64,000 nt of DNA from positions 32,947-96,946 of the forward strand of contig JAGBBX010000058.1 of NCBI GenBank assembly GCA_017938245.1, written 5' to 3'. The position numbers and the translations under genes were made by a program. The notes beneath the pieces were generated by a model, which saw only the letters and a list, made by a program, of their open reading frames with translations, was not told the DNA's origin and ran no database searches. Position 1 is the stretch's first letter. Each line of letters begins with the position of its first letter. Positions 1 to 64,000 of the stretch are shown here, in pieces. This stretch comes from Bacteroidaceae bacterium (lineage in GTDB: Bacteria > Bacteroidota > Bacteroidia > Bacteroidales > Bacteroidaceae).

Positions 1-80
1 ACGACTTAAGCGGTCGTCGAGTAGAGAATCCCACAAGCGGTATCTACATTGTAAACGGTAAGAAAGTGTTTGTAAAGTAA
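1..80 (+). CDS. C-terminal fragment of a type IX-secreted protein
   Basis: Only the last 25 codons lie in the window (frame begins at base 3; stop TAA at 78-80). The visible tail contains DLSGRRV, then a Pro-Thr-Ser-Gly turn, GIYIV and a final NGKKVFVK. This is the usual layout of a Por/type IX secretion C-terminal sorting domain (D-x-x-G-R, P-x-x-G-I-Y, G-x-K...K). By family knowledge such tails direct export across the outer membrane and are cleaved off. The passenger domain lies outside the window, so its function cannot be stated. The GH84 protein at 55822-58755 ends in a comparable tail. Confidence 0.8.
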   Translation, partial: DLSGRRVENPTSGIYIVNGKKVFVK

Positions 81-123
81 GAAGAGGTGATAAATTATTG
101 ACAAATATTAAAACAGATAAATT

Positions 124-288
124 ATGAAAAAGATATATCAAGCTCCCGAGGTTATAGAGACAACAATGGTTGTAGAGAGTATTGTTGCGCAGTCGGCAGG
201 AATGGCTCCCGGTCAGGGAGATCACGGTGCAGCTGACGAGATTAAGCGTCAGGATCGCGGTGATTGGGAGAATATCTGGAATAACTAA
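124..288 (+). CDS. 54-residue conserved-type small protein, function unknown
   Basis: ATG at 124, stop at 286-288. The protein starts MKKIYQAPEVIETTMVVES, has a short hydrophobic stretch ending in AQSAG, then a Gly/Asp-rich segment and an RQDRGDWENIWNN end. Short proteins with a basic N-terminus, a Tyr-x-x-Pro motif and a DWE..W-type end are, from memory, frequent in Prevotella and related Bacteroidales, often next to genes for large surface proteins. That fits its place 43 bases after a type IX cargo gene. It has no clear transmembrane segment or lipobox. The role is unknown. Confidence 0.65.
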   Translation: MKKIYQAPEVIETTMVVESIVAQSAGMAPGQGDHGAADEIKRQDRGDWENIWNN

Positions 289-315
289 CTGATATAAACT
301 CAAAAATGGTTTAGT

Positions 316-350
316 GATTACAGCAGAGTCAAAAGGCTAATGCTGTAATC
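316..350 (+). terminator. Hairpin after the small protein gene
   Basis: A perfect 10-bp inverted repeat, GATTACAGCA (316-325) and TGCTGTAATC (341-350), has a 15-base loop. Only a weak T-rich stretch follows. A second imperfect hairpin lies at 374-402 (GCGTGAAG / CTTCACACGC), before TTATTTATTA. Together they probably end the upstream transcript before the 454-485 promoter. The rest of the 289-557 gap shows nothing else. Confidence 0.5.
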
Positions 351-453
351 TCTAAATCTCTTTATGTTGTTTATGCGTGAAGAAGGGTTTGCTTCACACG
401 CATCCTTGCCTTATTTATTATATAAGGTAGGCTCGTACAAATAGGATGCAAAA

Positions 454-485
454 TTTGTTCATTTACATAAATTGTAGTAATTTTG
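454..485 (+). promoter_or_regulatory. Bacteroidales-type promoter of the envelope operon
   Basis: TTTG at 454-457, exactly 20 bases, then TAATTTTG at 478-485. This matches the Bacteroides housekeeping consensus (-33 TTTG, -7 TAnnTTTG). Transcription would start near 492, giving a leader of about 65 bases before the ATG at 558. Confidence 0.8.
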
Positions 486-557
486 CACTTCAAAATTTGA
501 AAGTTGGATTTAGTAATTCTTAACTAATCCTAACAGCTTAAAACAAAAGAATTTAAG

Positions 558-2822
558 ATGCTGAAATATCTATATTTATCATTGGTAGTGCTGTGCTGCA
601 CTCCCTCTTTTGCGTCGGTAGGCGTTGAGGAGGCAGATACGGCTGCGTCGGTCGCGTTTAAGGATAGAATAAGTATTCATACCAATACTCTTGGTTGGGT
701 GCTTATGACTCCTAATATAGGTTTGGAGTATGACCTTGTTCATAACAAGCATAAGAAAATATCACTTCTTGTGTCGGGTAAATATAATTGGCAGATGAAT
801 CAGAAGTACGATTCACGCTATTTATATAATGTAGCCGGTGCAAGAGCTGAGTTGCGTTGGTACTTCAGAACACGTCGAATGGGTGATTTGGGTCCCGAGC
901 CTAAAGAGGCGATTGTAAAGATGGGTATCTATCAGACCGATGGCGATAAATCTTTTTATACCGAGGATGCTATAGCTACTTGCAATTGGAAAACTCTTGA
1001 ATTGGTGGGCGACAAGGCTGCCGAGGTTAAGGAGGATGATGTTGTCGATAACCTGTGCAATATCGAGTTTAAAAATTCTACTCCCAATGATTCGTTGCTG
1101 ATAGCTTTTGAAAAGAAGGGTTATAAGGGATATAAGGTTGTTGTTACTACAAGCAATGGCAAACTGATAGAACTTAATACCGTAACCAATGAAGATATAG
1201 AGGTCGGTAAGTATAAGATTATAGCGCTTCTGGATAATAAGACTCTTTTGCTTGAGAATCCCGATAATAATGAAAATTGGGAGAAGGCAAGGGCGCGCGA
1301 TACAAGAGGATTCTTCAATCGTCTAATGGCAAAAAGTCGTCTCGTAACAGCAAAACAGAATCCAAGGACTCATAGGGCATACTATGTGGGTCCTTATGCT
1401 GCGTATGATAAGTTCAGCGTTAAATTCGGTGATACCGGCTATCAGGGTTCAGCAATAGGCGCCGGCCTTGCTTTTGGTTACACAACACCGCTCTATCTTT
1501 ACAAAAATGGAAACTCCATTGACCTTGAGTTGGGAACAGCTCTTGGAGTGGCAAGTGTCGAGTATGACAAGTTTGGATATAACAACGAAGATAAGTGTTA
1601 CACTAACGAGGGTAGCGAGGATGCAAAGATCCTACCTATGATTTCCGATGTTCATCTCTCACTCGTTTATCGTTTCGACCCTATAAAGAATCAGGTGTAC
1701 GATGTCGACTATGAGAAGTTGCTGAAAGAGAGATTCAACTATGCTTTAAGACGCGAATATGTAAAGTCGGCCAAGAAATATGTATTACCCGACTCTTTGA
1801 AGAGAGCATATACCGAGTTCAATAGAGAGGTGTTTGCTTATAATAAGAAGATAAAGGAGTATAACAGAGCAATATTGAAGCACGAGAATGCCGACTCGGC
1901 CGACCTTCTTATCGAGAAGGCGCCTGTGTTCGACTATGTGCAGGTTCCTACAAAATTCCTCGATTTCGGTTCCAATGAATTAATCCAAAATAAAGAGATA
2001 AATTCAATTGAGGAGCTTGATATCGATTACCTGACAAATATATTCAGGAGTTATCGTGCAATAGATGATTTTGCCGGTAGAACACCTGCTGAGCCTGTCA
2101 ATGTTCAGATGGTAAGAGATTTTAACTCTCTCTTCTCGCAAGATGATACCTTAAGAACCGAGAAAAAATCTTATTATGAGTATCTGTTAAAGACTGTAGG
2201 AGGCATTAATGAGAACTCGGTTAAACGTCATAACGAGGCTGTATTTGTACAAACGAAAAAAGAAGAGACCAAGGCGGCCGATGCGAAGAGTGACTCGTTG
2301 CAGGTTTCTTCATTCAGAACCGAGGGTAAAAGTGGTGGTATAGCTCGTATGATAAAGGGTGTAAATAAATTCTCTATTAAGTCTATGCCCGATTTCACAC
2401 TCTCTATAAACGGTGTGGTAGAGTCGACCAATCTTGGTAAGATTGAGACCATTGAGGAGAAATACGGTATAGCAGTTGACCTTGGCCAGAACGAGTCGAA
2501 TAAAAAGGTGGACAAGAGTGCTCAAAAGGCTGCTAAAGCAAAGGCCAAAGCAGATGAAAAGGCCCGTAAGGCCGCAGATAAGGCCCGCAAGGATGCTGAT
2601 AAAGCAGCAGAGAAAGCTCGCAAGGCCGCAGATAAGGCTGCAAAACAGGCTCGCGAAGATGCCGAAAAAGCAGCAGAGAAAGCCGCTGAGCAGGCCGAAG
2701 AACAGGTTCAAGAACAGCAGCAGGAGAATGTAGTTGAGGCAACAGAAGAGGATAAACAGAATACCGAGGAGCAGACCGATGCTGAGGTACAGGATAATAA
2801 CAACAATAGCGAGGAGGAGTAA
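558..2822 (+). CDS. DUF3575-type outer-membrane protein with Lys/Ala-rich tail
   Basis: 754 residues with a Sec signal peptide (about 1-20). Residues 37-110 (HTNTLGWVLMTPNIGLEYDL ... ELRWYFRTRR) resemble the start of DUF3575, a beta-barrel family of Bacteroidales often found in fimbria-type loci. More barrel-like strands occur around 270-330 and 370. The middle is rich in charged helix. From about residue 653 to 722 the protein is almost only Lys, Ala, Asp, Glu and Arg (KAADKA-type heptads), like the helical middle of TolA. It ends in an acidic Asn/Glu tail. It is the first gene of the operon, directly behind a consensus promoter and 2 bases from the next gene. I infer a barrel with a long helix reaching into the periplasm; the function is unknown. 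Confidence 0.7.
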   Translation: MLKYLYLSLVVLCCTPSFASVGVEEADTAASVAFKDRISIHTNTLGWVLMTPNIGLEYDLVHNKHKKISLLVSGKYNWQMNQKYDSRYLYNVAGARAELRWYFRTRRMGDLGPEPKEAIVKMGIYQTDGDKSFYTEDAIATCNWKTLELVGDKAAEVKEDDVVDNLCNIEFKNSTPNDSLLIAFEKKGYKGYKVVVTTSNGKLIELNTVTNEDIEVGKYKIIALLDNKTLLLENPDNNENWEKARARDTRGFFNRLMAKSRLVTAKQNPRTHRAYYVGPYAAYDKFSVKFGDTGYQGSAIGAGLAFGYTTPLYLYKNGNSIDLELGTALGVASVEYDKFGYNNEDKCYTNEGSEDAKILPMISDVHLSLVYRFDPIKNQVYDVDYEKLLKERFNYALRREYVKSAKKYVLPDSLKRAYTEFNREVFAYNKKIKEYNRAILKHENADSADLLIEKAPVFDYVQVPTKFLDFGSNELIQNKEINSIEELDIDYLTNIFRSYRAIDDFAGRTPAEPVNVQMVRDFNSLFSQDDTLRTEKKSYYEYLLKTVGGINENSVKRHNEAVFVQTKKEETKAADAKSDSLQVSSFRTEGKSGGIARMIKGVNKFSIKSMPDFTLSINGVVESTNLGKIETIEEKYGIAVDLGQNESNKKVDKSAQKAAKAKAKADEKARKAADKARKDADKAAEKARKAADKAAKQAREDAEKAAEKAAEQAEEQVQEQQQENVVEATEEDKQNTEEQTDAEVQDNNNNSEEE

Positions 2823-2824
2823 AT

Positions 2825-3865
2825 ATGAATAAGATATTAAAAAATATTGCGTTTGCCGTAGTTGCATCTCTTTCATTTGCTGCTTGTACCGATGTCGACC
2901 TTTGTACAAATGAGGAGCATCCTCACTTGGCTGTCGTAGAGCTTGGTTATGACTGGAACGGCGTCGAGGCCAATGACTCAATGATAGTGCTTCCTTATCG
3001 TTGTATGAGTGCTTGGGGTTGTACCTATATATGCACACCCGATGGCACAAAAGGACGTTATATCAGCAATGCCCCCGATAGTACTGTGCTGAATGATACA
3101 CTCAAGGTGAAAGCCGGCGAACTTCGTTTCCTTACGGTAAGCTACGATACAAATAACCAGGGATTCTCATATAGAAATGTTCTGAATTCCGCAGCTATTA
3201 AGTATGGTACTATTAATTTACAGTATAGACCCTACAAACTGAACAGTGCTTTGCTGCTGGATGCCTATGGTAAAGGGATAGCTGCATTTGAGAATATGGG
3301 ATATAACTATATACTCAACGGTGATATGTTCAATCCCATTTACTCACAGTATACCGACGTGATGAATATCTCAAGTGGTGTTAATTCTATTGAGTTTGCA
3401 CCAAAGAGTGTTCTTACCAATTTTGATTTCAATTTCGATATTTCGGCTCAGGGGGTAACAATCGATAATATTGTTGCTCATCTGTCTGGTATTCCTTATA
3501 GATATAATCTTACAAGCGAGAAACCTCTTGCCGATTCAACAGCAGCTGTGCTTTTTGATGTTAACTCCTCGGGTGCATCGAAATATAGTGGTAGAGCAGC
3601 GGTAGCCGGTCTTTTGCGTGCTGCCAATAGCGAGAGTATAAATGGTGCCGGTATTCTGACATTGGCTATTTCGGTAACCAATGGTGCGGGTAGTACCAAG
3701 GTTTATAAGGTTGCAACAAGCCTCTATAATTATATTCCCGGTCTCGAGAATCTATTGTATGGATCAGACCGAGAGTTTGAAATTGATGCACCTATAGTTA
3801 TAACAAACAACGGTGTCGATGTATCGGCAGTCTCTTCTACCGGTGCAAGATGGTTTAAGATGTGA
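2825..3865 (+). CDS. DUF5119-type lipoprotein
   Basis: 346 residues. The N-terminus ends in the lipobox SFAAC (Cys 21), so it should be lipidated. The mature start, TDVDLCTNEEHPH...GYDW, is the usual opening of DUF5119 proteins, which accompany FimB/Mfa2-like and DUF3575 genes in Bacteroidales surface-structure loci. The rest is beta-rich with repeated Tyr and Asn. It starts 2 bases after the previous stop, which suggests translational coupling. No fimbrillin gene is visible nearby, so a fimbrial role cannot be assumed. Confidence 0.72.
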   Translation: MNKILKNIAFAVVASLSFAACTDVDLCTNEEHPHLAVVELGYDWNGVEANDSMIVLPYRCMSAWGCTYICTPDGTKGRYISNAPDSTVLNDTLKVKAGELRFLTVSYDTNNQGFSYRNVLNSAAIKYGTINLQYRPYKLNSALLLDAYGKGIAAFENMGYNYILNGDMFNPIYSQYTDVMNISSGVNSIEFAPKSVLTNFDFNFDISAQGVTIDNIVAHLSGIPYRYNLTSEKPLADSTAAVLFDVNSSGASKYSGRAAVAGLLRAANSESINGAGILTLAISVTNGAGSTKVYKVATSLYNYIPGLENLLYGSDREFEIDAPIVITNNGVDVSAVSSTGARWFKM

Positions 3866-3904
3866 TAATTGCCTAAGTTGTAATATAACAAGAAGTTAAA
3901 CATT

Positions 3905-4438
3905 ATGAAAAGAAGTCTTATAATAGGAGTCTTTATGTTATTCTCTCTTTGTGCAAGCGCTCAGATGATTGCAGTGAAGAGTGATGCTGTAAAAGACATT
4001 GCTATGATTCCGAACTTAGGTGTCGACCTTGTTGTTGGTTCCAAACATACTCTTGGAGTCCAACTCTTTGGCGCTACAAATCCCTGGGGACAGGATGTTG
4101 AGATGATAGGTGTTTCTCCTCGTTTTCGCTATTGGATTAGCGGACGTCCTTTTGCTCAGTTCTTTCTTGGAGCAAATGCCCAGTTTGTAAACTATGATAT
4201 TTTCTGGAGCAAAACCAAATATCAAGGTAATGCCGTTTCGGGAGGTCTCGAAGTGGGTTATTCGTTTAACCTCTCACAACGTTTCAATATAGAGGTTTCA
4301 GGTGGAACCGACCTTAAATATTACAAGCATAAGGAGTATAAGCCGGCCGATGGATATTTCTATGGCGAGAAGGCCAATGCATACGGTGCAATCCTTACAC
4401 CTCGACTCGAGGTCTCTCTTGTGTATGTGATAAGATAA
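3905..4438 (+). CDS. DUF3575 domain protein
   Basis: 177 residues with a signal peptide cleaved near CASAQ (about 20). The whole mature part fits the DUF3575 barrel: NLGVDLVVGSKHTLGVQLFG early, VSPRFRYWISGRPFAQFFLGANAQ in the middle, and a terminal LTPRLEVSLVYVIR strand. The alternating hydrophobic strands and aromatic last strand are typical of an eight-stranded outer-membrane barrel. It lies 39 bases downstream of the DUF5119 lipoprotein and 31 bases before the OmpA-like gene. The partner and ligand are unknown. Confidence 0.75.
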   Translation: MKRSLIIGVFMLFSLCASAQMIAVKSDAVKDIAMIPNLGVDLVVGSKHTLGVQLFGATNPWGQDVEMIGVSPRFRYWISGRPFAQFFLGANAQFVNYDIFWSKTKYQGNAVSGGLEVGYSFNLSQRFNIEVSGGTDLKYYKHKEYKPADGYFYGEKANAYGAILTPRLEVSLVYVIR

Positions 4439-4469
4439 TAGATTGTAGAAAAAAGTAATTACTATATAT

Positions 4470-7400
4470 ATGCGTATATTTAGATATTTTACGTTGCTTC
4501 TTCTTGCGCTGTTGTCGCTTAATGTGGCGGCACAGGGGGCCGATAGTACCAAGGTTAAAGTTACCGTTGTATTTGAATTTGGTTTAGAGGCAGGACAAGA
4601 GCATTATGAGATAGCAAAGAGAAAATTAAAACTATATACTTTCTCTCCGCAGCAGAACGGTAGGGATGCACTGAAATTCTTGGATGAATATGGTTTCAGT
4701 ACAAAAATGAGGGGTGGTACTTTCCTTGAGGAGATAGACCTGTTCGATGAAAATCGTGTCAGCGAGGTTGTTGAAAGCGACTATTTGCAGCGCGAGAAAT
4801 ATGCCGAGAGAAACGATACCTCGAGTACAGTGCTTGGTAAAAAAATGGAGTATACTATAAATGTGCTCTCAGGTGCATCATCTTTTGTTGTGTTCTGTGA
4901 TTACGATGCTCTGTTTGGTACCGAGATTAATGAGAATGGTCAGGAAGAAAAGGTCAAAAAAGGAGGTTATTTTACTTCTAAGAGTATGAGACTGCATATC
5001 TGGAAGAACCTGATTCAGACATTCGAGAAACAGGAGCAAACCGATGACTTGGTTATCGATGACAGACCAGCCGAGAAACCCGGTGTTCTTATAATGAACA
5101 AAAATTTTGTTTTTCCATATAAGCTAAGACCAAACCAACGCATTGTCGCTCAGCCTGTGTGGTACGACCGCATTGATATATCTGATGCAAACAGTGACAC
5201 TGTTTTTGCATACGGAAAACCTGTTTATCTCGACTGTGCCGAGTATGCTCTCACACAGGATAGAGCTATGGACTACAAGATGAAGAACGATAAACTATAT
5301 GCATACTCCGATACTGCAAAGTACTATAAGTATGCCAAGTTGAATGTTCAGCGTCTCGATTCTCTGTGGCTCGTTGTGTGCGATAGACTGAAGAACACCT
5401 CTGTCGTACCCAATGACAATGATGACCTGTTGCGTGTATTCCCCGATGATAAGAATGCCTTTTCGCGCGATGCCTGGGTATCGCTTCTTGATAACAAGAC
5501 AAGTAGCGACTCTTTGCAGTCGATATATAGGACATATCTATTTTCTCATGAGGCACCAAGCAGTATCGCTTTGACAAAACTGCTTACCGACTCAATACGT
5601 ACAAGTATCAGACTATCGGCAACACTCGATACCATTTATGTTCACGCATACGAGGAACTTCGCGGACACGATCCTAACACTGCGCACCCCTATCCTCAGG
5701 GATTGCAGCTGTTTGTCGAGGACTATAATAGAGTGTTGCAGGACTTCCCCGAGAAAGATGGTGGTGAGCGCAAGAGCCCCTTTAAGTTCTTGGACTTTAC
5801 CTTTACCGAGTTCCTGCCCGATGCCGAGGAGTTTCACCTGATTATGCGTTCCGAGGAGTTTGGTGATAGTACCGAGGTGCGTTTGCAGTTCGAGTTTAAC
5901 AGTCCCAGACTTATCCCCAATGACAGTTTGAATGAGGTCGAGATTGTACGTTTGGACACCATCTTCCGTGCTTATAGGAATGATGAGTCTCGAAATCTGC
6001 AAACAGTAAGTATTGTGGCTTATTCATCGCCCGAGGGTAATGTAGAAGGCAATAAAGACCTGGCTCGCAGACGTGCCGAGACTGCTAAGGGTCTTATCAA
6101 TACAAGAGCGCGCATCAGTGTTAGTTCGGATGTGGCGCCATGGGACTCTGTAGTAAGTCTTTTACGTCGCGACGGCAAGTACGATGCTGCCGACTATATA
6201 CAGTCGGTAATAGACCGCTATCCCGGCCAACTACAAAAACAAAGTACAGAGATTCAAAACAATAAAGATTACTATACTACTGAGTTTAAGGATACATATC
6301 TTGCTCCATTGCGTACCGTTAAGTTTCGTCTCGAGGGAACAACCATAGGTCAGTTGCCCGACCACAAGATTATCGAGAAATATCGCGATGGCTTGCATGG
6401 CTCATTTACTCGTGCCGAGTATTGGGTCCTTCTGAACAGATTGACCAATCCTATGGAGCATCAGCAGGCGGCAAAATTGGCCTACGAGAAGACTCGTTAC
6501 CCCGGTAAATATAAGAACCACGATGGTTATTGGGCATACGCAGCTGCGCATTATGCTGCCGGAAATATTGCCAATGGTATATATGACCATTCGATATTGG
6601 CGCCTTTCCTCGATATGAAGAATGCTATCATTACAGTAGAGAATGATAGTAGTGTTCCTATTCCCGGTCGCGTGGATGTAGTATACTACGACGTTAATAA
6701 AGAGGATGTTGCTATGGTTTTTGTACCCAATGGAGAAAATGAGTATAAAGCCGAGCTTGAGGTTTACAAAAGTAAAACAAAGGAGAAGCATACCATACGA
6801 ATTTCGGCAGCCGACTATAAAAATATGATTTCTCTCCTAAATAGAAATGCTGTCAATGGAGCTACTTATAACCTTTTGGGCGAGGAGTATCCTCTCTTTA
6901 TAACTGATGAGGGCAATAATGTTATCACATTCCAAAGAAATTACAAGGAGCCCGATAAGATAAAGAAGTATTATAAGGGTCAGCGTATCATCTTGTCCGA
7001 TAAGAAGAGCGAGAAATTCAATGATAAAGATAATATATTGTATCTTAATCAGATTGATATGGTTGCCAACCAGCTGATTATGACTCTTAAAACACCCGAG
7101 TCTTATTGGTCGCAGTATCTTTACGAGCTAGTAGAGATTCTGAAAGGTCAGATGGTAAAGTATAATGATGTGATTACACGTAGAGGCGAGAAACTTGCTT
7201 ACGATCGTCTGCTTGCTGTTGCCAACTGTTACATTGGAAATTACGCTGGTAGCGACCCCGAGAGCGTTCGTCTGCGTGAGATTGTTGCGTCAACATCAAA
7301 TAAGAATAGGGTTATTATGAATCTTGCAATGGATGACCCGCAGGTAAGAGGCGGTAAGGAGTTGGATATTGCCTACTCTGCAGCAAGAGCTCTGCCCGAT

Positions 7401-7952
7401 ACTTGTCCCGAATCGAACTATCTCAGAGCTATAATCAATATGAGAAAGTATGAGGCAGATAGAGAGCGCAATCCTATAGATTCGGCTTATAACCGTTTGG
7501 CGAAATCGTTCCATGGTGATCTAAGTATGATATACACAGCAAGTAACGACCAGGATTTCTTAAGCCGCGTTGCAGGTGTGGAAATGGTAGATAAGGCTCT
7601 TGACAGATGGGAGCGAGAGAAAACAACGGCATTGGATTCAGTAGTCTCTACCCTTGACGATATTGCATTCCGCTGTTACAAGGAGGCAATAGATGAAACC
7701 GATACCTTGAAGGCTCGCTTGGCTATGTATAAGGCATTCCTTTTGGACGATAACTATTACAATGTGGCGGCTGTGCGTATGAAAGGACTCCAGAAGAAGA
7801 TGCTTGTGAAGAATGATGCCGAGAATCAATTGCTCTTTAACAAACTTAAAGCGATACGACGCTCGTACAGCGAGGCTCTCGAGGGTAAGAACGATGCAAT
7901 TTATATACAGGCCCTGCAAGAGGTTAAGGCTTTGAGAAAGAATTATAAGTAA
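4470..7952 (+). CDS. Large OmpA-like envelope protein
   Basis: 1160 residues with a signal peptide (about 1-22). Residues about 490-545 contain VSIVAYSSPEG followed by LARRRAETAKGLI, the core of an OmpA-like peptidoglycan-binding fold as seen in the DUF3868-type proteins of Bacteroidales surface loci. After it come long helical stretches (about 640-800 and 890-1160) with TPR-like pairs but no clean consensus. The N-terminal 300 residues are not recognised. It is placed between two barrel genes, so it may anchor them to the cell wall. The start ATG at 4470 fits the signal peptide. The OmpA-like call is good; the rest is open. Confidence 0.65.
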   Translation: MRIFRYFTLLLLALLSLNVAAQGADSTKVKVTVVFEFGLEAGQEHYEIAKRKLKLYTFSPQQNGRDALKFLDEYGFSTKMRGGTFLEEIDLFDENRVSEVVESDYLQREKYAERNDTSSTVLGKKMEYTINVLSGASSFVVFCDYDALFGTEINENGQEEKVKKGGYFTSKSMRLHIWKNLIQTFEKQEQTDDLVIDDRPAEKPGVLIMNKNFVFPYKLRPNQRIVAQPVWYDRIDISDANSDTVFAYGKPVYLDCAEYALTQDRAMDYKMKNDKLYAYSDTAKYYKYAKLNVQRLDSLWLVVCDRLKNTSVVPNDNDDLLRVFPDDKNAFSRDAWVSLLDNKTSSDSLQSIYRTYLFSHEAPSSIALTKLLTDSIRTSIRLSATLDTIYVHAYEELRGHDPNTAHPYPQGLQLFVEDYNRVLQDFPEKDGGERKSPFKFLDFTFTEFLPDAEEFHLIMRSEEFGDSTEVRLQFEFNSPRLIPNDSLNEVEIVRLDTIFRAYRNDESRNLQTVSIVAYSSPEGNVEGNKDLARRRAETAKGLINTRARISVSSDVAPWDSVVSLLRRDGKYDAADYIQSVIDRYPGQLQKQSTEIQNNKDYYTTEFKDTYLAPLRTVKFRLEGTTIGQLPDHKIIEKYRDGLHGSFTRAEYWVLLNRLTNPMEHQQAAKLAYEKTRYPGKYKNHDGYWAYAAAHYAAGNIANGIYDHSILAPFLDMKNAIITVENDSSVPIPGRVDVVYYDVNKEDVAMVFVPNGENEYKAELEVYKSKTKEKHTIRISAADYKNMISLLNRNAVNGATYNLLGEEYPLFITDEGNNVITFQRNYKEPDKIKKYYKGQRIILSDKKSEKFNDKDNILYLNQIDMVANQLIMTLKTPESYWSQYLYELVEILKGQMVKYNDVITRRGEKLAYDRLLAVANCYIGNYAGSDPESVRLREIVASTSNKNRVIMNLAMDDPQVRGGKELDIAYSAARALPDTCPESNYLRAIINMRKYEADRERNPIDSAYNRLAKSFHGDLSMIYTASNDQDFLSRVAGVEMVDKALDRWEREKTTALDSVVSTLDDIAFRCYKEAIDETDTLKARLAMYKAFLLDDNYYNVAAVRMKGLQKKMLVKNDAENQLLFNKLKAIRRSYSEALEGKNDAIYIQALQEVKALRKNYK

Positions 7953-7986
7953 GAAACTCGTATAATCGTAAAGATTAAAATAGTAT

Positions 7987-10900
7987 ATGAAGAAATTGTT
8001 TATTAGATATGTTTTGCTTTTCTGCTGTGTGGTAATGGTAACACCATTCAGTGGGGCATACGGTTCTACGACATTCGACAGAGTCAGTGCTGTCGAGGGT
8101 GACACTTCTAAGTTGTCTAAGGTATTCAGAGCCACAGAGTATGGTCATAATGTCTTTGATATGCTTCAGCAGGGACGTTATCGCTATGGCGATGCTATGC
8201 CTTATTCAAACAGAGGTATCTTATCGCATCTCTCTTTCGGAACATCTATGGGAATTGACTTTATGGCTCCCCGATACAATTTTGACTACAATCCTGCATT
8301 GATGTGGGGGCTTAGAATTGGTAAGGAGCTTAACAAAAACAATGCTTTGAGCTTGAACTTCCTGTATGGTAAGAGCGAAATGAAGAGCGATGATGCTTAC
8401 TTCTATCGTTATGCTTTGCAGTTGAATCACTATTTTAACTTTACAAGATACTATTTAGGTTATAATCCTTATCGTGCGCTTGAGCTATCTTCGATGATTG
8501 GTGCAGGTTATCAATTCGGAGAGGTATATGGTCAGAGCGAGTCGGCTCCATATATTACTTTGGGTATGAAGGGCGATATTCGCTTGGGAAATAGGGTGAA
8601 ATTAGCAATTGAACCGTATGTTAATTTTGGCAGCGAAGGATATAATGGTGCCGGAAAGGGTTTTTGGTATTCAAAATATAATGTCTCATACGGTGCTCGT
8701 GCAGCCGTTAACTACACATTCGACAATGAGTTGAATGGTGTGATGGATACTATCCCATTCTCACGTAACTATATGTTTGTCACTACCGGTTTGCAGAGTT
8801 TGAATGCCAATATCGATTTTGTCAATACACTCGCACCTACTTTGGCGGTGGGTTACGGTCGTTGGTTAGCTCCAAGATTTGCTATGCAGTTTAGTGCAGG
8901 ATGGTCGGCCGGTGGATGGCAGAGAATAAACTCTTACGATGCCGAGGGTAACTTGGCGTATACTCGTTACCCCAAGTCACAGTATTTCTTTGGTCGTGCC
9001 GAGGCTGTATATAACATCTTCTCGGCTCTTAAAGATAAGAAGATGCAGGGATTTGCTCTCGATGTAATGGGAGGTTATGAGTTTGGTAAGCTATGGAAGT
9101 ATGGTACCGAAGTTTACAACCAGTATACCGACAACTACGATGGACTTACCGCTGCATTGAGAATGAAGTATTATCATTCCGAAGGTAAGGCTTTCTATTT
9201 AGAGCCTCGTGTGACTTTTGTCGATTATGCAACTGAGGGTGATGGCCACTATTCCGATGTCGATTATCGTAGATACGATACTCGTTACAGTCTGGCCCTT
9301 GGTATGGAGTATGGTAATCCTGCTATCGATGGTAAGGGACGTTTGCTCAAGTCTGAGGATGGTTTTGAACCCCGGCTATCTGTCCTTGCTATGTTTGGTC
9401 CCAACTATGTATTTAATCGTGACGCATTCAGCGGAGGTACAAATGTTAATGGTTCATACGCTTTCGGTATCGAGTATCAGCCTTTCCGTCTGTTTGGAGC
9501 ACGCGTAATGGCCGACTATTCGACATATAGTTTCAATCTGCCCTATACATATAACAGTGATGTTGATGGTGTTATCGCACAGCGTACAGGCATACGAAAT
9601 AAACAGTTTGATGTACTGAGTGGCATTATTGATGCTAAGCTCGACCTCACAAACCTGCTCTATGGATATAACTATGAACGTCGTTGGAACAGTGCTCTTT
9701 ATCTTGGTGCAGTTATCAGCAATATTGTTGACGAGAGCAACGAGCATATCGAAGGTTCTGCTCCTGTTAACGGCGGTAAGTTCAAAGACTCAGATAAAGA
9801 CAAAACACACGTTGGCGGACACGTTGCCTTTAATACATCTTACCGCTTGAATAACTATTGGAGACTCTTCGGTGAGGTCGATATGCGTATTTATGGTAAT
9901 AAATTCTTGGCAAATAACTCTCTCGATTATAATCCTGTGCGCACAATGTCGTTCCGCGTAGGTTCGAGCTATTCACTCGACGCCCGCGACGTTTTCTATG
10001 CGATGCGTACAGCGGGTATAAGTACAGGAAATGCTATTGCCAACTTCTATAACACCATTACCGATAACGAGAATATGCCTTTCTCGCCCAACTATTTCTT
10101 TATATCGGGTGGTATACAGAGTGTATATGCTGGAATGTCATTCGATAAGACAGTCGGCCCTGCTTTGACATTGGGTTACGGTCATTGGTTCTCGAAATAT
10201 CTCGGTTATCAGCTATCGGGCGGATGGTCGTCAGGTGGATGGTATGTGACAGGATATAAGAAGGTGCCAAAACATCAGTACGTATTTGGACGTGGTGAGC
10301 TTATGATAAACGCTCTCAGACTCTTAAATGAGCAGACCGGTCGTGGCTTCTCTCTTACTGCGCTTGCCGGTTACGATTTAGGTTATACTTGGAGATATAG
10401 AAACAGTGTAAATGACCAGACATCTGCTATTTATCACGGCTTTACAGGAGGTTTGCGTTTCAAATATCACTCTACCGAGGGTAAGAACCTCTATATTGAA
10501 CCTCGTCTGACTTATACTAACTTTGACGATAATCAACTTGTTGGTACTAAGTATGACGTAAGTCGTTTGGTTACACGTTTCACACTCTCGGCCGGTGTCG
10601 AGCTTGGTACACCCTATTATGGTGGTGCAGGTTCGCTTTACAAGCCCGAGATCGAGGATGAGTTTGTACCTAAGACATCGGTGTTTGTTGCTCTTGGTCC
10701 TAACTATGTATTCAATCGTGAATCGTATTTGGGTGGTACTAACTTGAATGGTTCGTATGCTATTGGTATCGAGTATCAGCCTTATAAACTTTTTGGTGCT
10801 CGTGCTATGTTCGATTACTCTACTTATGCGTCTAATAAAAGACTCGCTTATAAAGGACTTGTCGATGGCGTAGAGGTAGATAGCAAGGGTATCTGGCGTA

Positions 10901-12507
10901 AGAACTATAATATCTTAAGTGCTATAGTTGATGCTAAGTTCGACCTCTCTAATATGATATATGGATACGATTCACAGCGTCGCTGGAACAGTGCCCTCTA
11001 TCTTGGAGCAGTTCTCAGCCGTTACGATAATATCAGTGGTGAACTGAAAGAGGGTCCCGAGCCTGTTAAAAATATCAATTTTGATAATAAGCGACCCAAT
11101 AAGAACTTCTTGGGCGGACATCTTGCTTTCAACACCTCTTACCGCGTAAGTGAGAAGTTCGGAGTCTTTGGCGAGGCCGACCTGCGTGTTTATGGTAACG
11201 ATTTTATATCAGATGATGCTATAGACTATAATCCGGTTCGTACCCTGGCATTCCGTTTGGGAGCAAGCTATTCGCTCGATGCCAATGATGTTCTGCGTGC
11301 CGATGATATAGATATGCCCTTTGCACCAAGCTACTTCTTTATTTCGGGAGGTATTCAGAGTGCGTATGCGGCAATGAAGTTCAAGAATACAATCGGCCCT
11401 GCCCTGACATTGGGTTATGGTCATTGGTTCTCTAAGTATTTCGGATACCAGCTGTCGGGTGGATGGTCGGCAGGTGCTTGGTACACTACTGCTGCCGAGA
11501 AATATCCTAAGTCTCAATGGGCTTTCGGTCGTGCCGAACTTATGGTAAATGCATTCAGAGCGTTGAACGAGAACACCGGTCGCGGATTCTCTTTGACAGC
11601 TCTCGCCGGTGCCGAACTTGGTAATCTGTGGAGATACAGAAACACTGTTGATGACCAGACATCTGCAGGATACGGTGGTTTCACAGGTGGTCTGCGCTTT
11701 AAGTATCATTCAAGAGAGGGCAAGAATCTCTTTGTTGAGCCTCGTTTGACATACGCGCATTTCAATGACGATTATTTCGAGGGTACAAAGTATAGCGTTC
11801 ATCGTTTGCTTACCCGTTTCACTCTCTCGGCAGGTATTGAACTTGGTTCACCTTACAACTGCGGTGCCGGCTCATTGGTTAGACCCGATGATGAGTTCGA
11901 ACCTAAATTGTCGGTATTTGCTATGGCGGGTCCCGAGTATATGTTCAATCGTGAGACATACGGCAAGGAGGTCTCTATGGACTATTCGGTAGCCCTTGGT
12001 GCCGAGTATCAGCCCTATAAGAAAATCGGTTTCCGTGCTATGGTGGATGTAGAGAAGTTTACATTCACCCAAAGAGGAACATTTACCGCTAACAAGATTA
12101 AAGCTCTCTTCGATAGAGATTATACATTCCTAAGCGGTATCGTAGATGTTAAGTTCGATATGAGTAATATTATCTACGGTTACGACAGCGAGCGTCGTTG
12201 GAATACAGCATTATATGTTGGTCCCATTGTAAGCAAATGTACCGGTATGAATGTAGATTGGCATACTGGTGAGTCGAAACCCGAGTTGGAGGGTGTAAAG
12301 TTGCACAGCAACAATAAACCCGAGGATATGACTCTTGGCCTGCACACTGCATTTAATGCCAAGTACTCTATCAACAAGGATTGGAATCTCTTTGGTGAGG
12401 CCGATTTACGCTTCCACAGCAATAAGTTTATTACGGAGTATGCTGTAGACTACAATCCCGTACGTACATTGGGCTTCCGTTTTGGTGTTTCATATAACAT
12501 AAAGTAA
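7987..12507 (+). CDS. Giant outer-membrane-like protein with three tandem barrel modules
   Basis: 1506 residues with a signal peptide (about 1-25). The protein consists of an N-terminal barrel-like part (about 50-250) and three tandem copies of a 390-440 residue module, starting at residues 253, 697 and 1110 (bases 8743, 10075, 11314). Each begins with a Pro-Phe-Ser/Ala, aromatic-rich strand, then LGYGHW or VGYGRW, GGWSAGGW-like Trp/Gly motifs, FGRAEL, EPRLTY, GPNYVFNRE, IEYQP, SALYLGA and ends with DYNPVRTLAFRLG. Copies two and three are the closest. Alternating strands ending in aromatic residues suggest beta-barrels. Each module could be one or two small barrels. Function and ligands are unknown. 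Confidence 0.72.
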   Translation: MKKLFIRYVLLFCCVVMVTPFSGAYGSTTFDRVSAVEGDTSKLSKVFRATEYGHNVFDMLQQGRYRYGDAMPYSNRGILSHLSFGTSMGIDFMAPRYNFDYNPALMWGLRIGKELNKNNALSLNFLYGKSEMKSDDAYFYRYALQLNHYFNFTRYYLGYNPYRALELSSMIGAGYQFGEVYGQSESAPYITLGMKGDIRLGNRVKLAIEPYVNFGSEGYNGAGKGFWYSKYNVSYGARAAVNYTFDNELNGVMDTIPFSRNYMFVTTGLQSLNANIDFVNTLAPTLAVGYGRWLAPRFAMQFSAGWSAGGWQRINSYDAEGNLAYTRYPKSQYFFGRAEAVYNIFSALKDKKMQGFALDVMGGYEFGKLWKYGTEVYNQYTDNYDGLTAALRMKYYHSEGKAFYLEPRVTFVDYATEGDGHYSDVDYRRYDTRYSLALGMEYGNPAIDGKGRLLKSEDGFEPRLSVLAMFGPNYVFNRDAFSGGTNVNGSYAFGIEYQPFRLFGARVMADYSTYSFNLPYTYNSDVDGVIAQRTGIRNKQFDVLSGIIDAKLDLTNLLYGYNYERRWNSALYLGAVISNIVDESNEHIEGSAPVNGGKFKDSDKDKTHVGGHVAFNTSYRLNNYWRLFGEVDMRIYGNKFLANNSLDYNPVRTMSFRVGSSYSLDARDVFYAMRTAGISTGNAIANFYNTITDNENMPFSPNYFFISGGIQSVYAGMSFDKTVGPALTLGYGHWFSKYLGYQLSGGWSSGGWYVTGYKKVPKHQYVFGRGELMINALRLLNEQTGRGFSLTALAGYDLGYTWRYRNSVNDQTSAIYHGFTGGLRFKYHSTEGKNLYIEPRLTYTNFDDNQLVGTKYDVSRLVTRFTLSAGVELGTPYYGGAGSLYKPEIEDEFVPKTSVFVALGPNYVFNRESYLGGTNLNGSYAIGIEYQPYKLFGARAMFDYSTYASNKRLAYKGLVDGVEVDSKGIWRKNYNILSAIVDAKFDLSNMIYGYDSQRRWNSALYLGAVLSRYDNISGELKEGPEPVKNINFDNKRPNKNFLGGHLAFNTSYRVSEKFGVFGEADLRVYGNDFISDDAIDYNPVRTLAFRLGASYSLDANDVLRADDIDMPFAPSYFFISGGIQSAYAAMKFKNTIGPALTLGYGHWFSKYFGYQLSGGWSAGAWYTTAAEKYPKSQWAFGRAELMVNAFRALNENTGRGFSLTALAGAELGNLWRYRNTVDDQTSAGYGGFTGGLRFKYHSREGKNLFVEPRLTYAHFNDDYFEGTKYSVHRLLTRFTLSAGIELGSPYNCGAGSLVRPDDEFEPKLSVFAMAGPEYMFNRETYGKEVSMDYSVALGAEYQPYKKIGFRAMVDVEKFTFTQRGTFTANKIKALFDRDYTFLSGIVDVKFDMSNIIYGYDSERRWNTALYVGPIVSKCTGMNVDWHTGESKPELEGVKLHSNNKPEDMTLGLHTAFNAKYSINKDWNLFGEADLRFHSNKFITEYAVDYNPVRTLGFRFGVSYNIK
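8743..12504 (+). repeat. Three tandem ~1.2-1.3 kb coding repeats
   Basis: Units run from about 8743, 10075 and 11314 inside the giant envelope gene. Units two and three share long stretches of near-identical protein, such as YFFISGGIQS, LTLGYGHWFSKY and SAGIELGSP-like segments; unit one is more diverged. The arrangement points to two successive duplications, the last being the younger. Confidence 0.8.
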
Positions 12508-12517
12508 TACAAAGACT

Positions 12518-14875
12518 ATGAAGAGAAATAATATATTTGCAATTCTTGCATTATCATTTTTTATGGCACCTGTTGCAGGGGCAATGTCTCACCCCGCAAC
12601 AGCGCCCAATTGGCTTGGCGTTGAGGTAGCGGATACTATTGTAAGAAGCATCGATGTTCAAGCTGTAGAGGCTTCCGACTCTACTATGAAAGCGTTGGAA
12701 CCTCAAAAGCGCATCTTGACTGATGGTAAGAAGTATGGTACTGTGACAGGCGTTGTCTCCTACAATAAGGGTGAAGCTATTGTGAATGCAAAGCTTGAGT
12801 TTGTATCGGAGTCGGATACTATTTTCACAACATCCCAGGCCGATGGAGCTTTCTCTATTGAGTTGTTAGAGGGCGAATACGAACTTTTTGTCTCGTATCA
12901 AGAGGAGAAAATAAAGCCTATAGATGTAAAGGTTAAGGCCGGAAAAACAACCGAGATAAGCAAGAATAAACTTGAGTTCGATTCAAAGCACCTTAAGGAG
13001 TTGGAGGTTGTAGGTGCTAAGGGTAAGAGATATGTTACTCTTCATATATGCAATTTGGCAAAGTCGCCTTTGGCTCTTGCCGAGTTGCAAATAAGCGCTG
13101 TTTCCGATACTCTAAATAAGACTATCTATAGCGATAACGATGGTAATTTCTCCGATTCATTGCTATTGGGTAACTATATTCTTCGTCCTAAATACCTCGA
13201 TTACAAATTTGACGATATTAACGTTACAATTTCCAATGCAGATGTGACGTTGGATACAATTGTAGTAGACAACATCAAACATCTTCGTTTGGGTGAGACA
13301 ATGACTGTTAAGTCGCGTGATGCGCTTATTTCGCTTTATAAGAGAGAACTTGGAAATGATATTTCGGCCGAGAATTACAGCCGCGCCTACAGCCACTGGA
13401 GAAAGGCTTTCTGTGCTCGTCCCGACAGATATCTTGTACAGTATCTCGATGGTATTGCTATTCTTAATGCCTCTATAGCTGCCGATACCATACAAAAACG
13501 TTACGACCGTCTAAAACTCTATTCCGAGGAGTTGAATGACTTGTTCGAGCTTGCCATAATTAATATCGACTCGCTCAATGCGCAGATAGCAGGAGAAGAT
13601 ACTCTTACAATCGCAAAATTACGTGCACAGCAGATAGAGTATTTTAGAACAAACTGGCAGATGGATACTGTCTTCAGAAGCCCCGTAGCAGATAATAACA
13701 ATAGAAAACTTGTCAATAATACCAACTGGATCAGTTATATCGAGCAGAATGGTCAGAAGGACTCTATAAAATGGGACGAAGAGCTCTTCCGCGATAAAAC
13801 GATGAATGTGAGACTGTACAATATGTCTCGTGATATCGTAACCTCGGACGATGATTTTGTCGAGATGAAGGATGTAGATGTATATACACAGGCAATGTTC
13901 TTCAAGTTCCGTATGGACTCGGCTCGAGTAGGTCTTCAAGGTGCAAAAAGCGCATTCTATGCCGATACAACTCTGACACTTGAAAAAGCTCGAAGAGTAT
14001 TAGCTGCGTTAACACCTGAGCAGATGCAAGCGAATAGAGGTATAAATGCGGTAAACTTCCAGCGTGCTATAAATGAACGTTTTTCTTTTATGTCTGCGTG
14101 GGTTGTAGATGAGGGAGACGTAGACCGTTTGGTCGAGATTTACAGAAGACGTTGGAATACCGAGGGTGACGATATAGTGGATGTAATTCTTGGTAATAAG
14201 ACCTTTGCCACAAGTCGTGATAATGCGGCTGCAATGGAGCTATATTACGATGCGCTTAAAAACAAGAACGAAAGAGAACCCTCTTTCGACCTGATGTCAA
14301 ATATTATCAGCCGTGCTCAGAGACTGAAAAGATATAACGACGTAGTTACATATTCGCAGAAAGCATTTGTTGAGCCTGAATTCTTTGATTTGAGTGGATA
14401 TGAGCAGGCACGTATGTATATTGATGTGTATGTTGCTTATACAATTCTTAAGGGTTCTATAAGACAGAGATATCCGTATATTGAGAAGGCTATTCAGGCT
14501 TGCCCCGAATTCTCTGATGCATACTATTACAAGGCCGACTTGGCTTTTGGAGCATCAAAGAAGGTAGGACTCTCTTTCTGCGTTGCGTATGACCTTTATG
14601 CCGAGGCAAAGCAAAAGAGAATGGCTTTAGGTGATAATTCTGAAATGAAAACTGCAAATTCGGCCGAGAAAATTCAAGAAAGGATGAACCAATGTGTTAA
14701 ATATTTCCCAGAGTACGATGACGAGTTCATGAAGGGTACATTCAGTTCGGGTGACAATGTTTCTAAAATAGGTGGCTATGAGGTGCACGCAGGAGTAAAA
14801 AGAGAGATTACCATCCCGGGTCTTGGAACCTTCAAACCGGTTGTCAGAGCCATCAAGCGTGAGGCTAAAGATTAA
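12518..14875 (+). CDS. Envelope protein with regulatory-like Ig domain and helical repeats
   Basis: 785 residues with a signal peptide (about 1-22). Residues 74-150 (GTVTGVVSYNKGEAIVNAKL ... DGAFSIELLEGEYEL) look like a carboxypeptidase-regulatory/Ig-like fold, and residues 170-250 like a second, weaker copy. From about 280 onward the protein is helical, with TPR-like pairs such as YSHWRKAFCARPDRYLVQY. That arrangement is seen in other Bacteroidales periplasmic TPR proteins. It begins 10 bases after the giant barrel gene and ends the operon before a strong terminator. It may be a periplasmic assembly partner of the barrels; this is inference. Confidence 0.6.
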   Translation: MKRNNIFAILALSFFMAPVAGAMSHPATAPNWLGVEVADTIVRSIDVQAVEASDSTMKALEPQKRILTDGKKYGTVTGVVSYNKGEAIVNAKLEFVSESDTIFTTSQADGAFSIELLEGEYELFVSYQEEKIKPIDVKVKAGKTTEISKNKLEFDSKHLKELEVVGAKGKRYVTLHICNLAKSPLALAELQISAVSDTLNKTIYSDNDGNFSDSLLLGNYILRPKYLDYKFDDINVTISNADVTLDTIVVDNIKHLRLGETMTVKSRDALISLYKRELGNDISAENYSRAYSHWRKAFCARPDRYLVQYLDGIAILNASIAADTIQKRYDRLKLYSEELNDLFELAIINIDSLNAQIAGEDTLTIAKLRAQQIEYFRTNWQMDTVFRSPVADNNNRKLVNNTNWISYIEQNGQKDSIKWDEELFRDKTMNVRLYNMSRDIVTSDDDFVEMKDVDVYTQAMFFKFRMDSARVGLQGAKSAFYADTTLTLEKARRVLAALTPEQMQANRGINAVNFQRAINERFSFMSAWVVDEGDVDRLVEIYRRRWNTEGDDIVDVILGNKTFATSRDNAAAMELYYDALKNKNEREPSFDLMSNIISRAQRLKRYNDVVTYSQKAFVEPEFFDLSGYEQARMYIDVYVAYTILKGSIRQRYPYIEKAIQACPEFSDAYYYKADLAFGASKKVGLSFCVAYDLYAEAKQKRMALGDNSEMKTANSAEKIQERMNQCVKYFPEYDDEFMKGTFSSGDNVSKIGGYEVHAGVKREITIPGLGTFKPVVRAIKREAKD

Positions 14876-14895
14876 TTATAATTCTCTGATGATAA

Positions 14896-14945
14896 ATAAA
14901 TCCTACTACTGTCCACAATGTCAGTAGTAGGATTTATCGTTTTAT
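14896..14945 (+). terminator. Terminator of the envelope operon
   Basis: A 16-bp perfect inverted repeat (14896-14911 and 14922-14937, core CCTACTACTG / CAGTAGTAGG) has a 10-base loop and is followed by CGTTTTATC. It lies 20 bases after the stop of the last envelope gene. Confidence 0.85.
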
Positions 14946-14985
14946 CACCATTTATTTAAAGTGTGACCATTATAAATTTCCTTAA

Positions 14986-15020
14986 TTGATTAATTTATAA
15001 CGATTTTTTTACTAACTTTG
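14986..15020 (+). promoter_or_regulatory. Promoter of ndk
   Basis: TAACTTTG at 15013-15020 is a perfect -7 element; the nearest TTG (14986-14988) is 24 bases upstream, slightly longer than ideal. The leader to the ATG at 15096 would be about 70 bases. Confidence 0.65.
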
Positions 15021-15095
15021 CGCTCTGCAAGCAGAATACTAACCTATGCTTCTATTTAAAAACTCTAACTATATCCGAAAAATTCATTTATTATT

Positions 15096-15575
15096 ATGGA
15101 AAGAACTCTAATCCTAATTAAGCCCAATGCCATTCAGCGTGGTATTATGGGCGACATTGTAACTCGTTTCGAGCGCAAGGGCCTTCGTATCGCAGGTCTG
15201 AAAATGATGTTTCTAACCGACGAGATTCTGGCCGAGCATTATGCTCACCTTGTTCAGCGTCCTTTCTATCCCTACTTGAAGGCTTCTATGCAGGCAGGTC
15301 CTGTTGTAGCTTGCTGCCTCGAGGGTGCCGAGGCTGTTGAGACTGTACGCCAGATGGTTGGTGTGACAAACTCGCGTAAGGCGCTTCCCGGTACCATTCG
15401 CGGCGACTTCTCGATGAGTGGCGAGCAGAATGTTGTTCACGCTTCCGACTCGGTTGAGAACGCTGTAATAGAGGTTAATCGCTTCTTTAAGGATGGCGAA
15501 TTGTTCGACTACGAGTGCGCTGTTACTCATTTCGAGTATGGTGGCGAGGAGACATTGAAGTATTTGAACAAATAA
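15096..15575 (+). CDS. ndk: Nucleoside diphosphate kinase
   Basis: 159 residues. It moves the gamma-phosphate from NTPs to NDPs through a phospho-histidine and so balances nucleotide pools in the cytoplasm. The protein starts with ERTLILIKPNA, and the active-site motif is NVVHASDS with the catalytic His at 115. Ala follows His where many bacteria have Gly; from memory this is also found in Bacteroides. The length fits the Bacteroidales form. It is separated from the envelope operon by a terminator and its own promoter, and is followed after 13 bases by an M23 hydrolase gene, probably co-transcribed. Confidence 0.95.
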   Translation: MERTLILIKPNAIQRGIMGDIVTRFERKGLRIAGLKMMFLTDEILAEHYAHLVQRPFYPYLKASMQAGPVVACCLEGAEAVETVRQMVGVTNSRKALPGTIRGDFSMSGEQNVVHASDSVENAVIEVNRFFKDGELFDYECAVTHFEYGGEETLKYLNK

Positions 15576-15588
15576 TAAAATAAATAAC

Positions 15589-16464
15589 TTGAAGAATCTG
15601 TTAAGACCTATTGTAGTATCGGCTGCTCTTCTGTTGGTTTCGACGGGAGTGCAGGCGCAGGATTTACTTGCTGCGCAATCGCCACTCGACAAGCAGATGG
15701 CTTTTGTCGACTCTATCGCGCTTAGGGATATGCTTCTTAATGAGGCCAATATGTTCCCTGCCGAGGAACTGTATGACGAGTGGTCAAATGACCGTGTCCG
15801 TTTTAAGGCCGAACTGCCCGACTCGTTCCGTGTCGACCTGCGTGGCTTTGCAATGCCTACGACAAATACCAAGATAACCGACATATTCGGCTATCGCCCC
15901 CGTCGTCGCCGTGTGCACAACGGAATAGATATAAAAGTATATGTTGGTGATACCATCCGCTCGGCGTTCGATGGCAAAGTGCGTATTGTGAAGAACCAGG
16001 GCCGTCGTCGAGGATATGGCAAATATGTTGTCATACGTCATAATAATGGTATTGAGACACTCTATGGTCATCTGTCGAAGTGGTTGGTAACCGAGGGGCA
16101 GAATGTAAAGGCAGGACAGCCTATTGCTCTTGGTGGAAACACAGGACGCAGCAGTGGCTCGCATCTCCATTTCGAAACACTGCTTGCAGGAAAGAATCTT
16201 AATCCTGCGCTTATGTTCGACTTCGAAAAGCAGGATGTTACAGGTGACTTCTACACCTACCGCAAAGGCGTTTATCAGGAGATTGATAAGAAGACAGGTA
16301 AGATTATTGAGAGTGCCGAACCGCTGTATCACAAGGTGCGCAAGGGCGAGAGCCTATCGGTTATTGCACGTAAGTGCGGTGTTTCGGTCAGCACTCTCTA
16401 TCGATTGAATAAACTTACTTCACGCTCGGTACTTCGTATAGGTCAACGAATAAGATACAGATAA
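15589..16464 (+). CDS. M23 (LytM) peptidase with C-terminal LysM domain
   Basis: 291 residues starting with TTG at 15589; an in-frame stop lies at 15565 and no ATG or GTG lies between, so TTG is the best start. A signal peptide ends near GVQAQ. The LytM domain (about 100-205) keeps the zinc ligands HNGID, YGHL and HLHFE. A LysM module at about 243-290 (YHKVRKGESLSVIARKCGVS...IGQRIRYR) would hold it on peptidoglycan. It is predicted to cut peptide cross-links in the periplasm or at the cell surface. It shares a transcript with ndk and is followed by a strong terminator. Confidence 0.88.
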   Translation: MKNLLRPIVVSAALLLVSTGVQAQDLLAAQSPLDKQMAFVDSIALRDMLLNEANMFPAEELYDEWSNDRVRFKAELPDSFRVDLRGFAMPTTNTKITDIFGYRPRRRRVHNGIDIKVYVGDTIRSAFDGKVRIVKNQGRRRGYGKYVVIRHNNGIETLYGHLSKWLVTEGQNVKAGQPIALGGNTGRSSGSHLHFETLLAGKNLNPALMFDFEKQDVTGDFYTYRKGVYQEIDKKTGKIIESAEPLYHKVRKGESLSVIARKCGVSVSTLYRLNKLTSRSVLRIGQRIRYR

Positions 16465-16483
16465 ATTGATGGTAATTACTCAT

Positions 16484-16521
16484 AAAAAATTCCGACAAAA
16501 CTGACTTGTCGGAATTTTTTT
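16484..16521 (+). terminator. Terminator after the LysM hydrolase
   Basis: An inverted repeat AAAAAATTCCGACAA (16484-16498) and TTGTCGGAATTTTTTT (16506-16521) has a 7-base loop; the 3' arm runs into seven Ts. It closes the ndk transcript. Confidence 0.9.
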
Positions 16522-16588
16522 GTATATATGCACTCGAAGAGTGTTACATTTTGCCGTTTCATCCGTTTAATATATATAATGAACTGCT

Positions 16589-16966
16589 ATGAGAACTATT
16601 AAAAGGCAATTATTGAATCTAGCGCTGCTGCTCGTGTTGTTTCTGACAACAGGATGCGAGCACGATACGCATTTCCTCGAAGATAGAATTGTTGGGCGCT
16701 GGGTAAGCGTCGAGGAGGACTATTACACATACGTGGAGCGCACTCTCACTTTTACAGCTGCCGGTGATTGGTCGGGTACAATGCGCGTCGAGGATAACTA
16801 TGGCATTACAATAGACACAGATCTGGGAGCTTATGACATACGTCACGACGAGCTATTCCTGGAATCCTATATATATGACGATGTTCAGGTCTATGGTATT
16901 GAGATTCGCAATAACCGACTCTATCTGTGGGACGATAGTGGCGAGACGGTTTATACAAGATATTGA
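16589..16966 (+). CDS. Small putative lipoprotein, function unknown
   Basis: 125 residues. The N-terminus carries a hydrophobic stretch ending in the lipobox LTTGC (Cys 24). The mature part has GRWVSVEEDYYTY, then RTLTFTAAGDWSG, a sequence of beta strands like the small lipocalin-type lipoproteins of Bacteroidales that open with a GxW motif. No catalytic residues are recognised. It stands alone on the plus strand between two terminators. The lipoprotein call is good, the fold only suggested. Confidence 0.7.
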   Translation: MRTIKRQLLNLALLLVLFLTTGCEHDTHFLEDRIVGRWVSVEEDYYTYVERTLTFTAAGDWSGTMRVEDNYGITIDTDLGAYDIRHDELFLESYIYDDVQVYGIEIRNNRLYLWDDSGETVYTRY

Positions 16967-17038
16967 TACCGCACTGTTTGTTTGAAAGTTACTTTTGCCT
17001 ACCCGCAATGAAAAGCACGAAAGAGGAGCAGGCCCCCG

Positions 17039-17078
17039 ACAAAAACGAGGATGACCGTTTGGTTATCCTCGTTTTTGT
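17039..17078. terminator. Bidirectional terminator
   Basis: An 18-base inverted repeat (17039-17056 and 17061-17078) with loop GTTT has arms ACAAAAACGAGGATGACC and its near-perfect complement (one G-T pair). A-run on one side and T-run on the other let it serve both the plus-strand lipoprotein gene and the convergent alkaline phosphatase operon. Confidence 0.88.
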
Positions 17079-17095
17079 GTGTGCTATCAAAAGTA

Positions 17096-18463
17096 TCAAT
17101 ATTTGGCTATTCTCTTTATAATCTTAGGAATATCGGTGTTGTCAATTACTCCCTTGAAATTATCGGCTCCCTTACCGATTGCAAAGAGGGGAACGAATGT
17201 CCCCGAGTGATTACCGCTTGCCCACGATACCGCTGCCGCGTGTGATACAAGATATTTTGCTTGGTTGGCGATTCTTATAAGTGCTTTCTCGCGTTTCTCC
17301 TGTGTGTCGGCTGCTGCATAGCTATCGTACAATTTCTTCAGTGTCTCGCTCTGCTCGTCGCTCAGTTGTGCCTCGTCCCAGAGACCCATATTCTCTTTGA
17401 GCAGCGATGCGGTCTCGTCCCAGCCGAGTTGTTTCTCTTTGGCTGCTGCAATGAGAATCTCTTCAAGTTTATCCTCGCTGACTTTTTGTCCCGAGAGGGC
17501 TTTCAGATTCAGTGTGTACGAGCCTTTGAAACCAAGAACTATACCGCCTGTCTCGTGGTCGGCTGTGACGATGATGAGTGTTTCGCCTGGGTGTTGTTTG
17601 TAGAACTCGTAGGCAACCTCGATGGCTGCATTAAAGTCCATTACCTCGTGCATCATTGTTGCTGCATCGTCGTCGTGTGAGGCATAATCAATCTTACCAC
17701 CTTCTACCATAAAGAAGAATCCCTTTTTGCTCTTTTTAGATAGAAAGTCGATACCGGCCTCGGTAATCTGTGCCAGTGTAAGGTCATCGGCTGTGCGATC
17801 GATGGTGTAGGGTATCTGCGTTGCAACCTCTTTCTGGTAGAGCATCATCTTTGCTGCGTTGCTCTTGGTCTTGTAGTCGGCATATCCGCGCGCTATGGCA
17901 TATCCCTGTGCCTCGGCATCCTTATACAACTGCTCGCGCTCGCTGTTGCTGCAGATAGGGTCGCCGCCTGCATAGAAATGATAGTCGGCTGTGAGCATCT
18001 CACGTGCTATCTGAGGATAGTAGTTACGACTCTTCTGATGAGCGTAGAAGGCGCCGGGTGTTGCGTGGTTGATAGGTACGGTGGTCGATAGTCCGACGGC
18101 ATATCCTGCCTCCTGAGCAGCCTTTGCCACGCTGTAGACGGGTGTTCCGTCGGGTGTTACTCCAAGATGTCCGTTGTTGGTCTTGTTGCCTGTTGCAAGG
18201 GCTGTTCCCGATGCTGCCGAGTCGGTTACTCCGTTGCTCGCCGAGAAGGTGGTTACAAAGGCTGTCGAGGGAAACTGTGTGAAACACAACTGTTGAGGGC
18301 GTCCTATTACTCCCTGCATCTCGCCTAAGTAAAGCTCGGTTCCAAGAACGTGCGACGGGCCCATACCGTCACCAATAAAGTAGAATACATACTTTGGGGC
18401 TTTTCCTGCCATTGCTGCTACTGCTACAAATAGCAAAAGCAGTGTAAAAATACTCTTTCTCAT
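17096..18463 (-). CDS. Alkaline phosphatase (PhoA superfamily)
   Basis: 455 residues with a signal peptide (about 1-20). It should hydrolyse phosphomonoesters in the periplasm or outside the cell. It keeps the metal-binding YFIGDGMG (residues 28-35), the nucleophile motif VTDSAASGTA with Ser 82, the ligand motif VTADHETGG, and a late NHSGTFVP histidine. The length fits the family. It is the last gene of a minus-strand run and starts 19 bases after the serpin stop. No Pho box is visible, so phosphate control cannot be argued. Confidence 0.92.
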   Translation of the reverse strand: MRKSIFTLLLLFVAVAAMAGKAPKYVFYFIGDGMGPSHVLGTELYLGEMQGVIGRPQQLCFTQFPSTAFVTTFSASNGVTDSAASGTALATGNKTNNGHLGVTPDGTPVYSVAKAAQEAGYAVGLSTTVPINHATPGAFYAHQKSRNYYPQIAREMLTADYHFYAGGDPICSNSEREQLYKDAEAQGYAIARGYADYKTKSNAAKMMLYQKEVATQIPYTIDRTADDLTLAQITEAGIDFLSKKSKKGFFFMVEGGKIDYASHDDDAATMMHEVMDFNAAIEVAYEFYKQHPGETLIIVTADHETGGIVLGFKGSYTLNLKALSGQKVSEDKLEEILIAAAKEKQLGWDETASLLKENMGLWDEAQLSDEQSETLKKLYDSYAAADTQEKREKALIRIANQAKYLVSHAAAVSWASGNHSGTFVPLFAIGKGADNFKGVIDNTDIPKIIKRIAKY

Positions 18464-18482
18464 ATCTTTATTTGTTAAAAAA

Positions 18483-19724
18483 TTACTCTGTAGGATTACC
18501 GACTTTTCCTATAAACAAGATATTGTCTGTCTGTGTGTCTGTTATCATATAAAGGAAAGGACGGTCGAATTTAAGCTCGATAGGCTCGCTCGTGGGGCGC
18601 ATTGACAAAAGCCCTACCATTACCGATGTTACTGCGGCAGCCTCGGCACCCTTCTCATCTATCCTAAGATAGGTCTTTTGCAGTACGTCGTCGATGTATA
18701 ACAGTGCGTCGCTAATACCTTTAAGGTTGGCACTACTGCCAAAGGCGTCGCTCATCCCCAATGCCGTGAGGCTCTCTTTTAGGCTTGTTCTATATTCGGT
18801 CTTGAAACGCGGAAGGCTCAGATTCACTCTTTGACGTGGGTTGACTCCTTTGCGCAGTGTGTCGTAGTTTGTTGCCAGATGTGCCGCAGCTTCGCTCATA
18901 CTCATTCCTCGACGGGGAAGAATAAACCATACATTGATATTGCTATTCTTTATTGGCATTGATACCATTCTAAGATTCTCGTCCAGGTTGTAGGATGTTG
19001 TCAATGTCTGATGCATCATCTTTACCGTAGTGACAGTCTCGTCGGCTTTGGTAAAGGACTCATCGGTAGTTGCGTTTTTGTTGAACTCCTCTTTCCACGC
19101 TCCTTTAAGGTAAAGGGCGTTTATGAGCAATAGCCTTGTGCTGTTGTCGAGATTGTCGACAATCTTGCTTATTTTGCCGTTGGTGTTCTTGGAGCACCAG
19201 TCGTTTATAATGTTTGCAGTGCTTTCATTGAACGGTACATTGCTTACAAAAGCATTGTGATACTTTTTGTTGTCGGCAATAAACTGCTCCTTTACGCTCT
19301 GTTTCTCATTTACCCATATTGAATTTGCCGAAGTCAGTATTGTTTCACTCTCTTCTAACTGTTGTTTGAAATTCTCTTTCTTGTTCAGTGAGTCGAGACT
19401 CTCGCTGCCGAGTGTCGAGAGAATCTGCTCAAGGGTGCGCTCTTTGGCACCATTGGCCACCATTGCCAGGGCACATTCGGCACTTGCAGGCGAGATACAG
19501 ATATTCTCTTGTGTGTCGTTGTCACAGATATACTCGAAGAGCGAGAAGGCGAAGCCGTTTGGGGTATTATATCTTTTTATTGTCATACTCTTTTTATTCC
19601 CTTGTATTACAACTGTACTGTTGTTGGTTTCCATACTGCCTCCTCGCACAGTATCTGCTGCATCCTTTGCTGTTGCACAGGATGCAAACAGAAGTGTGGC
19701 ATATATCAAGTATTTGATTGTCAT
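18483..19724 (-). CDS. Serpin-family protease inhibitor, putative lipoprotein
   Basis: 413 residues. The leader ends in LLFASC (Cys 16), a lipobox, so the protein is probably anchored in a membrane. The serpin core is clear: NICISPASAECALAM, TANSIW (130-137 region), LLINALYLKGAW, and the signature FDRPFLYMI near 386-394. The reactive loop runs from Glu 357; the hinge EKGAEAAAVTS has the small residues needed for insertion, which argues for an inhibitor rather than a non-inhibitory serpin. Counting 17 residues from the hinge Glu puts P1 at Leu 373 and P1' at Ser 374, suited to chymotrypsin- or elastase-like serine proteases. P14 is Ala rather than Thr or Ser. Confidence 0.9.
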   Translation of the reverse strand: MTIKYLIYATLLFASCATAKDAADTVRGGSMETNNSTVVIQGNKKSMTIKRYNTPNGFAFSLFEYICDNDTQENICISPASAECALAMVANGAKERTLEQILSTLGSESLDSLNKKENFKQQLEESETILTSANSIWVNEKQSVKEQFIADNKKYHNAFVSNVPFNESTANIINDWCSKNTNGKISKIVDNLDNSTRLLLINALYLKGAWKEEFNKNATTDESFTKADETVTTVKMMHQTLTTSYNLDENLRMVSMPIKNSNINVWFILPRRGMSMSEAAAHLATNYDTLRKGVNPRQRVNLSLPRFKTEYRTSLKESLTALGMSDAFGSSANLKGISDALLYIDDVLQKTYLRIDEKGAEAAAVTSVMVGLLSMRPTSEPIELKFDRPFLYMITDTQTDNILFIGKVGNPTE

Positions 19725-19733
19725 ATTTACTTT

Positions 19734-21098
19734 TTAGAATACAAAGCGGGTTAAATCATTGTAGAACGCGAGAATGAAGAGACCAAGCAAGATGAACATT
19801 CCAACCATCTGTGCACGTTCCATAAACTTATCGCTTGGCTTGCGGCCTGTAACAACCTCGATAAGCAGGAAGAGTACGTGTCCGCCATCGAGTGCAGGGA
19901 TAGGCAGAATATTCATAAAGGCAAGGATGAGCGAGAGCATCGCTGTCATATTCCAAAAAAGATACCAGTTCCAGGTGGGAGGGAACATACTGCCTATTGT
20001 GCCGAACATTCCGACCGACTTTGCACCCTCGGCCGAGGCGAGATACTTGAAATCGCTGACATAACCTTTGAGAACGTTGCAGCCATACACAATACCTGCG
20101 GGGAACGACTCGAAGAAACCGTACTCTTTGGTGATTGTGGGATAGTCGGGGATTCTGAAGTAAATGCCTAATATTTCCACTGTATCTACCTTTGCCGATA
20201 GGGTGGTGAGGCTGTCGCGCATAACTGTCACAGTCAGTTCCTTAGTGCCATTCTCTTGTAACTCTCGTAGCACTGTATTTACCTTATAACTTGTCTGTGC
20301 CTCTTTGCCGCAGATGCTTATAATCTTATCGCCTTTCATCATTCCCAACGCTTCGGCTGCTGTTCCGGTAACCACGCTGTCGACGACACTTGGTGTGAGG
20401 AATTGCATAAATGGCTCCTCCTTGCCCATATCGAGCAGTCCGAACTCCTCGGGAATAGAGATATTTGTCTCTGCTCCGTCACGAAGCACTGTTACCTGAC
20501 GGCTGTCGGCAATGGCGCGTAAGAGGTCTACGTCGCGTTTGTGCACATCTTTACCATCGACACGCAACATAATATCGCCATCCACAAATCCCAACTGTTT
20601 GGCCTCTTGGTTAAACTCCATACCATATTTGGCCTTCTGAATATCGGTGTAGCTTTCGCCCCAGGTGAAAAGTATCATACTGTAGATGAGCAGTGCAAGG
20701 ATGAAATTGAACATCACACCACCAATCATAATCAGCAGACGTTGCCAGGCCGGTTTTGCACGGAACTCCCAGGGCTGTACGGGCTGCTGCATCTGCTCGG
20801 TGTCCATAGACTCGTCTATCATTCCCGATATCTTGCAGTAACCACCCAATGGTATCCATCCGATGCCATATTCGGTATCGTCTTTTGTGGGGGGAAGCTT
20901 TATGAGTGCTTTATCCTCTTTCTTGCTCAGTCTCGAGGGTATCATAAAGAGCGAGAAACCCCAATCGAAGAATAGGTAGAATTTCTCTACTCTCACCTTG
21001 AATATCTTCGAGAACAGATAGTGACCAAACTCGTGTATAAGTATCAGCAGACTCAATGATAGAATCAGTTGAAGCGCACGTATGAAAAATATCTCCAT
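19734..21098 (-). CDS. rseP: RseP-type site-2 zinc metalloprotease
   Basis: 454 residues, an inner-membrane protease that cuts within transmembrane segments, classically of anti-sigma factors and leftover signal peptides. The first membrane helix carries LIHEFGH (HExxH, His 22-His 26), and the C-terminal part has NILPIPALDGGHV, the third zinc ligand region. One or two PDZ-like segments lie about 205-300. It sits directly after dxr, as in many bacteria, with 39 bases between, and 9 bases before the serpin gene. Confidence 0.93.
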   Translation of the reverse strand: MEIFFIRALQLILSLSLLILIHEFGHYLFSKIFKVRVEKFYLFFDWGFSLFMIPSRLSKKEDKALIKLPPTKDDTEYGIGWIPLGGYCKISGMIDESMDTEQMQQPVQPWEFRAKPAWQRLLIMIGGVMFNFILALLIYSMILFTWGESYTDIQKAKYGMEFNQEAKQLGFVDGDIMLRVDGKDVHKRDVDLLRAIADSRQVTVLRDGAETNISIPEEFGLLDMGKEEPFMQFLTPSVVDSVVTGTAAEALGMMKGDKIISICGKEAQTSYKVNTVLRELQENGTKELTVTVMRDSLTTLSAKVDTVEILGIYFRIPDYPTITKEYGFFESFPAGIVYGCNVLKGYVSDFKYLASAEGAKSVGMFGTIGSMFPPTWNWYLFWNMTAMLSLILAFMNILPIPALDGGHVLFLLIEVVTGRKPSDKFMERAQMVGMFILLGLFILAFYNDLTRFVF

Positions 21099-21137
21099 TT
21101 TCTTTTATATCTTTTTTTTGTTTAAAATTATAGGTTG

Positions 21138-22298
21138 TTAAATCCAATTATCGGCCATTTTGCGAACCTCGGCATCGGTAGCAATATAATCGTCAAGTGT
21201 GGGCTTGATAGTGAAGTTTGCACTTTGCATTGCACGCTCAATTATTCGGCTCATATCGGTGAACTTTATGCGGTCGGCGAGGAATGCTGCAACGCACACC
21301 TCGTTGGCGGCATTCACCACGCAGGGCATATTGCCTCCCATTGCCAATGCATCGTAGGCGTGGCGCAGGTTGGGGAAAAGCTCAAGGTTGGGCTTTTCGA
21401 ATGTAAGTTCGCCCAGTTTACCAAAGTCGAGTCGCTCAAACGATGAACCGAGGCGCGTGGGATAGGAGAGGGCATACATTATCGGCAGGCGCATATCGGG
21501 TATACCGAGCTGTGCCTTTACGGCACCATCGGCAAACTGTACCATAGAGTGTATCACCGACTGTGGGTGAACAACTACCTCGATGTCCTTTGCCTCGATG
21601 CCAAAGAGCCATTTTGCTTCCATCACCTCGAAGCCTTTGTTCATCATTGTGGCCGAATCGATGGTTATCTTGGCGCCCATACTCCAGTTGGGGTGCTTTA
21701 GTGCCTGCTCTTTTGTCACCTTCTCCAATTGCTCGGCAGTGAATGTGCGGAAGGGGCCTCCCGAGGCGGTGAGAATCAGTTTCTCAATGCGGTTGTGTTC
21801 CTCTCCGGCAAGGCATTGGAATATTGCCGAGTGCTCCGAATCTACAGGCATAATGGGCACTTTATATTCGTTTGCCAAACGTGTGATAAGTTCTCCTGCT
21901 ACCACCATTGTCTCTTTGTTGGCAAGAGCAATGGCTTTACCCGCCTTGATAGCCTCTATCGTGGGGCGCAGTCCCGAGAATCCCACCATTGCTGTTACAA
22001 CAACGTCAATGGGTTCCGATTGAACAATCTCGCAAATGGCTTCGTATCCTGCATATACTTTTATCGGTAGGTCGGCAAGTGCATCTTTAAGTTTCTCGTA
22101 TTTTGTCTCGTCGGCAATTACAACAGCCTCGGGGGTGAATTTGCGTGCCTGTTCAATTAGCTCATCTACACGGCTTCCGGCTGTCAGAGCATATACCTCG
22201 AAACATTCGGGGTGTTCTTCCACTACTTGTAGTGTCTGTGTGCCTATTGAGCCGGTAGAACCTAATATCGCAATTGTTCTCTTGTTTTCTGTGTTCAT
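21138..22298 (-). CDS. dxr: 1-deoxy-D-xylulose 5-phosphate reductoisomerase
   Basis: 386 residues. It makes 2-C-methyl-D-erythritol 4-phosphate from DXP with NADPH in the non-mevalonate isoprenoid pathway. It has the NADPH loop LGSTGSIG (residues 12-19), the NKETMV motif, the metal/substrate motif MPVDSEHSAIFQ and the flexible loop SGGPFR. The length is standard. It lies between the M23 gene and rseP in a cell-envelope operon, which fits the need for undecaprenyl lipid carriers. Confidence 0.96.
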   Translation of the reverse strand: MNTENKRTIAILGSTGSIGTQTLQVVEEHPECFEVYALTAGSRVDELIEQARKFTPEAVVIADETKYEKLKDALADLPIKVYAGYEAICEIVQSEPIDVVVTAMVGFSGLRPTIEAIKAGKAIALANKETMVVAGELITRLANEYKVPIMPVDSEHSAIFQCLAGEEHNRIEKLILTASGGPFRTFTAEQLEKVTKEQALKHPNWSMGAKITIDSATMMNKGFEVMEAKWLFGIEAKDIEVVVHPQSVIHSMVQFADGAVKAQLGIPDMRLPIMYALSYPTRLGSSFERLDFGKLGELTFEKPNLELFPNLRHAYDALAMGGNMPCVVNAANEVCVAAFLADRIKFTDMSRIIERAMQSANFTIKPTLDDYIATDAEVRKMADNWI

Positions 22299-22322
22299 AG
22301 TTATGTATGTGTCTGTGTTATT

Positions 22323-23252
22323 TTAGAATGCTATATAAATATTGGGGTCAAGTGCTACGCCTCGATGCCATAGCTCAAGGTGCAGATAGGGCTTCGAGTG
22401 TGTATCGTTGCAGTTCTCCTCGTTACTCTCTTCGTTTTCTTCTATTGCATTATCGCTACCGAGTATTGCAATTACATCGCCTGCTGTAACCTTGTCGCCA
22501 ACCTTCTTTAGCAGTCGGTAGCAACTGCGGTACACCGATACAAGCTCTTCGTTGTGTTGCAGGGCTATTGTGTAGCCGTCGTTGGCTGTGTAGTCGCTCA
22601 TTATCACCGTGCCGTCCCAAATGGCAAGAACACTCTCGTTGGGGTTCTCGGCAATATCTACTCCGTAGTGACCCTCTTTGGGGTTAAAGTGTTTAATGAG
22701 CATTCCCCGTGTCGGGCGATGGAAACTTATTCCTTGCAGTGTGCCCACATTGCTTGCGTGCGAGATAAGGTTATAGCGCTCGTGTTCCTCGTACTCTTTT
22801 GCAAACTCCTGCTCAAGAGGGGTGGCATCAATGGGGTAGTCGGTGGCGTATGTATAGGGCAGTGTGTCGCCCTTCGCCGTTGTGTCGATGCCGGCCTCTA
22901 TACGTCCTTCGAATATGGCTTTTACATTGCTTATGTATCGCCCCTGTTTGTCTACCTCGTTTTTTAGTGAATCTATTGTGAGTGCATAGGTTACGAGTTT
23001 CTCGCGTGTGCGGTCGCCGGCATATCCCGGCAGATACTCGACGACGGGTGTAAAGACAAGAATAAGATATACGACACCTATTACTAAAAGCAGTGAAAAG
23101 AAAAGCGATAGAATTACCCATAATGGCGATACGTAGAAACCGAACGCATTCTCATACTTGCTTTCGTTGTGTATGGTCAGCCTGTACTTACGTGTGAGGC
23201 TGCTTCTGAGTACCCTCTTTTTTTTGTTCTTGTTCTCTTTTTCGTTCTCCAT
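22323..23252 (-). CDS. Membrane-anchored M23 family (LytM-like) protein
   Basis: 309 residues with a Lys/Arg-rich cytoplasmic start, one membrane helix at about 45-70, a coiled segment (about 80-115), then an M23 domain (about 170-300). The expected zinc motif H-x-x-x-D is seen as HYGVDIAE and the late motif as HLELWHRG. These resemble the Bacteroidales M23 proteins that may act in wall remodelling or as activators. It lies between rimM and dxr, 6 bases from rimM. Whether it is an active peptidase is less certain than the fold. Confidence 0.85.
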   Translation of the reverse strand: MENEKENKNKKKRVLRSSLTRKYRLTIHNESKYENAFGFYVSPLWVILSLFFSLLLVIGVVYLILVFTPVVEYLPGYAGDRTREKLVTYALTIDSLKNEVDKQGRYISNVKAIFEGRIEAGIDTTAKGDTLPYTYATDYPIDATPLEQEFAKEYEEHERYNLISHASNVGTLQGISFHRPTRGMLIKHFNPKEGHYGVDIAENPNESVLAIWDGTVIMSDYTANDGYTIALQHNEELVSVYRSCYRLLKKVGDKVTAGDVIAILGSDNAIEENEESNEENCNDTHSKPYLHLELWHRGVALDPNIYIAF

Positions 23253-23258
23253 AGGATG

Positions 23259-23762
23259 TTATATAAGCCCTTCGGGGAGGTTGAATACAATATGTCGTCT
23301 CTTGTGGTCTATGTTCTCGATAAACTCCTCTTGTGCAGGGATAAGTATCTCTTCGGCTCCACGTTCTACCACAAAGAGCGTGTTTATTGTGCTGTCGTCG
23401 ACGTCAATAATACAGCCCAGCGTTCCAATATTGGTATCTTCGGCAGTGAATCCTCGAAAATAGCTCCAGCTGTAGTTGTCGCTCTCCTCTATCCACTCGC
23501 GTGGGATAAATACCTCGCGGTTGGTTAGGAAACGTACATCGTCGGCACTGTTCATCCGTTCTACTTTAACTATGAGAGTGTCGTTGTTCTTGCTTTTTTT
23601 GTAATCGAAGAAGAATGGAACCAATATGCCGTCAATCTCCACTGCAACAAAATCACACTCGTCGCCCAGGGTGAAACTGTCGCCTAAAAGTCCTATTTCA
23701 CCTTTTGTGCCGTGAGGCTTAAGGAATTTTCCAAAGTATGTAAAATCGTCTCTTTTTAACAT
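23259..23762 (-). CDS. rimM: Ribosome maturation factor RimM
   Basis: 167 residues. It helps 30S maturation by binding uS19. It starts with the conserved YFGKFLKPHGTKGEIGL stretch (RimM N-terminal barrel), and the C-terminal part (about 95-165) forms the PRC barrel, with IGTLGCIIDVDDSTINTLFV. The length is typical. It follows murA by 11 bases. Confidence 0.92.
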   Translation of the reverse strand: MLKRDDFTYFGKFLKPHGTKGEIGLLGDSFTLGDECDFVAVEIDGILVPFFFDYKKSKNNDTLIVKVERMNSADDVRFLTNREVFIPREWIEESDNYSWSYFRGFTAEDTNIGTLGCIIDVDDSTINTLFVVERGAEEILIPAQEEFIENIDHKRRHIVFNLPEGLI

Positions 23763-23773
23763 TGTCGTTGTTC

Positions 23774-25078
23774 TTATGAACGGGTTATTTTTGCACCAAT
23801 CTGATTGAGTCGCTGTTCAAGATTCTGATAGCCTCGGTCAATTTGGTCTATATTGTCAATGCGACTTTGTCCCTCGGCGCTCATTGCGGCTATAAGCAGC
23901 GCTATTCCGGCACGAATGTCGGGCGAACTCATCGAGCGCGGGCGCAATTTAAACTGTCGGTCGTGCCCGATGACTACTGCTCGGTGAGGGTCGCACAACA
24001 GAATCTGTGCTCCCATATCAATTAGCTTGTCGACAAAGAATAGGCGGCTCTCGAACATTTTCTGGTGTATAAGTACGCTGCCTTTTGCCTGAATGGCTGT
24101 TACGAGCAGTACACTCAGCAGGTCGGGGGTGAGTCCGGGCCAGGGGGCGTCGCTGATGCTCATTATAGAGCCGTCGAGGAACGACTCTATTTCGTAATGG
24201 TCTTGCGAGGGGATGAAAATGTCGTCGCCCTGCTGCTCGAAGTATACTCCCAAGCGTCGGAAACTCTCGGGTATAACGCCCAAATTACCAAAAGATACAT
24301 CCTTTATGGTAATTTCGCTCTGTGTCATTGCTGCCATTCCAATGAAACTTCCTACCTCAATCATATCGGGCAGAGCGCGGTGGCGACATCCTCCAAGAGA
24401 TACCACTCCCTCTATTGTGATGAGGTTGCTGGCAATTCCCGAGATTCTTGCGCCCATCTTGCATAGCATACGGCATAGTTGCTGTATGTAAGGCTCACAG
24501 GCTGCGTTATATATCGTAGTAGTTCCCTCGGCAAGGGTTGCTGCCATTATAATATTTGCCGTACCTGTTACCGACGCCTCATCGAGCAGCATATAACAAC
24601 CTTTCAGCTTATCGGCTTTGATACAGTAGATGCCTTTTTCTTCGATATGATGGAATTTGGCTCCAAGCTTCTGCAATCCAAGCAGATGGGTGTCGACACG
24701 ACGACGGCCTATCTTATCGCCTCCGGGAGTCGAGAGCGTGGCACGTCCGAAACGGGCAAGCAGCGGACCTATGAACATTACCGAACCACGCAGACGGGCG
24801 CAGCCCTCGATATATTCATCACTCTCGAGATAATCGAGGTTGATATTGCGAGCCTGAAATGTGTAGCTTCCGGGCCCGTTCTTAGACACAGCAACACCCA
24901 TATTCATAAGTTGCTGTATAAGGTTGTTTACGTCGGCAATATCGGGGATATTCTCTATTGTAACCTCTTCCTCGGTGAGTAGGGTGGCACAAATCTCTTG
25001 AAGTACCTCGTTCTTTGCTCCTTGAGGGGTGATGCTGCCTTGCAGCTTGTGCCCTCCTTCTATAATGAATGATGCCAT
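23774..25078 (-). CDS. murA: UDP-GlcNAc 1-carboxyvinyltransferase with Asp in the fosfomycin site
   Basis: 434 residues. It joins enolpyruvate to UDP-GlcNAc, the first committed step of peptidoglycan synthesis. Lys 22/Asn 23 lie in QGAKNEV and the catalytic Asp region reads SDAPWPGLTPD. In the mobile loop, where most bacteria have PGGC with the Cys that fosfomycin alkylates, this protein has PGGDKIGRRR with Asp 121 (codon at 24716-24718). A Cys-to-Asp change at this place is known to keep activity and confer intrinsic fosfomycin resistance in other bacteria. It is between DUF4290 and rimM. Confidence 0.95.
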   Translation of the reverse strand: MASFIIEGGHKLQGSITPQGAKNEVLQEICATLLTEEEVTIENIPDIADVNNLIQQLMNMGVAVSKNGPGSYTFQARNINLDYLESDEYIEGCARLRGSVMFIGPLLARFGRATLSTPGGDKIGRRRVDTHLLGLQKLGAKFHHIEEKGIYCIKADKLKGCYMLLDEASVTGTANIIMAATLAEGTTTIYNAACEPYIQQLCRMLCKMGARISGIASNLITIEGVVSLGGCRHRALPDMIEVGSFIGMAAMTQSEITIKDVSFGNLGVIPESFRRLGVYFEQQGDDIFIPSQDHYEIESFLDGSIMSISDAPWPGLTPDLLSVLLVTAIQAKGSVLIHQKMFESRLFFVDKLIDMGAQILLCDPHRAVVIGHDRQFKLRPRSMSSPDIRAGIALLIAAMSAEGQSRIDNIDQIDRGYQNLEQRLNQIGAKITRS

Positions 25079-25143
25079 AAATCTCTTTTGTTTGTTGGGA
25101 TAGAGTAGTTATTGAGGTCTGTTCTGTTGGCTATAAATGGCTC

Positions 25144-25752
25144 TTAGAACTTCTTTTTGAATACCTTCTTGCGCTTGGGGATATTGCGACCCTGATAGTC
25201 GTTCTTTGTTCCACCTAAACGTATCTCGCCTTCTGTAATATCTATCTTTCCTTTTGAGTAGACGCGCAGGTCGTCGAAAATGCGCTTGTCCTCTACGCCA
25301 TCTTTGTTCCAGGTGATGTAATTCTTCTTCATCTGGATGAGGATGAGCTCAATCAGTCGGTCGCGTTCCTCGCCATCCTCCAATGTGCAGGCGTGTTCAA
25401 TCATAGCTTCGATAATGCGACCATAGTGACGGTGGCTGATTTCGCCTTTTTGATAGGGTATGCGTGTGGGCGGCTCGGTGAATTTCTCCTCCTTGATAAC
25501 CTCGACAGGGTAGTCTATGTCAAGCGCAAACCCCGACATTATGGCAAGGTGGTCCCATAGTTTCTGCTTGTAGTTGGGAAGCTCGTTTCTTAGATTGGGG
25601 AACATACTGCTCATAATCTGTACTATTGTTTCGGCGCAACGCTGACGCTCGTTGCGGTCCTCTATTGTCATTGCGTGGTCGACCATCTTCTGTACCGAGC
25701 GGCCATACTCGGGCAGGGGCAGTCTCTTTTGCTTGGTGTTATATTCCATCAT
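25144..25752 (-). CDS. DUF4290 protein
   Basis: 202 residues. The start EYNTKQKRLPLPEYGRSVQKMVDHA is typical of DUF4290, a family limited to Bacteroidetes and of unknown function. The protein is helical and ends in a strongly basic tail (GRNIPKRKKVFKKKF). There is no signal peptide, so it is cytoplasmic. It usually sits next to murA and rimM, as here. Two adjacent ATG codons open the gene; the second (25749) is equally possible. Confidence 0.85.
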   Translation of the reverse strand: MMEYNTKQKRLPLPEYGRSVQKMVDHAMTIEDRNERQRCAETIVQIMSSMFPNLRNELPNYKQKLWDHLAIMSGFALDIDYPVEVIKEEKFTEPPTRIPYQKGEISHRHYGRIIEAMIEHACTLEDGEERDRLIELILIQMKKNYITWNKDGVEDKRIFDDLRVYSKGKIDITEGEIRLGGTKNDYQGRNIPKRKKVFKKKF

Positions 25753-25772
25753 AGCTATTCAGAACTTGCTTT

Positions 25773-26465
25773 TCAGATTAATTTTTTTGGTTGTGTGGCA
25801 ATAAAGTCTTTCAGATAGAAAGGCTCGAAATAGGCTATATCCTCGAAACGCTCGTCAAGGAAAGCTCGCTCGGCAAGGGGCATCATCCATTTTGCCAATG
25901 GATTGCGGTGTCCGTCGAGGAAACGGGCGTTGGGGTGCTTGATAATCTCTTTACACTTCTCGGCTCCGTTGCCAAAGAAATATACGGGTGCGCGGTCGAG
26001 GTACTCGGCAAAACTGTCACTCTCGACGACTACTGCGCTTGTGGGCATTATTACGCATAGGGCGCGGTCGTAGACGGTGGCATAAACCTCGGTGCGACGT
26101 GCATCTATCATCGGACAGAATAGTGCCTCGTCGGGTATTTCGTCGTTGAAAAGAACGGGTACACACATAATAGCAGTGGTGGGCAATGCTATAAGGGGTA
26201 TGTTGCGCCCATAGCACACTCCTTTGGCTGTCGACGATGCTATTCGAAGGCTGGTGTAAGAGCCTGGGCCGCAGCTAAGCGCTACTGCTTCAATTTTTCG
26301 TCCTCTCTCATCGGCATACGATATTGCCTCCTCGACAAAGGGTGCAAGAACTTTTGCGTGTGAACGTTCTTCACTATTCTTTCTTTCAAAAAAAACATCG
26401 CCATCTTCGCTCAGTGCAACTGAACAAATTTCGGTAGATGCCTCAATATGTAGAATTACTGCCAT
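25773..26465 (-). CDS. tsaB: tRNA threonylcarbamoyladenosine biosynthesis protein TsaB
   Basis: 230 residues. TsaB supports TsaD in making t6A37 in ANN-decoding tRNAs. It begins ILHIEASTEICSVALSEDG, the nucleotide-binding ASKHA start, and has VALSCGPGSYTSLRI, the family hallmark. It is the first gene of the minus-strand envelope/maturation run and is divergent from yicC across a 195-base gap holding the promoters. Confidence 0.93.
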   Translation of the reverse strand: MAVILHIEASTEICSVALSEDGDVFFERKNSEERSHAKVLAPFVEEAISYADERGRKIEAVALSCGPGSYTSLRIASSTAKGVCYGRNIPLIALPTTAIMCVPVLFNDEIPDEALFCPMIDARRTEVYATVYDRALCVIMPTSAVVVESDSFAEYLDRAPVYFFGNGAEKCKEIIKHPNARFLDGHRNPLAKWMMPLAERAFLDERFEDIAYFEPFYLKDFIATQPKKLI

Positions 26466-26498
26466 AGTTTTATATTCTTATAGTTTGTTTGCAGATTG

Positions 26499-26506
26499 CA
26501 AAAGTA
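26499..26506 (-). promoter_or_regulatory. -7 element for the tsaB operon
   Basis: Minus-strand TACTTTTG, a perfect TAnnTTTG match, lies 34 bases upstream of the tsaB start. The upstream 20-base position has only AT-rich sequence, no clear TTTG. Confidence 0.6.
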
Positions 26507-26612
26507 CAAATTAAAAGTCTAATATTATAATAAATAATATTTTTTAATAAAGTATTCGGTGCTAAAATGCTCTTAAAACACTCTTTGGGTACAATTTTGC
26601 GGTGTATAGCTC

Positions 26613-26640
26613 TTGTTTGACGATATTTTTACTATCTTCG
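26613..26640 (+). promoter_or_regulatory. Probable yicC promoter
   Basis: TATCTTCG at 26633-26640 is one base off TAnnTTTG; a TTG lies at 26613-26615, 17 bases before it. It is 20 bases upstream of the ATG at 26661. The rest of the 26466-26660 gap is AT-rich and holds nothing else visible. Confidence 0.45.
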
Positions 26641-26660
26641 CATCATAAATATAAATCGTT

Positions 26661-27536
26661 ATGATATATTCAATGACCGGCTACGGTAAGTCCGTAGCAC
26701 TGTTTCAGGATAAGAAAATTTGTGTCGAGATTCGTTCGCTTAATGGAAAAGCAATGGATCTTACCACTCGTATGGCACCGCAATACAAGGCCTATGAGAT
26801 GGAGATTAGAGCAATGATAACCAGTCGTCTCGAGCGCGGAAAGGTCGATTTTGCTCTGTATATAGAGCAGGGAGAAAAGGCCGATACTCCATCGCTGAAC
26901 GTTGCTGTTATGCAGTCGTATTTAGAACAAATGCGAGCGGCGGCCGAGGCAACAGGCATTGCAATGCCCGCGAATACAATGGAGATGCTTCTTCGTCTGC
27001 CCGATGTTGTTGCCCGCAAAGAGGTCTACGAGGTTGGCGAGGATGAGTGGCTGATTGTTCGCGACGCTGTAGAAAAGGCGATAGACGAACTAATGGATTT
27101 TCGTCGTCAAGAGGGTGAGGCTTTGTCAAATAAATTCCGGAAGAATATCGAGCGCATAGGCGAACTCCTACTCTCGGTTGAGCCTTACGAAAAAGAACGT
27201 GTCGAGAAGATACGTGCACGTATTGTCGACAATCTGCAAAAAACAGTTGGCGTAGATTACGATAGCAACCGTCTCGAGCAGGAACTCATCTATTATATCG
27301 AAAAGCTCGATGTAAACGAGGAAAAACAGCGTCTTACCAACCATCTGGGGTACTTTGTCGAGATTATGGACGGCCCCATCGGACAGGGTAAGAAATTGGG
27401 CTTTATTGCGCAAGAGATGGGGCGCGAAATTAATACGTTAGGCAGCAAAAGCAACAATGCTCAGATGCAGAACATAGTTGTGATGATGAAGGACGAATTG
27501 GAGCAGATAAAGGAACAGGTGCTTAATGTAATGTAA
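26661..27536 (+). CDS. yicC: YicC family protein (RNase-adapter type)
   Basis: 291 residues, the usual length. It starts with MIYSMTGYGKS and ends with NAQMQNIVVMMKDELEQIKEQVLNVM, both hallmarks of the YicC/YloC family. E. coli YicC is reported to act as an RNase that affects sRNA turnover, so a role in RNA decay is likely. It heads a run yicC - gmk - nadD - MORN; the yicC-gmk pairing is frequent in many phyla. Confidence 0.92.
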   Translation: MIYSMTGYGKSVALFQDKKICVEIRSLNGKAMDLTTRMAPQYKAYEMEIRAMITSRLERGKVDFALYIEQGEKADTPSLNVAVMQSYLEQMRAAAEATGIAMPANTMEMLLRLPDVVARKEVYEVGEDEWLIVRDAVEKAIDELMDFRRQEGEALSNKFRKNIERIGELLLSVEPYEKERVEKIRARIVDNLQKTVGVDYDSNRLEQELIYYIEKLDVNEEKQRLTNHLGYFVEIMDGPIGQGKKLGFIAQEMGREINTLGSKSNNAQMQNIVVMMKDELEQIKEQVLNVM

Positions 27537-27562
27537 AAACAAATTACTTGTAATTATTAACT

Positions 27563-28129
27563 ATGACTAAAGGTAAACTTGTTATATTTTCGGCCCCCTC
27601 GGGTTCGGGAAAATCGACATTGGTAAACTATCTTATGGGGCAGGGGTTGTCATTCGGTTTCTCGATATCGGCAACCAGCCGTCCGCCTCGTGGCAACGAG
27701 AGAAACGGAGTAGAGTATTTTTTCTTTACTCCCGATGAGTTCAGTGCAAAGATTGCCGCCGATGAGTTTGTAGAGTACGAAGAGGTCTATCCCGGACGTT
27801 TCTATGGCACGCTGAAATCGCAGGTCGAAGAGCAACTCGAACGGCAGAACATTCTGTTCGATGTTGATGTTGTAGGAGGTTGCAACCTGAAAAAATATTA
27901 TGGCGAGCGCGCACTCTTTATATTTGTGCAGGCTCCATCGATTGAGGTGTTGCGCAGTCGTCTCGAGGGGCGTGGCGATACTGCTCCCGAGGAGATAGAG
28001 AAACGTCTGGCAAAGGCCGAGCACGAGATGACTTACTCGCAGTATGCCGATGAGATAATCATAAATGACAACCTCGATACGGCAAAAGCTCAGTTGCTGG
28101 CTGTTGTAAAGGGCTTTCTTGCAAAGTAA
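27563..28129 (+). CDS. gmk: Guanylate kinase
   Basis: 188 residues. It phosphorylates GMP to GDP with ATP. The P-loop is SAPSGSGKST (residues 10-19), followed by ISATSRPPRGNERNGVEYFF, the GMP-binding motif. It is 26 bases downstream of yicC and 18 bases before nadD. Confidence 0.96.
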   Translation: MTKGKLVIFSAPSGSGKSTLVNYLMGQGLSFGFSISATSRPPRGNERNGVEYFFFTPDEFSAKIAADEFVEYEEVYPGRFYGTLKSQVEEQLERQNILFDVDVVGGCNLKKYYGERALFIFVQAPSIEVLRSRLEGRGDTAPEEIEKRLAKAEHEMTYSQYADEIIINDNLDTAKAQLLAVVKGFLAK

Positions 28130-28147
28130 TACGTTGTTTTCAGACCG

Positions 28148-28726
28148 ATGGAGCAGAAGATCAGAACCATAATATTCGGTGGTAGTTTCGACCCTATACA
28201 CGTGGGGCATACAGCGCTTGCTGCCGAGGCTCTTCGGCAGAATCTTGCCGATGAGGTGTGGTTTATGGTCTCTCCTCTGAATCCGCACAAGCAGGGGCAG
28301 CAACTCACTCCCGAGGAGATGCGACTCGCAATGGTGCAGCTGGCAATAGAGGATGAACCACGTTTCAAGGCTTCTGATTTTGAATTTACCCTTCCTCGCC
28401 CTTCATATACGTTGCACACTTTGCAGGCACTCGAAGCGGCATATCCCAAGCGTACTTTTGTACTGCTCATAGGCGCCGATAATTGGGAAAAATTCGATCG
28501 TTGGTATCGTGGTGACTTAATCCTCGAACGTTATCCGATAATAGTGTATCCTCGTGGCAACGAACAGCAACCACTGCTGCCGAAAGGCGTAGAGTGGTTG
28601 TCATCAAGATTATATGATATCAGTTCGACGCAAATACGTGAGATGGTGCTCTCTGATGTTGATATTCGAGGAGTGGTATCTCAAAAAGTGGCCGAATATA
28701 TAAAAATGAATAGATTGTACAAATGA
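28148..28726 (+). CDS. nadD: Nicotinate-nucleotide adenylyltransferase
   Basis: 192 residues. It adenylates nicotinate mononucleotide to deamido-NAD. The nucleotidyltransferase motif IFGGSFDPIHVGHTAL is at 9-24 and the second motif ISSTQIREM near the end; it also has LIGADNWEKFDRWY. Its stop overlaps the next gene's start by 4 bases (ATGA), so translation is probably coupled. Confidence 0.95.
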   Translation: MEQKIRTIIFGGSFDPIHVGHTALAAEALRQNLADEVWFMVSPLNPHKQGQQLTPEEMRLAMVQLAIEDEPRFKASDFEFTLPRPSYTLHTLQALEAAYPKRTFVLLIGADNWEKFDRWYRGDLILERYPIIVYPRGNEQQPLLPKGVEWLSSRLYDISSTQIREMVLSDVDIRGVVSQKVAEYIKMNRLYK

Positions 28727-29370
28727 AAAGATACTCTGTAATAACAATGTTGATGTTGCTTTTTGCAACGCTTGTCCGTGCGCAAGAACCGATTACCAAA
28801 TATCCCGAGATGTGCGATATTTTGCAACAGGTGTTCTGCGATTATATATCTTCGGAGGCCGAGACAAAATATATTGCAGGAAAGCACGGACAGTACATAG
28901 GTCAGCTTGTCAATAATACCATATATGGTTGGGGGTACTATCTTACCGACGACGATGCACAGACATTCGGTCAGTTTCGTCAGGGCAAGCACATCTTTGG
29001 AATAACTATGATGAATGGTTCGGCACGTGTGGGCTCCGAGGAGCATTATGTAGAATATGACCTCTCGACGGGAAAAATATTTAAGATGCACAATGTCGAG
29101 GGTAACGTAAAATTGCGCTATCCCTTTATTGATGCCGAAGGGATGAAATCACCATACGGCTTCTATAAGATAACCTATTCAAATGGCGACGTGTATTATG
29201 GTGAGACATATAACGGTCGTCGTCACGGCTATGGTGTTTACTATTGGACAAATGGCGATTTTTGGTACGGAAAATATGTAAATGGTTACCGTCAGGGCTT
29301 TGGTGCTCTGTTTAAGCCCGACCATAAGGTCTTTTATGGTAAGTGGATAGGTGACAGAAAGGTAGAATAG
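28723..29370 (+). CDS. Secreted MORN-repeat protein
   Basis: 215 residues with a signal peptide cleaved near VRAQE (about 21). The C-terminal 60 residues hold about three MORN repeats (YYGETYNGRRHGYGVYYWTN, then YGKYVNGYRQGFGALF, then YGKWIGDRK). A degenerate one may lie at about 45-70 (YIGQLVNNTIYGWGYY). MORN repeats form a beta sheet and often bind lipids or proteins. Its function is unknown. It is translationally coupled to nadD and ends before a terminator. Confidence 0.82.
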   Translation: MKRYSVITMLMLLFATLVRAQEPITKYPEMCDILQQVFCDYISSEAETKYIAGKHGQYIGQLVNNTIYGWGYYLTDDDAQTFGQFRQGKHIFGITMMNGSARVGSEEHYVEYDLSTGKIFKMHNVEGNVKLRYPFIDAEGMKSPYGFYKITYSNGDVYYGETYNGRRHGYGVYYWTNGDFWYGKYVNGYRQGFGALFKPDHKVFYGKWIGDRKVE

Positions 29371-29391
29371 TTACAATGTTATATACAATTG

Positions 29392-29430
29392 AAAGAGGGT
29401 GTCGCTTATGCGATGCCCTCTTTGCTTTTG
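29392..29430 (+). terminator. Terminator of the yicC-MORN operon
   Basis: A 14-bp stem, AAAGAGGGTGTCGC (29392-29405) with GCGATGCCCTCTTT (29410-29423) including two G-T pairs, loop TTAT, followed by GCTTTTGCTGTTTTT. Confidence 0.87.
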
Positions 29431-29534
29431 CTGTTTTTGCAAGAATAACCACAAAAACAGACTGTTGACTGTTATTTTTTTATGAAAAATAGCGATTATT
29501 TTAGAAAAATAATAGGAAAATACAACAATCTTTG

Positions 29535-29542
29535 TACTTTTG
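29535..29542 (+). promoter_or_regulatory. -7 element of the aromatic amino-acid operon
   Basis: TACTTTTG matches TAnnTTTG exactly; no good TTTG lies 20 bases upstream, only TTTTAG. It places transcription start near 29549, so any start codon upstream of that is excluded and the ATG at 29578 is used. Confidence 0.6.
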
Positions 29543-29577
29543 TAATTCTCAAAGTCGAAAAATTAAAAAATGACATT

Positions 29578-30594
29578 ATGATAGCAGTTTTAAAAAATGG
29601 AGTAACAAAAGCTCAGCGCGACAACTTGGTAAAATGGTTAGAGTCGCAGAATGTAAGAGTACATATTTCCGAAGGAGAGGTTCAGACGGTGCTTGGCCTT
29701 ATTGGTGATACAAGCAAAATTGATATCGACCTGCTTTCAGGTCTCGAAATAATATCAAATGTAACACGAATAAGCGAGCCTTTCAAGAGCGCAAACCGTC
29801 GTTTTCACCCCGACGATACGGTGATAGAAGTTGGAGAGGGCGAGAATAAGGTGAAGATTGGTGGCGGAAACTTCTGTATTATGGCAGGCCCCTGCTCGGT
29901 TGAGTCCGAGGAGCAGATTCTAGCCATTGCACAGTCGGTGAAGGCTTCGGGAGCAAATATGCTACGTGGCGGAGCTTTTAAACCCCGTACCTCGCCTTAC
30001 GATTTTCAGGGATTGCGTGCCGAGGGTCTACAACTGCTTATGAAGGCACGTGAGGTAACAGGTCTCCCCTTTGTAACCGAGATTATGAGTGCATCGCACC
30101 TCGACCTCTTTGCCGATGTGGATATTATTCAGGTGGGTGCGCGTAATATGCAGAATTTTGAACTTCTGAAGGAGCTTGGACGAAGCAATAAACCTATTCT
30201 TCTTAAACGAGGAATGTCGGCGACACTGAAAGAACTTCTTATGAGTGCCGAGTATATTATGTCCGAGGGTAACGAAAATGTTATTTTGTGCGAGCGCGGA
30301 ATACGCAGTTACGACAGCTATACACGTAATGTCCTCGACCTTGCTGCAGTGCCGGTACTCAATGGTCTTACACACCTGCCTATAATCGTCGACCCCAGCC
30401 ACGCTACAGGTGTTTCGCGCCTTGTACGTCCTATGGCTTGCGCCGCTACCGCTGCAGGTGCCGACGGACTCATTATAGAGGTTCATAACGACCCCGTTCA
30501 CGCACTTTGCGACGGTGCTCAGTCGCTTACTCCCGAGCAGTTCTCGGATGTAGCACGTCGAGTGAACGAGATTCGCGGTATAATGAATTGGTAA
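29578..30594 (+). CDS. DAHP synthase (class Ib, N-terminal regulatory domain)
   Basis: 338 residues. It condenses phosphoenolpyruvate and erythrose 4-phosphate, the first step to chorismate. Residues 1-75 form a ferredoxin-like/ACT-like domain as in the Thermotoga enzyme, also 338 residues. The barrel begins at [12 protein letters not shown] and has [30 protein letters not shown] and VDPSHATG. An in-frame ATG at 29482 would add 32 residues, but the promoter lies after it, so I use 29578. It is the first of six aromatic pathway genes. The N-terminal domain suggests feedback control by an aromatic amino acid. Confidence 0.93.
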
Positions 30595-30601
30595 TTGAAC
30601 A

Positions 30602-31432
30602 ATGAAAGTAGGAGTAGTAGGTTTAGGTCTTATAGGAGGTTCGGCAGCAAAGGCATTCAAAGCTGCCGGGCACACTGTGTATGCTTTTGATATAAACGAT
30701 ACAATTGTCGGCTATGCAGCTCTTGAAGGAACGGTAGATAAGGAACTCGATGATAAGAGGCTGGCGCAGTGCGACCTATTGTTGCTCACTGCCACTCCGC
30801 AGGCAGTGATTGGTTATCTTACCGAAAAAGCCGCGAAGATATCGCCCTCGACCCTTGTTGTCGATTTTTGCGGAACAAAGCGCTTGGTGTGCGAAACGGG
30901 ATTTGAACTTGCTCGAAAACAGGGATTTACATTTGTGGGTGCCCATCCTATGGCGGGATTACAATATTCGGGATATAAATACTCGCGTGCCAATCTCTTT
31001 TCGGGTGCATCGCTCATTGTGGTACCGCCCGTGCACGACGATATCGCGCTGCTCGACAGAGTGAAGAGCGTGCTTGCTCCACTGCAATTCAAAAAATATG
31101 TCGTTACCACTGCCGATTTTCACGATAGGATGATTGCCTACACCTCGCAGATGTGTCACGTAGTGTCGAATGCTTTTGTAAAGAGCCCCTCGGCACAGTA
31201 TCATCGCGGATACAGTGCAGGCAGTTTCCGCGACCTTACACGCGTGGCGCGATTGAATGAGGCAATGTGGACGGAACTTTTTCTTGAGAACCGCGAGAAT
31301 CTTTTAACCGAGATAGACCATCTGATGAACTCTCTTGCCGAATATCGCAAGGCTATTGCCGAGGGTAATGCCCGGACGCTCTGTTCGCTGTTGCACGATG
31401 GATGCGTGGCTAAGGAGGGAACCGAAAAATAG
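30602..31432 (+). CDS. tyrA: Prephenate dehydrogenase
   Basis: 276 residues. It oxidises and decarboxylates prephenate to 4-hydroxyphenylpyruvate for tyrosine. The NAD site is VGVVGLGLIGGSAAKAFK at the start, with VVDFCGTKR and FVGAHPMAGLQYSG in the middle, the latter carrying the catalytic His. It lacks a fused chorismate mutase domain; that activity is in pheA. It lies 7 bases after the DAHP synthase stop. Confidence 0.93.
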   Translation: MKVGVVGLGLIGGSAAKAFKAAGHTVYAFDINDTIVGYAALEGTVDKELDDKRLAQCDLLLLTATPQAVIGYLTEKAAKISPSTLVVDFCGTKRLVCETGFELARKQGFTFVGAHPMAGLQYSGYKYSRANLFSGASLIVVPPVHDDIALLDRVKSVLAPLQFKKYVVTTADFHDRMIAYTSQMCHVVSNAFVKSPSAQYHRGYSAGSFRDLTRVARLNEAMWTELFLENRENLLTEIDHLMNSLAEYRKAIAEGNARTLCSLLHDGCVAKEGTEK

Positions 31433-31442
31433 AAGAGATAAT

Positions 31443-32492
31443 ATGTCATATACAACCATACACGTTGAGGCTTCGCGCAATTATGATATTCTCATAGGAC
31501 GCGGAATATTGGAGGGCATTGGCGAGATGCTGCGCCCTATTGTGGGCGATTGTCGTCTGGGAGTACTCACCGATAGCAGGGTTGATGAGCTATACGGCGA
31601 CAAACTCATCGACACTCTTACAGCGGCCGGCTATGCAGCCGATAAATTCGTTGTTCCGGCAGGCGAGGCTTCTAAATGTGCCGATAATCTGCTGGAGTTC
31701 CTTAATTTCCTTGCCGACTGCAAACTCACTCGCAGTGATGCTGTGATTGCCTTTGGCGGTGGAGTGGTTGGAGATATGGCAGGACTATCGGCGGCGCTCT
31801 ATCTGCGTGGAGTAAAATATATTCAAATTCCAACCACGCTTCTGGCGGCAGTAGACAGCTCTGTAGGTGGCAAGACGGCTATTGATATTCCGGCAGGGAA
31901 AAACCTTGTGGGTGCCTTTTATCAGCCATCGTTGGTTTGTTGCGATACAGCACTTATGGATACCCTTGAGGCCGATATTTATCGCGACGGTTGTGCCGAG
32001 GTAATAAAATATGGTGTGATACTCGACAAGTCACTGTATGACAAGCTGCAAGAGCCACCGTTCGACCGTGAGAGCGTGGTGGCACGTTGCGTCGAGATTA
32101 AGCGCGATGTTGTTCAGCAAGATGAGTTCGATAATGGCATAAGAGGTCTGCTGAACTTCGGGCACACCTTTGGTCACGCGATAGAAAAGATGAGTAATTT
32201 CGAGGTGTCGCACGGCGCGGCGGTGGCAAAAGGTATGGTAGTTGCAGCGCGTATGGCTCCGCTGTGTGGATTGTGTGATGTTGCCGAGGAACTCTCAGCG
32301 CTGTTGCAACGCTACGGATTCGACCTCTCGTGCCCTTATTGTGCCGATGACCTTTACGATGCTATCCTCTCGGACAAGAAACGTCGCGGCGGCAATATTA
32401 CAGTTGTTCTTCCAAAGGTTATAGGCGAATGTGTGCTTGTAACGCTTTCGGTAGAGGAACTTTACGATAAACTGAAACAGATTTTAGGATAA
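31443..32492 (+). CDS. aroB: 3-dehydroquinate synthase
   Basis: 349 residues from ATG at 31443; an open frame extends upstream to 31335 but overlaps tyrA and gives a non-family N-terminus. It makes 3-dehydroquinate from DAHP using NAD and a metal. It has AFGGGVVGDMAGLSAALYLRG, IPTTLLAAVDSSVGGKTAID, and LNFGHTFGHAIEK with the metal ligands. The gap to tyrA is 10 bases. Confidence 0.95.
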   Translation: MSYTTIHVEASRNYDILIGRGILEGIGEMLRPIVGDCRLGVLTDSRVDELYGDKLIDTLTAAGYAADKFVVPAGEASKCADNLLEFLNFLADCKLTRSDAVIAFGGGVVGDMAGLSAALYLRGVKYIQIPTTLLAAVDSSVGGKTAIDIPAGKNLVGAFYQPSLVCCDTALMDTLEADIYRDGCAEVIKYGVILDKSLYDKLQEPPFDRESVVARCVEIKRDVVQQDEFDNGIRGLLNFGHTFGHAIEKMSNFEVSHGAAVAKGMVVAARMAPLCGLCDVAEELSALLQRYGFDLSCPYCADDLYDAILSDKKRRGGNITVVLPKVIGECVLVTLSVEELYDKLKQILG

Positions 32493-32498
32493 ACAAGA

Positions 32499-33761
32499 AT
32501 GGATATCAGGCTCAATGGAATATTATCGGGTGCAGTAACGCCGCCGCCTTCAAAATCACAGGCGCATCGTCTGCTTATATGTGCGGCTCTGGCAGCAGAG
32601 CCTTGTGCAATTGTATGCAGCGCTTTGAACGACGATATTGTGGCAACGATGAACTGCCTGAATGCTCTTGGAGCCGATATAAAATATAACAACGGGATTT
32701 TTACCGTCTCGCCCGTAAAACTGCAAAAGGGTGCTACACTTAATTGTGGCGAGAGTGGCTCAACACTGCGCTTTTTGCTGTCGGTAGCGGCTGCGCTTGG
32801 TGCCGATGCTACCTTTGTGGGGGCCGGTAAACTGCCACAGCGTCCCAATGGGGCTTTGTGCGATGCTCTTGCACAGCACGGAATAGAATTTGAGAGGCAC
32901 ACGTCCGATGCCGAGCTTCCGCTTACCTGTCGAGGTGCTCTTGTTGCAGGCACCTATCGACTGCCGGGAAATATATCCTCACAGTATCTTACGGGGCTTC
33001 TTTTCGCGCTCCCTCTTTTGGAACAAAGTAGCACGATAGAGATTACCGATGGACTTACAAGTGCTTCGTATGTCGATATGACACTTGACGCAGTGCGTAG
33101 AGCAGGTGTCACAATTGTCGACAAAGGCAGCCTTTACGAGATTGTGGGACAACAGCAATACCATCTTCCACAAGAGACAGTGGTCGAGGGCGATTGGTCG
33201 GCAGCTGCTTTCTGGTTGGTGGCAGGTGTTATAGGAAAGTTTCCAATCGTTGTGCAGGGAGTGAGATACGACTCGTTGCAGGGTGACCGTTGCATAGTAG
33301 ACCACCTGCGTAAGATGGGTGCATTCATAGAGATTGCCGATGATGGGGTGGTGGCCTTCCCCTCTCAACTCTTCGGGACCGACCTCGATTGTATGGATAC
33401 CCCCGACCTTGTACCCATCCTTTCGGTGGCAGCGGCAGTAGCATCGGGTAGTACCGAGTTCTACAATGTAGGGCGTTTGCGATATAAAGAGAGTGACCGC
33501 TTGGCTGCAATGCAAAAGACTCTTGCAGCATTTGGTATCGCATCGTCGGTGGGTGAGGATACATTTACCGTATGTGGCGGTGCTCCAAAGGTGTTGGCGC
33601 CTGTAGAGAGTTTCGGCGACCACCGTATAGCAATGTCGGCGGCAATCTTGTCGACAATAGCCGAGGGCGAAACAACAATCCTCGGGGCCGAGTGTGTGGC
33701 AAAATCGTATCCCTCTTTCTACGAGCATTTTCAGATGCTCGGGGGTAATGTAAACAGATGA
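32499..33761 (+). CDS. aroA: 3-phosphoshikimate 1-carboxyvinyltransferase (EPSP synthase)
   Basis: 420 residues. It adds enolpyruvate to shikimate 3-phosphate. The start PPPSKSQAHRLLICAAL has the substrate Lys, NCGESGSTLRFLL the second motif, and LRYKESDRLAAM and FGDHRIAMSAAI close the active site. The GES rather than GNA/GNS form of the second motif resembles the class II type. It lies 6 bases after aroB. Confidence 0.94.
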   Translation: MDIRLNGILSGAVTPPPSKSQAHRLLICAALAAEPCAIVCSALNDDIVATMNCLNALGADIKYNNGIFTVSPVKLQKGATLNCGESGSTLRFLLSVAAALGADATFVGAGKLPQRPNGALCDALAQHGIEFERHTSDAELPLTCRGALVAGTYRLPGNISSQYLTGLLFALPLLEQSSTIEITDGLTSASYVDMTLDAVRRAGVTIVDKGSLYEIVGQQQYHLPQETVVEGDWSAAAFWLVAGVIGKFPIVVQGVRYDSLQGDRCIVDHLRKMGAFIEIADDGVVAFPSQLFGTDLDCMDTPDLVPILSVAAAVASGSTEFYNVGRLRYKESDRLAAMQKTLAAFGIASSVGEDTFTVCGGAPKVLAPVESFGDHRIAMSAAILSTIAEGETTILGAECVAKSYPSFYEHFQMLGGNVNR

Positions 33762-33786
33762 TTATTAACAGAAAATATATATAGCA

Positions 33787-34929
33787 ATGGATTTAGAAGC
33801 ACTACGCAAACAGATAGATGAGATTGACACCGAGATGTGCGACCTTTTTGCACAACGTATGAAGGTTGTAACCGATATTGCGCGATATAAGAAGGAGAAT
33901 AATATGGTGGTTTATCACCCCTCGCGAGCAAGAAACGTACTGCATAATGTCTCTAAGCGCCTGGGTCCCGAGTTCGAGGGCTATGGCCGTACACTTTATC
34001 ATACGATTTTCGACCTCAGCGAGTCGTACCAGACACGTGTACTTGCCGAGGATTCCGACTTCTTTAATAAAATCAAGGCAGTTACATCGGTTCCTCCTGC
34101 TCCTTTCCCAAAACGTGCCTCTGTGGCTTGTGCCGGATGCGAGGGTTCGTATGCTCATTTGGCATCGGAACGCCTGCTCGACCTGCCCGAGATTATGTAT
34201 ATGAACAATTTCGAGGGTGTATTTAGGGCTGTCAGCAGTGGGTTGTGTCGCTTCGGAGTACTTCCCATAGAGAACTCCATAGCAGGTTCGGTAAATGCTA
34301 TATATGACCTTCTGTCTGAGTACAATGTAAGTATTGTGCGCAGTGTACGCCTTAAGGTCGACCACTCCTTACTTGCTCACCCGGGTACAAAACTCGAGGA
34401 GATTCGTGAGATTTATTCGCATCAACAGGCTATAAGCCAATGTTCCGATTTTCTCTCGACGCTGAAGAATGTACGCATAATCCCTGTCGAGAATACAGCC
34501 GAGGCTGCAAGAATGATAGCGCAGTCGGGCGACCGCACAAAAGCCTCACTCTCATCACGTCTCTGTGCCGAACTATATCATCTGCAACCGCTTAAGAGCG
34601 CAGTGCAGAACCGCGACAATAATTACACTCGTTTCATCTGTATCTCCTCTGAACCGCAGATTTATTCGGGTGCCGACCGCACAAGTATTATGATGGTTAT
34701 TCCCAACCGTCCCGGTACACTCTTCCGCATTATGTCGCGCCTTAATGCAACGGGTGTGAACCTTGTGAAACTGGAGAGCCGCCACATACCCGAGCGTGAA
34801 TTTGAGTATCGCTTCTATTTCGATATTGAGGCATCGGTATACAGCGAAGAGTTCCTCTCGCTAATGTGCGAGTTGAACGAGTGTGGCGAGCAGTTCAAAT
34901 ATTTTGGCACGTATGCCGAAATTATATAA
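33787..34929 (+). CDS. pheA: Chorismate mutase / prephenate dehydratase
   Basis: 380 residues with three domains: an AroQ-type chorismate mutase (about 1-85, LRKQIDEIDTEMCDLFAQRM), a prephenate dehydratase (about 110-285, with GCEGSYAHLA, LPIENSIAGSV and NYTRF), and an ACT domain (about 295-375, MMVIPNRPGTLFRIMSRL and LVKLESRH). It turns chorismate to phenylpyruvate. The ESRH motif is the usual phenylalanine-binding site, so feedback inhibition is likely. It is 25 bases after aroA. Confidence 0.93.
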   Translation: MDLEALRKQIDEIDTEMCDLFAQRMKVVTDIARYKKENNMVVYHPSRARNVLHNVSKRLGPEFEGYGRTLYHTIFDLSESYQTRVLAEDSDFFNKIKAVTSVPPAPFPKRASVACAGCEGSYAHLASERLLDLPEIMYMNNFEGVFRAVSSGLCRFGVLPIENSIAGSVNAIYDLLSEYNVSIVRSVRLKVDHSLLAHPGTKLEEIREIYSHQQAISQCSDFLSTLKNVRIIPVENTAEAARMIAQSGDRTKASLSSRLCAELYHLQPLKSAVQNRDNNYTRFICISSEPQIYSGADRTSIMMVIPNRPGTLFRIMSRLNATGVNLVKLESRHIPEREFEYRFYFDIEASVYSEEFLSLMCELNECGEQFKYFGTYAEII

Positions 34930-34993
34930 TAAATTTCTAAAAAAAAACGAGAAAAACAATCTGACAATCAATTATTTATCAAACACAAAATGA

Positions 34994-35431
34994 ATGCCTA
35001 TGAAAAAGATTCTTGTTATTAACGGCCCTAACATAAATATGCTGGGACTGCGCGAACCATCGCTCTATGGTGCACACAAATATGCAGCGCTTAAGGAGTT
35101 CATTTGTGAGAGTGCTGCCGAGGCGGGAGTACAGGTCGAACTTTTTCAATCGAATCACGAGGGTTCTATTGTAGATGTCATACAAGCTGCCTATGGTCGT
35201 GTAGATGGCATACTTATTAATCCTGCGGCCTATACGCACACAAGCGTGGCAATTTTGGATGCTTTAAAGGCAGTGGCATTGCCCACAGTGGAGGTGCATC
35301 TTACCGATATATCATCGCGTGAGGAGTTCCGTAAATTCTCTTACGTCTCCCTGTATGCCGAGAAAGTTATATGTGGAAAGGGCTTCGAGGGCTATCGCGA
35401 GGGGCTTTTTTATTTGGCTAATACTATTTAG
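34994..35431 (+). CDS. aroQ: Type II 3-dehydroquinate dehydratase
   Basis: 145 residues. It dehydrates 3-dehydroquinate to 3-dehydroshikimate. It has ILVINGPNINMLGLREPSLYG with the catalytic Tyr, FQSNHEG, INPAAYTHTS and VEVHLTDI motifs. ATG codons at 34994 and 35000 both fit; the second gives MKKILVING, which looks more standard. It ends the aromatic run before a strong terminator. aroE, aroK and aroC are not in the window. Confidence 0.95.
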   Translation: MPMKKILVINGPNINMLGLREPSLYGAHKYAALKEFICESAAEAGVQVELFQSNHEGSIVDVIQAAYGRVDGILINPAAYTHTSVAILDALKAVALPTVEVHLTDISSREEFRKFSYVSLYAEKVICGKGFEGYREGLFYLANTI

Positions 35432-35442
35432 TGACAATAATG

Positions 35443-35470
35443 CAGCCCGTATCTTACGGGCTGTTTTTTT
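35443..35470 (+). terminator. Terminator after aroQ
   Basis: CAGCCCGT (35443-35450) and ACGGGCTG (35456-35463) with loop ATCTT, followed by seven Ts. Confidence 0.93.
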
Positions 35471-35482
35471 AGGGTAGTGTCT

Positions 35483-36994
35483 ATGAGGATATATTCAACA
35501 AGGTCGGTTAAAGAGATTGACGCGCTTACTATGCGTTACGAGCCTATAGACTCCTTTGCTCTTATGAAGAGGGCAGCAGGAGTGCTTGTTGATGCGTTGT
35601 TGCACGATTATGGTAACTATGGACGTTTTGTGGTGTTTGCAGGACCCGGAAACAATGGTGGCGATGGCATTGTAATGGCACGTATGCTGCTCTCGCGTGG
35701 CTATGCGGTAGAAGTATGGTTGGCTTCCGACGAGCGTTTGTCGGACGACTGTGCCACTGCATTAGAGAAACTGCGTGCGGCATATCCATTGTGTCCGATA
35801 GGGGTACTTACCGATGCTGTTCCGGATGTCCCGTCCGACTCTGTTATCATTGATGCTCTGTTTGGCAGTGGTCTCTGCCGTCCTTTGGATGGAAGATTTG
35901 CACAGATGGTGCAGATGATGAACTCTCTTGATGCTCCTGTCGTTTCAGTTGATATTCCTTCGGGCCTTATGGGTGAGGATAATGGCGACCCAAAGGAGGG
36001 TAGGGCGGTTGTGTGTGCTGAGAGAACTTATACCTTGCAGTTTCCAAAACTCTCGATGTTCTTTGCCGAGAATGAGAAATACATTGGTAAAGTGCGGGTT
36101 CTTGATATTGGACTGAGCAAACGTGCAATGGACGAGACCGAGGCATTGACGCATACAATAGAACAAGACTGGGTTTGTGCTTTAATTTCTCCTCGCAGCA
36201 GATGTGCTCACAAAGGATGCTTCGGACGTGCGTTGCTTGTGGCCGGTTCACAAGGTATGGCAGGTGCTTCGGTTCTTGCGGCACGTGCAGCGATGCGTTC
36301 GGGATTGGGGCTGCTCACTGTTCATCTTCCCGTTTGTAACAATGAGATTGTCCAGAGCAGTGTCCCCGAGGCTATGACAAGCATAGATGCTTGTGATACT
36401 TGCTTTTCTGTTGCGCCCAATACTGCTGTGTATACAGCCATAGGAGTAGGTCCGGGATTAGGACGCAGTGATGATACTGCGGTAGCACTGCACGCTCTTA
36501 TAAAGAATAGCAGTGTTCCAATGGTTGTCGATGCCGATGCTCTTAATATCTTTGCGCAGAACCCGACTTGGATAGATGAACTGCCCTCGGGCAGTGTGCT
36601 GACACCTCATCCCGGAGAACTTGCCCGTCTTGTCGGTGAATCGTACAGTGGTTACAGGGCATTGACTCGTGCGCGGGATTTTGCGATAAAGCATAATGTC
36701 TGCGTGGTGCTCAAAGGTGGTTATACGGCTGTGATAGACTCAAACGGAGATTTCTGCATAAATACAGCAGGTAATGCGGGTATGGCAACGGGTGGCAGTG
36801 GCGATGTGCTTACGGGTGTTGTTCTAGCGCTTCTTGCTCGAGGATACTCGGCATACGATGCTGCGCGTATCGCTGTTTATGTGCACTCGGTAGCAGGAGA
36901 TGAGGCTGCTCGTGAGCTTGGTGAGACCTCTTTGATGGCAGGAGATATTGTCAGGCATCTGCCCGATGTTTGGCGAATGGTCGAGAGGGTTTAA
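35483..36994 (+). CDS. Bifunctional NAD(P)HX epimerase / ADP-dependent dehydratase
   Basis: 503 residues from ATG 35483; a GTG at 35477 is an alternative two codons upstream. It repairs hydrated NAD(P)H. The N-terminal YjeF_N domain (about 1-210) has VFAGPGNNGGDGIVMARML and VDIPSGL; the C-terminal carbohydrate-kinase-like domain (about 225-503) has PHPGELARL, KGGYT and GNAGMATGGSGDVLTGV. The fusion is common in bacteria (E. coli YjeF/Nnr). It is 12 bases past the aroQ terminator; its promoter is not clear. Confidence 0.94.
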   Translation: MRIYSTRSVKEIDALTMRYEPIDSFALMKRAAGVLVDALLHDYGNYGRFVVFAGPGNNGGDGIVMARMLLSRGYAVEVWLASDERLSDDCATALEKLRAAYPLCPIGVLTDAVPDVPSDSVIIDALFGSGLCRPLDGRFAQMVQMMNSLDAPVVSVDIPSGLMGEDNGDPKEGRAVVCAERTYTLQFPKLSMFFAENEKYIGKVRVLDIGLSKRAMDETEALTHTIEQDWVCALISPRSRCAHKGCFGRALLVAGSQGMAGASVLAARAAMRSGLGLLTVHLPVCNNEIVQSSVPEAMTSIDACDTCFSVAPNTAVYTAIGVGPGLGRSDDTAVALHALIKNSSVPMVVDADALNIFAQNPTWIDELPSGSVLTPHPGELARLVGESYSGYRALTRARDFAIKHNVCVVLKGGYTAVIDSNGDFCINTAGNAGMATGGSGDVLTGVVLALLARGYSAYDAARIAVYVHSVAGDEAARELGETSLMAGDIVRHLPDVWRMVERV

Positions 36995-37013
36995 TTAAGA
37001 AGATTGATTGTTT

Positions 37014-37970
37014 ATGGTAAGTCCCGGACAGATATTTCGCGATTGGTCACTGCCTATTGCTATGATTGGCGGTATGTTCATCTACTTTGCGTATGTGAAT
37101 ATCCCCTTTTTTGACGATACACACGCCATTGCCAATAAGGTAATAGTGGTGGTGCAGCCGCTGTTAATAGCCCTAATGCTTTTTATTACATTTTGCAAGG
37201 TACGTATCTCGGAACTGCGTATAACACGTTGGCACGTGTGGTTACTTGCCTTTCAGATGCTCTCTTTTATTGCTCTGTCGTTGGCAGTGGCTTTTATACC
37301 TCTTTCCGATGCGGTGCGTGTCATTATTGAGTCGGCTATGCTCTGTTTGCTATGCCCTACTGCTACCGCTGCGGCTGTTATTACGGCGAAGTTGGGTGGT
37401 AGTGCAGCCTCGCTTATCTCCTACACGATGGCTATAAATATTATGGTGGCAGTGGTAGCACCCTTTTTTCTTACCCTTGCACACGCGGCCACTGACGGCT
37501 CTTTTCTCGACTCTTTTCTGAAGATAATGGGAAAGGTCTTTCCTCTGCTTTTGTCGCCATTGCTCGCTGCAGAGCTTGTACGGCACTTCTTGCCCAATGT
37601 GCATAGCTATATTGTCTCTCGCGGACGTAATTGGCCATTCTATCTGTGGCTTGTGGCGCTGTCACTTGCCATTGCCGTTACCACAAGAGCTATTGTGCAC
37701 ACTACTTTGCCAATGTATGTGATGGCAGGTATTGCCATTGTGTCGTTTCTTTGCTGTGTATTGCAGTTTGCTGTAGGGCGTCGTGTTGCAGGGTATTACG
37801 GTGAGAGGGTTACGGGTGGTCAGGCTCTCGGGCAGAAAAATACTGTCTTTGCAATCTGGTTGGCTTATACTTTTATGACTCCTGTTACCGCCATAGCCGG
37901 CGGATTCTACAGTCTGTGGCACAATATTGTAAATACGTGGCAGTTGTACCGATTCAATCATAAAGGATAA
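37014..37970 (+). CDS. Bile acid:sodium symporter (BASS)-like membrane protein
   Basis: 318 residues from ATG 37014 (a TTG two codons upstream also fits). About nine or ten hydrophobic segments. The segment LLCPTATAAAVITAKLGG with SYTMAINIMVA matches the BASS/AEC-like permease core repeated in Bacteroidales sequences. The substrate is unknown; BASS members move organic anions, and bile acids need not be the substrate. It follows the NAD(P)HX gene by 19 bases and ends at a terminator. Confidence 0.75.
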   Translation: MVSPGQIFRDWSLPIAMIGGMFIYFAYVNIPFFDDTHAIANKVIVVVQPLLIALMLFITFCKVRISELRITRWHVWLLAFQMLSFIALSLAVAFIPLSDAVRVIIESAMLCLLCPTATAAAVITAKLGGSAASLISYTMAINIMVAVVAPFFLTLAHAATDGSFLDSFLKIMGKVFPLLLSPLLAAELVRHFLPNVHSYIVSRGRNWPFYLWLVALSLAIAVTTRAIVHTTLPMYVMAGIAIVSFLCCVLQFAVGRRVAGYYGERVTGGQALGQKNTVFAIWLAYTFMTPVTAIAGGFYSLWHNIVNTWQLYRFNHKG

Positions 37971-38010
37971 AAAAGTAATGGATTCCCAAATGAGGAATCC
38001 ATTACTTTTT
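37971..38010. terminator. Bidirectional terminator between BASS gene and porin
   Basis: AAAAGTAATGGATTCC (37971-37986) and its complement starting GGAATCC (37994-38009) around a 7-base loop, ending in TTTTTATT; convergent genes lie on both sides. Confidence 0.87.
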
Positions 38011-38056
38011 ATTATTGTAGTGTGATTTTCAGTTTTTAATCATTCTAAAGCGTTTA

Positions 38057-39316
38057 TCAGAAATTATATTTAAGGATTGTGCATATACGATGGTTGGTCA
38101 CCGAGTGTGTCTTGTCGACGCTGCCGTCTGCATTCATCTTGCCATAGCCTGCAGTTGTGGGCTCATACTCTATACCAATCTGCATTGCATTGTGTGTATA
38201 TATCACGCTGGGCGATACGCGCCAGAAACTGTCGAGGTTCTTGAATCCGCGAACATACATCATAGATGAACTTACAAAATCATCCTCGCAACCGAGGTTT
38301 TTGCCGTAACCGCCAAAGAGACACCAGGTGAGTGTTCCCTTCTCGAGCTTCTGTTTGTAGGTCACGTCTACCCATCCTGTTACGCTTGCAAGGCTGCCAT
38401 ATTCAGCTTCGCCGTTATCCTTTAGCTTGGTTACGCAAAAACCGCTGAGCATATTAAGGTGCGATGCGTTCTGTGCGTATGTAACACGTCCCTTGAATCC
38501 CCAATTACCACTCTTGTACGATGCAAACAGCGTTGGGCTGAGGCTTGTTACAAGCTGATTCGAGAGTACCTTCACTCCCTGTGCGTCGGTGTACTCGGTG
38601 CGAGGCTTCAAGGTGAGAATGTCAACGCCTGCTCCCATCATAAAACCGCCGTTGTTGTATCGTGCCTGGAAATAAAGTTCGGGAATTACCGCCTTACGCG
38701 CAAACTCGAAAGAGGTTGTCGATGCTTCAAGATTGTTTGCATTTGGGCCGTATGAGAGGTATTGCAACTGGTAGAGTGCAGTTGCAGTCAGTGTGAACTT
38801 GCCAGCCTTGTAGTCGTAACGCAGCTGGGGTGTACGGCTGAATGGGGTAAAAGGCGCACCTGTTGCAAGGCTGAATACGTCGGGCATCATATCGCCCATC
38901 ATCGGATGCCAAGCCTGTCCTGCCAAAAGTGAATGCTTCTCCCAGTCAATCTTTGCGTATGCCTGACGTATGCGCAGTACGGTGTTGCTTGTACCGAATC
39001 CTGCAAAGTCCGACTCTATCTTTGCCGATGTCTTTCCGCCTAGAAACTCGGGTCCTGTAATGTTTAGTCCTAAGCGGGTTGTGATGCTCAGCAGGTGAAT
39101 GTCGTTTCTCTGGTTAAGGTCGTCGCCGTAGGCATTCAGCAACTCGTCTTTTGGAATCATATTAAACTGGTCGCTGTTGCTGCTTAGATTTTCGCGGGTG
39201 TCGAAGTCCATATAGTTTCTTACGAATCCGTAGAGCTTCACTGTGGGCTTGTTCTCCTGTGCGTAGGCAGCAAATGCTGTTAGTGTCATTGCTGCAAAAA
39301 GGAATAATTTTTTCAT
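38057..39316 (-). CDS. Outer-membrane porin, DcaP-like type
   Basis: 419 residues with a signal peptide ending near AAYAQ. It starts with KLYGFVRNYMDFDTRENL and has repeated amphipathic strands and a terminal Phe (LKYNF), as expected for a porin. An early ITTRLGLNITGPEFLGGKTSAKIESDF and LAGQAWHPM give the pattern of the DcaP-like porins common in Bacteroidetes. It lies 82 bases after the DASS gene, so it probably supplies small anionic substrates to that transporter; this pairing is inference. Confidence 0.75.
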   Translation of the reverse strand: MKKLFLFAAMTLTAFAAYAQENKPTVKLYGFVRNYMDFDTRENLSSNSDQFNMIPKDELLNAYGDDLNQRNDIHLLSITTRLGLNITGPEFLGGKTSAKIESDFAGFGTSNTVLRIRQAYAKIDWEKHSLLAGQAWHPMMGDMMPDVFSLATGAPFTPFSRTPQLRYDYKAGKFTLTATALYQLQYLSYGPNANNLEASTTSFEFARKAVIPELYFQARYNNGGFMMGAGVDILTLKPRTEYTDAQGVKVLSNQLVTSLSPTLFASYKSGNWGFKGRVTYAQNASHLNMLSGFCVTKLKDNGEAEYGSLASVTGWVDVTYKQKLEKGTLTWCLFGGYGKNLGCEDDFVSSSMMYVRGFKNLDSFWRVSPSVIYTHNAMQIGIEYEPTTAGYGKMNADGSVDKTHSVTNHRICTILKYNF

Positions 39317-39353
39317 ATTAAATATTGTTTGTGTGTTTCTCTGTCAAATAAAG

Positions 39354-39387
39354 ATAGAGGGTGAACCAAAGATGGAGCACCCTCTAT
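39354..39387 (-). terminator. Terminator between DASS gene and porin
   Basis: ATAGAGGGTG (39354-39363) and CACCCTCTAT (39378-39387) form a perfect 10-bp stem; on the minus strand CTTTATTTG follows. It would reduce read-through from the transporter into the porin gene. Confidence 0.7.
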
Positions 39388-39398
39388 GTAACTAATTA

Positions 39399-40874
39399 TC
39401 AACCGAAGAATCCTGTGCGACCAACGAATATTATCAACGAATATCCTATTATCAGTGATATTACACCGATTATAACTCCCACAATGCACATCTGTGACGA
39501 TTTTATAAGGCCTGTAGAGTAGGCGATAGCATTGGGAGGAGTACTGATAGGAAGCGCCATTGCAAATGATGCCGATAGTGCGATACCAATAAGCAGTGTC
39601 CCTATTCCGCCATATTCATCGAGCATAGGGCCCATACCCTTTCCTACAGCAGCCAGGATAGGCACCATAAGTGCTGCTGCTGCCGAGTTCGAAATAAATG
39701 TAGATAGTAACCAGCATATAATTCCACTGCCTGCCATAACAAGCAGTACCGGCCACTCGTTGAAAGGAATAGCCTCGACCAATGTCTTTGCAAGACCGGT
39801 CTTGTCCATACCTATACCAAGGGCAAAACCACCGGCAACCATCCATAGTACAGCCCAGTCGATGTCCTTAAGGTCTTTCGATTTTATAATGCGTGTCAAA
39901 CTGAATACTCCAACGGGGACAAGAGCCACTACGTATGAGTTTATTCCAATCTTCTTCTCGAACATCCATAGAAGTATGGTGACAGCAAGTGTTATATATA
40001 TAACTGTCGTACGCCATCCTTTCTTTGCACCGCCAATAATTTTTAGCTGGACATTGTCGGCTGTAAAGGGGAACATTTTCTTTAAAAGGAACCACGCAAT
40101 AATAAGGATAACGAGCATAAGCGGTGTCATAACCATCATCCATTGGTCGAATCCAATACCTAGATTCAGTCCCTCGGTGTCGTTCAGGTATCCCAGTGCA
40201 ATACCATTGGGTGGTGTGCCTATCGGGGTGCCCATTCCACCGATATTAGCACCAATGGGGATTGCCAATGCAAGCGCCGCACGACCACGCTCGTCCGAAG
40301 GTAGTGACCTTAAAACAGGTGCAAGGAAGGTGAGCATCATTGCAGCTGTGGCAGTGTTACTGACAAACATCGAGAAAACGGCTGTTACCAGCATAAAACC
40401 AAATAATACCACGTAAGGACGTGTGCCAAAGGGACGTAGCATTGCTCGGGCAAGAGTAATGTCAATACCACTCTTCGAAGCAACAAGCGCAAGGATGAAA
40501 CCTCCCAGGAAGAGCATTACCGTCTGGTCGGCAAAGGTTGCCATAATGGTCTTATAGTTTATGAGTTCCTCTTTAGGTATATCGCTTATAAAGAAAGAGA
40601 TACCGCTGTTCGATACAGTGAGAAGCATAATTACAATGATTAGCAGCGAGGTTGTCCAAGCCGGTACAGCCTCGAGTATCCACATTGTTGCTGCAAACAC
40701 GAAAATGGCTATAATACGTTGCTGGAGCAGAGTAAGTCCCTCTATTCCAAATACTTCAATTGGTAAAAACCAGATAATTGTTGTAAGAATTGCAACAAAT
40801 AACAATTTTGCAATTCGTGCGTTTCTAAGTAAGAATCTTCTTGCTTTTGTAAGCAGATTATTGTTTGGCTCCAT
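39399..40874 (-). CDS. DASS/SLC13 family anion:sodium symporter
   Basis: 491 residues with about 11-12 membrane segments. It has the paired SNT-type hairpin motifs of the family: SNTATAAMMLTFLAP in the first half and SNSAAAALMVPI in the second, plus SASFAMALPISTPPNAI. Family members carry succinate, fumarate, malate or sulfate with sodium. A role in uptake or export of C4-dicarboxylates is plausible in a fermenting Bacteroidales. The substrate cannot be read from sequence. Confidence 0.9.
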   Translation of the reverse strand: MEPNNNLLTKARRFLLRNARIAKLLFVAILTTIIWFLPIEVFGIEGLTLLQQRIIAIFVFAATMWILEAVPAWTTSLLIIVIMLLTVSNSGISFFISDIPKEELINYKTIMATFADQTVMLFLGGFILALVASKSGIDITLARAMLRPFGTRPYVVLFGFMLVTAVFSMFVSNTATAAMMLTFLAPVLRSLPSDERGRAALALAIPIGANIGGMGTPIGTPPNGIALGYLNDTEGLNLGIGFDQWMMVMTPLMLVILIIAWFLLKKMFPFTADNVQLKIIGGAKKGWRTTVIYITLAVTILLWMFEKKIGINSYVVALVPVGVFSLTRIIKSKDLKDIDWAVLWMVAGGFALGIGMDKTGLAKTLVEAIPFNEWPVLLVMAGSGIICWLLSTFISNSAAAALMVPILAAVGKGMGPMLDEYGGIGTLLIGIALSASFAMALPISTPPNAIAYSTGLIKSSQMCIVGVIIGVISLIIGYSLIIFVGRTGFFG

Positions 40875-41047
40875 ATACTTTGTGTAAAATTCCCAATTAT
40901 CGATTGGAGTTCCTCTTTTCCAATGGCTGCAAAAAACGGATATTTCTCCAATGTAAATAAATATTGCACGAATTTAACCCAATATGTTGGAATAATCAAA
41001 GAAAGTGTAAACTTTTATTGTATTTATCTATAAAATGTTATCGGAAA

Positions 41048-41650
41048 CTATAGCGAACAGAAGAAAGTTACCAAGAAAGGAACACTGAAATCGACGATGA
41101 AACCGTGAAAAATAGATAGCACTGTGTATTCGCGCCCCGAGAATCTTATAATGACGGGAAGCGTGGTGTCCATAGTGGTGGCACCACCCGAGGCTATTGG
41201 TGCAAGAGAACCGAACCAACGTACCAGGAGCGGTGCGCATAGCAGTGTAATAATCTCGCGCGATATGTTCGATAGCAGTGCTATTGTTCCAAGCTCGGCA
41301 CCTTTATACTCGGTTATAAAGATGCTTGACAGCGAGTAGTATGCAAATCCCGAGCCAACTGCCATACATTCGGGCAGTGTGCGTCCCGATAGCACAAGTC
41401 CAGCAACCGCCGAGCCGGCCAATGTACCCAATATGGTAAACAGAGGCAGTAATGCAAGGCGTGGATTGAGTGAGCGGAAATTGCGCATTGTTTGTGGGTC
41501 GTTGCCTATGCCTACCCCCACGGAGAACATAAGTGCGCAGAGGGCATAGAAACTTATTCCACCCTCGAACCACTTTGCAGGCATAATCTCGGTTATTCCG
41601 CACACGGCACCGAGGATGAAGAATGTAACAATAATCAGACTACCTTTCAT
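41048..41650 (-). CDS. LysO-type lysine exporter, C-terminal part
   Basis: 200 residues, five to six membrane segments. KGSLIIVTFFILGAVCGITE, SVGVGIGNDPQTMRNFRS and a GSGFAYYSLSSIFITEY segment fit the second part of LysO (DUF340). In E. coli LysO is a single protein of about 300 residues exporting L-lysine. Here the start overlaps the stop of the preceding 91-residue gene by 4 bases (ATGA), so the two halves are probably made together and assemble. It ends 48 bases short of the convergent palindrome-poor gap. Confidence 0.85.
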   Translation of the reverse strand: MKGSLIIVTFFILGAVCGITEIMPAKWFEGGISFYALCALMFSVGVGIGNDPQTMRNFRSLNPRLALLPLFTILGTLAGSAVAGLVLSGRTLPECMAVGSGFAYYSLSSIFITEYKGAELGTIALLSNISREIITLLCAPLLVRWFGSLAPIASGGATTMDTTLPVIIRFSGREYTVLSIFHGFIVDFSVPFLVTFFCSL

Positions 41651-41922
41651 TGTTCTCTTCTTTTAGCTATGTACTTCCACAATATCCACGCAGCAATGCA
41701 ACTGCCAATAAGCGAGATAATGGCTATGAACAGTGCTTCAAGCCCCAATGTGCCAAGGCTCTCTATAACATGTCTGTTGTGTCCCACCTCTATGCCAAGC
41801 ACGAATAGTAGCAGCCATATAAGCGCAGTCGTGGCTCCCGAGATTATTCCCCTTATATTCTTATGGCGTATAAGGTAGCCGAAAAGAATTCCAAGACCCA
41901 TTATTGCTATTACTGTGAACAT
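41647..41922 (-). CDS. LysO-type lysine exporter, N-terminal part
   Basis: 91 residues with three hydrophobic segments: FTVIAIMGLGILFGYLI, a middle SGATTALIWLLLFVLGIEVG and a last SLIGSCIAAWILW. This matches the beginning of the LysO/YbjE family. Together with the downstream 200 residues it makes 291, near the usual 299. The clean ATGA overlap speaks for a natural split rather than a sequencing frameshift. Split LysO pairs are, from memory, common in Bacteroidales. Confidence 0.82.
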   Translation of the reverse strand: MFTVIAIMGLGILFGYLIRHKNIRGIISGATTALIWLLLFVLGIEVGHNRHVIESLGTLGLEALFIAIISLIGSCIAAWILWKYIAKRREQ

Positions 41923-42008
41923 ATTACTGCTTTTCCTGTGGCGAAGATAACGAAAATAACATTATTCGCCACAGCAGTAACAAATTATCTTTCAGCTTTG
42001 TTTGGTTA

Positions 42009-42479
42009 TTAATCTCGGCTTAACATCTTTTGCAGTATTCGGCGAGCGGTATATAACCGTCCCCGTACGGTAGAGACTGCACAATTTCTTTCCGATGCAA
42101 TAAACTCATAACTGTGCCCTTCTGCACGAAGCAGTATTACCCATTCAAGCTCTTCGGGCAGATAACTAATGCACCTTAATATTTCAAAATGGGAAATCTC
42201 GGGTGCTTCAATCGGTTCGTCGTCGGATTCTTCGGTAAGAGTGTCATATACTGTCTCTCTATTCTGTTGGGTAATGTACGTGTTACGCATTATGGCGTAT
42301 GCCCAAGATATCATATTGGTACCTTGTTTGAACAGCTGTTTGTTTTCCAACATTTTGAGCAACGTCTCTTGTGCAATGTCTTTTGCATTTTCGGTGTTGC
42401 CTTGGCACATCTTGTATGCCATTTGTTTAATGTGACCACTTAGTGATACAATCTCATCTGTAAATGTGTCCCGTTTCAT
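42009..42479 (-). CDS. ECF-type RNA polymerase sigma factor
   Basis: 156 residues. Region 2 (about 8-75) has DAIAQETLLKMLENK-like AKDIAQETLLKML and SWAYAIMRNTYI; region 4 (about 105-155) has LPEELEWVILLRAEGHSYEFIA and STVRGRLYTARRIL, a helix-turn-helix. No anti-sigma factor gene is adjacent, and the flanking genes are LysO and tRNA-Gln, so the regulon is unknown. Confidence 0.9.
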   Translation of the reverse strand: MKRDTFTDEIVSLSGHIKQMAYKMCQGNTENAKDIAQETLLKMLENKQLFKQGTNMISWAYAIMRNTYITQQNRETVYDTLTEESDDEPIEAPEISHFEILRCISYLPEELEWVILLRAEGHSYEFIASERNCAVSTVRGRLYTARRILQKMLSRD

Positions 42480-42600
42480 AATTCAATCGCTTTTTTGTTT
42501 ACTGCTTGTAAATGTATTTAGCGATAATAGAGTGCCGAAGTAGGAGAATGGACTTTTTCCCTTCTTTTTTAATATTGTTTAACAGACAGCTGTGATAATA

Positions 42601-42640
42601 CACAATAATAGGCGAGCAATATTGCTCGCCTATTATTGTG
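42601..42640 (-). terminator. 40-base perfect palindrome ending tRNA-Gln
   Basis: The arms are 42601-42620 and 42621-42640, exact reverse complements (core AGGCGAGCAAT / ATTGCTCGCCT). It starts directly after the tRNA 3' end on the minus strand. The stem is strong but no long T-run follows, so it acts as terminator and perhaps as a processing barrier. Confidence 0.75.
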
Positions 42641-42711
42641 TTGTCCTACCTGGATTCGAACCAAGACAAACAGAACCAAAACCTGTTGTGCTACCATTAC
42701 ACCATAGGACA
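42641..42711 (-). tRNA. tRNA-Gln (anticodon UUG)
   Basis: On the minus strand the acceptor stem TGTCCTA pairs with TAGGACA, the D arm has GGTGTAATGGTAGCA, the anticodon stem ACAGG/TCTGT encloses TTTTGGT with anticodon TTG, and the T arm is GGTTCGAATCC. A single discriminator A at 42641 follows; CCA is not encoded. Length 71. Confidence 0.95.
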
Positions 42712-42745
42712 ATCCTCTTGTGTCTCTCTTTCGGAAAAGACGGTG

Positions 42746-42777
42746 CAAAAGTATTGCTTTTTTATGAAAATCCCAAA
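42746..42777 (-). promoter_or_regulatory. Promoter of tRNA-Gln
   Basis: On the minus strand TTTG (42777-42774), 20 bases, then TACTTTTG (42753-42746). A perfect consensus promoter, 35 bases before the tRNA 5' end. Confidence 0.85.
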
Positions 42778-42858
42778 TTATATGAGCTGTTTTTATTGTT
42801 TGTCCGGAATTTTTGCGAATTTTTGCATTTTTTCTATTCTTTATGTAATTCCAATTCC

Positions 42859-43962
42859 TTACGAATGATAGTTGTTTACCGCCTCGACAATCTGTTGAAT
42901 ATCGTTATCGTTTAACAGAGGGTGACAGGGTAGACTGATTTCTTGTTGCGATAATCTCTCGGCAACGGGTAGCGAAAGCGTGGCATACTGCCTATAGCAC
43001 TCTTGCAGGTGTACGGGACTCGGGTAGTGTATCTGCGTCTCAATGCCTTTCAGGGCAAGATGCTTCTGCAAAGCATCGCGACTGCCGCATAGCAACGGGA
43101 AAATATGAAATACGTGTTGCGAATAGTCGGGGATGAATGGTGTTTGCACAAGTGGATTCTCTATTCCCGCAATGAGGTTTTGTGCCACCTCTTGTCGTTT
43201 CTTGTTCAGGGCATCGAGATTACGTAGTTTTATGCGCAAAACAGCTGCCTGTATCTCGTCGAGGCGACTGTTTACTCCTATGCTCTCGTGTATATATTTT
43301 CTGTTGCTGCCGTAGTTGTGAAGCGCCTTTATTGCATTGGCAAGTTCCTCGTTGTTGGTGGTGACGGCGCCTGCATCGCCCATTGCTCCAAGATTTTTTC
43401 CGGGGTAGAAACTATGTGCAGCAGCATCGCCCAAAGAGCCGGTACGCGCTCCCTGATATAATGCTCCCTGTGCCTGTGCATTATCCTCGACTATGATGAT
43501 GCCTCTCTCGCTGCACGTCTCGGCAAGCTTTCGGCTGAATGAGTTTTGTCCATACAGATGCACCAATAGTACAGCTTTTGTATCATCGGCTATTGATGCA
43601 AGCATCTCCTCCTCGCCGGCAAGATAACTTGTTGGGTTGGGGTCGACAAAGAGAGGGCGCAGGTTGTTATGTGTGATGGCAAGTACCGAGGCAATAAATG
43701 TATTTGCAGGGACAAGTACCTTATCGCCATCGTGCAGGATGCCTAACTGCTTGTAAGCATTGAATATGAGCCATAGAGCATCGTATCCGTTGCCACATCC
43801 TATGCAGTACTGTGTGCCGATGTATTCGGCATACTCTCTCTCGAAAGTCGAGCACTCTTCGCCCATAATATACCATCCACGACTGAGTATGCGCTTTACG
43901 GCTGACTCAATCTCGCTGTTATATTGTGCATTTATCTCATTTAGTGGCAGATAGGGTATCAT
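42859..43962 (-). CDS. DegT/DnrJ/EryC1 sugar aminotransferase
   Basis: 367 residues from ATG 43962; the open frame extends upstream but [18 protein letters not shown] is the family start and overlaps the previous stop by 4 bases (ATGA). A PLP enzyme that transaminates a keto-sugar nucleotide. It has [27 protein letters not shown] and the PLP Lys 189 in [17 protein letters not shown]. With the upstream isomerase homologues it should make a dTDP-3-amino-3,6-dideoxyhexose (FdtB/QdtB type). The exact sugar is not certain. Confidence 0.93.
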
Positions 43963-44378
43963 TGTTCTCTCTTGTATTTTAGAAAATCCTGAAAATCGCG
44001 TATGTAGTCGGTGGGTTCGTAGGGGATTGATGCAAGCACCAGCGCGACGGCGCCCGATGAGAAATTGCGAAGTTCCTCCCATACTCCCGGCGGCAGAAGA
44101 AGCGCCTTAGAGGGATTGTTCAGTGTGAATGTCTGTTCGCGCTTGCCGTCGTTGACATACACCTCGAAACTACCCGAGGTAGCGATAATAAGCTCACGCA
44201 GCGTCTTATGGCTGTGCCCGCCTCGTGATACTCCTCCGGGAATATCGTAGATGAAAAATACCCTCTTTGTCTCGAACTGCTCGGTTTTGCCGTTGTCTAC
44301 TACGGTGAGGTTTCCCGTTGCACCGTGATGCTTGCCAAGCTCCACTATGCGGCAGTCGTCAATGGTGCTCTCTTTCAT
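43959..44378 (-). CDS. dTDP-4-keto-6-deoxyhexose 3,4-ketoisomerase (FdtA/QdtA type)
   Basis: 139 residues, a cupin of the WxcM/FdtA family. FFIYDIPGG precedes the RGGHSH motif with His 55 and His 57, then [17 protein letters not shown]. In the characterised FdtA the paired His of this motif act in proton transfer between C3 and C4. The gene overlaps the next by 4 bases on both sides, so the cassette is translated together. It likely moves the keto group to C3 for the aminotransferase. Confidence 0.88.
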
Positions 44379-44800
44379 ATCTCTCCACGTGTTTTAAGGT
44401 CGATAAATCTTGAAAAGTCGCGTATGTAGTCGCGGGGCGAGTAGGGTGTCGAGGATATCACAAGGGCGGTTGAGTTTGTGGCGAAGTTGCATAGTCGGCG
44501 CCAAGTGCCCGAGGGTACGTATAGTGCTTTGTCGCAACGCTCCAGACGAAAAATCTGCTCTTCGTTGCCGTCGTGCACCTGCACGTCGAAACTGCCCGAG
44601 AGGGCGATTATCAGTTCTCGGCTGTTGTAGTAGGCGTGGCCGCCACGATGCTCTCCTCCCGGGACATCGTAAATCCAGTAGGTGCGTGCAATCTCAAACG
44701 GCAGGCCTTTGCCTGCCTGTATCACCGAGAGATTACCGCGCTTGTCGCGTATCTTTCCCAATGCTATTATGCGTGCCTTACTACTTCTTTTCTTTGCCAT
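44375..44800 (-). CDS. Second FdtA/WxcM-type cupin, variant active site
   Basis: 141 residues, paralogous to the neighbour: YWIYDVPGG, RGGHAYY, ELIIALSGSFDVQVHDG and ALYVPSGTW align without gaps. The second His of the H-x-H motif is replaced by Tyr 57, while His 55 stays. It could be a different isomerase (opposite C4 configuration), a partner that forms a heterodimer with the first, or a non-enzymatic copy. Its start overlaps the acyltransferase gene by 20 bases. Confidence 0.82.
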   Translation of the reverse strand: MAKKRSSKARIIALGKIRDKRGNLSVIQAGKGLPFEIARTYWIYDVPGGEHRGGHAYYNSRELIIALSGSFDVQVHDGNEEQIFRLERCDKALYVPSGTWRRLCNFATNSTALVISSTPYSPRDYIRDFSRFIDLKTRGEI

Positions 44801-45758
44801 TATCGACTCTTTTTATCTCTATTGAATATGTGTCGTATATTGTGGCTCGTCCACCCAAACGTTCTTTGTGTGCAATGAGTCCGCTGTTCAGATAGTCTCC
44901 TCCTTGCTCGGTCGATACTCCAAAATCGAAATAGTCGAGTCCCGAGAATCTGTCGCTTATAAGGTATTCGTAGAGGTAGTCGAGAGCTCCTACTCGGCGC
45001 CCCTCATCTGTTGCCCCGATGTATTGCGTGTGTGCGACATTGCCTGTGACATAAACCACAACACCTCCCAATGTGGTACCGCTGTTGTCGGTTACGCGTA
45101 GCAGTAAAATATTCTGCGGAAAGAGGCTGTGCAGTAGCTCAATCTCTTGCAACGTATGTACAGGGGCAACGCCATATTTTCCCATCAAACGCTCCTCGAG
45201 GATTTTCCAGAAATCGGCAAAATTGTCATCCTCTATAATGTGCAGGCGGCTTTTTGCTGCTGCGGTCATTTTGCGTCTGCCTTTAAAAGGCAGCGGCCTG
45301 CTCAGTTTTATTGTTGTCGATATTTTACGCTCTACAAGCAGGGCGTTGTTGCGAAAGAGCGCGTAGAGGTCTTCTTCGCAAGGGTAGCTGTGGTATATGT
45401 GTGGTACAGGACGGTAGAGTATCTTTTTTGCGTTTGTCTCTTTTGCTAAATGCTTTTTTAATGCACCGAAAATATCGAGTACACGCTCGGCTGTGGTGTC
45501 GTTATTCATAATAAGACCACCGTATGTCAGTCCGCCGTGCGATACAACGGCTTCATCTGTTATATTTGCAGGGAGTAACGCTATAAGCCTATCGCCACAA
45601 TAGAAAAGCATTGAGTAGTCGCTGAAACGGTCGCTGTGATACTCCATATATGCGCGCTTGTGCAGAAAAGTGCCGTTGCGACTCTTCTCTACAAAATTAT
45701 CCCATATATCCTTTAGGTTGGCGCTGTAACCAACAACCGTTATGCTCTCTCTCTCCAT
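44781..45758 (-). CDS. FemAB-like / GNAT acyltransferase
   Basis: 325 residues with two GNAT-like halves: about 1-140 (KRAYMEYHSDRFSDYSMLFY ... GGLTYGGLIM) and about 160-315 (VYVTGNVAHTQYIGATDEGR and FDFGVSTEQGG). This resembles the FemAB-type acetyltransferases in Bacteroidales surface-polysaccharide loci. In this cassette it probably N-acylates the 3-amino sugar (the place of FdtC/QdtC), which is inference from context. It is the first gene, with a -7 element upstream at 45773-45780. Confidence 0.75.
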   Translation of the reverse strand: MERESITVVGYSANLKDIWDNFVEKSRNGTFLHKRAYMEYHSDRFSDYSMLFYCGDRLIALLPANITDEAVVSHGGLTYGGLIMNNDTTAERVLDIFGALKKHLAKETNAKKILYRPVPHIYHSYPCEEDLYALFRNNALLVERKISTTIKLSRPLPFKGRRKMTAAAKSRLHIIEDDNFADFWKILEERLMGKYGVAPVHTLQEIELLHSLFPQNILLLRVTDNSGTTLGGVVVYVTGNVAHTQYIGATDEGRRVGALDYLYEYLISDRFSGLDYFDFGVSTEQGGDYLNSGLIAHKERLGGRATIYDTYSIEIKRVDNGKEKK

Positions 45759-45772
45759 ATTGCCTGTATCTG

Positions 45773-45807
45773 CAAATATAGCAGTATAATTTTCGCGTTA
45801 CCGCAAA
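45773..45807 (-). promoter_or_regulatory. Probable promoter of the amino-sugar cassette
   Basis: Minus-strand TATATTTG (45780-45773) fits TAnnTTTG; a TTTG lies at 45807-45804, 23 bases upstream. The leader is short (about 10 bases). The rest of the 45759-45975 gap holds only the tatC terminator. Confidence 0.5.
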
Positions 45808-45924
45808 AATAGTGAATATCTACGGAAAAATCTAATGATAGAGGGTAAATAATAATGTGGTATAGGCTTGTCTGTTATGTGCAAGAATCACGCAGCACTC
45901 AATGATTTATAAGGAGCGAAAAAG

Positions 45925-45960
45925 AGTAAACGTAAAACTCGAGCGAGTTTTACGTTTACT
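45925..45960 (-). terminator. Terminator of the RiPP-Tat operon
   Basis: A 17-bp perfect inverted repeat (45925-45941 and 45944-45960, outer AGTAAACG / CGTTTACT) has a 2-base gap; on the minus strand CTCTTTTTCG follows. It lies 15 bases after the tatC stop. Confidence 0.85.
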
Positions 45961-45975
45961 AGATGCTTATAGATG

Positions 45976-46770
45976 TTATTCCTCTTCCTTATTGACTTTT
46001 TTGGCTATCCATATACTGCACTCATACAGGGCGTATAATGGTAATGTCACAAGGATACAAGTCATTACATCGGGTGGTGTTATAATGGCAGAAACGGCCG
46101 TTATTATAAAGATAGCATATTTCCTGTATTTCGATAAAATTTGTGCATTTACGATCCCTATCTTCGATAATATGTAAATTATCACAGGCATCTGGAATAC
46201 TACTCCCATAACTAATGTCAGTGACGTGAAAGTTGTGATGTATGAACTTAGTGTTATCATTGTATTCACCTTATCAGCGACACTGTATGTTCCTAAGAAA
46301 CGGAAAGAGATAGGGAATATAATGAAATAACTCATCAGAACTCCTATAATAAACAGTGAGTATATAATAACAGCTACATATACCGAATATTTACGCTCAT
46401 TTTCATATAGGGCCGGCAATATAAAACAGAAAAGTTCGTACAAAATATAGGGCGAAGCTAATAAGCACCCTAAATAAATAGAGGTTGTAATGTGCGTCAT
46501 AAATTGACTGGCCAGGTCTGTGGCTATCATCTCGACCACATATTTTTCGAAATGAAAATCTATGCCAAGCCATTGTATGACATTTTCTATGTAACGATAT
46601 GTAACAAAGTCCCACTCGCTTGGTGCCAAAAGGATGCTCCAAGCAATGTCTTTAATTATAAATATGAGAAATGCAAGGGTTACAGTAACTCCCAATATGC
46701 GAAATAACATTCGACGAAGCACTTCCAAGTGTCCGCCGAACGTTAGCAGATTCTCATTCTCGTCTCGCAT
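45976..46770 (-). CDS. tatC: Twin-arginine translocase subunit TatC
   Basis: 264 residues with six membrane segments. FGGHLEVLRRMLFR carries the conserved Glu that reads the RR motif of signals; FCFILPALYENER, FPISFRFLG and ITPPDVMTCILVTLPLYALYE are family landmarks. It receives folded Tat substrates in the inner membrane. The start overlaps the tatA stop by one base (TAATG). It is the last gene of a transcription unit that begins with a Tat-signal precursor peptide. Confidence 0.96.
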   Translation of the reverse strand: MRDENENLLTFGGHLEVLRRMLFRILGVTVTLAFLIFIIKDIAWSILLAPSEWDFVTYRYIENVIQWLGIDFHFEKYVVEMIATDLASQFMTHITTSIYLGCLLASPYILYELFCFILPALYENERKYSVYVAVIIYSLFIIGVLMSYFIIFPISFRFLGTYSVADKVNTMITLSSYITTFTSLTLVMGVVFQMPVIIYILSKIGIVNAQILSKYRKYAIFIITAVSAIITPPDVMTCILVTLPLYALYECSIWIAKKVNKEEE

Positions 46771-46994
46771 TATTCCGGTTTTTCATTTTCGTCTAATGAA
46801 GTGTCATCGCTATTTCCTTCATTAGTAGGTTTGACTTCATTTTCTGTCGCAGGAATGTTTTCTTCATCTTTCATTCCTTTTTTGAACTCTTTCACTCCTT
46901 GTCCTAACCCACGCATCATTTCGGGTAGCTTTTTGCCTCCGAAAATCAATAAAGCAAGACCTCCTAAGAGCAATAATTCTGTTGTTCCTATCAT
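46770..46994 (-). CDS. tatA: Twin-arginine translocase subunit TatA
   Basis: 74 residues. One N-terminal membrane helix (TTELLLLGGLALLIF), then FGGKKLPEMMRGLGQGVKEFKKGM, the amphipathic helix of the family, and an acidic tail. No TatB is present nearby, so this is a minimal TatAC system. The gene begins 4 bases after the stop of the 91-residue modification protein, which ties Tat to the peptide operon. Confidence 0.95.
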   Translation of the reverse strand: MIGTTELLLLGGLALLIFGGKKLPEMMRGLGQGVKEFKKGMKDEENIPATENEVKPTNEGNSDDTSLDENEKPE

Positions 46995-46998
46995 ACTA

Positions 46999-47274
46999 TT
47001 ACATATTATCTGTTAAATAAATATTGCAGGTGTCAAAGTCTATTTCCCAATTGCCACCTTCAACGCTTTCCCATTGATATTTCTCGTCCATACGGTCCCA
47101 CCAATTCTGGAATTTAGCCCCGGTTTCACCCATATCCTTGACGAGTTTCTCATAAAGTTCCGTATTATCAGCAGTCAAAATCTTTGCCAACTCATTTAAA
47201 CCATTTCGACGTTCAAAAAGAGTTTGAATTTCATTTCTTTCTTCTACTGTTACTTGTCCTATGTTTTTTTTCAT
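46999..47274 (-). CDS. CXXX-repeat peptide modification system protein
   Basis: 91 residues, helical and acidic, beginning KKNIGQVTVEERNEIQTLFERRNGL, then KMLTADN-like ILTADNTELYEKLVKDMGET and WWDRMDEKYQWE. From memory this is the small TIGR04116-type protein found only beside CXXX-repeat peptides and their radical SAM enzymes in Bacteroidetes. Its role is unknown; a precursor-binding or scaffold function is inference. It has a single Cys, no signal peptide, and lies 4 bases before tatA. Confidence 0.75.
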   Translation of the reverse strand: MKKNIGQVTVEERNEIQTLFERRNGLNELAKILTADNTELYEKLVKDMGETGAKFQNWWDRMDEKYQWESVEGGNWEIDFDTCNIYLTDNM

Positions 47275-47346
47275 TGCTTCTTCTGTTTTTAATTACCTCT
47301 TAGCCTTTTTGGTGTCATTGCTGATTACTGACAATGACGTTTATGT

Positions 47347-47808
47347 TTAATATATGATACCGGAGTTTCTGGGTGCAGACGGGATTTTATATACTGTGGT
47401 ACTTGTTAGATTACCCGTTCTGTCATAATAGCACATATTAATAGTTTGTCTATCTGCCGAAACAATGATTGCGGTGCTGTAATCCCAATAAGGTTGACTT
47501 GTGCGGTAGGTCTGTACCAATCCGGCTGTTCCAGAGCGATAATAGTAATAAATACTCATACCGTTTCTTCTGCTATGCAGTCTGTAGCCATCGGTTCCAT
47601 CACCCATAGACATCGCAGGTTTGCTACCAAAATAAACACGGTCGCGCTCAAATACAAACTGTTGGTTGGGGTTCAATGGTGCGTGGGAACTGACGGTGCC
47701 GTCGGCATATACAGTCTTTACAAAAACATAATTCACCGCTTGTGCATTTACAGACATTGTAGCACAAAAGAATAACACAGATAAAATTGATAAAATCTTA
47801 GTTTTCAT
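47347..47808 (-). CDS. Small secreted protein in the RiPP operon, function unknown
   Basis: 153 residues with a Sec signal peptide cleaved near VNAQA (about 23), so it leaves by Sec, unlike the precursor. The mature part is rich in Tyr, Ser and Arg, with YFGSKPAMSMGDGTDGYRLH and ISIYYYYRSG-like segments, and one Cys (INMCYYD). It looks beta-rich; I do not recognise a family. It sits between the partner maturase and the 91-residue protein on the same strand. It could bind the exported peptide, give immunity, or be unrelated cargo. Confidence 0.7.
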   Translation of the reverse strand: MKTKILSILSVLFFCATMSVNAQAVNYVFVKTVYADGTVSSHAPLNPNQQFVFERDRVYFGSKPAMSMGDGTDGYRLHSRRNGMSIYYYYRSGTAGLVQTYRTSQPYWDYSTAIIVSADRQTINMCYYDRTGNLTSTTVYKIPSAPRNSGIIY

Positions 47809-47881
47809 ATTTTCAAAATAGATTAATTAATACAAAGTGTTTTCTTGAATTTTATTTATTGCAATAGGGTATATATTCATA

Positions 47882-48832
47882 TTACCACTCTTGTCTTACA
47901 TTAAAAGGATCAAGGTACTTAATCTCTTTTATGTCTATGTTGGGCAGAAATTCTTTATGTTTGCGAATGTTGTGTAATAGTTCTCTACTTGCATTGCGTT
48001 CCAAATGAGCCACTACGCACTGTTCATGACTCGGTGTATTCACTTCATAAGTCATCTTGCGGTTAAGCCATACACAACGCTTGCATTGATAAGCATCGCA
48101 ATGGCGGCAAATAGGAGCATACTCCAATCGATAAAGTTTAGGATTCTTTATATCGAGCCCTTCGGCGAGTGAACCTATACTATATCCTTCGGTAGAATAG
48201 AATGCAGGACACACATAAAATCTTCCATCGGGTGCGAGGGTGATGCTCTCCCATCCTGCGTTGCAGTTGTTCATTTTGTCCAGCATTATGCGGTCGGTAA
48301 GCAGGTTGAGTTGAACATCCTTTCCGTTTATGTGTAACTCTTCCATTTTGACAGATAAGGTACCAAGTATGCTTCTGTACGTCTCAAAGTCCTCTTCTGT
48401 GAATGTCTCTATGTCTGTTATTACGATGTTTAGACGCATACATTTTGTAATGGCAGTTCCAATCTCATCGTATTTCTCAAAAAGAGTCTTTTTGTCTGTT
48501 CGAAGTACATAAATCTTCTCTTCCTTGAGTGCTAAACCGCTTTTCCATCCGTTTAACACCACAACATCTGCATCGTCGGCATATACCGACTCCGATGATG
48601 CTATTTTGTTGTTGTCGATGCTTTCCATTATCTCAATGTATTCCGAAGTAAGTTCGTAGTCGGGCAATACATATTGAATCATAAGATTCTCCTTCATCGC
48701 AAATAGAATACCTTTTTTTAGGTCGTCCAGCGATATCAAATGTGGTTTCTCTGCTTTGTTCGAGTAGTGACAATACGAAGTGCTTGTATCGTCCAACTGT
48801 ATAATAATATATTGTAACATAGTGCTTAACAA
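47882..48832 (-). CDS. CXXX-repeat peptide maturase partner with SPASM-like domain, no SAM motif
   Basis: 316 residues. The N-terminal half has no CX3CX2C motif; it resembles the degenerate barrel of RiPP maturation partners. The C-terminal part (about 185-285) has a SPASM-like Cys pattern: NNCNAGWESITLAPDGRFYVCPAFY, then CRHCDAYQCKRCVW. That can hold auxiliary iron-sulfur clusters. From memory it fits TIGR04119, 'CXXX repeat peptide maturase'. Its start overlaps the radical SAM gene by 7 bases, so a stoichiometric complex is likely. Start at codon 5 (48820) is possible. Confidence 0.78.
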   Translation of the reverse strand: MLSTMLQYIIIQLDDTSTSYCHYSNKAEKPHLISLDDLKKGILFAMKENLMIQYVLPDYELTSEYIEIMESIDNNKIASSESVYADDADVVVLNGWKSGLALKEEKIYVLRTDKKTLFEKYDEIGTAITKCMRLNIVITDIETFTEEDFETYRSILGTLSVKMEELHINGKDVQLNLLTDRIMLDKMNNCNAGWESITLAPDGRFYVCPAFYSTEGYSIGSLAEGLDIKNPKLYRLEYAPICRHCDAYQCKRCVWLNRKMTYEVNTPSHEQCVVAHLERNASRELLHNIRKHKEFLPNIDIKEIKYLDPFNVRQEW

Positions 48833-50052
48833 TTAATGTGGTCGGACATTGGTTTTTTTGTGTGTTTGGCAACTTCTTCTTTTGCAATACCCTCAAGTTC
48901 CAGCTTCCTGTATAGTTTGTTCCAATAATAATTATTAGCTCTTACTTGCGCCTTGTGCATTTTACATATAGCTGTTGCACGCTGGAAAACAGTAGGTGTC
49001 TCTGCTGCATCATAATTTTCACCTTGACACCACGCACAGCCACTTGCTACTTCGCAATCGATACACTCTTTTTTACTTTGCGTGAAGCGGTCAAGAGTTA
49101 AGAATGGGCGAAGTTTGTTTTTGTCAATTCCATCTTTTATGTTTCCTATAATCCAGGCCTTTTTATTGCGCAAAGAGTATTGTGCAAAGCGTGTGCAAGG
49201 GTAGAAATTGCCTGCAGCATCAATAGAGAGCATCTTTCCTGTTCCGCACCAATTTTTATTATCTATACTAAGGTCTATGGGCTTACCTATTTTTTCGTCG
49301 AAAAAAGAACAAACAAACTCTTTATAATATTCCTTCTCTATTATGGCATCAGCAAGCTGTATTAGCTGTTCTTCGAATCTTGCGTCGTCACCATCATTCC
49401 ATACGTTTTCAAATACACAATTGATATTGACCTCCTTAATTCCAAGAGAATATAGATGTAATACGCTCTCTTTAATATAAGGAATATCTGCGGAAGATAT
49501 TGTAACTTTTGTACTGGCATTAGGAAATTGCTGCAACCATAGTGGAATGTTGCGTACGATGTCTTTGTATGATCCACGCTCTCCTTCTCCTTTATATATG
49601 CGGTTCAGGTCGTGCTTTATCTCGGTTCCGTCAATAGTAATACCAATACTAAGATGGTCGATATTTCTTTTTATAAATTCTTGTACTTTTTCTGTGTGAT
49701 AATTAATTCCATTTGTTGAGAATGAGAAACGATAAGAATTAAACCAATGATGATTTCTCTTAAACATTTCGATTTTTATATAGTTGCATATCTTTTCAAT
49801 CAGGTCTATCTCTAAAAATGGTTCACCACCTATAAAATCCCAAACAACACTATTCTCGTTGAATTCTTTATCATTATCGAGTATATAATCAATTGCCTGT
49901 TTAGCTGTATCCCAAGACATACGTTCTTTGGTGTTTTTGCCAACTAAATAACAATATTTGCAGGCTAATTGACAGTCTTTGGTTACAATGAAAGTAATAG
50001 ATTTTGCAGTACTCTCTTCCCAAGAAGGTCTTTGTTCCTTGAATTCTTTCAT
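48826..50052 (-). CDS. Radical SAM/SPASM peptide maturase, CXXX-repeat target type
   Basis: 408 residues. The [4Fe-4S]-SAM motif is C27-x3-C31-x2-C34 (TKDCQLACKYCYL), with the GGEPF motif of the SAM site and STNG later. A SPASM domain (about 270-370) has WCGTGKMLSIDAAGNFYPC and CIDCEVASGCAWCQGEN. These enzymes make thioether or C-C bonds in peptides. The placement next to a CXXX-repeat peptide fits TIGR04115. The likely product is thioether links from the precursor's seven Cys; the bond type is inference. The ATG at 50052 follows a hairpin after the precursor gene. Confidence 0.9.
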   Translation of the reverse strand: MKEFKEQRPSWEESTAKSITFIVTKDCQLACKYCYLVGKNTKERMSWDTAKQAIDYILDNDKEFNENSVVWDFIGGEPFLEIDLIEKICNYIKIEMFKRNHHWFNSYRFSFSTNGINYHTEKVQEFIKRNIDHLSIGITIDGTEIKHDLNRIYKGEGERGSYKDIVRNIPLWLQQFPNASTKVTISSADIPYIKESVLHLYSLGIKEVNINCVFENVWNDGDDARFEEQLIQLADAIIEKEYYKEFVCSFFDEKIGKPIDLSIDNKNWCGTGKMLSIDAAGNFYPCTRFAQYSLRNKKAWIIGNIKDGIDKNKLRPFLTLDRFTQSKKECIDCEVASGCAWCQGENYDAAETPTVFQRATAICKMHKAQVRANNYYWNKLYRKLELEGIAKEEVAKHTKKPMSDHINC

Positions 50053-50068
50053 GGCTAAATTGAACTTG

Positions 50069-50112
50069 ATAGGGACTGACCTATATTTGGCTTAAAAAAG
50101 GTCAGTCCCTAT
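50069..50112 (-). promoter_or_regulatory. Intercistronic hairpin between precursor and maturase genes
   Basis: A 13-bp perfect inverted repeat (50069-50081 and 50100-50112, ATAGGGACTGACC / GGTCAGTCCCTAT) with an 18-base loop lies between the precursor stop and the radical SAM start. On the minus strand no T-run follows the second arm, so it is not a strong terminator. It may protect the precursor mRNA end and set a high precursor-to-enzyme ratio. Confidence 0.7.
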
Positions 50113-50118
50113 TTTTTG

Positions 50119-50385
50119 TTAACGTTTGATGCTCTCTACCATGCTTGTTCTGCGTGCATGACTGCTACGGCAACTTCTGTTACATGTGGTTTGACAAGTT
50201 GCACTACAAGTTGCATGACAACCGTGATAACAGGTTTTATTGCATCCCATAGGCTCACCCTCAGCTGCCTCAGAAATCAGAGGAGCATTAGCCAATACGA
50301 TTGCACCAAGAATGGGCAGAGCACCCTTTGCTGCTTTTTTGAAGAACTCACGACGGCTCTGGAGTTCATTTTTCTTATTTTCCAT
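50119..50385 (-). CDS. Tat-exported CXXX-repeat RiPP precursor peptide
   Basis: 88 residues. The leader has a twin-arginine motif SRREFFKK (residues 10-17) and a hydrophobic stretch to about 38, with a likely cut after SEAAE (about 41). The core has seven Cys at 48, 52, 56, 60, 64, 68 and 72, exactly every fourth residue (units CNKT, CYHG, CHAT, CSAT, CQTT, CNRS, CRSS), then a basic tail. Cys at i, i+4 line one face of a helix or let each Cys meet a Thr or Ser. It is followed by a radical SAM enzyme, a partner, and TatA/TatC. I infer a modified peptide that leaves the cell folded by Tat. Confidence 0.88.
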   Translation of the reverse strand: MENKKNELQSRREFFKKAAKGALPILGAIVLANAPLISEAAEGEPMGCNKTCYHGCHATCSATCQTTCNRSCRSSHARRTSMVESIKR

Positions 50386-50461
50386 AGTTGTGAAAATAAA
50401 GTTGCCTATGAACTCCCTAATTCAGCGTTATACGATAATGTTGATTGTGTAAATTAAGAAT

Positions 50462-50558
50462 AAAAAAAAGACGTGGGAGTTTCTACTTCTCGCTTATCCC
50501 AGTCTTCAGGCTCTCGCATTGCCTCCCCCAAGGATAAGCAACGCAGTCAGCCCACGTC
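50462..50558 (-). terminator. Terminator-like hairpin 77 bases upstream of the precursor gene
   Basis: Closing stem of 8 bp (50470-50477 with 50551-50558), inner stem of 8 bp (50492-50499 with 50532-50539) and an AGGC/GCCT tip, followed on the minus strand by TTTTTTTT. It could end an sRNA or attenuate the RiPP operon. Confidence 0.7.
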
Positions 50559-50798
50559 GTGATATATTATACAAATCATCTACCACATTGTTTGTGGCAG
50601 ATGGATATAATACACCCAACGCAGACGTTTCGTTGCCGTATCTTCTTGGGGTCAAATTTGCGAGATTTGAAGACTCGAAGATAAACGTTCGTAAACGTCC
50701 TTTTAATGAATAATTTCTATGTCTATGCTTGCGCAAAGAATATAGTAATTATCATTTTCTTAATATGTTACCCGTCCAACCCATTAAGGCTGACTGAG
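50462..50798 (-). ncRNA. Candidate structured RNA, leader of the RiPP operon or free sRNA
   Basis: About 335 bases from a consensus promoter (50836-50805) to a terminator hairpin. The stems are GACGTTT/AAACGTC (50624-50630 with 50693-50699) enclosing ATCTTC/GAAGAT (50640-50645 with 50677-50682); CATCTACCACA/TGTGGCAGATG (50577-50587 with 50593-50603); and the last, GACGTGGG/CCCACGTC (50470-50477 with 50551-50558) around GCTTATCC/GGATAAGC (50492-50499 with 50532-50539), followed by eight minus-strand Ts (50462-50469). No good promoter lies between this and the precursor start at 50385, so read-through may drive the operon. No known RNA family is recognised; 6S-like RNA or an IS relic are alternatives. 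Confidence 0.6.
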
Positions 50799-50804
50799 TG
50801 TCTG

Positions 50805-50836
50805 CAAATGTATGTGTATTTTTTATAAAATGCAAT
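50805..50836 (-). promoter_or_regulatory. Promoter upstream of the structured RNA
   Basis: On the minus strand ATTG (50836-50833), 20 bases, TACATTTG (50812-50805). Predicted start near 50798. The sequence 50837-50973 up to the TatD gene is AT-rich with no gene. Confidence 0.8.
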
Positions 50837-50973
50837 GATAAAGTCGTATTTTTTTTATTACTATTCGATGAAAAATGTAATTGTTTAAATTATTTAATTG
50901 AATGCCGAAAAAGATATTATAGTTTAAGAATTTTTGTTGCTCGTTAAAATGGCAAGTAAAGATAATGGTAGAT

Positions 50974-51603
50974 TTATCTCTCTAAAATGCCGCACTCTTT
51001 TGCATTTAGAATAATTTGTGCAGCAAGTTCTTCGATGCTTATCTCTTTTGCTTGCGCAACTCGTTGGTAGATATCGTAGAGCGGTGTGCTGCTCTCGTCG
51101 CTCTCAATGAAAAGCCTGTCGAGTGGGATTATCTTTGCTGTTTCTATGTTGAATTTTTCTCCTAATGAGATATACATTCCGGCCGAGAGCAGTTGCTGTG
51201 CTTGCGTGGGCTTTCCTCGGAATCCGTGTATTATCCAGCGCTCATTGTGCTGTTGCTCTTTGTAGGCTCTCAGTAGTAGGTCGGCTCCTTTTACAAGGTG
51301 TATGATAAGTGGCTTTTTAACTCTTTCGGATAGCTCGATGTGTTTGATGAAAACTCTGTATTGTTCCTCCTTTGTTGCCGGTGATTTCAGCGTATCGAAT
51401 CCGCACTCTCCGATGGCGACAACCTCTTTTCTTGTTACACTCTCTTCTACGATACGAAACTGTTCTTCCCATTCGTTTGAGATTCTCCAGGGGTGTATGC
51501 CTATGGAGCATAGTCGGCCATTGGGATGGTCTGTGCCAATGTTAAGGATGGCTGTGTTACCATCCTCGCGCGCTATGTGGGTGTGAATATCTGTCAGTTG
51601 CAT
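50974..51603 (-). CDS. TatD family metal-dependent hydrolase
   Basis: 209 residues, somewhat shorter than E. coli TatD (about 260). It starts TDIHTHI, has IGIHPW, VAIGECGFD (metal Glu), IHLVKGAD, IIHGFRG and FIESDESS with the final Asp, the order of a TatD-type TIM barrel. Members are DNases or repair nucleases. It is unrelated to Tat transport in spite of the name. It ends a minus-strand run from ahcY down. Confidence 0.87.
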   Translation of the reverse strand: MQLTDIHTHIAREDGNTAILNIGTDHPNGRLCSIGIHPWRISNEWEEQFRIVEESVTRKEVVAIGECGFDTLKSPATKEEQYRVFIKHIELSERVKKPLIIHLVKGADLLLRAYKEQQHNERWIIHGFRGKPTQAQQLLSAGMYISLGEKFNIETAKIIPLDRLFIESDESSTPLYDIYQRVAQAKEISIEELAAQIILNAKECGILER

Positions 51604-51609
51604 AATGCG

Positions 51610-51831
51610 TCAAGGTACAGGGTCGTATCCCGAACCGCCCCACGGATGGCAGCGCAAGAGACGGCGCACGGCTAAATAGAGCCCTTTTATGGGGCCGTAT
51701 TTCTTTATTGCTTCAAGGGCATATTGCGAGCAGGTTGGGGTGAAGCGACACGATGGGGGTGTCATCGGCGAGATACATCGTTGATAAAAGAGTATCGGAA
51801 GTGTCAGCAGCTGTGTTAAGAATTTTCGCAT
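51610..51831 (-). CDS. yidD: Membrane protein insertion efficiency factor YidD
   Basis: 73 residues. It has [34 protein letters not shown], the hallmark of the family with its conserved Cys, and GGSGYDPVP at the end. It assists YidC-dependent insertion. It overlaps rnpA by 16 bases and precedes TatD by 6. Confidence 0.95.
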
Positions 51832-52226
51832 ACTTTCAGCTCTTTCTCTATTATTGATGATAGTAGTTTCTGCATTTTGCGATGTAGAAACTGTGTGCTG
51901 CTGTGGCGGTTGTCGATATATAGTATTGCAACAGCCATCTGCTTGTCGCTCTTTTGCAGTTCGTCGATAAATGGCTGCTTGTTTAGACGGTAGGCCTCGC
52001 GTATACGACGCTTCATCAGGTTACGGTCGACCGCGTGACGGAAACGTCTCTTGGCAACGCTTATTAGTATTGCTGCGGTGGGTGCGCCGGGCTCGGCTTT
52101 CGACGATAGGAAGACGGCGCGAAGGGGAAAAGCTGTAACCGAGGAGCCGTTGGCATATAGATTCTCTATTGCGCTTTTGCTCTTCAGATGCTCTCTCTTG
52201 GGGAATCCGAATCTCTTTTTCTCCAT
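51816..52226 (-). CDS. rnpA: Ribonuclease P protein component
   Basis: 136 residues. It has [19 protein letters not shown] at the start and the RNR motif as [22 protein letters not shown]. It helps the RNA subunit cut tRNA 5' leaders. The classic rnpA-yidD pair is kept, but rpmH is not next to it in this window. Confidence 0.95.
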
Positions 52227-52246
52227 CTTCTTATCTTTTTTAATGC

Positions 52247-52273
52247 GACGGGCGACCTTCTGGGTCGCCCGTC
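52247..52273. other. Strong hairpin between hemD and rnpA
   Basis: GACGGGCGACC (52247-52257) and GGTCGCCCGTC (52263-52273) form a perfect 11-bp stem with loop TTCTG. No T-run follows on the minus strand (GCATTAAAAAAG), so it may be an attenuating or processing hairpin before rnpA. Confidence 0.6.
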
Positions 52274-52281
52274 TGCTTTAT

Positions 52282-53025
52282 TTATGCATTGTGTTTTGTC
52301 AAGAACTCGTCAAGGGCAGCAGGCATTGATGGTGCTGTTGCTGTAGGTGCCGAGAGGTCGAGTCTTAGGCCCGCTTCTTCTATTGTATCGGCTGTTGCCT
52401 TGCCGAAGCAAGCAATAATCTTGTCGCCCTGTACAAAGTGGGGAGCATTCTTCTTTAGAGAAGTTATTCCGTGAGGACTGAAGAAAATTATCATATCGTA
52501 TGACTCGATATAAGAACTCTCAATTTCGTTGCTCACTGTGCGATACATTTCGGCCTCGGAGTGTGCTATACCGTGCGAGTCGAACATACGGCACAATTCG
52601 TCGTTGTTGACATTCGACATCGGGGTAAAATAGCGCTCGGTTTTGTGCTTTACAAAAAGTGGCTCGAGGTCGTTGATGTGTCCGTTGCCAAAGAATACCT
52701 TACGCTTGCGGTACTGTACGTACTTTTGGATGTAGAGTGAGATTGTCTCCGATAGACAGAAATATTTCATATCGTCGGGGATTGTTACGCGCAGCTCCTT
52801 GCACAGAGTAAAGAAATGGTCTATTGCGTGGCGCGACAGGAATACGATGGCTGTGTGCCCGGGAATAGAGACCTTCTGCTGTCTGAATTCCTTTGCGGTG
52901 AGTCCCTCTACCCTAATGAACGATGTAAAGTCTATCTGAACATTGTGCTTGCTTGCAATGTCGAAATAAGGAGACTTGCCGGTCGCGGGCTTAGGTTGAG
53001 AAACTAAAATCTTGCTTACTTTCAC
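52282..53025 (-). CDS. hemD: Uroporphyrinogen-III synthase
   Basis: 247 residues. HemD-like two-lobe fold with KVSKILVSQPKP at the start, VFLSRHAIDHFF, MIIFFSPHGITSL and IACFGKATADTIEEAGLR. The family is very variable, so the call rests on these motifs. It makes uroporphyrinogen III from hydroxymethylbilane. It follows DUF4271 by 4 bases; hemD next to DUF4271 is common in Bacteroidales. Confidence 0.88.
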   Translation of the reverse strand: MKVSKILVSQPKPATGKSPYFDIASKHNVQIDFTSFIRVEGLTAKEFRQQKVSIPGHTAIVFLSRHAIDHFFTLCKELRVTIPDDMKYFCLSETISLYIQKYVQYRKRKVFFGNGHINDLEPLFVKHKTERYFTPMSNVNNDELCRMFDSHGIAHSEAEMYRTVSNEIESSYIESYDMIIFFSPHGITSLKKNAPHFVQGDKIIACFGKATADTIEEAGLRLDLSAPTATAPSMPAALDEFLTKHNA

Positions 53026-53029
53026 TGTC

Positions 53030-53725
53030 CTAAAATTTTATTATTAAAAAAAGGTAAGTTTGGTGTATTACTTGCCACATTAAACATAGTGGAAGCAATT
53101 CAATCGCGCAAAGGTATAAAAAAATATCGAGAAAATAACTTTTTTCGTTGAAAATGATGTTAAAACAGCGAATAAATGACATTGTAAGGTATATTATGCC
53201 TATGATTATGATATAACCGTTGAAAATTATGTTGTTTAACGATGGAACAAGAATAACTGCGGTTACAAGGGGCAACAGGGCAAATGAGGTCAACTGTAAT
53301 GTAAAGAAATATGACTCTCGCCACTCGCGTGCTTGTTCTCGTGAGAATAGCACGTTGTTTATAAATTCGTAAGCAATACCTTTTATTGCAAAGAAGAGTG
53401 CCGATATAGTGGCAAAAACGGTAAAGGATATATATGGGCTTTTCAATGTGTGCAATTTATCACATTGTTGCAGATAGCCAAAAATTATAATTGTAGAGTA
53501 TAGTATAAGTAGCAGATACAGTATATTGTTTCCTGCGGTGCTTATTCCGGCACGTGAATTGTAGGGTACGGCCTGCCCCTTATAGTAGAACATCTTTTTC
53601 AGACGCTCTACGATGCTTGCTCCATCGCGTAGCAACACGTATGCACCGCCCAAAAGACTTGCAATGAATAGCGACAGGATAAGGTTGTCTTGTCCGATGG
53701 AGTAGGGGATTGGTGTACCGCTCAT
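53030..53725 (-). CDS. DUF4271 membrane protein
   Basis: 231 residues with about six or seven membrane segments, IGQDNLILSLFIASLLGGAYVLL first and a C-terminal ELLPLCLMWQVIHQTYLFLIIKF. The Arg- and Phe-rich cytoplasmic part near 40-55 (EIRLKKMFYYKGQ-like) and YFFTLQ are typical of DUF4271, a Bacteroidetes family of unknown function. A TACCTTTG-type -7 element (53116-53109) lies inside its end and could also serve hemD. Confidence 0.82.
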   Translation of the reverse strand: MSGTPIPYSIGQDNLILSLFIASLLGGAYVLLRDGASIVERLKKMFYYKGQAVPYNSRAGISTAGNNILYLLLILYSTIIIFGYLQQCDKLHTLKSPYISFTVFATISALFFAIKGIAYEFINNVLFSREQAREWRESYFFTLQLTSFALLPLVTAVILVPSLNNIIFNGYIIIIGIIYLTMSFIRCFNIIFNEKSYFLDIFLYLCAIELLPLCLMWQVIHQTYLFLIIKF

Positions 53726-53728
53726 AAT

Positions 53729-54316
53729 TTACAACGCTGCGTATTTACGAATGGATGCGTCCCAGACGGGGGTGTTATAAATCTGCTCTATTGCCTCTTC
53801 GGGCGAGGTTGCAACGCTCCATATACTGCCGTGTATCTCGCCCATAAAATGCTCCTCTATGGCGTGTTTAAGCTGCTCGATAAGTGCGTCGTAGTATCCG
53901 TTTATGTTCAGTATTACGATGGGGTTCAGATATAGTCCCAACTGTTTCCAGGTGATAATTTCGCACAACTCCTCCATTGTACCGCATCCTCCGGGAAGGG
54001 CAATGACGGCGTCGGATAGCTGTGCCATAGTCTGCTTGCGTGTGTGCATATCGGGTGTGATGCGAAGCTCGCTGAGCCCGGTATGATGCCACCCTTGTTC
54101 TACCATAAACTGAGGTATAACGCCGATGGCTTTTCCGCCGTTCTCGAGCGCGCCATCCTCGACTGCGCGCATAAGGCCTATGCTGCCACCACCCGTTACA
54201 AGGGTAATCCCTTCACGAGCCAACAGCGCGCCCAGTTTGTGGGCGGCGCTGTTGTACGATTCGTCTACGCGATTGCTCGATGCGCAGTAGACGCAAATGG
54301 TTCTTACGTCGGCCAT
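53729..54316 (-). CDS. LOG family protein (putative nucleotide 5'-monophosphate phosphoribohydrolase)
   Basis: 195 residues. VTGGGSIGLMRAVEDGAL and PGGCGTMEELCEIITWKQLG are the family motifs (GGGSxGxMG and PGGxGTxxE). The cytokinin-activating LOG enzymes and their bacterial relatives remove ribose 5-phosphate from nucleotides; bacterial roles are often unclear. It lies between ahcY (4 bases) and DUF4271 (3 bases). Confidence 0.93.
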   Translation of the reverse strand: MADVRTICVYCASSNRVDESYNSAAHKLGALLAREGITLVTGGGSIGLMRAVEDGALENGGKAIGVIPQFMVEQGWHHTGLSELRITPDMHTRKQTMAQLSDAVIALPGGCGTMEELCEIITWKQLGLYLNPIVILNINGYYDALIEQLKHAIEEHFMGEIHGSIWSVATSPEEAIEQIYNTPVWDASIRKYAAL

Positions 54317-54320
54317 TCTT

Positions 54321-55742
54321 TTAGTAACGGTAAATGTCCGACTTATAGGGGCCCTTTACATCTACTCCGATATAATCGGCCTGTTTCTGTGTCAGGGTGG
54401 TGAGTTTGGCATTCAGGCGTCCCAGATGCAAGCGGGCAACCTCCTCGTCAAGGTGCTTGGGCAGGCAGTATACGCCTGTTTCGTACTGCTTTGTGAAAAG
54501 CTCAATCTGTGCGAGTGTCTGGTTGGTGAATGAATTGCTCATTACAAATGAGGGGTGTCCTGTAGCGCAGCCCAGGTTTACAAGTCGACCGTCGGCAAGC
54601 AGAATGATGCTGTGGCCGTCGGGGAAGAAATATCTGTCTACCTGTGGCTTGATGTTCAGGCAGCGTATGCCGGGGAAGTTTTTGAGTGCCTCGACCTGTA
54701 TCTCGTTGTCGAAGTGACCGATGTTACATACGATTGCCTGGTCTGGCATCTGCTCCATATGGTCGATGCGTACAATGTCGATGTTTCCGGTGCAGGTAAC
54801 AAATATATTACCATACTTGCAGGCTTCGTCCATTGTGACAACCTCGAATCCCTCCATTGCTGCCTGAAGTGCGCAGATGGGGTCAATTTCGGTCACAAGA
54901 ACGCGTGCTCCGTAAGAGCGCATACTGTGTGCGCAACCTTTGCCTACGTCGCCGTAACCACAGATAACGGCAACCTTGCCGGCAATCATCACGTCGGTAG
55001 CACGTTTTATTCCGTCGGCAAGAGACTCGCGGCAACCATAGAGGTTGTCGAACTTGCTCTTTGTAACCGAGTCGTTGACGTTGAATGCGGGGAAGAGAAG
55101 CTCCTTGTTCTCCATCATCTGGTAGAGACGGTGTACGCCGGTTGTGGTCTCCTCCGATACTCCCTTTATCTTTGCTGCCACTCTGTGCCAATGCTGAGGG
55201 TCGGCCTCAAGTACGCGGGCAAGCAGTTTCTTTAGCTCGCGCTCATCCTCGGGGTCACTCTCGCTGTAGTTGAGCACCGATGGGTCGCTCTCGGCTGCGT
55301 AGCCCAAATGTATCATAAGTGTAGCATCGCCGCCGTCGTCGACGATTGTGTCGGGACCCTCGCCACCCTCGAAAGTGAGCGCCTGAAGGGTACACCACCA
55401 ATAGTCGGCAAGGTTCTCGCCCTTCCACGCAAATACGGGGATGCCGGCCTGTGCAATGGCTGCTGCTGCGTGGTCTTGTGTCGAGTAGATGTTGCACGAT
55501 ACCCAACGAATCTCGGCGCCCAGCTCGACGAGTGTCTCAATGAGCACTGCAGTCTGAATTGTCATATGCAGCGAACCCATTATGCGCGCGCCTTTCAGGG
55601 GTTTCTCGTTGCCATATTTCTCGCGGAGTGCCATCAATCCCGGCATCTCGTGTTGTGCCATCTCAATCTCCTTGCGGCCAAAGTCGGCCAATGTTATGTC
55701 GGCTATTTTATATGCCTCTTTTGTGAAAAGTTCTCTTGTCAT
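54321..55742 (-). CDS. ahcY: Adenosylhomocysteinase
   Basis: 473 residues. It splits S-adenosylhomocysteine to adenosine and homocysteine. The NAD site is [23 protein letters not shown], with [23 protein letters not shown], and the terminal [11 protein letters not shown] with its Lys and Tyr. It uses the longer class of the enzyme with the insertion near 150-190. It has its own consensus promoter and heads a minus-strand run down to TatD. Confidence 0.97.
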
Positions 55743-55785
55743 TATTTTTTATTGTAAATTATTATCTGTTATTTTTTTGTGGGTG

Positions 55786-55816
55786 CAAAGGTACAAAATA
55801 TTCTCTTTGTTCGCAA
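55786..55816 (-). promoter_or_regulatory. Promoter of ahcY
   Basis: On the minus strand TTG (55816-55814), 20 bases, TACCTTTG (55793-55786). It lies in the gap just after the GH84 stop, 44 bases before the ahcY start. Confidence 0.85.
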
Positions 55817-55821
55817 TCTTA

Positions 55822-58755
55822 TTACTGCTTAAGTACCTTATAAGCGTTTCTGCCGTTGTTATTCTCGATGGTGACGATGTAGACACCCGAAGGATGGTTG
55901 CTCATATTTATTTGTGCGACGCTGCTCTTGGCTGCCGTGCTGCATACCATAGAACCCGAGGCTGTCACTATGCAGATGTTGCTGCCATCGGCAATGTTGC
56001 TGCAAAGGATACTCTCACTTGCTGTGTCGTACCACACCTGCAAAGTCTCGTCGGCGGTGTTCTCTATCGATGTCGCATCGTTCTTGTTCACGATAGATAC
56101 AGTGTAGCTGTCGCCGAGGCTCACCGATTTTGCATCGAGACGGTCGCCCGATACAACGATGTATCTTACCTCGTTTTTGGTAGCCGACTGTGTCCAGGCA
56201 AGCGAGAATTTATCGCCTCTCTTGGTAATCAAATAGGTGTTCCAATCGCTGTAATACTGGTTGGTGCCGAATACTCCATACTCGTTAAGATAGCGTCCGT
56301 CGGCACCGCTTACAATCTTGTAGCAGTTCTTTCCGCTTGCATCAACTGTTATTATCCACTCGTGAGGCTTACCCACTTTCTGTGTCTGCTTGAATGTAGG
56401 TGTTCCACCGCTACCCTTAATATTGGTGTTGGTAAGGTATTTATCGCCCGACATAATATAATAGGTCTCTCCGCTTACGATAGAGGGTTGCTCCTTGTCG
56501 CCTCCCATTGCTACAATGTCGAAGATATATTTATCGGGGATATTCACATTTGACGAGCCTGTTGATATTCGTGTAGCATTTGCAGTCCAGAACTTATCAC
56601 CTGCGCTGCCTGCGTTCTGAATTGCGAATTTACCGTTTGCCAACAATTGAATATTATATGAGTGCCATACTGCCTCGTAGGGGTTGGTATCGTCGCTGAC
56701 GGTGAAGGCACCTTTCTCGTTAAGATAGCGGTTATCCTCGAGGTTGACAATCTTGTAACGTCCTGTGGTCGCATCGAGGGTTATCTTCCACTCCTGACGC
56801 TGCGGGCGTATGGTGTCTCGGCCTGCAACAAACTGCGGTACGCTTGCCGAGACGCGTGGACGTGTGTTCGACAGATATTTCCCGTTGTACATAATGTAGT
56901 AAGTGCCATTCTCTAATACCTGAGCGGGGAAAATATCTAAGCGATAGTCATAGTTCTCTTTGTACTCGGCTACAAGCTCGCCTATCTTCTCCTTTACAAA
57001 AGGCTCGACGTGTACTGTTCCGACAACGGGCGATGCTATCTTAAGTGTTCCGCTGAAGTCGCGTGAACGTATTGCCGATTGTGCCTCGGTGTACTCCTGA
57101 TACTTAAGGTAGTTATCGACAAAGGCCTCGGGCGACTCCTCGGCAAGGGCTTTGTTCATTGCGACGATGCTTGCACCACGCTGCCCCAACAGTTTCATTA
57201 CGTTCAGCCACGGGGTAATCTCCTCGATTAGTTCGCGTGCCTCGTTGCTTGCAAGCAGAACATCGGCCGACTCAATCATTTTGTCGAACTGCGCACCTAC
57301 AGCTGCGTATGCTCCCTCGCGGTCGCCGGCAGCCATCAGTTTGTTATATTCGTTCTTTGCCTGTGCAAATTCGGGCGACTCATCGGTGCGGCGCAGTCCG
57401 TGTGTGTTTACACCGAGGTCGATATTGTTCTCGCAGAAGAATTTGAATGCTGCGCGATTCTGTGGCATAAGATATTTTATTGCCTCTTCCCACGACTCGT
57501 CGGGGTTGTATTCACTCATATTCCAGTTGTACTCGCCAATACTGAAAAGCGATACCTTCGATGCCTCGGCATACTCCATCGGGTTCGATGTGAATCCCGA
57601 CAACATATCGGCAATGTCGAGGTCGTTACCCCACGTAGGACCCATCAGCAGGTGATTGATACAGTAGTCGGTTACGGGGTAGTTGAGCCATATAAATGCC
57701 TTGCGGCTTATCTGGCTGTTAATCCACTGCATATCGGCCTTGTTAATCATATCTACCACGCTGTTACCTGTCCACATTATGCGTATCTCCTTGTTCATTG
57801 TGCTGCCCAATGTATTCAGATAGTCGCCGCTTGTCCAACCTTTGTTGTATTGTGTGGGGCAGATTATACAGGGGTTTACGTCGTCGTAAGCGGCATTCAA
57901 CTCCTCGGTGATGTAATTCATAAGCTCGGCCTGCTTGTCGCCGCGTGTGCCCTCACCACCCCAAACGTCGTCGAAGAACACAGCGAATGTGCGCACACCG
58001 AGGTCGTACATAGCCTTCAACTTGTTTACGATGTTCTTTCTGTCGGTCTCGTTCCACTGAATGTCGTTACCCGGGTGTATTGCCCACACAAAGTCAACCT
58101 TGTTGGCTTTTGCTGCGTTTACATATTGTGTGATTTTCTTGCCTTGTGCCGCAGGGTATTTCTCGCGCCATTTATCCTTGTGGTAAACATCGTCTTTTGG
58201 CCCGTAGATATATACGTTCATCTTCTGTCGACCGAACATCTCGAAGAGGCTCATACGGTTGGCCTCACTGTAAGGGTTGCCATAATAGCCCTCGACAAGG
58301 CCTCGTTGAGGTACGTCGGGATAATCGGTTATGGTAACTTGCATAACTTGGGGCTGTGACGCTATCTGAATATAGCTCTGTGCTCCGTAGAAAGTTCCTG
58401 CACCATCGTTACCGGCGATGATTACCTTGTTGCTCTGTACGCTCAGATAGTAGCCCTCACTCTTTTGGGGGATGAGGTTCTCGTACTCGGCTACCGAGGC
58501 ATCGCCCCTCTCGCCGATGATTAGTTGCACACTGCCGCCCTCGGTTGAGAAATTCTCTTTCAGCAGACGGATGGCATCGCTGTCGGCATCGGTCTCGCCA
58601 ACAATGGTGTATGCCACGTTGTTGTCAAATGCTTTCTCTTCGCTCCATTGGATAGCTTGCGGAATGGGCGATATTCTCACACTCTGCGCTACCGAGTCGG
58701 CAGCAAGGCTCAGCATCGCTGCTGCGCACATAAGTAATGCTTTAGTGAATCTCAT
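55822..58755 (-). CDS. GH84 beta-N-acetylglucosaminidase with type IX sorting tail
   Basis: 977 residues. A signal peptide (about 1-24), a GH20b-like N-terminal domain (about 30-150), and the GH84 catalytic barrel (about 150-430). The catalytic Asp pair is D262/D263 in FAVFFDDVWG, the place of D242/D243 in the Bacteroides thetaiotaomicron enzyme. A helical part follows (about 440-590), then two similar beta modules (about 620-760 and 770-890), both with YYIM...KYL and WKITLDA-like strands as in ricin-type folds. It ends with PSGVYIVTIENNNGRNAYKVLKQ, a type IX sorting tail. It should remove beta-GlcNAc at the cell surface. Confidence 0.93.
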   Translation of the reverse strand: MRFTKALLMCAAAMLSLAADSVAQSVRISPIPQAIQWSEEKAFDNNVAYTIVGETDADSDAIRLLKENFSTEGGSVQLIIGERGDASVAEYENLIPQKSEGYYLSVQSNKVIIAGNDGAGTFYGAQSYIQIASQPQVMQVTITDYPDVPQRGLVEGYYGNPYSEANRMSLFEMFGRQKMNVYIYGPKDDVYHKDKWREKYPAAQGKKITQYVNAAKANKVDFVWAIHPGNDIQWNETDRKNIVNKLKAMYDLGVRTFAVFFDDVWGGEGTRGDKQAELMNYITEELNAAYDDVNPCIICPTQYNKGWTSGDYLNTLGSTMNKEIRIMWTGNSVVDMINKADMQWINSQISRKAFIWLNYPVTDYCINHLLMGPTWGNDLDIADMLSGFTSNPMEYAEASKVSLFSIGEYNWNMSEYNPDESWEEAIKYLMPQNRAAFKFFCENNIDLGVNTHGLRRTDESPEFAQAKNEYNKLMAAGDREGAYAAVGAQFDKMIESADVLLASNEARELIEEITPWLNVMKLLGQRGASIVAMNKALAEESPEAFVDNYLKYQEYTEAQSAIRSRDFSGTLKIASPVVGTVHVEPFVKEKIGELVAEYKENYDYRLDIFPAQVLENGTYYIMYNGKYLSNTRPRVSASVPQFVAGRDTIRPQRQEWKITLDATTGRYKIVNLEDNRYLNEKGAFTVSDDTNPYEAVWHSYNIQLLANGKFAIQNAGSAGDKFWTANATRISTGSSNVNIPDKYIFDIVAMGGDKEQPSIVSGETYYIMSGDKYLTNTNIKGSGGTPTFKQTQKVGKPHEWIITVDASGKNCYKIVSGADGRYLNEYGVFGTNQYYSDWNTYLITKRGDKFSLAWTQSATKNEVRYIVVSGDRLDAKSVSLGDSYTVSIVNKNDATSIENTADETLQVWYDTASESILCSNIADGSNICIVTASGSMVCSTAAKSSVAQINMSNHPSGVYIVTIENNNGRNAYKVLKQ

Positions 58756-58797
58756 ATATACTCTGTTTTTAATTAATTAACGGCTAAATATGTTATT

Positions 58798-60339
58798 TTA
58801 TGTTCCCCAACTCTCTCTGTCGAGGTTGCGGTAGCCTATTGCCTCGCCAATGTGATGCGACTGTATCTGCTCGCTTGCTTCAAGGTCGGCAATGGTGCGT
58901 GCTACCTTTAAAATGCGGTCGTAGGCACGTGCCGATAGGTTGAAGCGCTCCATTGCCATTTTTAGCATTGCGAGGCTTTGTGCATCTATTGCGGCATATT
59001 TCTTTATCAGCTTGGGTGGCATCTGTGCGTTGCTGTGTATGCCCGGCTCGCCTGCGTAGCGTTGCTCCTGTATTTTACGGGCTGCAATGACGCGCTCGCG
59101 GATGGCTGCGCTTGGTTCGCCCTCACGTGCGTCGGATATTTTCTCGAATGGGACAGGGACAATCTCAATTTGTAGGTCAATGCGGTCGAGCAGTGGGCCG
59201 CTTATCTTGTTAAGATAGCGCTGCACCTGTCCGGGGTTGCATACGCAGGGTTTTGTGGGGTGGTTGTAGTATCCGCAGGGGCAGGGATTCATTGAGGCAA
59301 CGAACATCACTCCTGCGGGGTATTCTACCTTGTAATTGGCACGTGCGACGCATATCTTGCGGTCTTCCAATGGTTGGCGCATCACCTCGAGTACGTCTCG
59401 CGAAAATTCGGGTAGCTCGTCGAGGAACAGCACGCCGTTGTGTGCCAATGAAATTTCGCCGGGACGGGGGTTGGTGCCTCCTCCGCACAGTGCTACCGAT
59501 GATATTGTGTGGTGGGGGCTGCGGAAAGGACGCTGTGTTATGAGTGCTGTGCCATCGGGCAGATGTCCGCTCACCGAGTGTATCTTTGTTGTCTCGAGGC
59601 TCTCTTGCAATGTAAGTGGGGGCAGTATGCTTGGCAGGCGCTTTGCCATCATAGATTTTCCGCTACCCGGAGGGCCTATCATAAGCAGGTTGTGTCCACC
59701 GGCGGCGGCTACCTCAAAGGCACGTTTCACGCTCTCCTGTCCGCGTACCTCGCTGAAGTCGAAGGGAAAACAGCTTTGCTGCGAGTAAAATTCTTTTTCA
59801 ATATCTATATTGACGGGGATAAGTGCCTCCTCTTTTCCGTTAAGAAACTCTACAACCTGCAGCAGATTATCGGCACTGTATACCTGTAGGCCATCTACCA
59901 CTGCTGCTTCGGCAGCATTGCTTGTGGGTAGTATAATGCCTTTGTAACCAAGCTCTTGCGCTTTAAGCGCAATTGGAAGCACTCCCTTTATGGGAACGAG
60001 TGAACCGTCTAGACCAAGCTCGCCCATAATCATATAGCTGCCCAAGCGCTCTGTGCCTATGGCGCCATCGGCAGCAAGGATTCCTATAGCTATAGGCAGG
60101 TCGTATGCCGACCCCTCCTTGCGAATGTCGGCAGGAGCCATATTCACTATAATCTGCTTGCTTGGGAATTTCATTCCGTTATGCTGAAGTGCTGACTGTA
60201 TGCGATGATAACTCTCCTTTACTGCGCTGTCGGGCAGTCCCACAAGGAAAAACTGTATTCCTCGCAGGGCATTCACCTCAATGGTGACGAGTGTGGCGCT
60301 AATGCCTTGTATGGCTGCTGCAAAAACCTTTACCAACAT
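58798..60339 (-). CDS. yifB: YifB-type Mg-chelatase-like AAA ATPase
   Basis: 513 residues. An N-terminal Lon-like S5 domain (NALRGIQFFLVGLPDSAVKES), a Mg-chelatase AAA core with Walker A GPPGSGKSMMAKR and Walker B LFLDELPEF, the zinc-like CPCGYYNHP motif, and the C-terminal helix PGIHSNAQMPPKLIKKY. The ComM homologue in competent bacteria is a helicase for integration of DNA; here the role is not shown. It lies between GH84 and the TlpA-like gene. Confidence 0.93.
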   Translation of the reverse strand: MLVKVFAAAIQGISATLVTIEVNALRGIQFFLVGLPDSAVKESYHRIQSALQHNGMKFPSKQIIVNMAPADIRKEGSAYDLPIAIGILAADGAIGTERLGSYMIMGELGLDGSLVPIKGVLPIALKAQELGYKGIILPTSNAAEAAVVDGLQVYSADNLLQVVEFLNGKEEALIPVNIDIEKEFYSQQSCFPFDFSEVRGQESVKRAFEVAAAGGHNLLMIGPPGSGKSMMAKRLPSILPPLTLQESLETTKIHSVSGHLPDGTALITQRPFRSPHHTISSVALCGGGTNPRPGEISLAHNGVLFLDELPEFSRDVLEVMRQPLEDRKICVARANYKVEYPAGVMFVASMNPCPCGYYNHPTKPCVCNPGQVQRYLNKISGPLLDRIDLQIEIVPVPFEKISDAREGEPSAAIRERVIAARKIQEQRYAGEPGIHSNAQMPPKLIKKYAAIDAQSLAMLKMAMERFNLSARAYDRILKVARTIADLEASEQIQSHHIGEAIGYRNLDRESWGT

Positions 60340-60355
60340 AGCTCGATTATGGCTC

Positions 60356-61522
60356 TTATTTCCCTGGTTTTACAATTTTCTTGGTAGGCGATACATCTTT
60401 TACGCTTTTAAGTCCGCCTCTTTTTATTATATCGTCGCGGTCTTTATTTGTGGCTACTCTTATCTTCTGCTCTTTTTTGCTACGGCGCTGTTCCTTACGC
60501 TTCTCATCCTTTGCGTGTCTCTTTATTAGCGAGTCAATCTCTGTGGCAAATTCCTCGTTGGCATTTACCCCGAAACGGTCGATGCGCATATAAGGGTTCA
60601 TCTGCAGGCTGAAGGGGAGTTTTTCTATATTAAACTCCTTGACAATGCTGTTGTCCCATAGCTGTGCGTCACAAATATTGTCGCCCTCAATTGTGTCTTT
60701 CTCTATGCAACGACGCCACGAGGCGGTGTCGTGGTCGAGTGAGATATTCAGCAGGGCAAATTCATCGTCACTGTTGTTGCGTGCTATCTTACTCAACTCT
60801 TTAAGATGCCCGACGCTGAGGCTGTCCCACGATGCCCAGAATGTGACAATGGTATATTTTCCAACGTAGTCGTTACGTTCAATCTCTTTACCCTCGGCAG
60901 TGGTGAATGTAAATTCGGGGAATGCCTTATGAACGATATTGCTGTTCTTTTTCGATACCTTTACTTTTACATCGGCAAAGTAGTCGTTGTCTTGCAGTGT
61001 ACCTCCCAGCTTGTCTAATCGTGTGCGTATGAAAGGGTTCTTGGCGTCGGGTATCTCTATGAAATAGCGTTGCAGCAGATGGATATTTATCTCGCTCATT
61101 GGGTGGGTCGAGATGAATTTATCTATTATATCTTCTTTCTTTACCCTTCCTTTTACCGAGTCTATTTTTGCTGTAATGCTGTCGTAGAGTGCCTGCGTAG
61201 CACCTCCCTTGACGATTATTCTTCCGTTGTTGCCGTTCTCCAATGTGGCATTGATGTTTGGTTCGGCATACAGGGGGTGCATCTTGCCATCGGGCATAAT
61301 CAGGGTAAGCGGAATAAGGGTGTCGGTCGATAATTTATAGGTAAATTCTCCGCTCTTATCGGTGAGTAAGGTGTCGAGGCGGTCGTGTCGACTATCGAGT
61401 CCGAATATATACAGCGTGTCGCCTCCGTTGCCATATTGACCGCTGAGGCTGTACGTCGGCTTACTCTCCTTGCAGGCGACAAGGGTAAGCAGCAGTGTCA
61501 GTAGTATTGCTACTCGCTTCAT
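60356..61522 (-). CDS. Thioredoxin-fold lipoprotein lacking the CXXC motif
   Basis: 388 residues. A lipobox LTLVAC (Cys 17) suggests membrane anchoring. Residues 20-125 are like DUF4369, and 195-350 a TlpA/AhpC-like thioredoxin fold with YTIVTFWASW. The expected CxxC after FWASW (WC..C in TlpA) is DSLS (residues 233-236, bases 60815-60826), so it cannot do thiol exchange in the usual way. The C-terminal 50 residues are basic (KRKEQRRSKKEQK). It lies 10 bases after typA. Confidence 0.85.
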   Translation of the reverse strand: MKRVAILLTLLLTLVACKESKPTYSLSGQYGNGGDTLYIFGLDSRHDRLDTLLTDKSGEFTYKLSTDTLIPLTLIMPDGKMHPLYAEPNINATLENGNNGRIIVKGGATQALYDSITAKIDSVKGRVKKEDIIDKFISTHPMSEINIHLLQRYFIEIPDAKNPFIRTRLDKLGGTLQDNDYFADVKVKVSKKNSNIVHKAFPEFTFTTAEGKEIERNDYVGKYTIVTFWASWDSLSVGHLKELSKIARNNSDDEFALLNISLDHDTASWRRCIEKDTIEGDNICDAQLWDNSIVKEFNIEKLPFSLQMNPYMRIDRFGVNANEEFATEIDSLIKRHAKDEKRKEQRRSKKEQKIRVATNKDRDDIIKRGGLKSVKDVSPTKKIVKPGK

Positions 61523-61531
61523 CCTTCTTGC

Positions 61532-63328
61532 TTATTGTTTGTTGGCACGCTTGCGCTCGAGCTCGTCGAGGATAATCTTACGCATACGCATTGACTTTGG
61601 TGTTACCTCGATGTATTCGTCCTCCTTTATGTATTCGAGTGCCTCTTCGAGCGAGAAGATTATGGGCGGTACAATACGGGCCTTGTCGTCCGAACCGCTT
61701 GCTCGCATATTGGTGAGTTTCTTGCTCTTAGTGACATTTATCACAAGGTCGTTCTCGTGGATGTGCTCGCCTACGACCTGTCCGGCATATACCTCCTCTT
61801 GTGGATTTATGAAGAAACGTCCGCGATCTTGCAGCTTGTCTATTGCGTAGGCAAATGCTGTGCCGCTCTCCATCGCTACCATTGAACCGTTGGTGCGGCG
61901 CTCTATATCGCCTTTGTAGGGTTGGTACTCTTTGAAGCGGTGTGCCATAATTGCCTCTCCTGCCGATGCGGTGAGCACGTTGGTACGCAGTCCGATGATA
62001 CCTCGTGAGGGTATGTTGAACTCTATGTTCACGCGGTCGGCCTGTGCCTCCATCGAGATCATTTCGCCTCGACGACGTGTTACCATATCAATAATCTTGC
62101 TTGAATATTCGTTAGGTACATTTATTGTCAACTCCTCGATGGGCTCGTGGCGCACTCCGTCAATCTCTTTGTATATTACCTGGGGCTGTCCCACCTGAAG
62201 CTCGTAACCCTCGCGACGCATTGTCTCTATGAGCACCGACAGATGGAGCACTCCTCGGCCGTAGACAGTCCAAGCATCCTCTTCGGGCGACTTGCTAACA
62301 CGCAGGGCAAGGTTTTTGTCGAGCTCCTTGTCCAAACGGTCTTGTATATGGCGCGAGGTGACAAATTTACCCTCTTTGCCGAAGAAAGGCGAGTTGTTGA
62401 TTGTGAAGAGCATACTCATCGTGGGTTCGTCAATGGCTATTGTTGGCAGGGGTTCGGGATTTTCAAAATCACAAATTGTATCGCCAATCTCGAAAGCTTC
62501 AAGTCCTACAATGGCGCAAATGTCGCCCGAACTTACAGCGTCGATGCGCTTGCGCCCCAGTCCCTCGAATGTATGCAATTCCTTTATTTTTACCTTTGAA
62601 CAGTTGCCGTTACGACCGTAGAGGGTTACGTTGGCACCCTCGGTGAGTGTGCCACGATGCACACGACCTATTGCAATACGTCCTGTGTAGGGCGAGTAGT
62701 CGAGCGAAGTGATGAGCATCTGCGGGGTACCTTCGAGCTGCTTGGGTGCAGGGATGTGCTCCAGGATAGCATCCAACAGCGGAGTAATATCTTCGGTCTG
62801 ATTGCGCCAGTCGGTGCTCATCCAATTATTCTTTGCCGAGCCGAAGATTACGGGGAAATCGAGCTGCTCTTCGGTGGCGTCAAGAGAGAACATAAGGTCG
62901 AACACCATCTCGTGAACCTCGTCGGGGCGGCAGTTGGGCTTGTCGACCTTGTTCACAACAACGATGGGCTTTAGTCCTATTTGCAGTGCCTTCTGAAGCA
63001 CAAAACGTGTCTGCGGCATCGGACCTTCAAATGCATCCACAAGTAACAGACAGCCATCGGCCATATTCAGTACGCGCTCAACCTCACCTCCAAAGTCGCT
63101 GTGTCCCGGAGTGTCAATAATGTTAATCTTGGTATCTTTATATTGTATCGAGACATTCTTCGAGAGAATGGTTATTCCGCGTTCGCGCTCAAGGTCGTTG
63201 TTGTCGAGTGTGAGTACATCGTTGTTCTGCTCCTTTAGCAAATTGCCGGCGAGCATCATTTTATCTACAAGGGTTGTTTTTCCGTGGTCGACGTGTGCGA
63301 TAATTGCAATGTTACGAATCTTCTGCAT
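61532..63328 (-). CDS. typA: Ribosome-associated GTPase TypA/BipA
   Basis: 598 residues. The G domain starts NIAIIAHVDHGKTTLVDKM (G1), then the G3 motif DTPGHSDFG and NKVDKP (G4). The C-terminal part has the BipA-specific region to the end, SLEEALEYIKEDEYIEVTPKSMRMRKI. It binds 70S ribosomes and supports growth under stress or cold. It heads the typA - TlpA-like - yifB - GH84 run with its own consensus promoter. Confidence 0.96.
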   Translation of the reverse strand: MQKIRNIAIIAHVDHGKTTLVDKMMLAGNLLKEQNNDVLTLDNNDLERERGITILSKNVSIQYKDTKINIIDTPGHSDFGGEVERVLNMADGCLLLVDAFEGPMPQTRFVLQKALQIGLKPIVVVNKVDKPNCRPDEVHEMVFDLMFSLDATEEQLDFPVIFGSAKNNWMSTDWRNQTEDITPLLDAILEHIPAPKQLEGTPQMLITSLDYSPYTGRIAIGRVHRGTLTEGANVTLYGRNGNCSKVKIKELHTFEGLGRKRIDAVSSGDICAIVGLEAFEIGDTICDFENPEPLPTIAIDEPTMSMLFTINNSPFFGKEGKFVTSRHIQDRLDKELDKNLALRVSKSPEEDAWTVYGRGVLHLSVLIETMRREGYELQVGQPQVIYKEIDGVRHEPIEELTINVPNEYSSKIIDMVTRRRGEMISMEAQADRVNIEFNIPSRGIIGLRTNVLTASAGEAIMAHRFKEYQPYKGDIERRTNGSMVAMESGTAFAYAIDKLQDRGRFFINPQEEVYAGQVVGEHIHENDLVINVTKSKKLTNMRASGSDDKARIVPPIIFSLEEALEYIKEDEYIEVTPKSMRMRKIILDELERKRANKQ

Positions 63329-63380
63329 ATATTTTCTATCTATCTATCTTATTTCGGTGTTATAGCGATGGGTTCCTGCT

Positions 63381-63397
63381 CCGTCGCTTTGCGACGG
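63381..63397 (-). promoter_or_regulatory. Hairpin directly after the typA -7 element
   Basis: A perfect inverted repeat, CCGTCGC TTT GCGACGG, abuts the -7 box. It could be a 5'-end protecting stem or an operator covering the start site. Confidence 0.55.
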
Positions 63398-63428
63398 CAA
63401 AGTTACGAAAAAACGCTGGAATAATCAA
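63398..63428 (-). promoter_or_regulatory. Promoter of typA
   Basis: On the minus strand TTG (63428-63426), 20 bases, TAACTTTG (63405-63398), a perfect match. Directly downstream is a 7-bp hairpin CCGTCGC/GCGACGG (63381-63387, 63391-63397) that would begin at or near the start of the transcript. Confidence 0.87.
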
Positions 63429-63644
63429 CTGAAATCGGAATAATAGTACATCTTGCACTGATAATAAACGCATTACGCTGAAAACCTCGGAAATACGGGA
63501 AATGGCAATTTAGCAAAGAAACGCAAGGTAATGAAATAGAACGGTTGCCTAATCGTTACCCAAAATGAGTGAGATTTTTCTTTGTGTCGTCACGTTTCAT
63601 CGTTCTGCATTAGTTTGCGTAGTAATGTATAACTCGCTGATACA

Positions 63645-63652
63645 TAATTTTG
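63645..63652 (+). promoter_or_regulatory. -7 element upstream of the integrase
   Basis: TAATTTTG, 20 bases before the ATG at 63673. The nearest TTTG (63614-63617) is 27 bases upstream, so it is a weaker promoter. The 63430-63640 stretch before it holds no gene and may contain the element's left end. Confidence 0.5.
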
Positions 63653-63672
63653 TAACCAAAAAAGATTGGATT

Positions 63673-64000
63673 ATGCGAAGTACATTTAAGGTGCTGTTCT
63701 ACGTGAACGCAAGCAAGGAGAAAAACGGTATTGTTCCCATTATGGGACGAGTGACAATCAACGGCTCAGTAGCCCAATTCAGTTGTAAGCGTACCATTCC
63801 GAAAGAACTTTGGGATGTGAAAGGTAATCGAGCCAAAGGCAAGAGCAAGGAAGCGAGAGAAATCAATCTTGCTTTGGATAACATCAAGGCTCAAATCATC
63901 AAGCACTATCAACGCCTGTCGGATAGAGAAGCCTATGTAAGTGCCGAAATGGTACGCAATGCCTATCAAGGCATCGGAACAGAATATGAAACACTGCTCG
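63673..64000 (+). CDS. Tyrosine recombinase/integrase, N-terminal part (cut by window end)
   Basis: About 109 residues are visible. The start MRSTFKVLFYVNASKEKNGI, then RVTINGSVAQFSCKRTIPKELWD and EAREINLALDNIKAQI, fits the arm-type DNA-binding domain of Bacteroidales integrases from conjugative transposons and mobilisable elements. The catalytic domain lies past the window. Being the first gene after a clear boundary it suggests an integrated element on the right. No direct repeat can be tested here. Confidence 0.88.
   Translation, partial: MRSTFKVLFYVNASKEKNGIVPIMGRVTINGSVAQFSCKRTIPKELWDVKGNRAKGKSKEAREINLALDNIKAQIIKHYQRLSDREAYVSAEMVRNAYQGIGTEYETLL

Follow-up and report, generated by a model that had tools for sequence, protein, structure and literature searches.

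Why should an operon that makes a RiPP carry a Tat translocon of its own? The window analyzed here, a 64,000-nucleotide stretch of a contig from a gut-type bacterium of the Bacteroidaceae, holds on its minus strand, at 45976..50385, seven co-directional, compact open reading frames, all present where the initial annotation had placed seven genes. We consider it probable, from sequence comparison, that they form a RiPP operon of the CXXX-repeat kind, equipped with a dedicated Tat translocon, the precursor maturing on its leader and then leaving through the operon's own TatAC. The features are as follows.

50460..50707, minus strand: structured leader RNA of about 245 nt (z -9.8, consensus fold, covariance model)
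50119..50385, minus strand: CXXX-repeat precursor, 88 aa (TIGR04117 45.1 bits, E 7.9e-12, below the curated 50)
50305..50358, minus strand: leader core SRREFFKKAAKGALPILG, twin-arginine motif and LP box, residues 10-27 (profile of 145 precursors)
50161..50244, minus strand: precursor core, seven Cys at four-residue spacing, residues 48-75
50069..50112, minus strand: perfect hairpin of 14 bp between precursor and radical SAM genes (-24 kcal/mol, z -6.2)
48826..50052, minus strand: radical SAM/SPASM maturase (TIGR04115 624.7 bits)
47882..48820, minus strand: SPASM-type partner maturase lacking the CX3CX2C motif (TIGR04119 240.9 bits)
47347..47808, minus strand: secreted 153-aa accessory protein, not core (no family over cut-off)
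46999..47274, minus strand: 91-aa modification-system protein, p91 (TIGR04116 105.1 bits)
46770..46994, minus strand: TatA (TIGR01411 63.7 bits, PF02416 53.6 bits)
45976..46770, minus strand: TatC of an operon-specific clade (TIGR00945 155.3 bits, PF00902 202.4 bits)

The tatA and tatC genes have one base in common, and the partner starts at an ATG, an alternative TTG at 48832 being one that would overlap the preceding gene. The radical SAM protein, the partner, p91, TatA and TatC each score above their NCBIfam curated cut-offs (350 bits for TIGR04115, 150 for TIGR04119, 50 for TIGR04116, 53.9 for TIGR01411 and 132.7 for TIGR00945). The precursor falls below the cut-offs of both TIGR04117 and the repeat model TIGR04114 (12.4 bits, cut-off 20, E 0.17); precursors of relatives reach 42.6 (L065) and 65.9 (L189) bits with TIGR04117. 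On these profile matches, the locus is filed in the catalogued CXXX-repeat system through its three enzymes and its repeat. Two neighbors can be set aside. The secreted protein, initially counted as an operon member, is too rare for a core component, relatives having been found at just two further CXXX loci (L065 and L114); it matched no family in NCBIfam or PHROGs, and all its Pfam matches were below cut-off. An upstream TatD-type gene (50974-51603) is absent from all other CXXX loci.

Gene content, order and conservation can be read directly from a set of 87 fetched CXXX loci, counted after removal of five duplicates and still including near-identical pairs such as L103/L119 and L090/L095; the 80 loci taken from contigs were the top 80 among 284 relatives and are hence biased to close kin. 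The initial annotation had joined a CXXX-repeat system and its own TatAC in one operon, proposing as a check whether precursor homologs lie with tatAC in the same order and naming homologs never near tatAC as the finding that would speak against it. The coupling is in fact conserved among Bacteroidales CXXX loci: tatA–tatC is present in 48 of the 63 distinct loci with more than 6 kb downstream, and tatC also in 14 of the 24 loci excluded for having 6 kb or less. It is not obligatory, as the remaining 15 of the 63 lack it. In an evenly drawn sample of the order, 8/11 loci other than the window's have tatAC. None of 20 other radical SAM/SPASM loci has tatA–tatC, these controls being 20 of the 24 best matches below cut-off and including one, L200, that weakly matches the partner profile. 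The kept order is precursor, radical SAM, partner, p91, tatA, tatC. Since this order recurs in most relatives, on dozens of contigs from different species, and the controls lack tatAC, a chance cluster or assembly artifact can be discarded. A search for further carriers among genomes of the L187/L190 and L188/L189 families yielded the known ones only (2/61 and 2/20 genomes, respectively). Cultured carriers include Xylanibacter rarus 109 (L077) and Bacteroides sp. GM023 (L054), the latter with no tatAC at the locus.

The precursors carry the signal that such a translocon would need. That of the window has the twin-arginine motif SRREFFK, and RRx[FLIM] occurs in 145 of 150 precursor candidates, which bears out the Tat signal first proposed for the window precursor alone. 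The candidates without it are L077, L082, L099, L114 and L121, some being cut or mis-started reading frames; precursors above 320 aa, such as those in L089 and L097, lie outside the count. A hydrophobic stretch follows the motif (median of the best 17-residue hydropathy, 1.82). In the profile of the 145 leaders, where the arginine pair is at 100% by selection, RR is followed in order by Phe (93%), Phe (94%), Leu (83%), Pro (89%, at position 13) and Gly (66%). The general Tat-signal model TIGR01409 did not match these precursors in 10 genomes, and it had matches of any kind in only two of the ten. The LP box recurs in two distant non-Tat precursors, and the leader is probably read by the maturase first and by Tat afterwards.

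What happens where tatAC is missing? Tat-type leaders persist in 14 of the 15 such loci, their precursors being mostly of the lipoprotein type, so that the general Tat system must serve there; all 14 of the 14 genomes searched hold another TatC. The fifteenth, L044, shares with two loci outside the 63, L187 and L190, a precursor without twin arginines, an ABC exporter and no tatAC, and thus in these three loci leader and exporter have changed together. Their genomes do carry a TatC elsewhere. In L187 and L190 the leaders are distant and non-Tat and keep the LP box as RKTLPG; that of L044 has neither twin-arginine signal nor LP box. ABC transporters are the usual route of RiPP export.

One may ask whether the operon tatAC is a second general Tat copy, with the precursors as ordinary cargo for either translocase and co-location reflecting co-regulation. 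The absence of local tatAC from 15/63 loci fits this reading, as does the TatC found elsewhere in all searched genomes of those loci, although a TatC over the Pfam cut-off also occurs in 124/149 sampled genomes of the order. The operon TatC is, moreover, the only one found in 9 of 26 genomes, all drafts, where it would need to handle every Tat substrate; the other 17 hold another TatC as well. Nor is it simply the genome's Tat in the window's case, since contig C59 carries another TatC, in two copies that belong to an inverted duplication with 19.6 kb of identical sequence and are counted as one. The window TatC is only 36% identical to this second protein, yet 72% identical to the operon TatC of L061, and 54 of 60 operon TatCs fall into one clade (support 100/98). 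Operon TatCs as a whole are not one group, the tree requiring at least three changes. Glu125, presumably the equivalent of the signal-binding Glu of E. coli, is present in 60/60 operon TatCs and 24/24 others. The separate clade, the shift of exporter type with leader type, and the close linkage of tatAC to p91 wherever both occur, with few exceptions (p91–tatA gap of at most 60 nt in 59/63 loci, tatA–tatC gap likewise in 60/62) leave the second-copy explanation unlikely.

The predicted cargo is a modified Cys repeat. The radical SAM protein has invariant CX3CX2C and GGEP motifs in 14 aligned relatives, and its only solved relative, at E 0.001, is 5WGG (CteB); the same structure matches the partner in a profile search, over the SPASM part only (E 7e-4). 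The partner, whose profile matches only the C-terminal half of the radical SAM protein, has invariant cysteines in 58 relatives. Fusions join partner and p91 in L188 (detected by NCBIfam) and L189 (by our own profile), and radical SAM protein and partner in L044. A profile search of the PDB gave p91 no credible solved relative (best E 0.32). From its place in the system, p91 is a candidate leader-binding or proofreading partner; a strictly Tat-linked chaperone it is not, as L044 combines p91 with a non-Tat leader.

Cysteines of the window precursor stand at 48, 52, 56, 60, 64, 68 and 72, exactly four apart, and a spacing of four holds in 2333 steps (88%) across precursors. PapB is described in PMC9413430 as making a link from Cys to an Asp or Glu residue in CX3D. 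Here another cysteine occupies position Cys+4 in 84% of cases and Glu in 0.5%, with Asp outside the eight commonest residues; PapA-type Asp/Glu acceptors (CX3D/E) are thus nearly absent, and PapB chemistry cannot apply unchanged. Because Cys sits where PapB's acceptor stands, a ladder of Cys-to-next-Cys links is conceivable.

Alternatively, the product could be a Cys-rich peptide that binds metal or a cluster, cofactor loading giving the Tat-competent fold and radical SAM modification being minor or different. Very high Cys content with otherwise variable residues would suit such a product; according to PMC3712460, the majority of Tat substrates in E. coli carry redox cofactors, and other signal-peptide Cys-rich RiPPs are reported in PMC12452194 to chelate copper. 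We judge this explanation quite improbable, as the radical SAM/SPASM pair is constant and related to thioether-forming enzymes, and recurring neighbor families, inspected by eye, include no recognized metal-handling gene. That the Arg-rich hydrophobic leader is a maturase recognition element only, with another export route and tatAC serving something else, would account for conservation beyond the need of a Tat signal (the proline at position 13) and for the specificity of the leader (in 17 genomes, 29 of the 30 profile matches fell within CXXX loci, from whose precursors the profile was built), but it is very improbable given that L187, L190 and L044, without twin arginines and hydrophobic stretch, also lack tatAC and have an ABC exporter instead.

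The operon is preceded by an RNA element whose end, a terminator-like stem with a run of U, lies 75 nt upstream of the ATG of the precursor. Its fold is unusually stable (z -9.8 for 50460-50720), and a consensus fold of 30 copies has 36 pairs, 11 changed on both sides, with a weak covariation term. Of 87 CXXX loci, 54 contain a match to a covariance model built for the 3' domain; the site had no Rfam match. This leader RNA probably controls transcription, and the hairpin between the precursor and radical SAM genes may limit read-through or stabilize the precursor mRNA.

For the dedicated Tat route, normally one for folded proteins, we propose the following model. The leader motifs, leader–exporter covariation, TatC clade and fusions that frame it can be seen in the sequences; the complex itself, its chemistry, the masking of the signal, the need for Tat, and where the product ends up and what it does are predictions. 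The leader RNA, through its terminator-like end, would govern transcription of the operon. The N-terminus of the precursor would be RiPP leader and twin-arginine signal at once, bound by a maturase complex of radical SAM protein, partner and p91, most likely around the LP box. In the cytoplasm the four-residue Cys repeat would be modified, most likely through PapB/CteB-type thioethers of its cysteines, and as long as the complex is bound the signal would be masked from the membrane. The compact, finished peptide would then be handed to the operon's TatA–TatC, cross the inner membrane and be cut by signal peptidase I, or be lipidated in relatives with a lipobox. A bolder version, which we put forward tentatively and with some doubt, is a RiPP class whose leader is a twin-arginine signal read twice, by a three-part maturase via the LP box region and afterwards by a subfamily of TatAC that has evolved for this cargo; export would be licensed by cross-linking, as only the compacted repeat would pass Tat quality control, and the product might be the ladder, with dithioacetal-like links. 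Tat can also carry short unfolded peptides, which makes the folding gate uncertain. A Cys-to-next-Cys ladder, if true, would be a new peptide topology. A dedicated Tat translocon beside a modifying complex would make the prevention of premature export in signal-peptide RiPPs directly testable, with the natural ABC-type and tatAC-less loci as ready comparisons, and its occurrence in many Bacteroidales would offer a way into a catalogued system whose product has no name.

How does this system compare with those already known? The nearest is the NCBIfam CXXX-repeat system (TIGR04114, TIGR04115, TIGR04116, TIGR04117, TIGR04119), shared through three enzymes over their cut-offs and a precursor related to TIGR04117; its family names mention neither Tat nor product nor chemistry, and in the open-access literature searched we found no description of a Tat coupling. 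The best-scoring other family for the radical SAM protein is PapB (202.4 bits, below the NF047865 cut-off of 340), which with CteB belongs to the ranthipeptide systems, defined by thioethers to a non-alpha carbon. A leader-binding RRE domain is discussed in the PapB paper (PMC9413430), whereas here the radical SAM model already begins at residue 16. Tat proofreading chaperones such as NapD offer a functional parallel for p91; by sequence, p91 could be linked credibly to none of the solved structures. PMC10352776 describes the use of a peptidase-ABC transporter as a common strategy for RiPP export, and PMC12452194 calls Sec-routed signal-peptide RiPPs highly unusual; hybrids of lipoprotein and RiPP exist (PMC12636315, a preprint). 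In the main texts of the latter two, neither "twin-arginine" nor "Tat" occurs, and among the nine proteins scanned here there was no MNIO modifying enzyme family. Bufferins and other MNIO RiPPs, as portrayed in PMC12452194, have a signal peptide in place of the leader and face the same need to avert export before modification. Unlike these peptides, which combine the general Sec or lipoprotein route with MNIO enzymes, the system described here combines a dedicated TatAC with a radical SAM enzyme.

The CXXX system is already catalogued, with its product unnamed. All seven minus-strand ORFs that the initial annotation placed at 45976-50385 are present as described, and five are named by curated models above cut-off: the radical SAM/SPASM (rSAM) maturase (TIGR04115, 624.7 bits), its SPASM-type partner (TIGR04119, 240.9 bits), the 91-residue protein (TIGR04116, 105.1 bits), TatA (TIGR01411) and TatC (TIGR00945). 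The precursor, whose 7 cysteines are spaced at exactly four residues, falls below the cut-offs of TIGR04117 (45.1 bits, cut-off 50, E 7.9e-12) and of the repeat model TIGR04114 (12.4 bits, cut-off 20), and the 153-residue secreted protein reached no family in family-model scans. Its slot, between the partner and 91-residue genes, is a site of lineage-specific inserts; among loci fetched from other genomes (L numbers), extra precursors lie there in, for example, L049, L062, L067, L080, L092 and L102, and an SH3-domain protein in L116. Just upstream of the operon, a TatD-family nuclease gene (50974-51603, minus strand) echoes the E. coli gene order tatABCD; no TatD-family gene lies near any other CXXX locus. 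Downstream is what is probably a surface-sugar cluster:

window 42859-45758, minus strand: DegT-like aminotransferase and two tandem sugar-isomerase-like ORFs (all by eye), and a FemAB/GNAT-type protein (family-model scans)

Is the Tat pore beside this maturation system peculiar to one genome? Among 393 genomes drawn evenly across the order, 12 passed the TIGR04115 cut-off, including the window's own; of the remaining 11 loci, 8 carry tatAC. A second set, the best 80 of 284 relatives from a protein search of species genomes, leans to close kin and carries mostly Bacteroidales labels; four of the 80 are labelled Clostridia, Ruminococcus, Clostridium or Lachnospiraceae and are metagenome bins, perhaps mislabelled. 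After removal of 5 duplicates, the pooled set comprised 87 distinct loci. Co-directional tatA and tatC lie downstream at 48 of the 63 loci having more than 6 kb of downstream sequence and are absent from 15; tatC was also present at 14 of the 24 loci with shorter downstream sequence, which were left out of the 63. The 91-residue gene occurs at 83 of 87 loci, and in the other four (L053, L075, L088 and L126) the sequence stops 56 to 1107 bases past the rSAM gene. Spacing is tight, with gaps of at most 60 nt from the 91-residue gene to tatA (59/63) and from tatA to tatC (60/62). As controls, 20 loci were taken from the top 24 radical SAM/SPASM matches below cut-off in the same order, on pieces of 5-14 kb; none of them holds tatA, tatC or the 91-residue gene. 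The coupling to tatAC, noticed in a single operon, is thus well supported and more general than that sequence alone could show.

Of the 60 operon TatCs placed in a tree with 24 others, 54 form a single clade (100/98 support); five of the rest fall with one of the others (L132), and that of L043 pairs with L128. The well-supported branches require the label, operon or other, to switch no fewer than three times, and therefore the link to the operon was made or moved more than once, although most of its inheritance has been within a single TatC lineage. The window's TatC shares 72% identity with the operon TatC of L061 and 36% with its own genome's other TatC; the two TatCs present there beside the operon's are one duplicated region. 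On contig C59 of that genome (L045 and L046), 19.6 kb with housekeeping tatAC occurs twice, in opposite orientation and at 100% identity; the genome is a draft with 6.9% contamination, and the duplication is probably an artefact of its assembly. An operon tatC is accompanied by another TatC in 17 of 26 searched genomes and by no other in 9. All 14 searched genomes whose locus has no tatAC encode TatC elsewhere, which is consistent with use of that pore and not evidence for it, because TatC is present anyway in 124 of the 149 genomes sampled from the order.

The precursors tell a parallel story. Close to the rSAM gene, Cys-repeat ORFs no longer than 320 aa yielded 150 candidates from 82 loci, of which 145 carry RRx[FLIM], within a leader of the form [SNT]RRxFFKKAAKxxLPILGA; its proline, conserved at 89%, falls in a stretch expected to be hydrophobic and freely variable. 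Searched over 17 genomes, a profile built from these leaders gave 30 matches in 14 genomes, 29 of them at CXXX loci, so this is not a general Tat signal. We read the leader as a single segment doing two jobs that overlap: it is recognised by the maturase, and it targets the peptide to Tat. Beyond the order, a phylum sample of 296 genomes held four carriers. L188 and L189 have Tat lipoprotein leaders and a partner fused to the 91-residue protein (confirmed in L188 by a second scan); tatAC is absent from the 15 kb fetched, and their genomes encode TatC elsewhere. The L187 and L190 precursors are without twin arginines, with low hydropathy (0.17 and 0.54, where the median is 1.82 and the minimum 0.55); neither the 91-residue gene nor tatAC lies within the 11 and 15 kb fetched, an ABC exporter adjoins each operon, and both genomes have TatC despite lacking it locally. 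In our reading, their leaders RKTLPGFGF and RKTLPGLAF line up with KKTLPILGA-like Tat leaders. Within Bacteroidales, L044 has a non-Tat precursor whose leader is without this Leu-Pro box, no tatAC, an ABC protein akin to the one at L187 (2.2e-89), a fused rSAM and partner, and a retained 91-residue gene. No other distinct locus has a related ABC protein of at least 400 aa within 5 kb of the rSAM gene. In these comparisons, leader type and exporter type change together.

Exporter linkage also tracks precursor type. With lipoboxes called by a simple pattern, loci without tatAC are mostly of lipobox type (10 with only lipoprotein precursors, 4 with others) and loci with tatAC mostly of signal-peptidase-I type (9 versus 50), as is the window precursor (Fisher p 8e-5, kinship ignored). 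Upstream of lipobox-type precursors at L038, L054, L057, L058, L073 and L100 lies an exported-protein family with GYGT-like strands, barrel-like by eye, that could be a candidate surface partner.

Upstream of the window precursor, 50460-50720 (minus strand) is structured (folding z -9.8), and similar DNA precedes many CXXX operons, ending 50-78 nt before the precursor ATG in 21 of 36 BLAST rows examined (75 nt in the window). A common fold of 30 copies has 36 pairs, 11 changed on both sides, with a small covariation term (-2.7 of -44.4 kcal/mol). A covariance model built on the 111-nt 3' domain matches 54 of 87 loci (E 0.001 or better), some away from the operon, 21 of the 87 being among the sources of its 28 training copies; 47 comparison loci gave one weak match (E 0.0012; 0.40 Mb searched versus 1.52 Mb). 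Rfam 15 gave no match to it in the window stretch searched. Nor is the element restricted to CXXX systems: of 16 genomes searched, 9 contain it, in 1-9 copies each, and 27 copies out of 38 examined stop 28-89 nt upstream of an ORF, many of these ORFs encoding, by eye, small lipoproteins or other secreted or regulatory proteins. Further copies are L253-L257 and L270-L307; an apparent NusG/UpxY-like gene, recognised by eye, follows that of L293. Given its terminator-like 3' stem and U-run, the element is in our view a leader of the attenuator type. Between the precursor and rSAM genes, a 14-bp hairpin may adjust the precursor-to-enzyme ratio; perfect stems of at least 8 bp occur in 23 of 80 precursor 3' flanks tested, a count with no shuffled baseline.

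Similarity between the partner and the rSAM maturase is confined to the SPASM half, and the partner is without the CX3CX2C motif. Paralogous precursors of one locus have a median leader identity of 0.41 (115 pairs) versus 0.16 for the core outside Cys, as expected of a fixed leader and a free core. Two or more precursors occur at 36 of 82 loci (maximum eight), and three very long ORFs with twin-arginine leaders, of 346-470 aa and up to 74 Cys, suggest that the maturase may act on protein-sized substrates too:

L063 8717-9967: very long precursor ORF, twin-arginine leader
L089 8947-9987: very long precursor ORF, twin-arginine leader
L097 8577-9989: very long precursor ORF, twin-arginine leader

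The only solved relative of the maturase at E 0.001 is 5WGG, the thioether-forming CteB, and the maturase's best other family is PapB; this family chemistry suggests thioethers. Cross-linking itself, a folding gate at export and the function of the product are inferred.

How does the system compare with those already described? In the open-access literature we found no description coupling CXXX, RiPPs or ranthipeptides to twin-arginine export or TatC, or naming the TIGR accessions, and the main text of a survey of Bacteroidales RiPP clusters mentions neither CXXX nor Tat (PMC10352776). In CX3D motifs, PapB forms its link between Cys and an Asp or Glu residue (PMC9413430), whereas of 2787 Cys+4 positions in CXXX precursors, 84% are occupied by the next Cys; the acceptor must therefore differ, and the candidates would be that next Cys or X3, which in 72% of 2333 steps is Ser, Thr or Gly. 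Nearest in concept are the bufferins, described as exported by Sec (PMC12452194), and lipoprotein RiPPs (PMC12636315). For the leader, a parallel is the NapA signal peptide, in which recognition by NapD and Tat targeting are described as overlapping (PMC3712460), much as we propose here with the maturase in the place of NapD.
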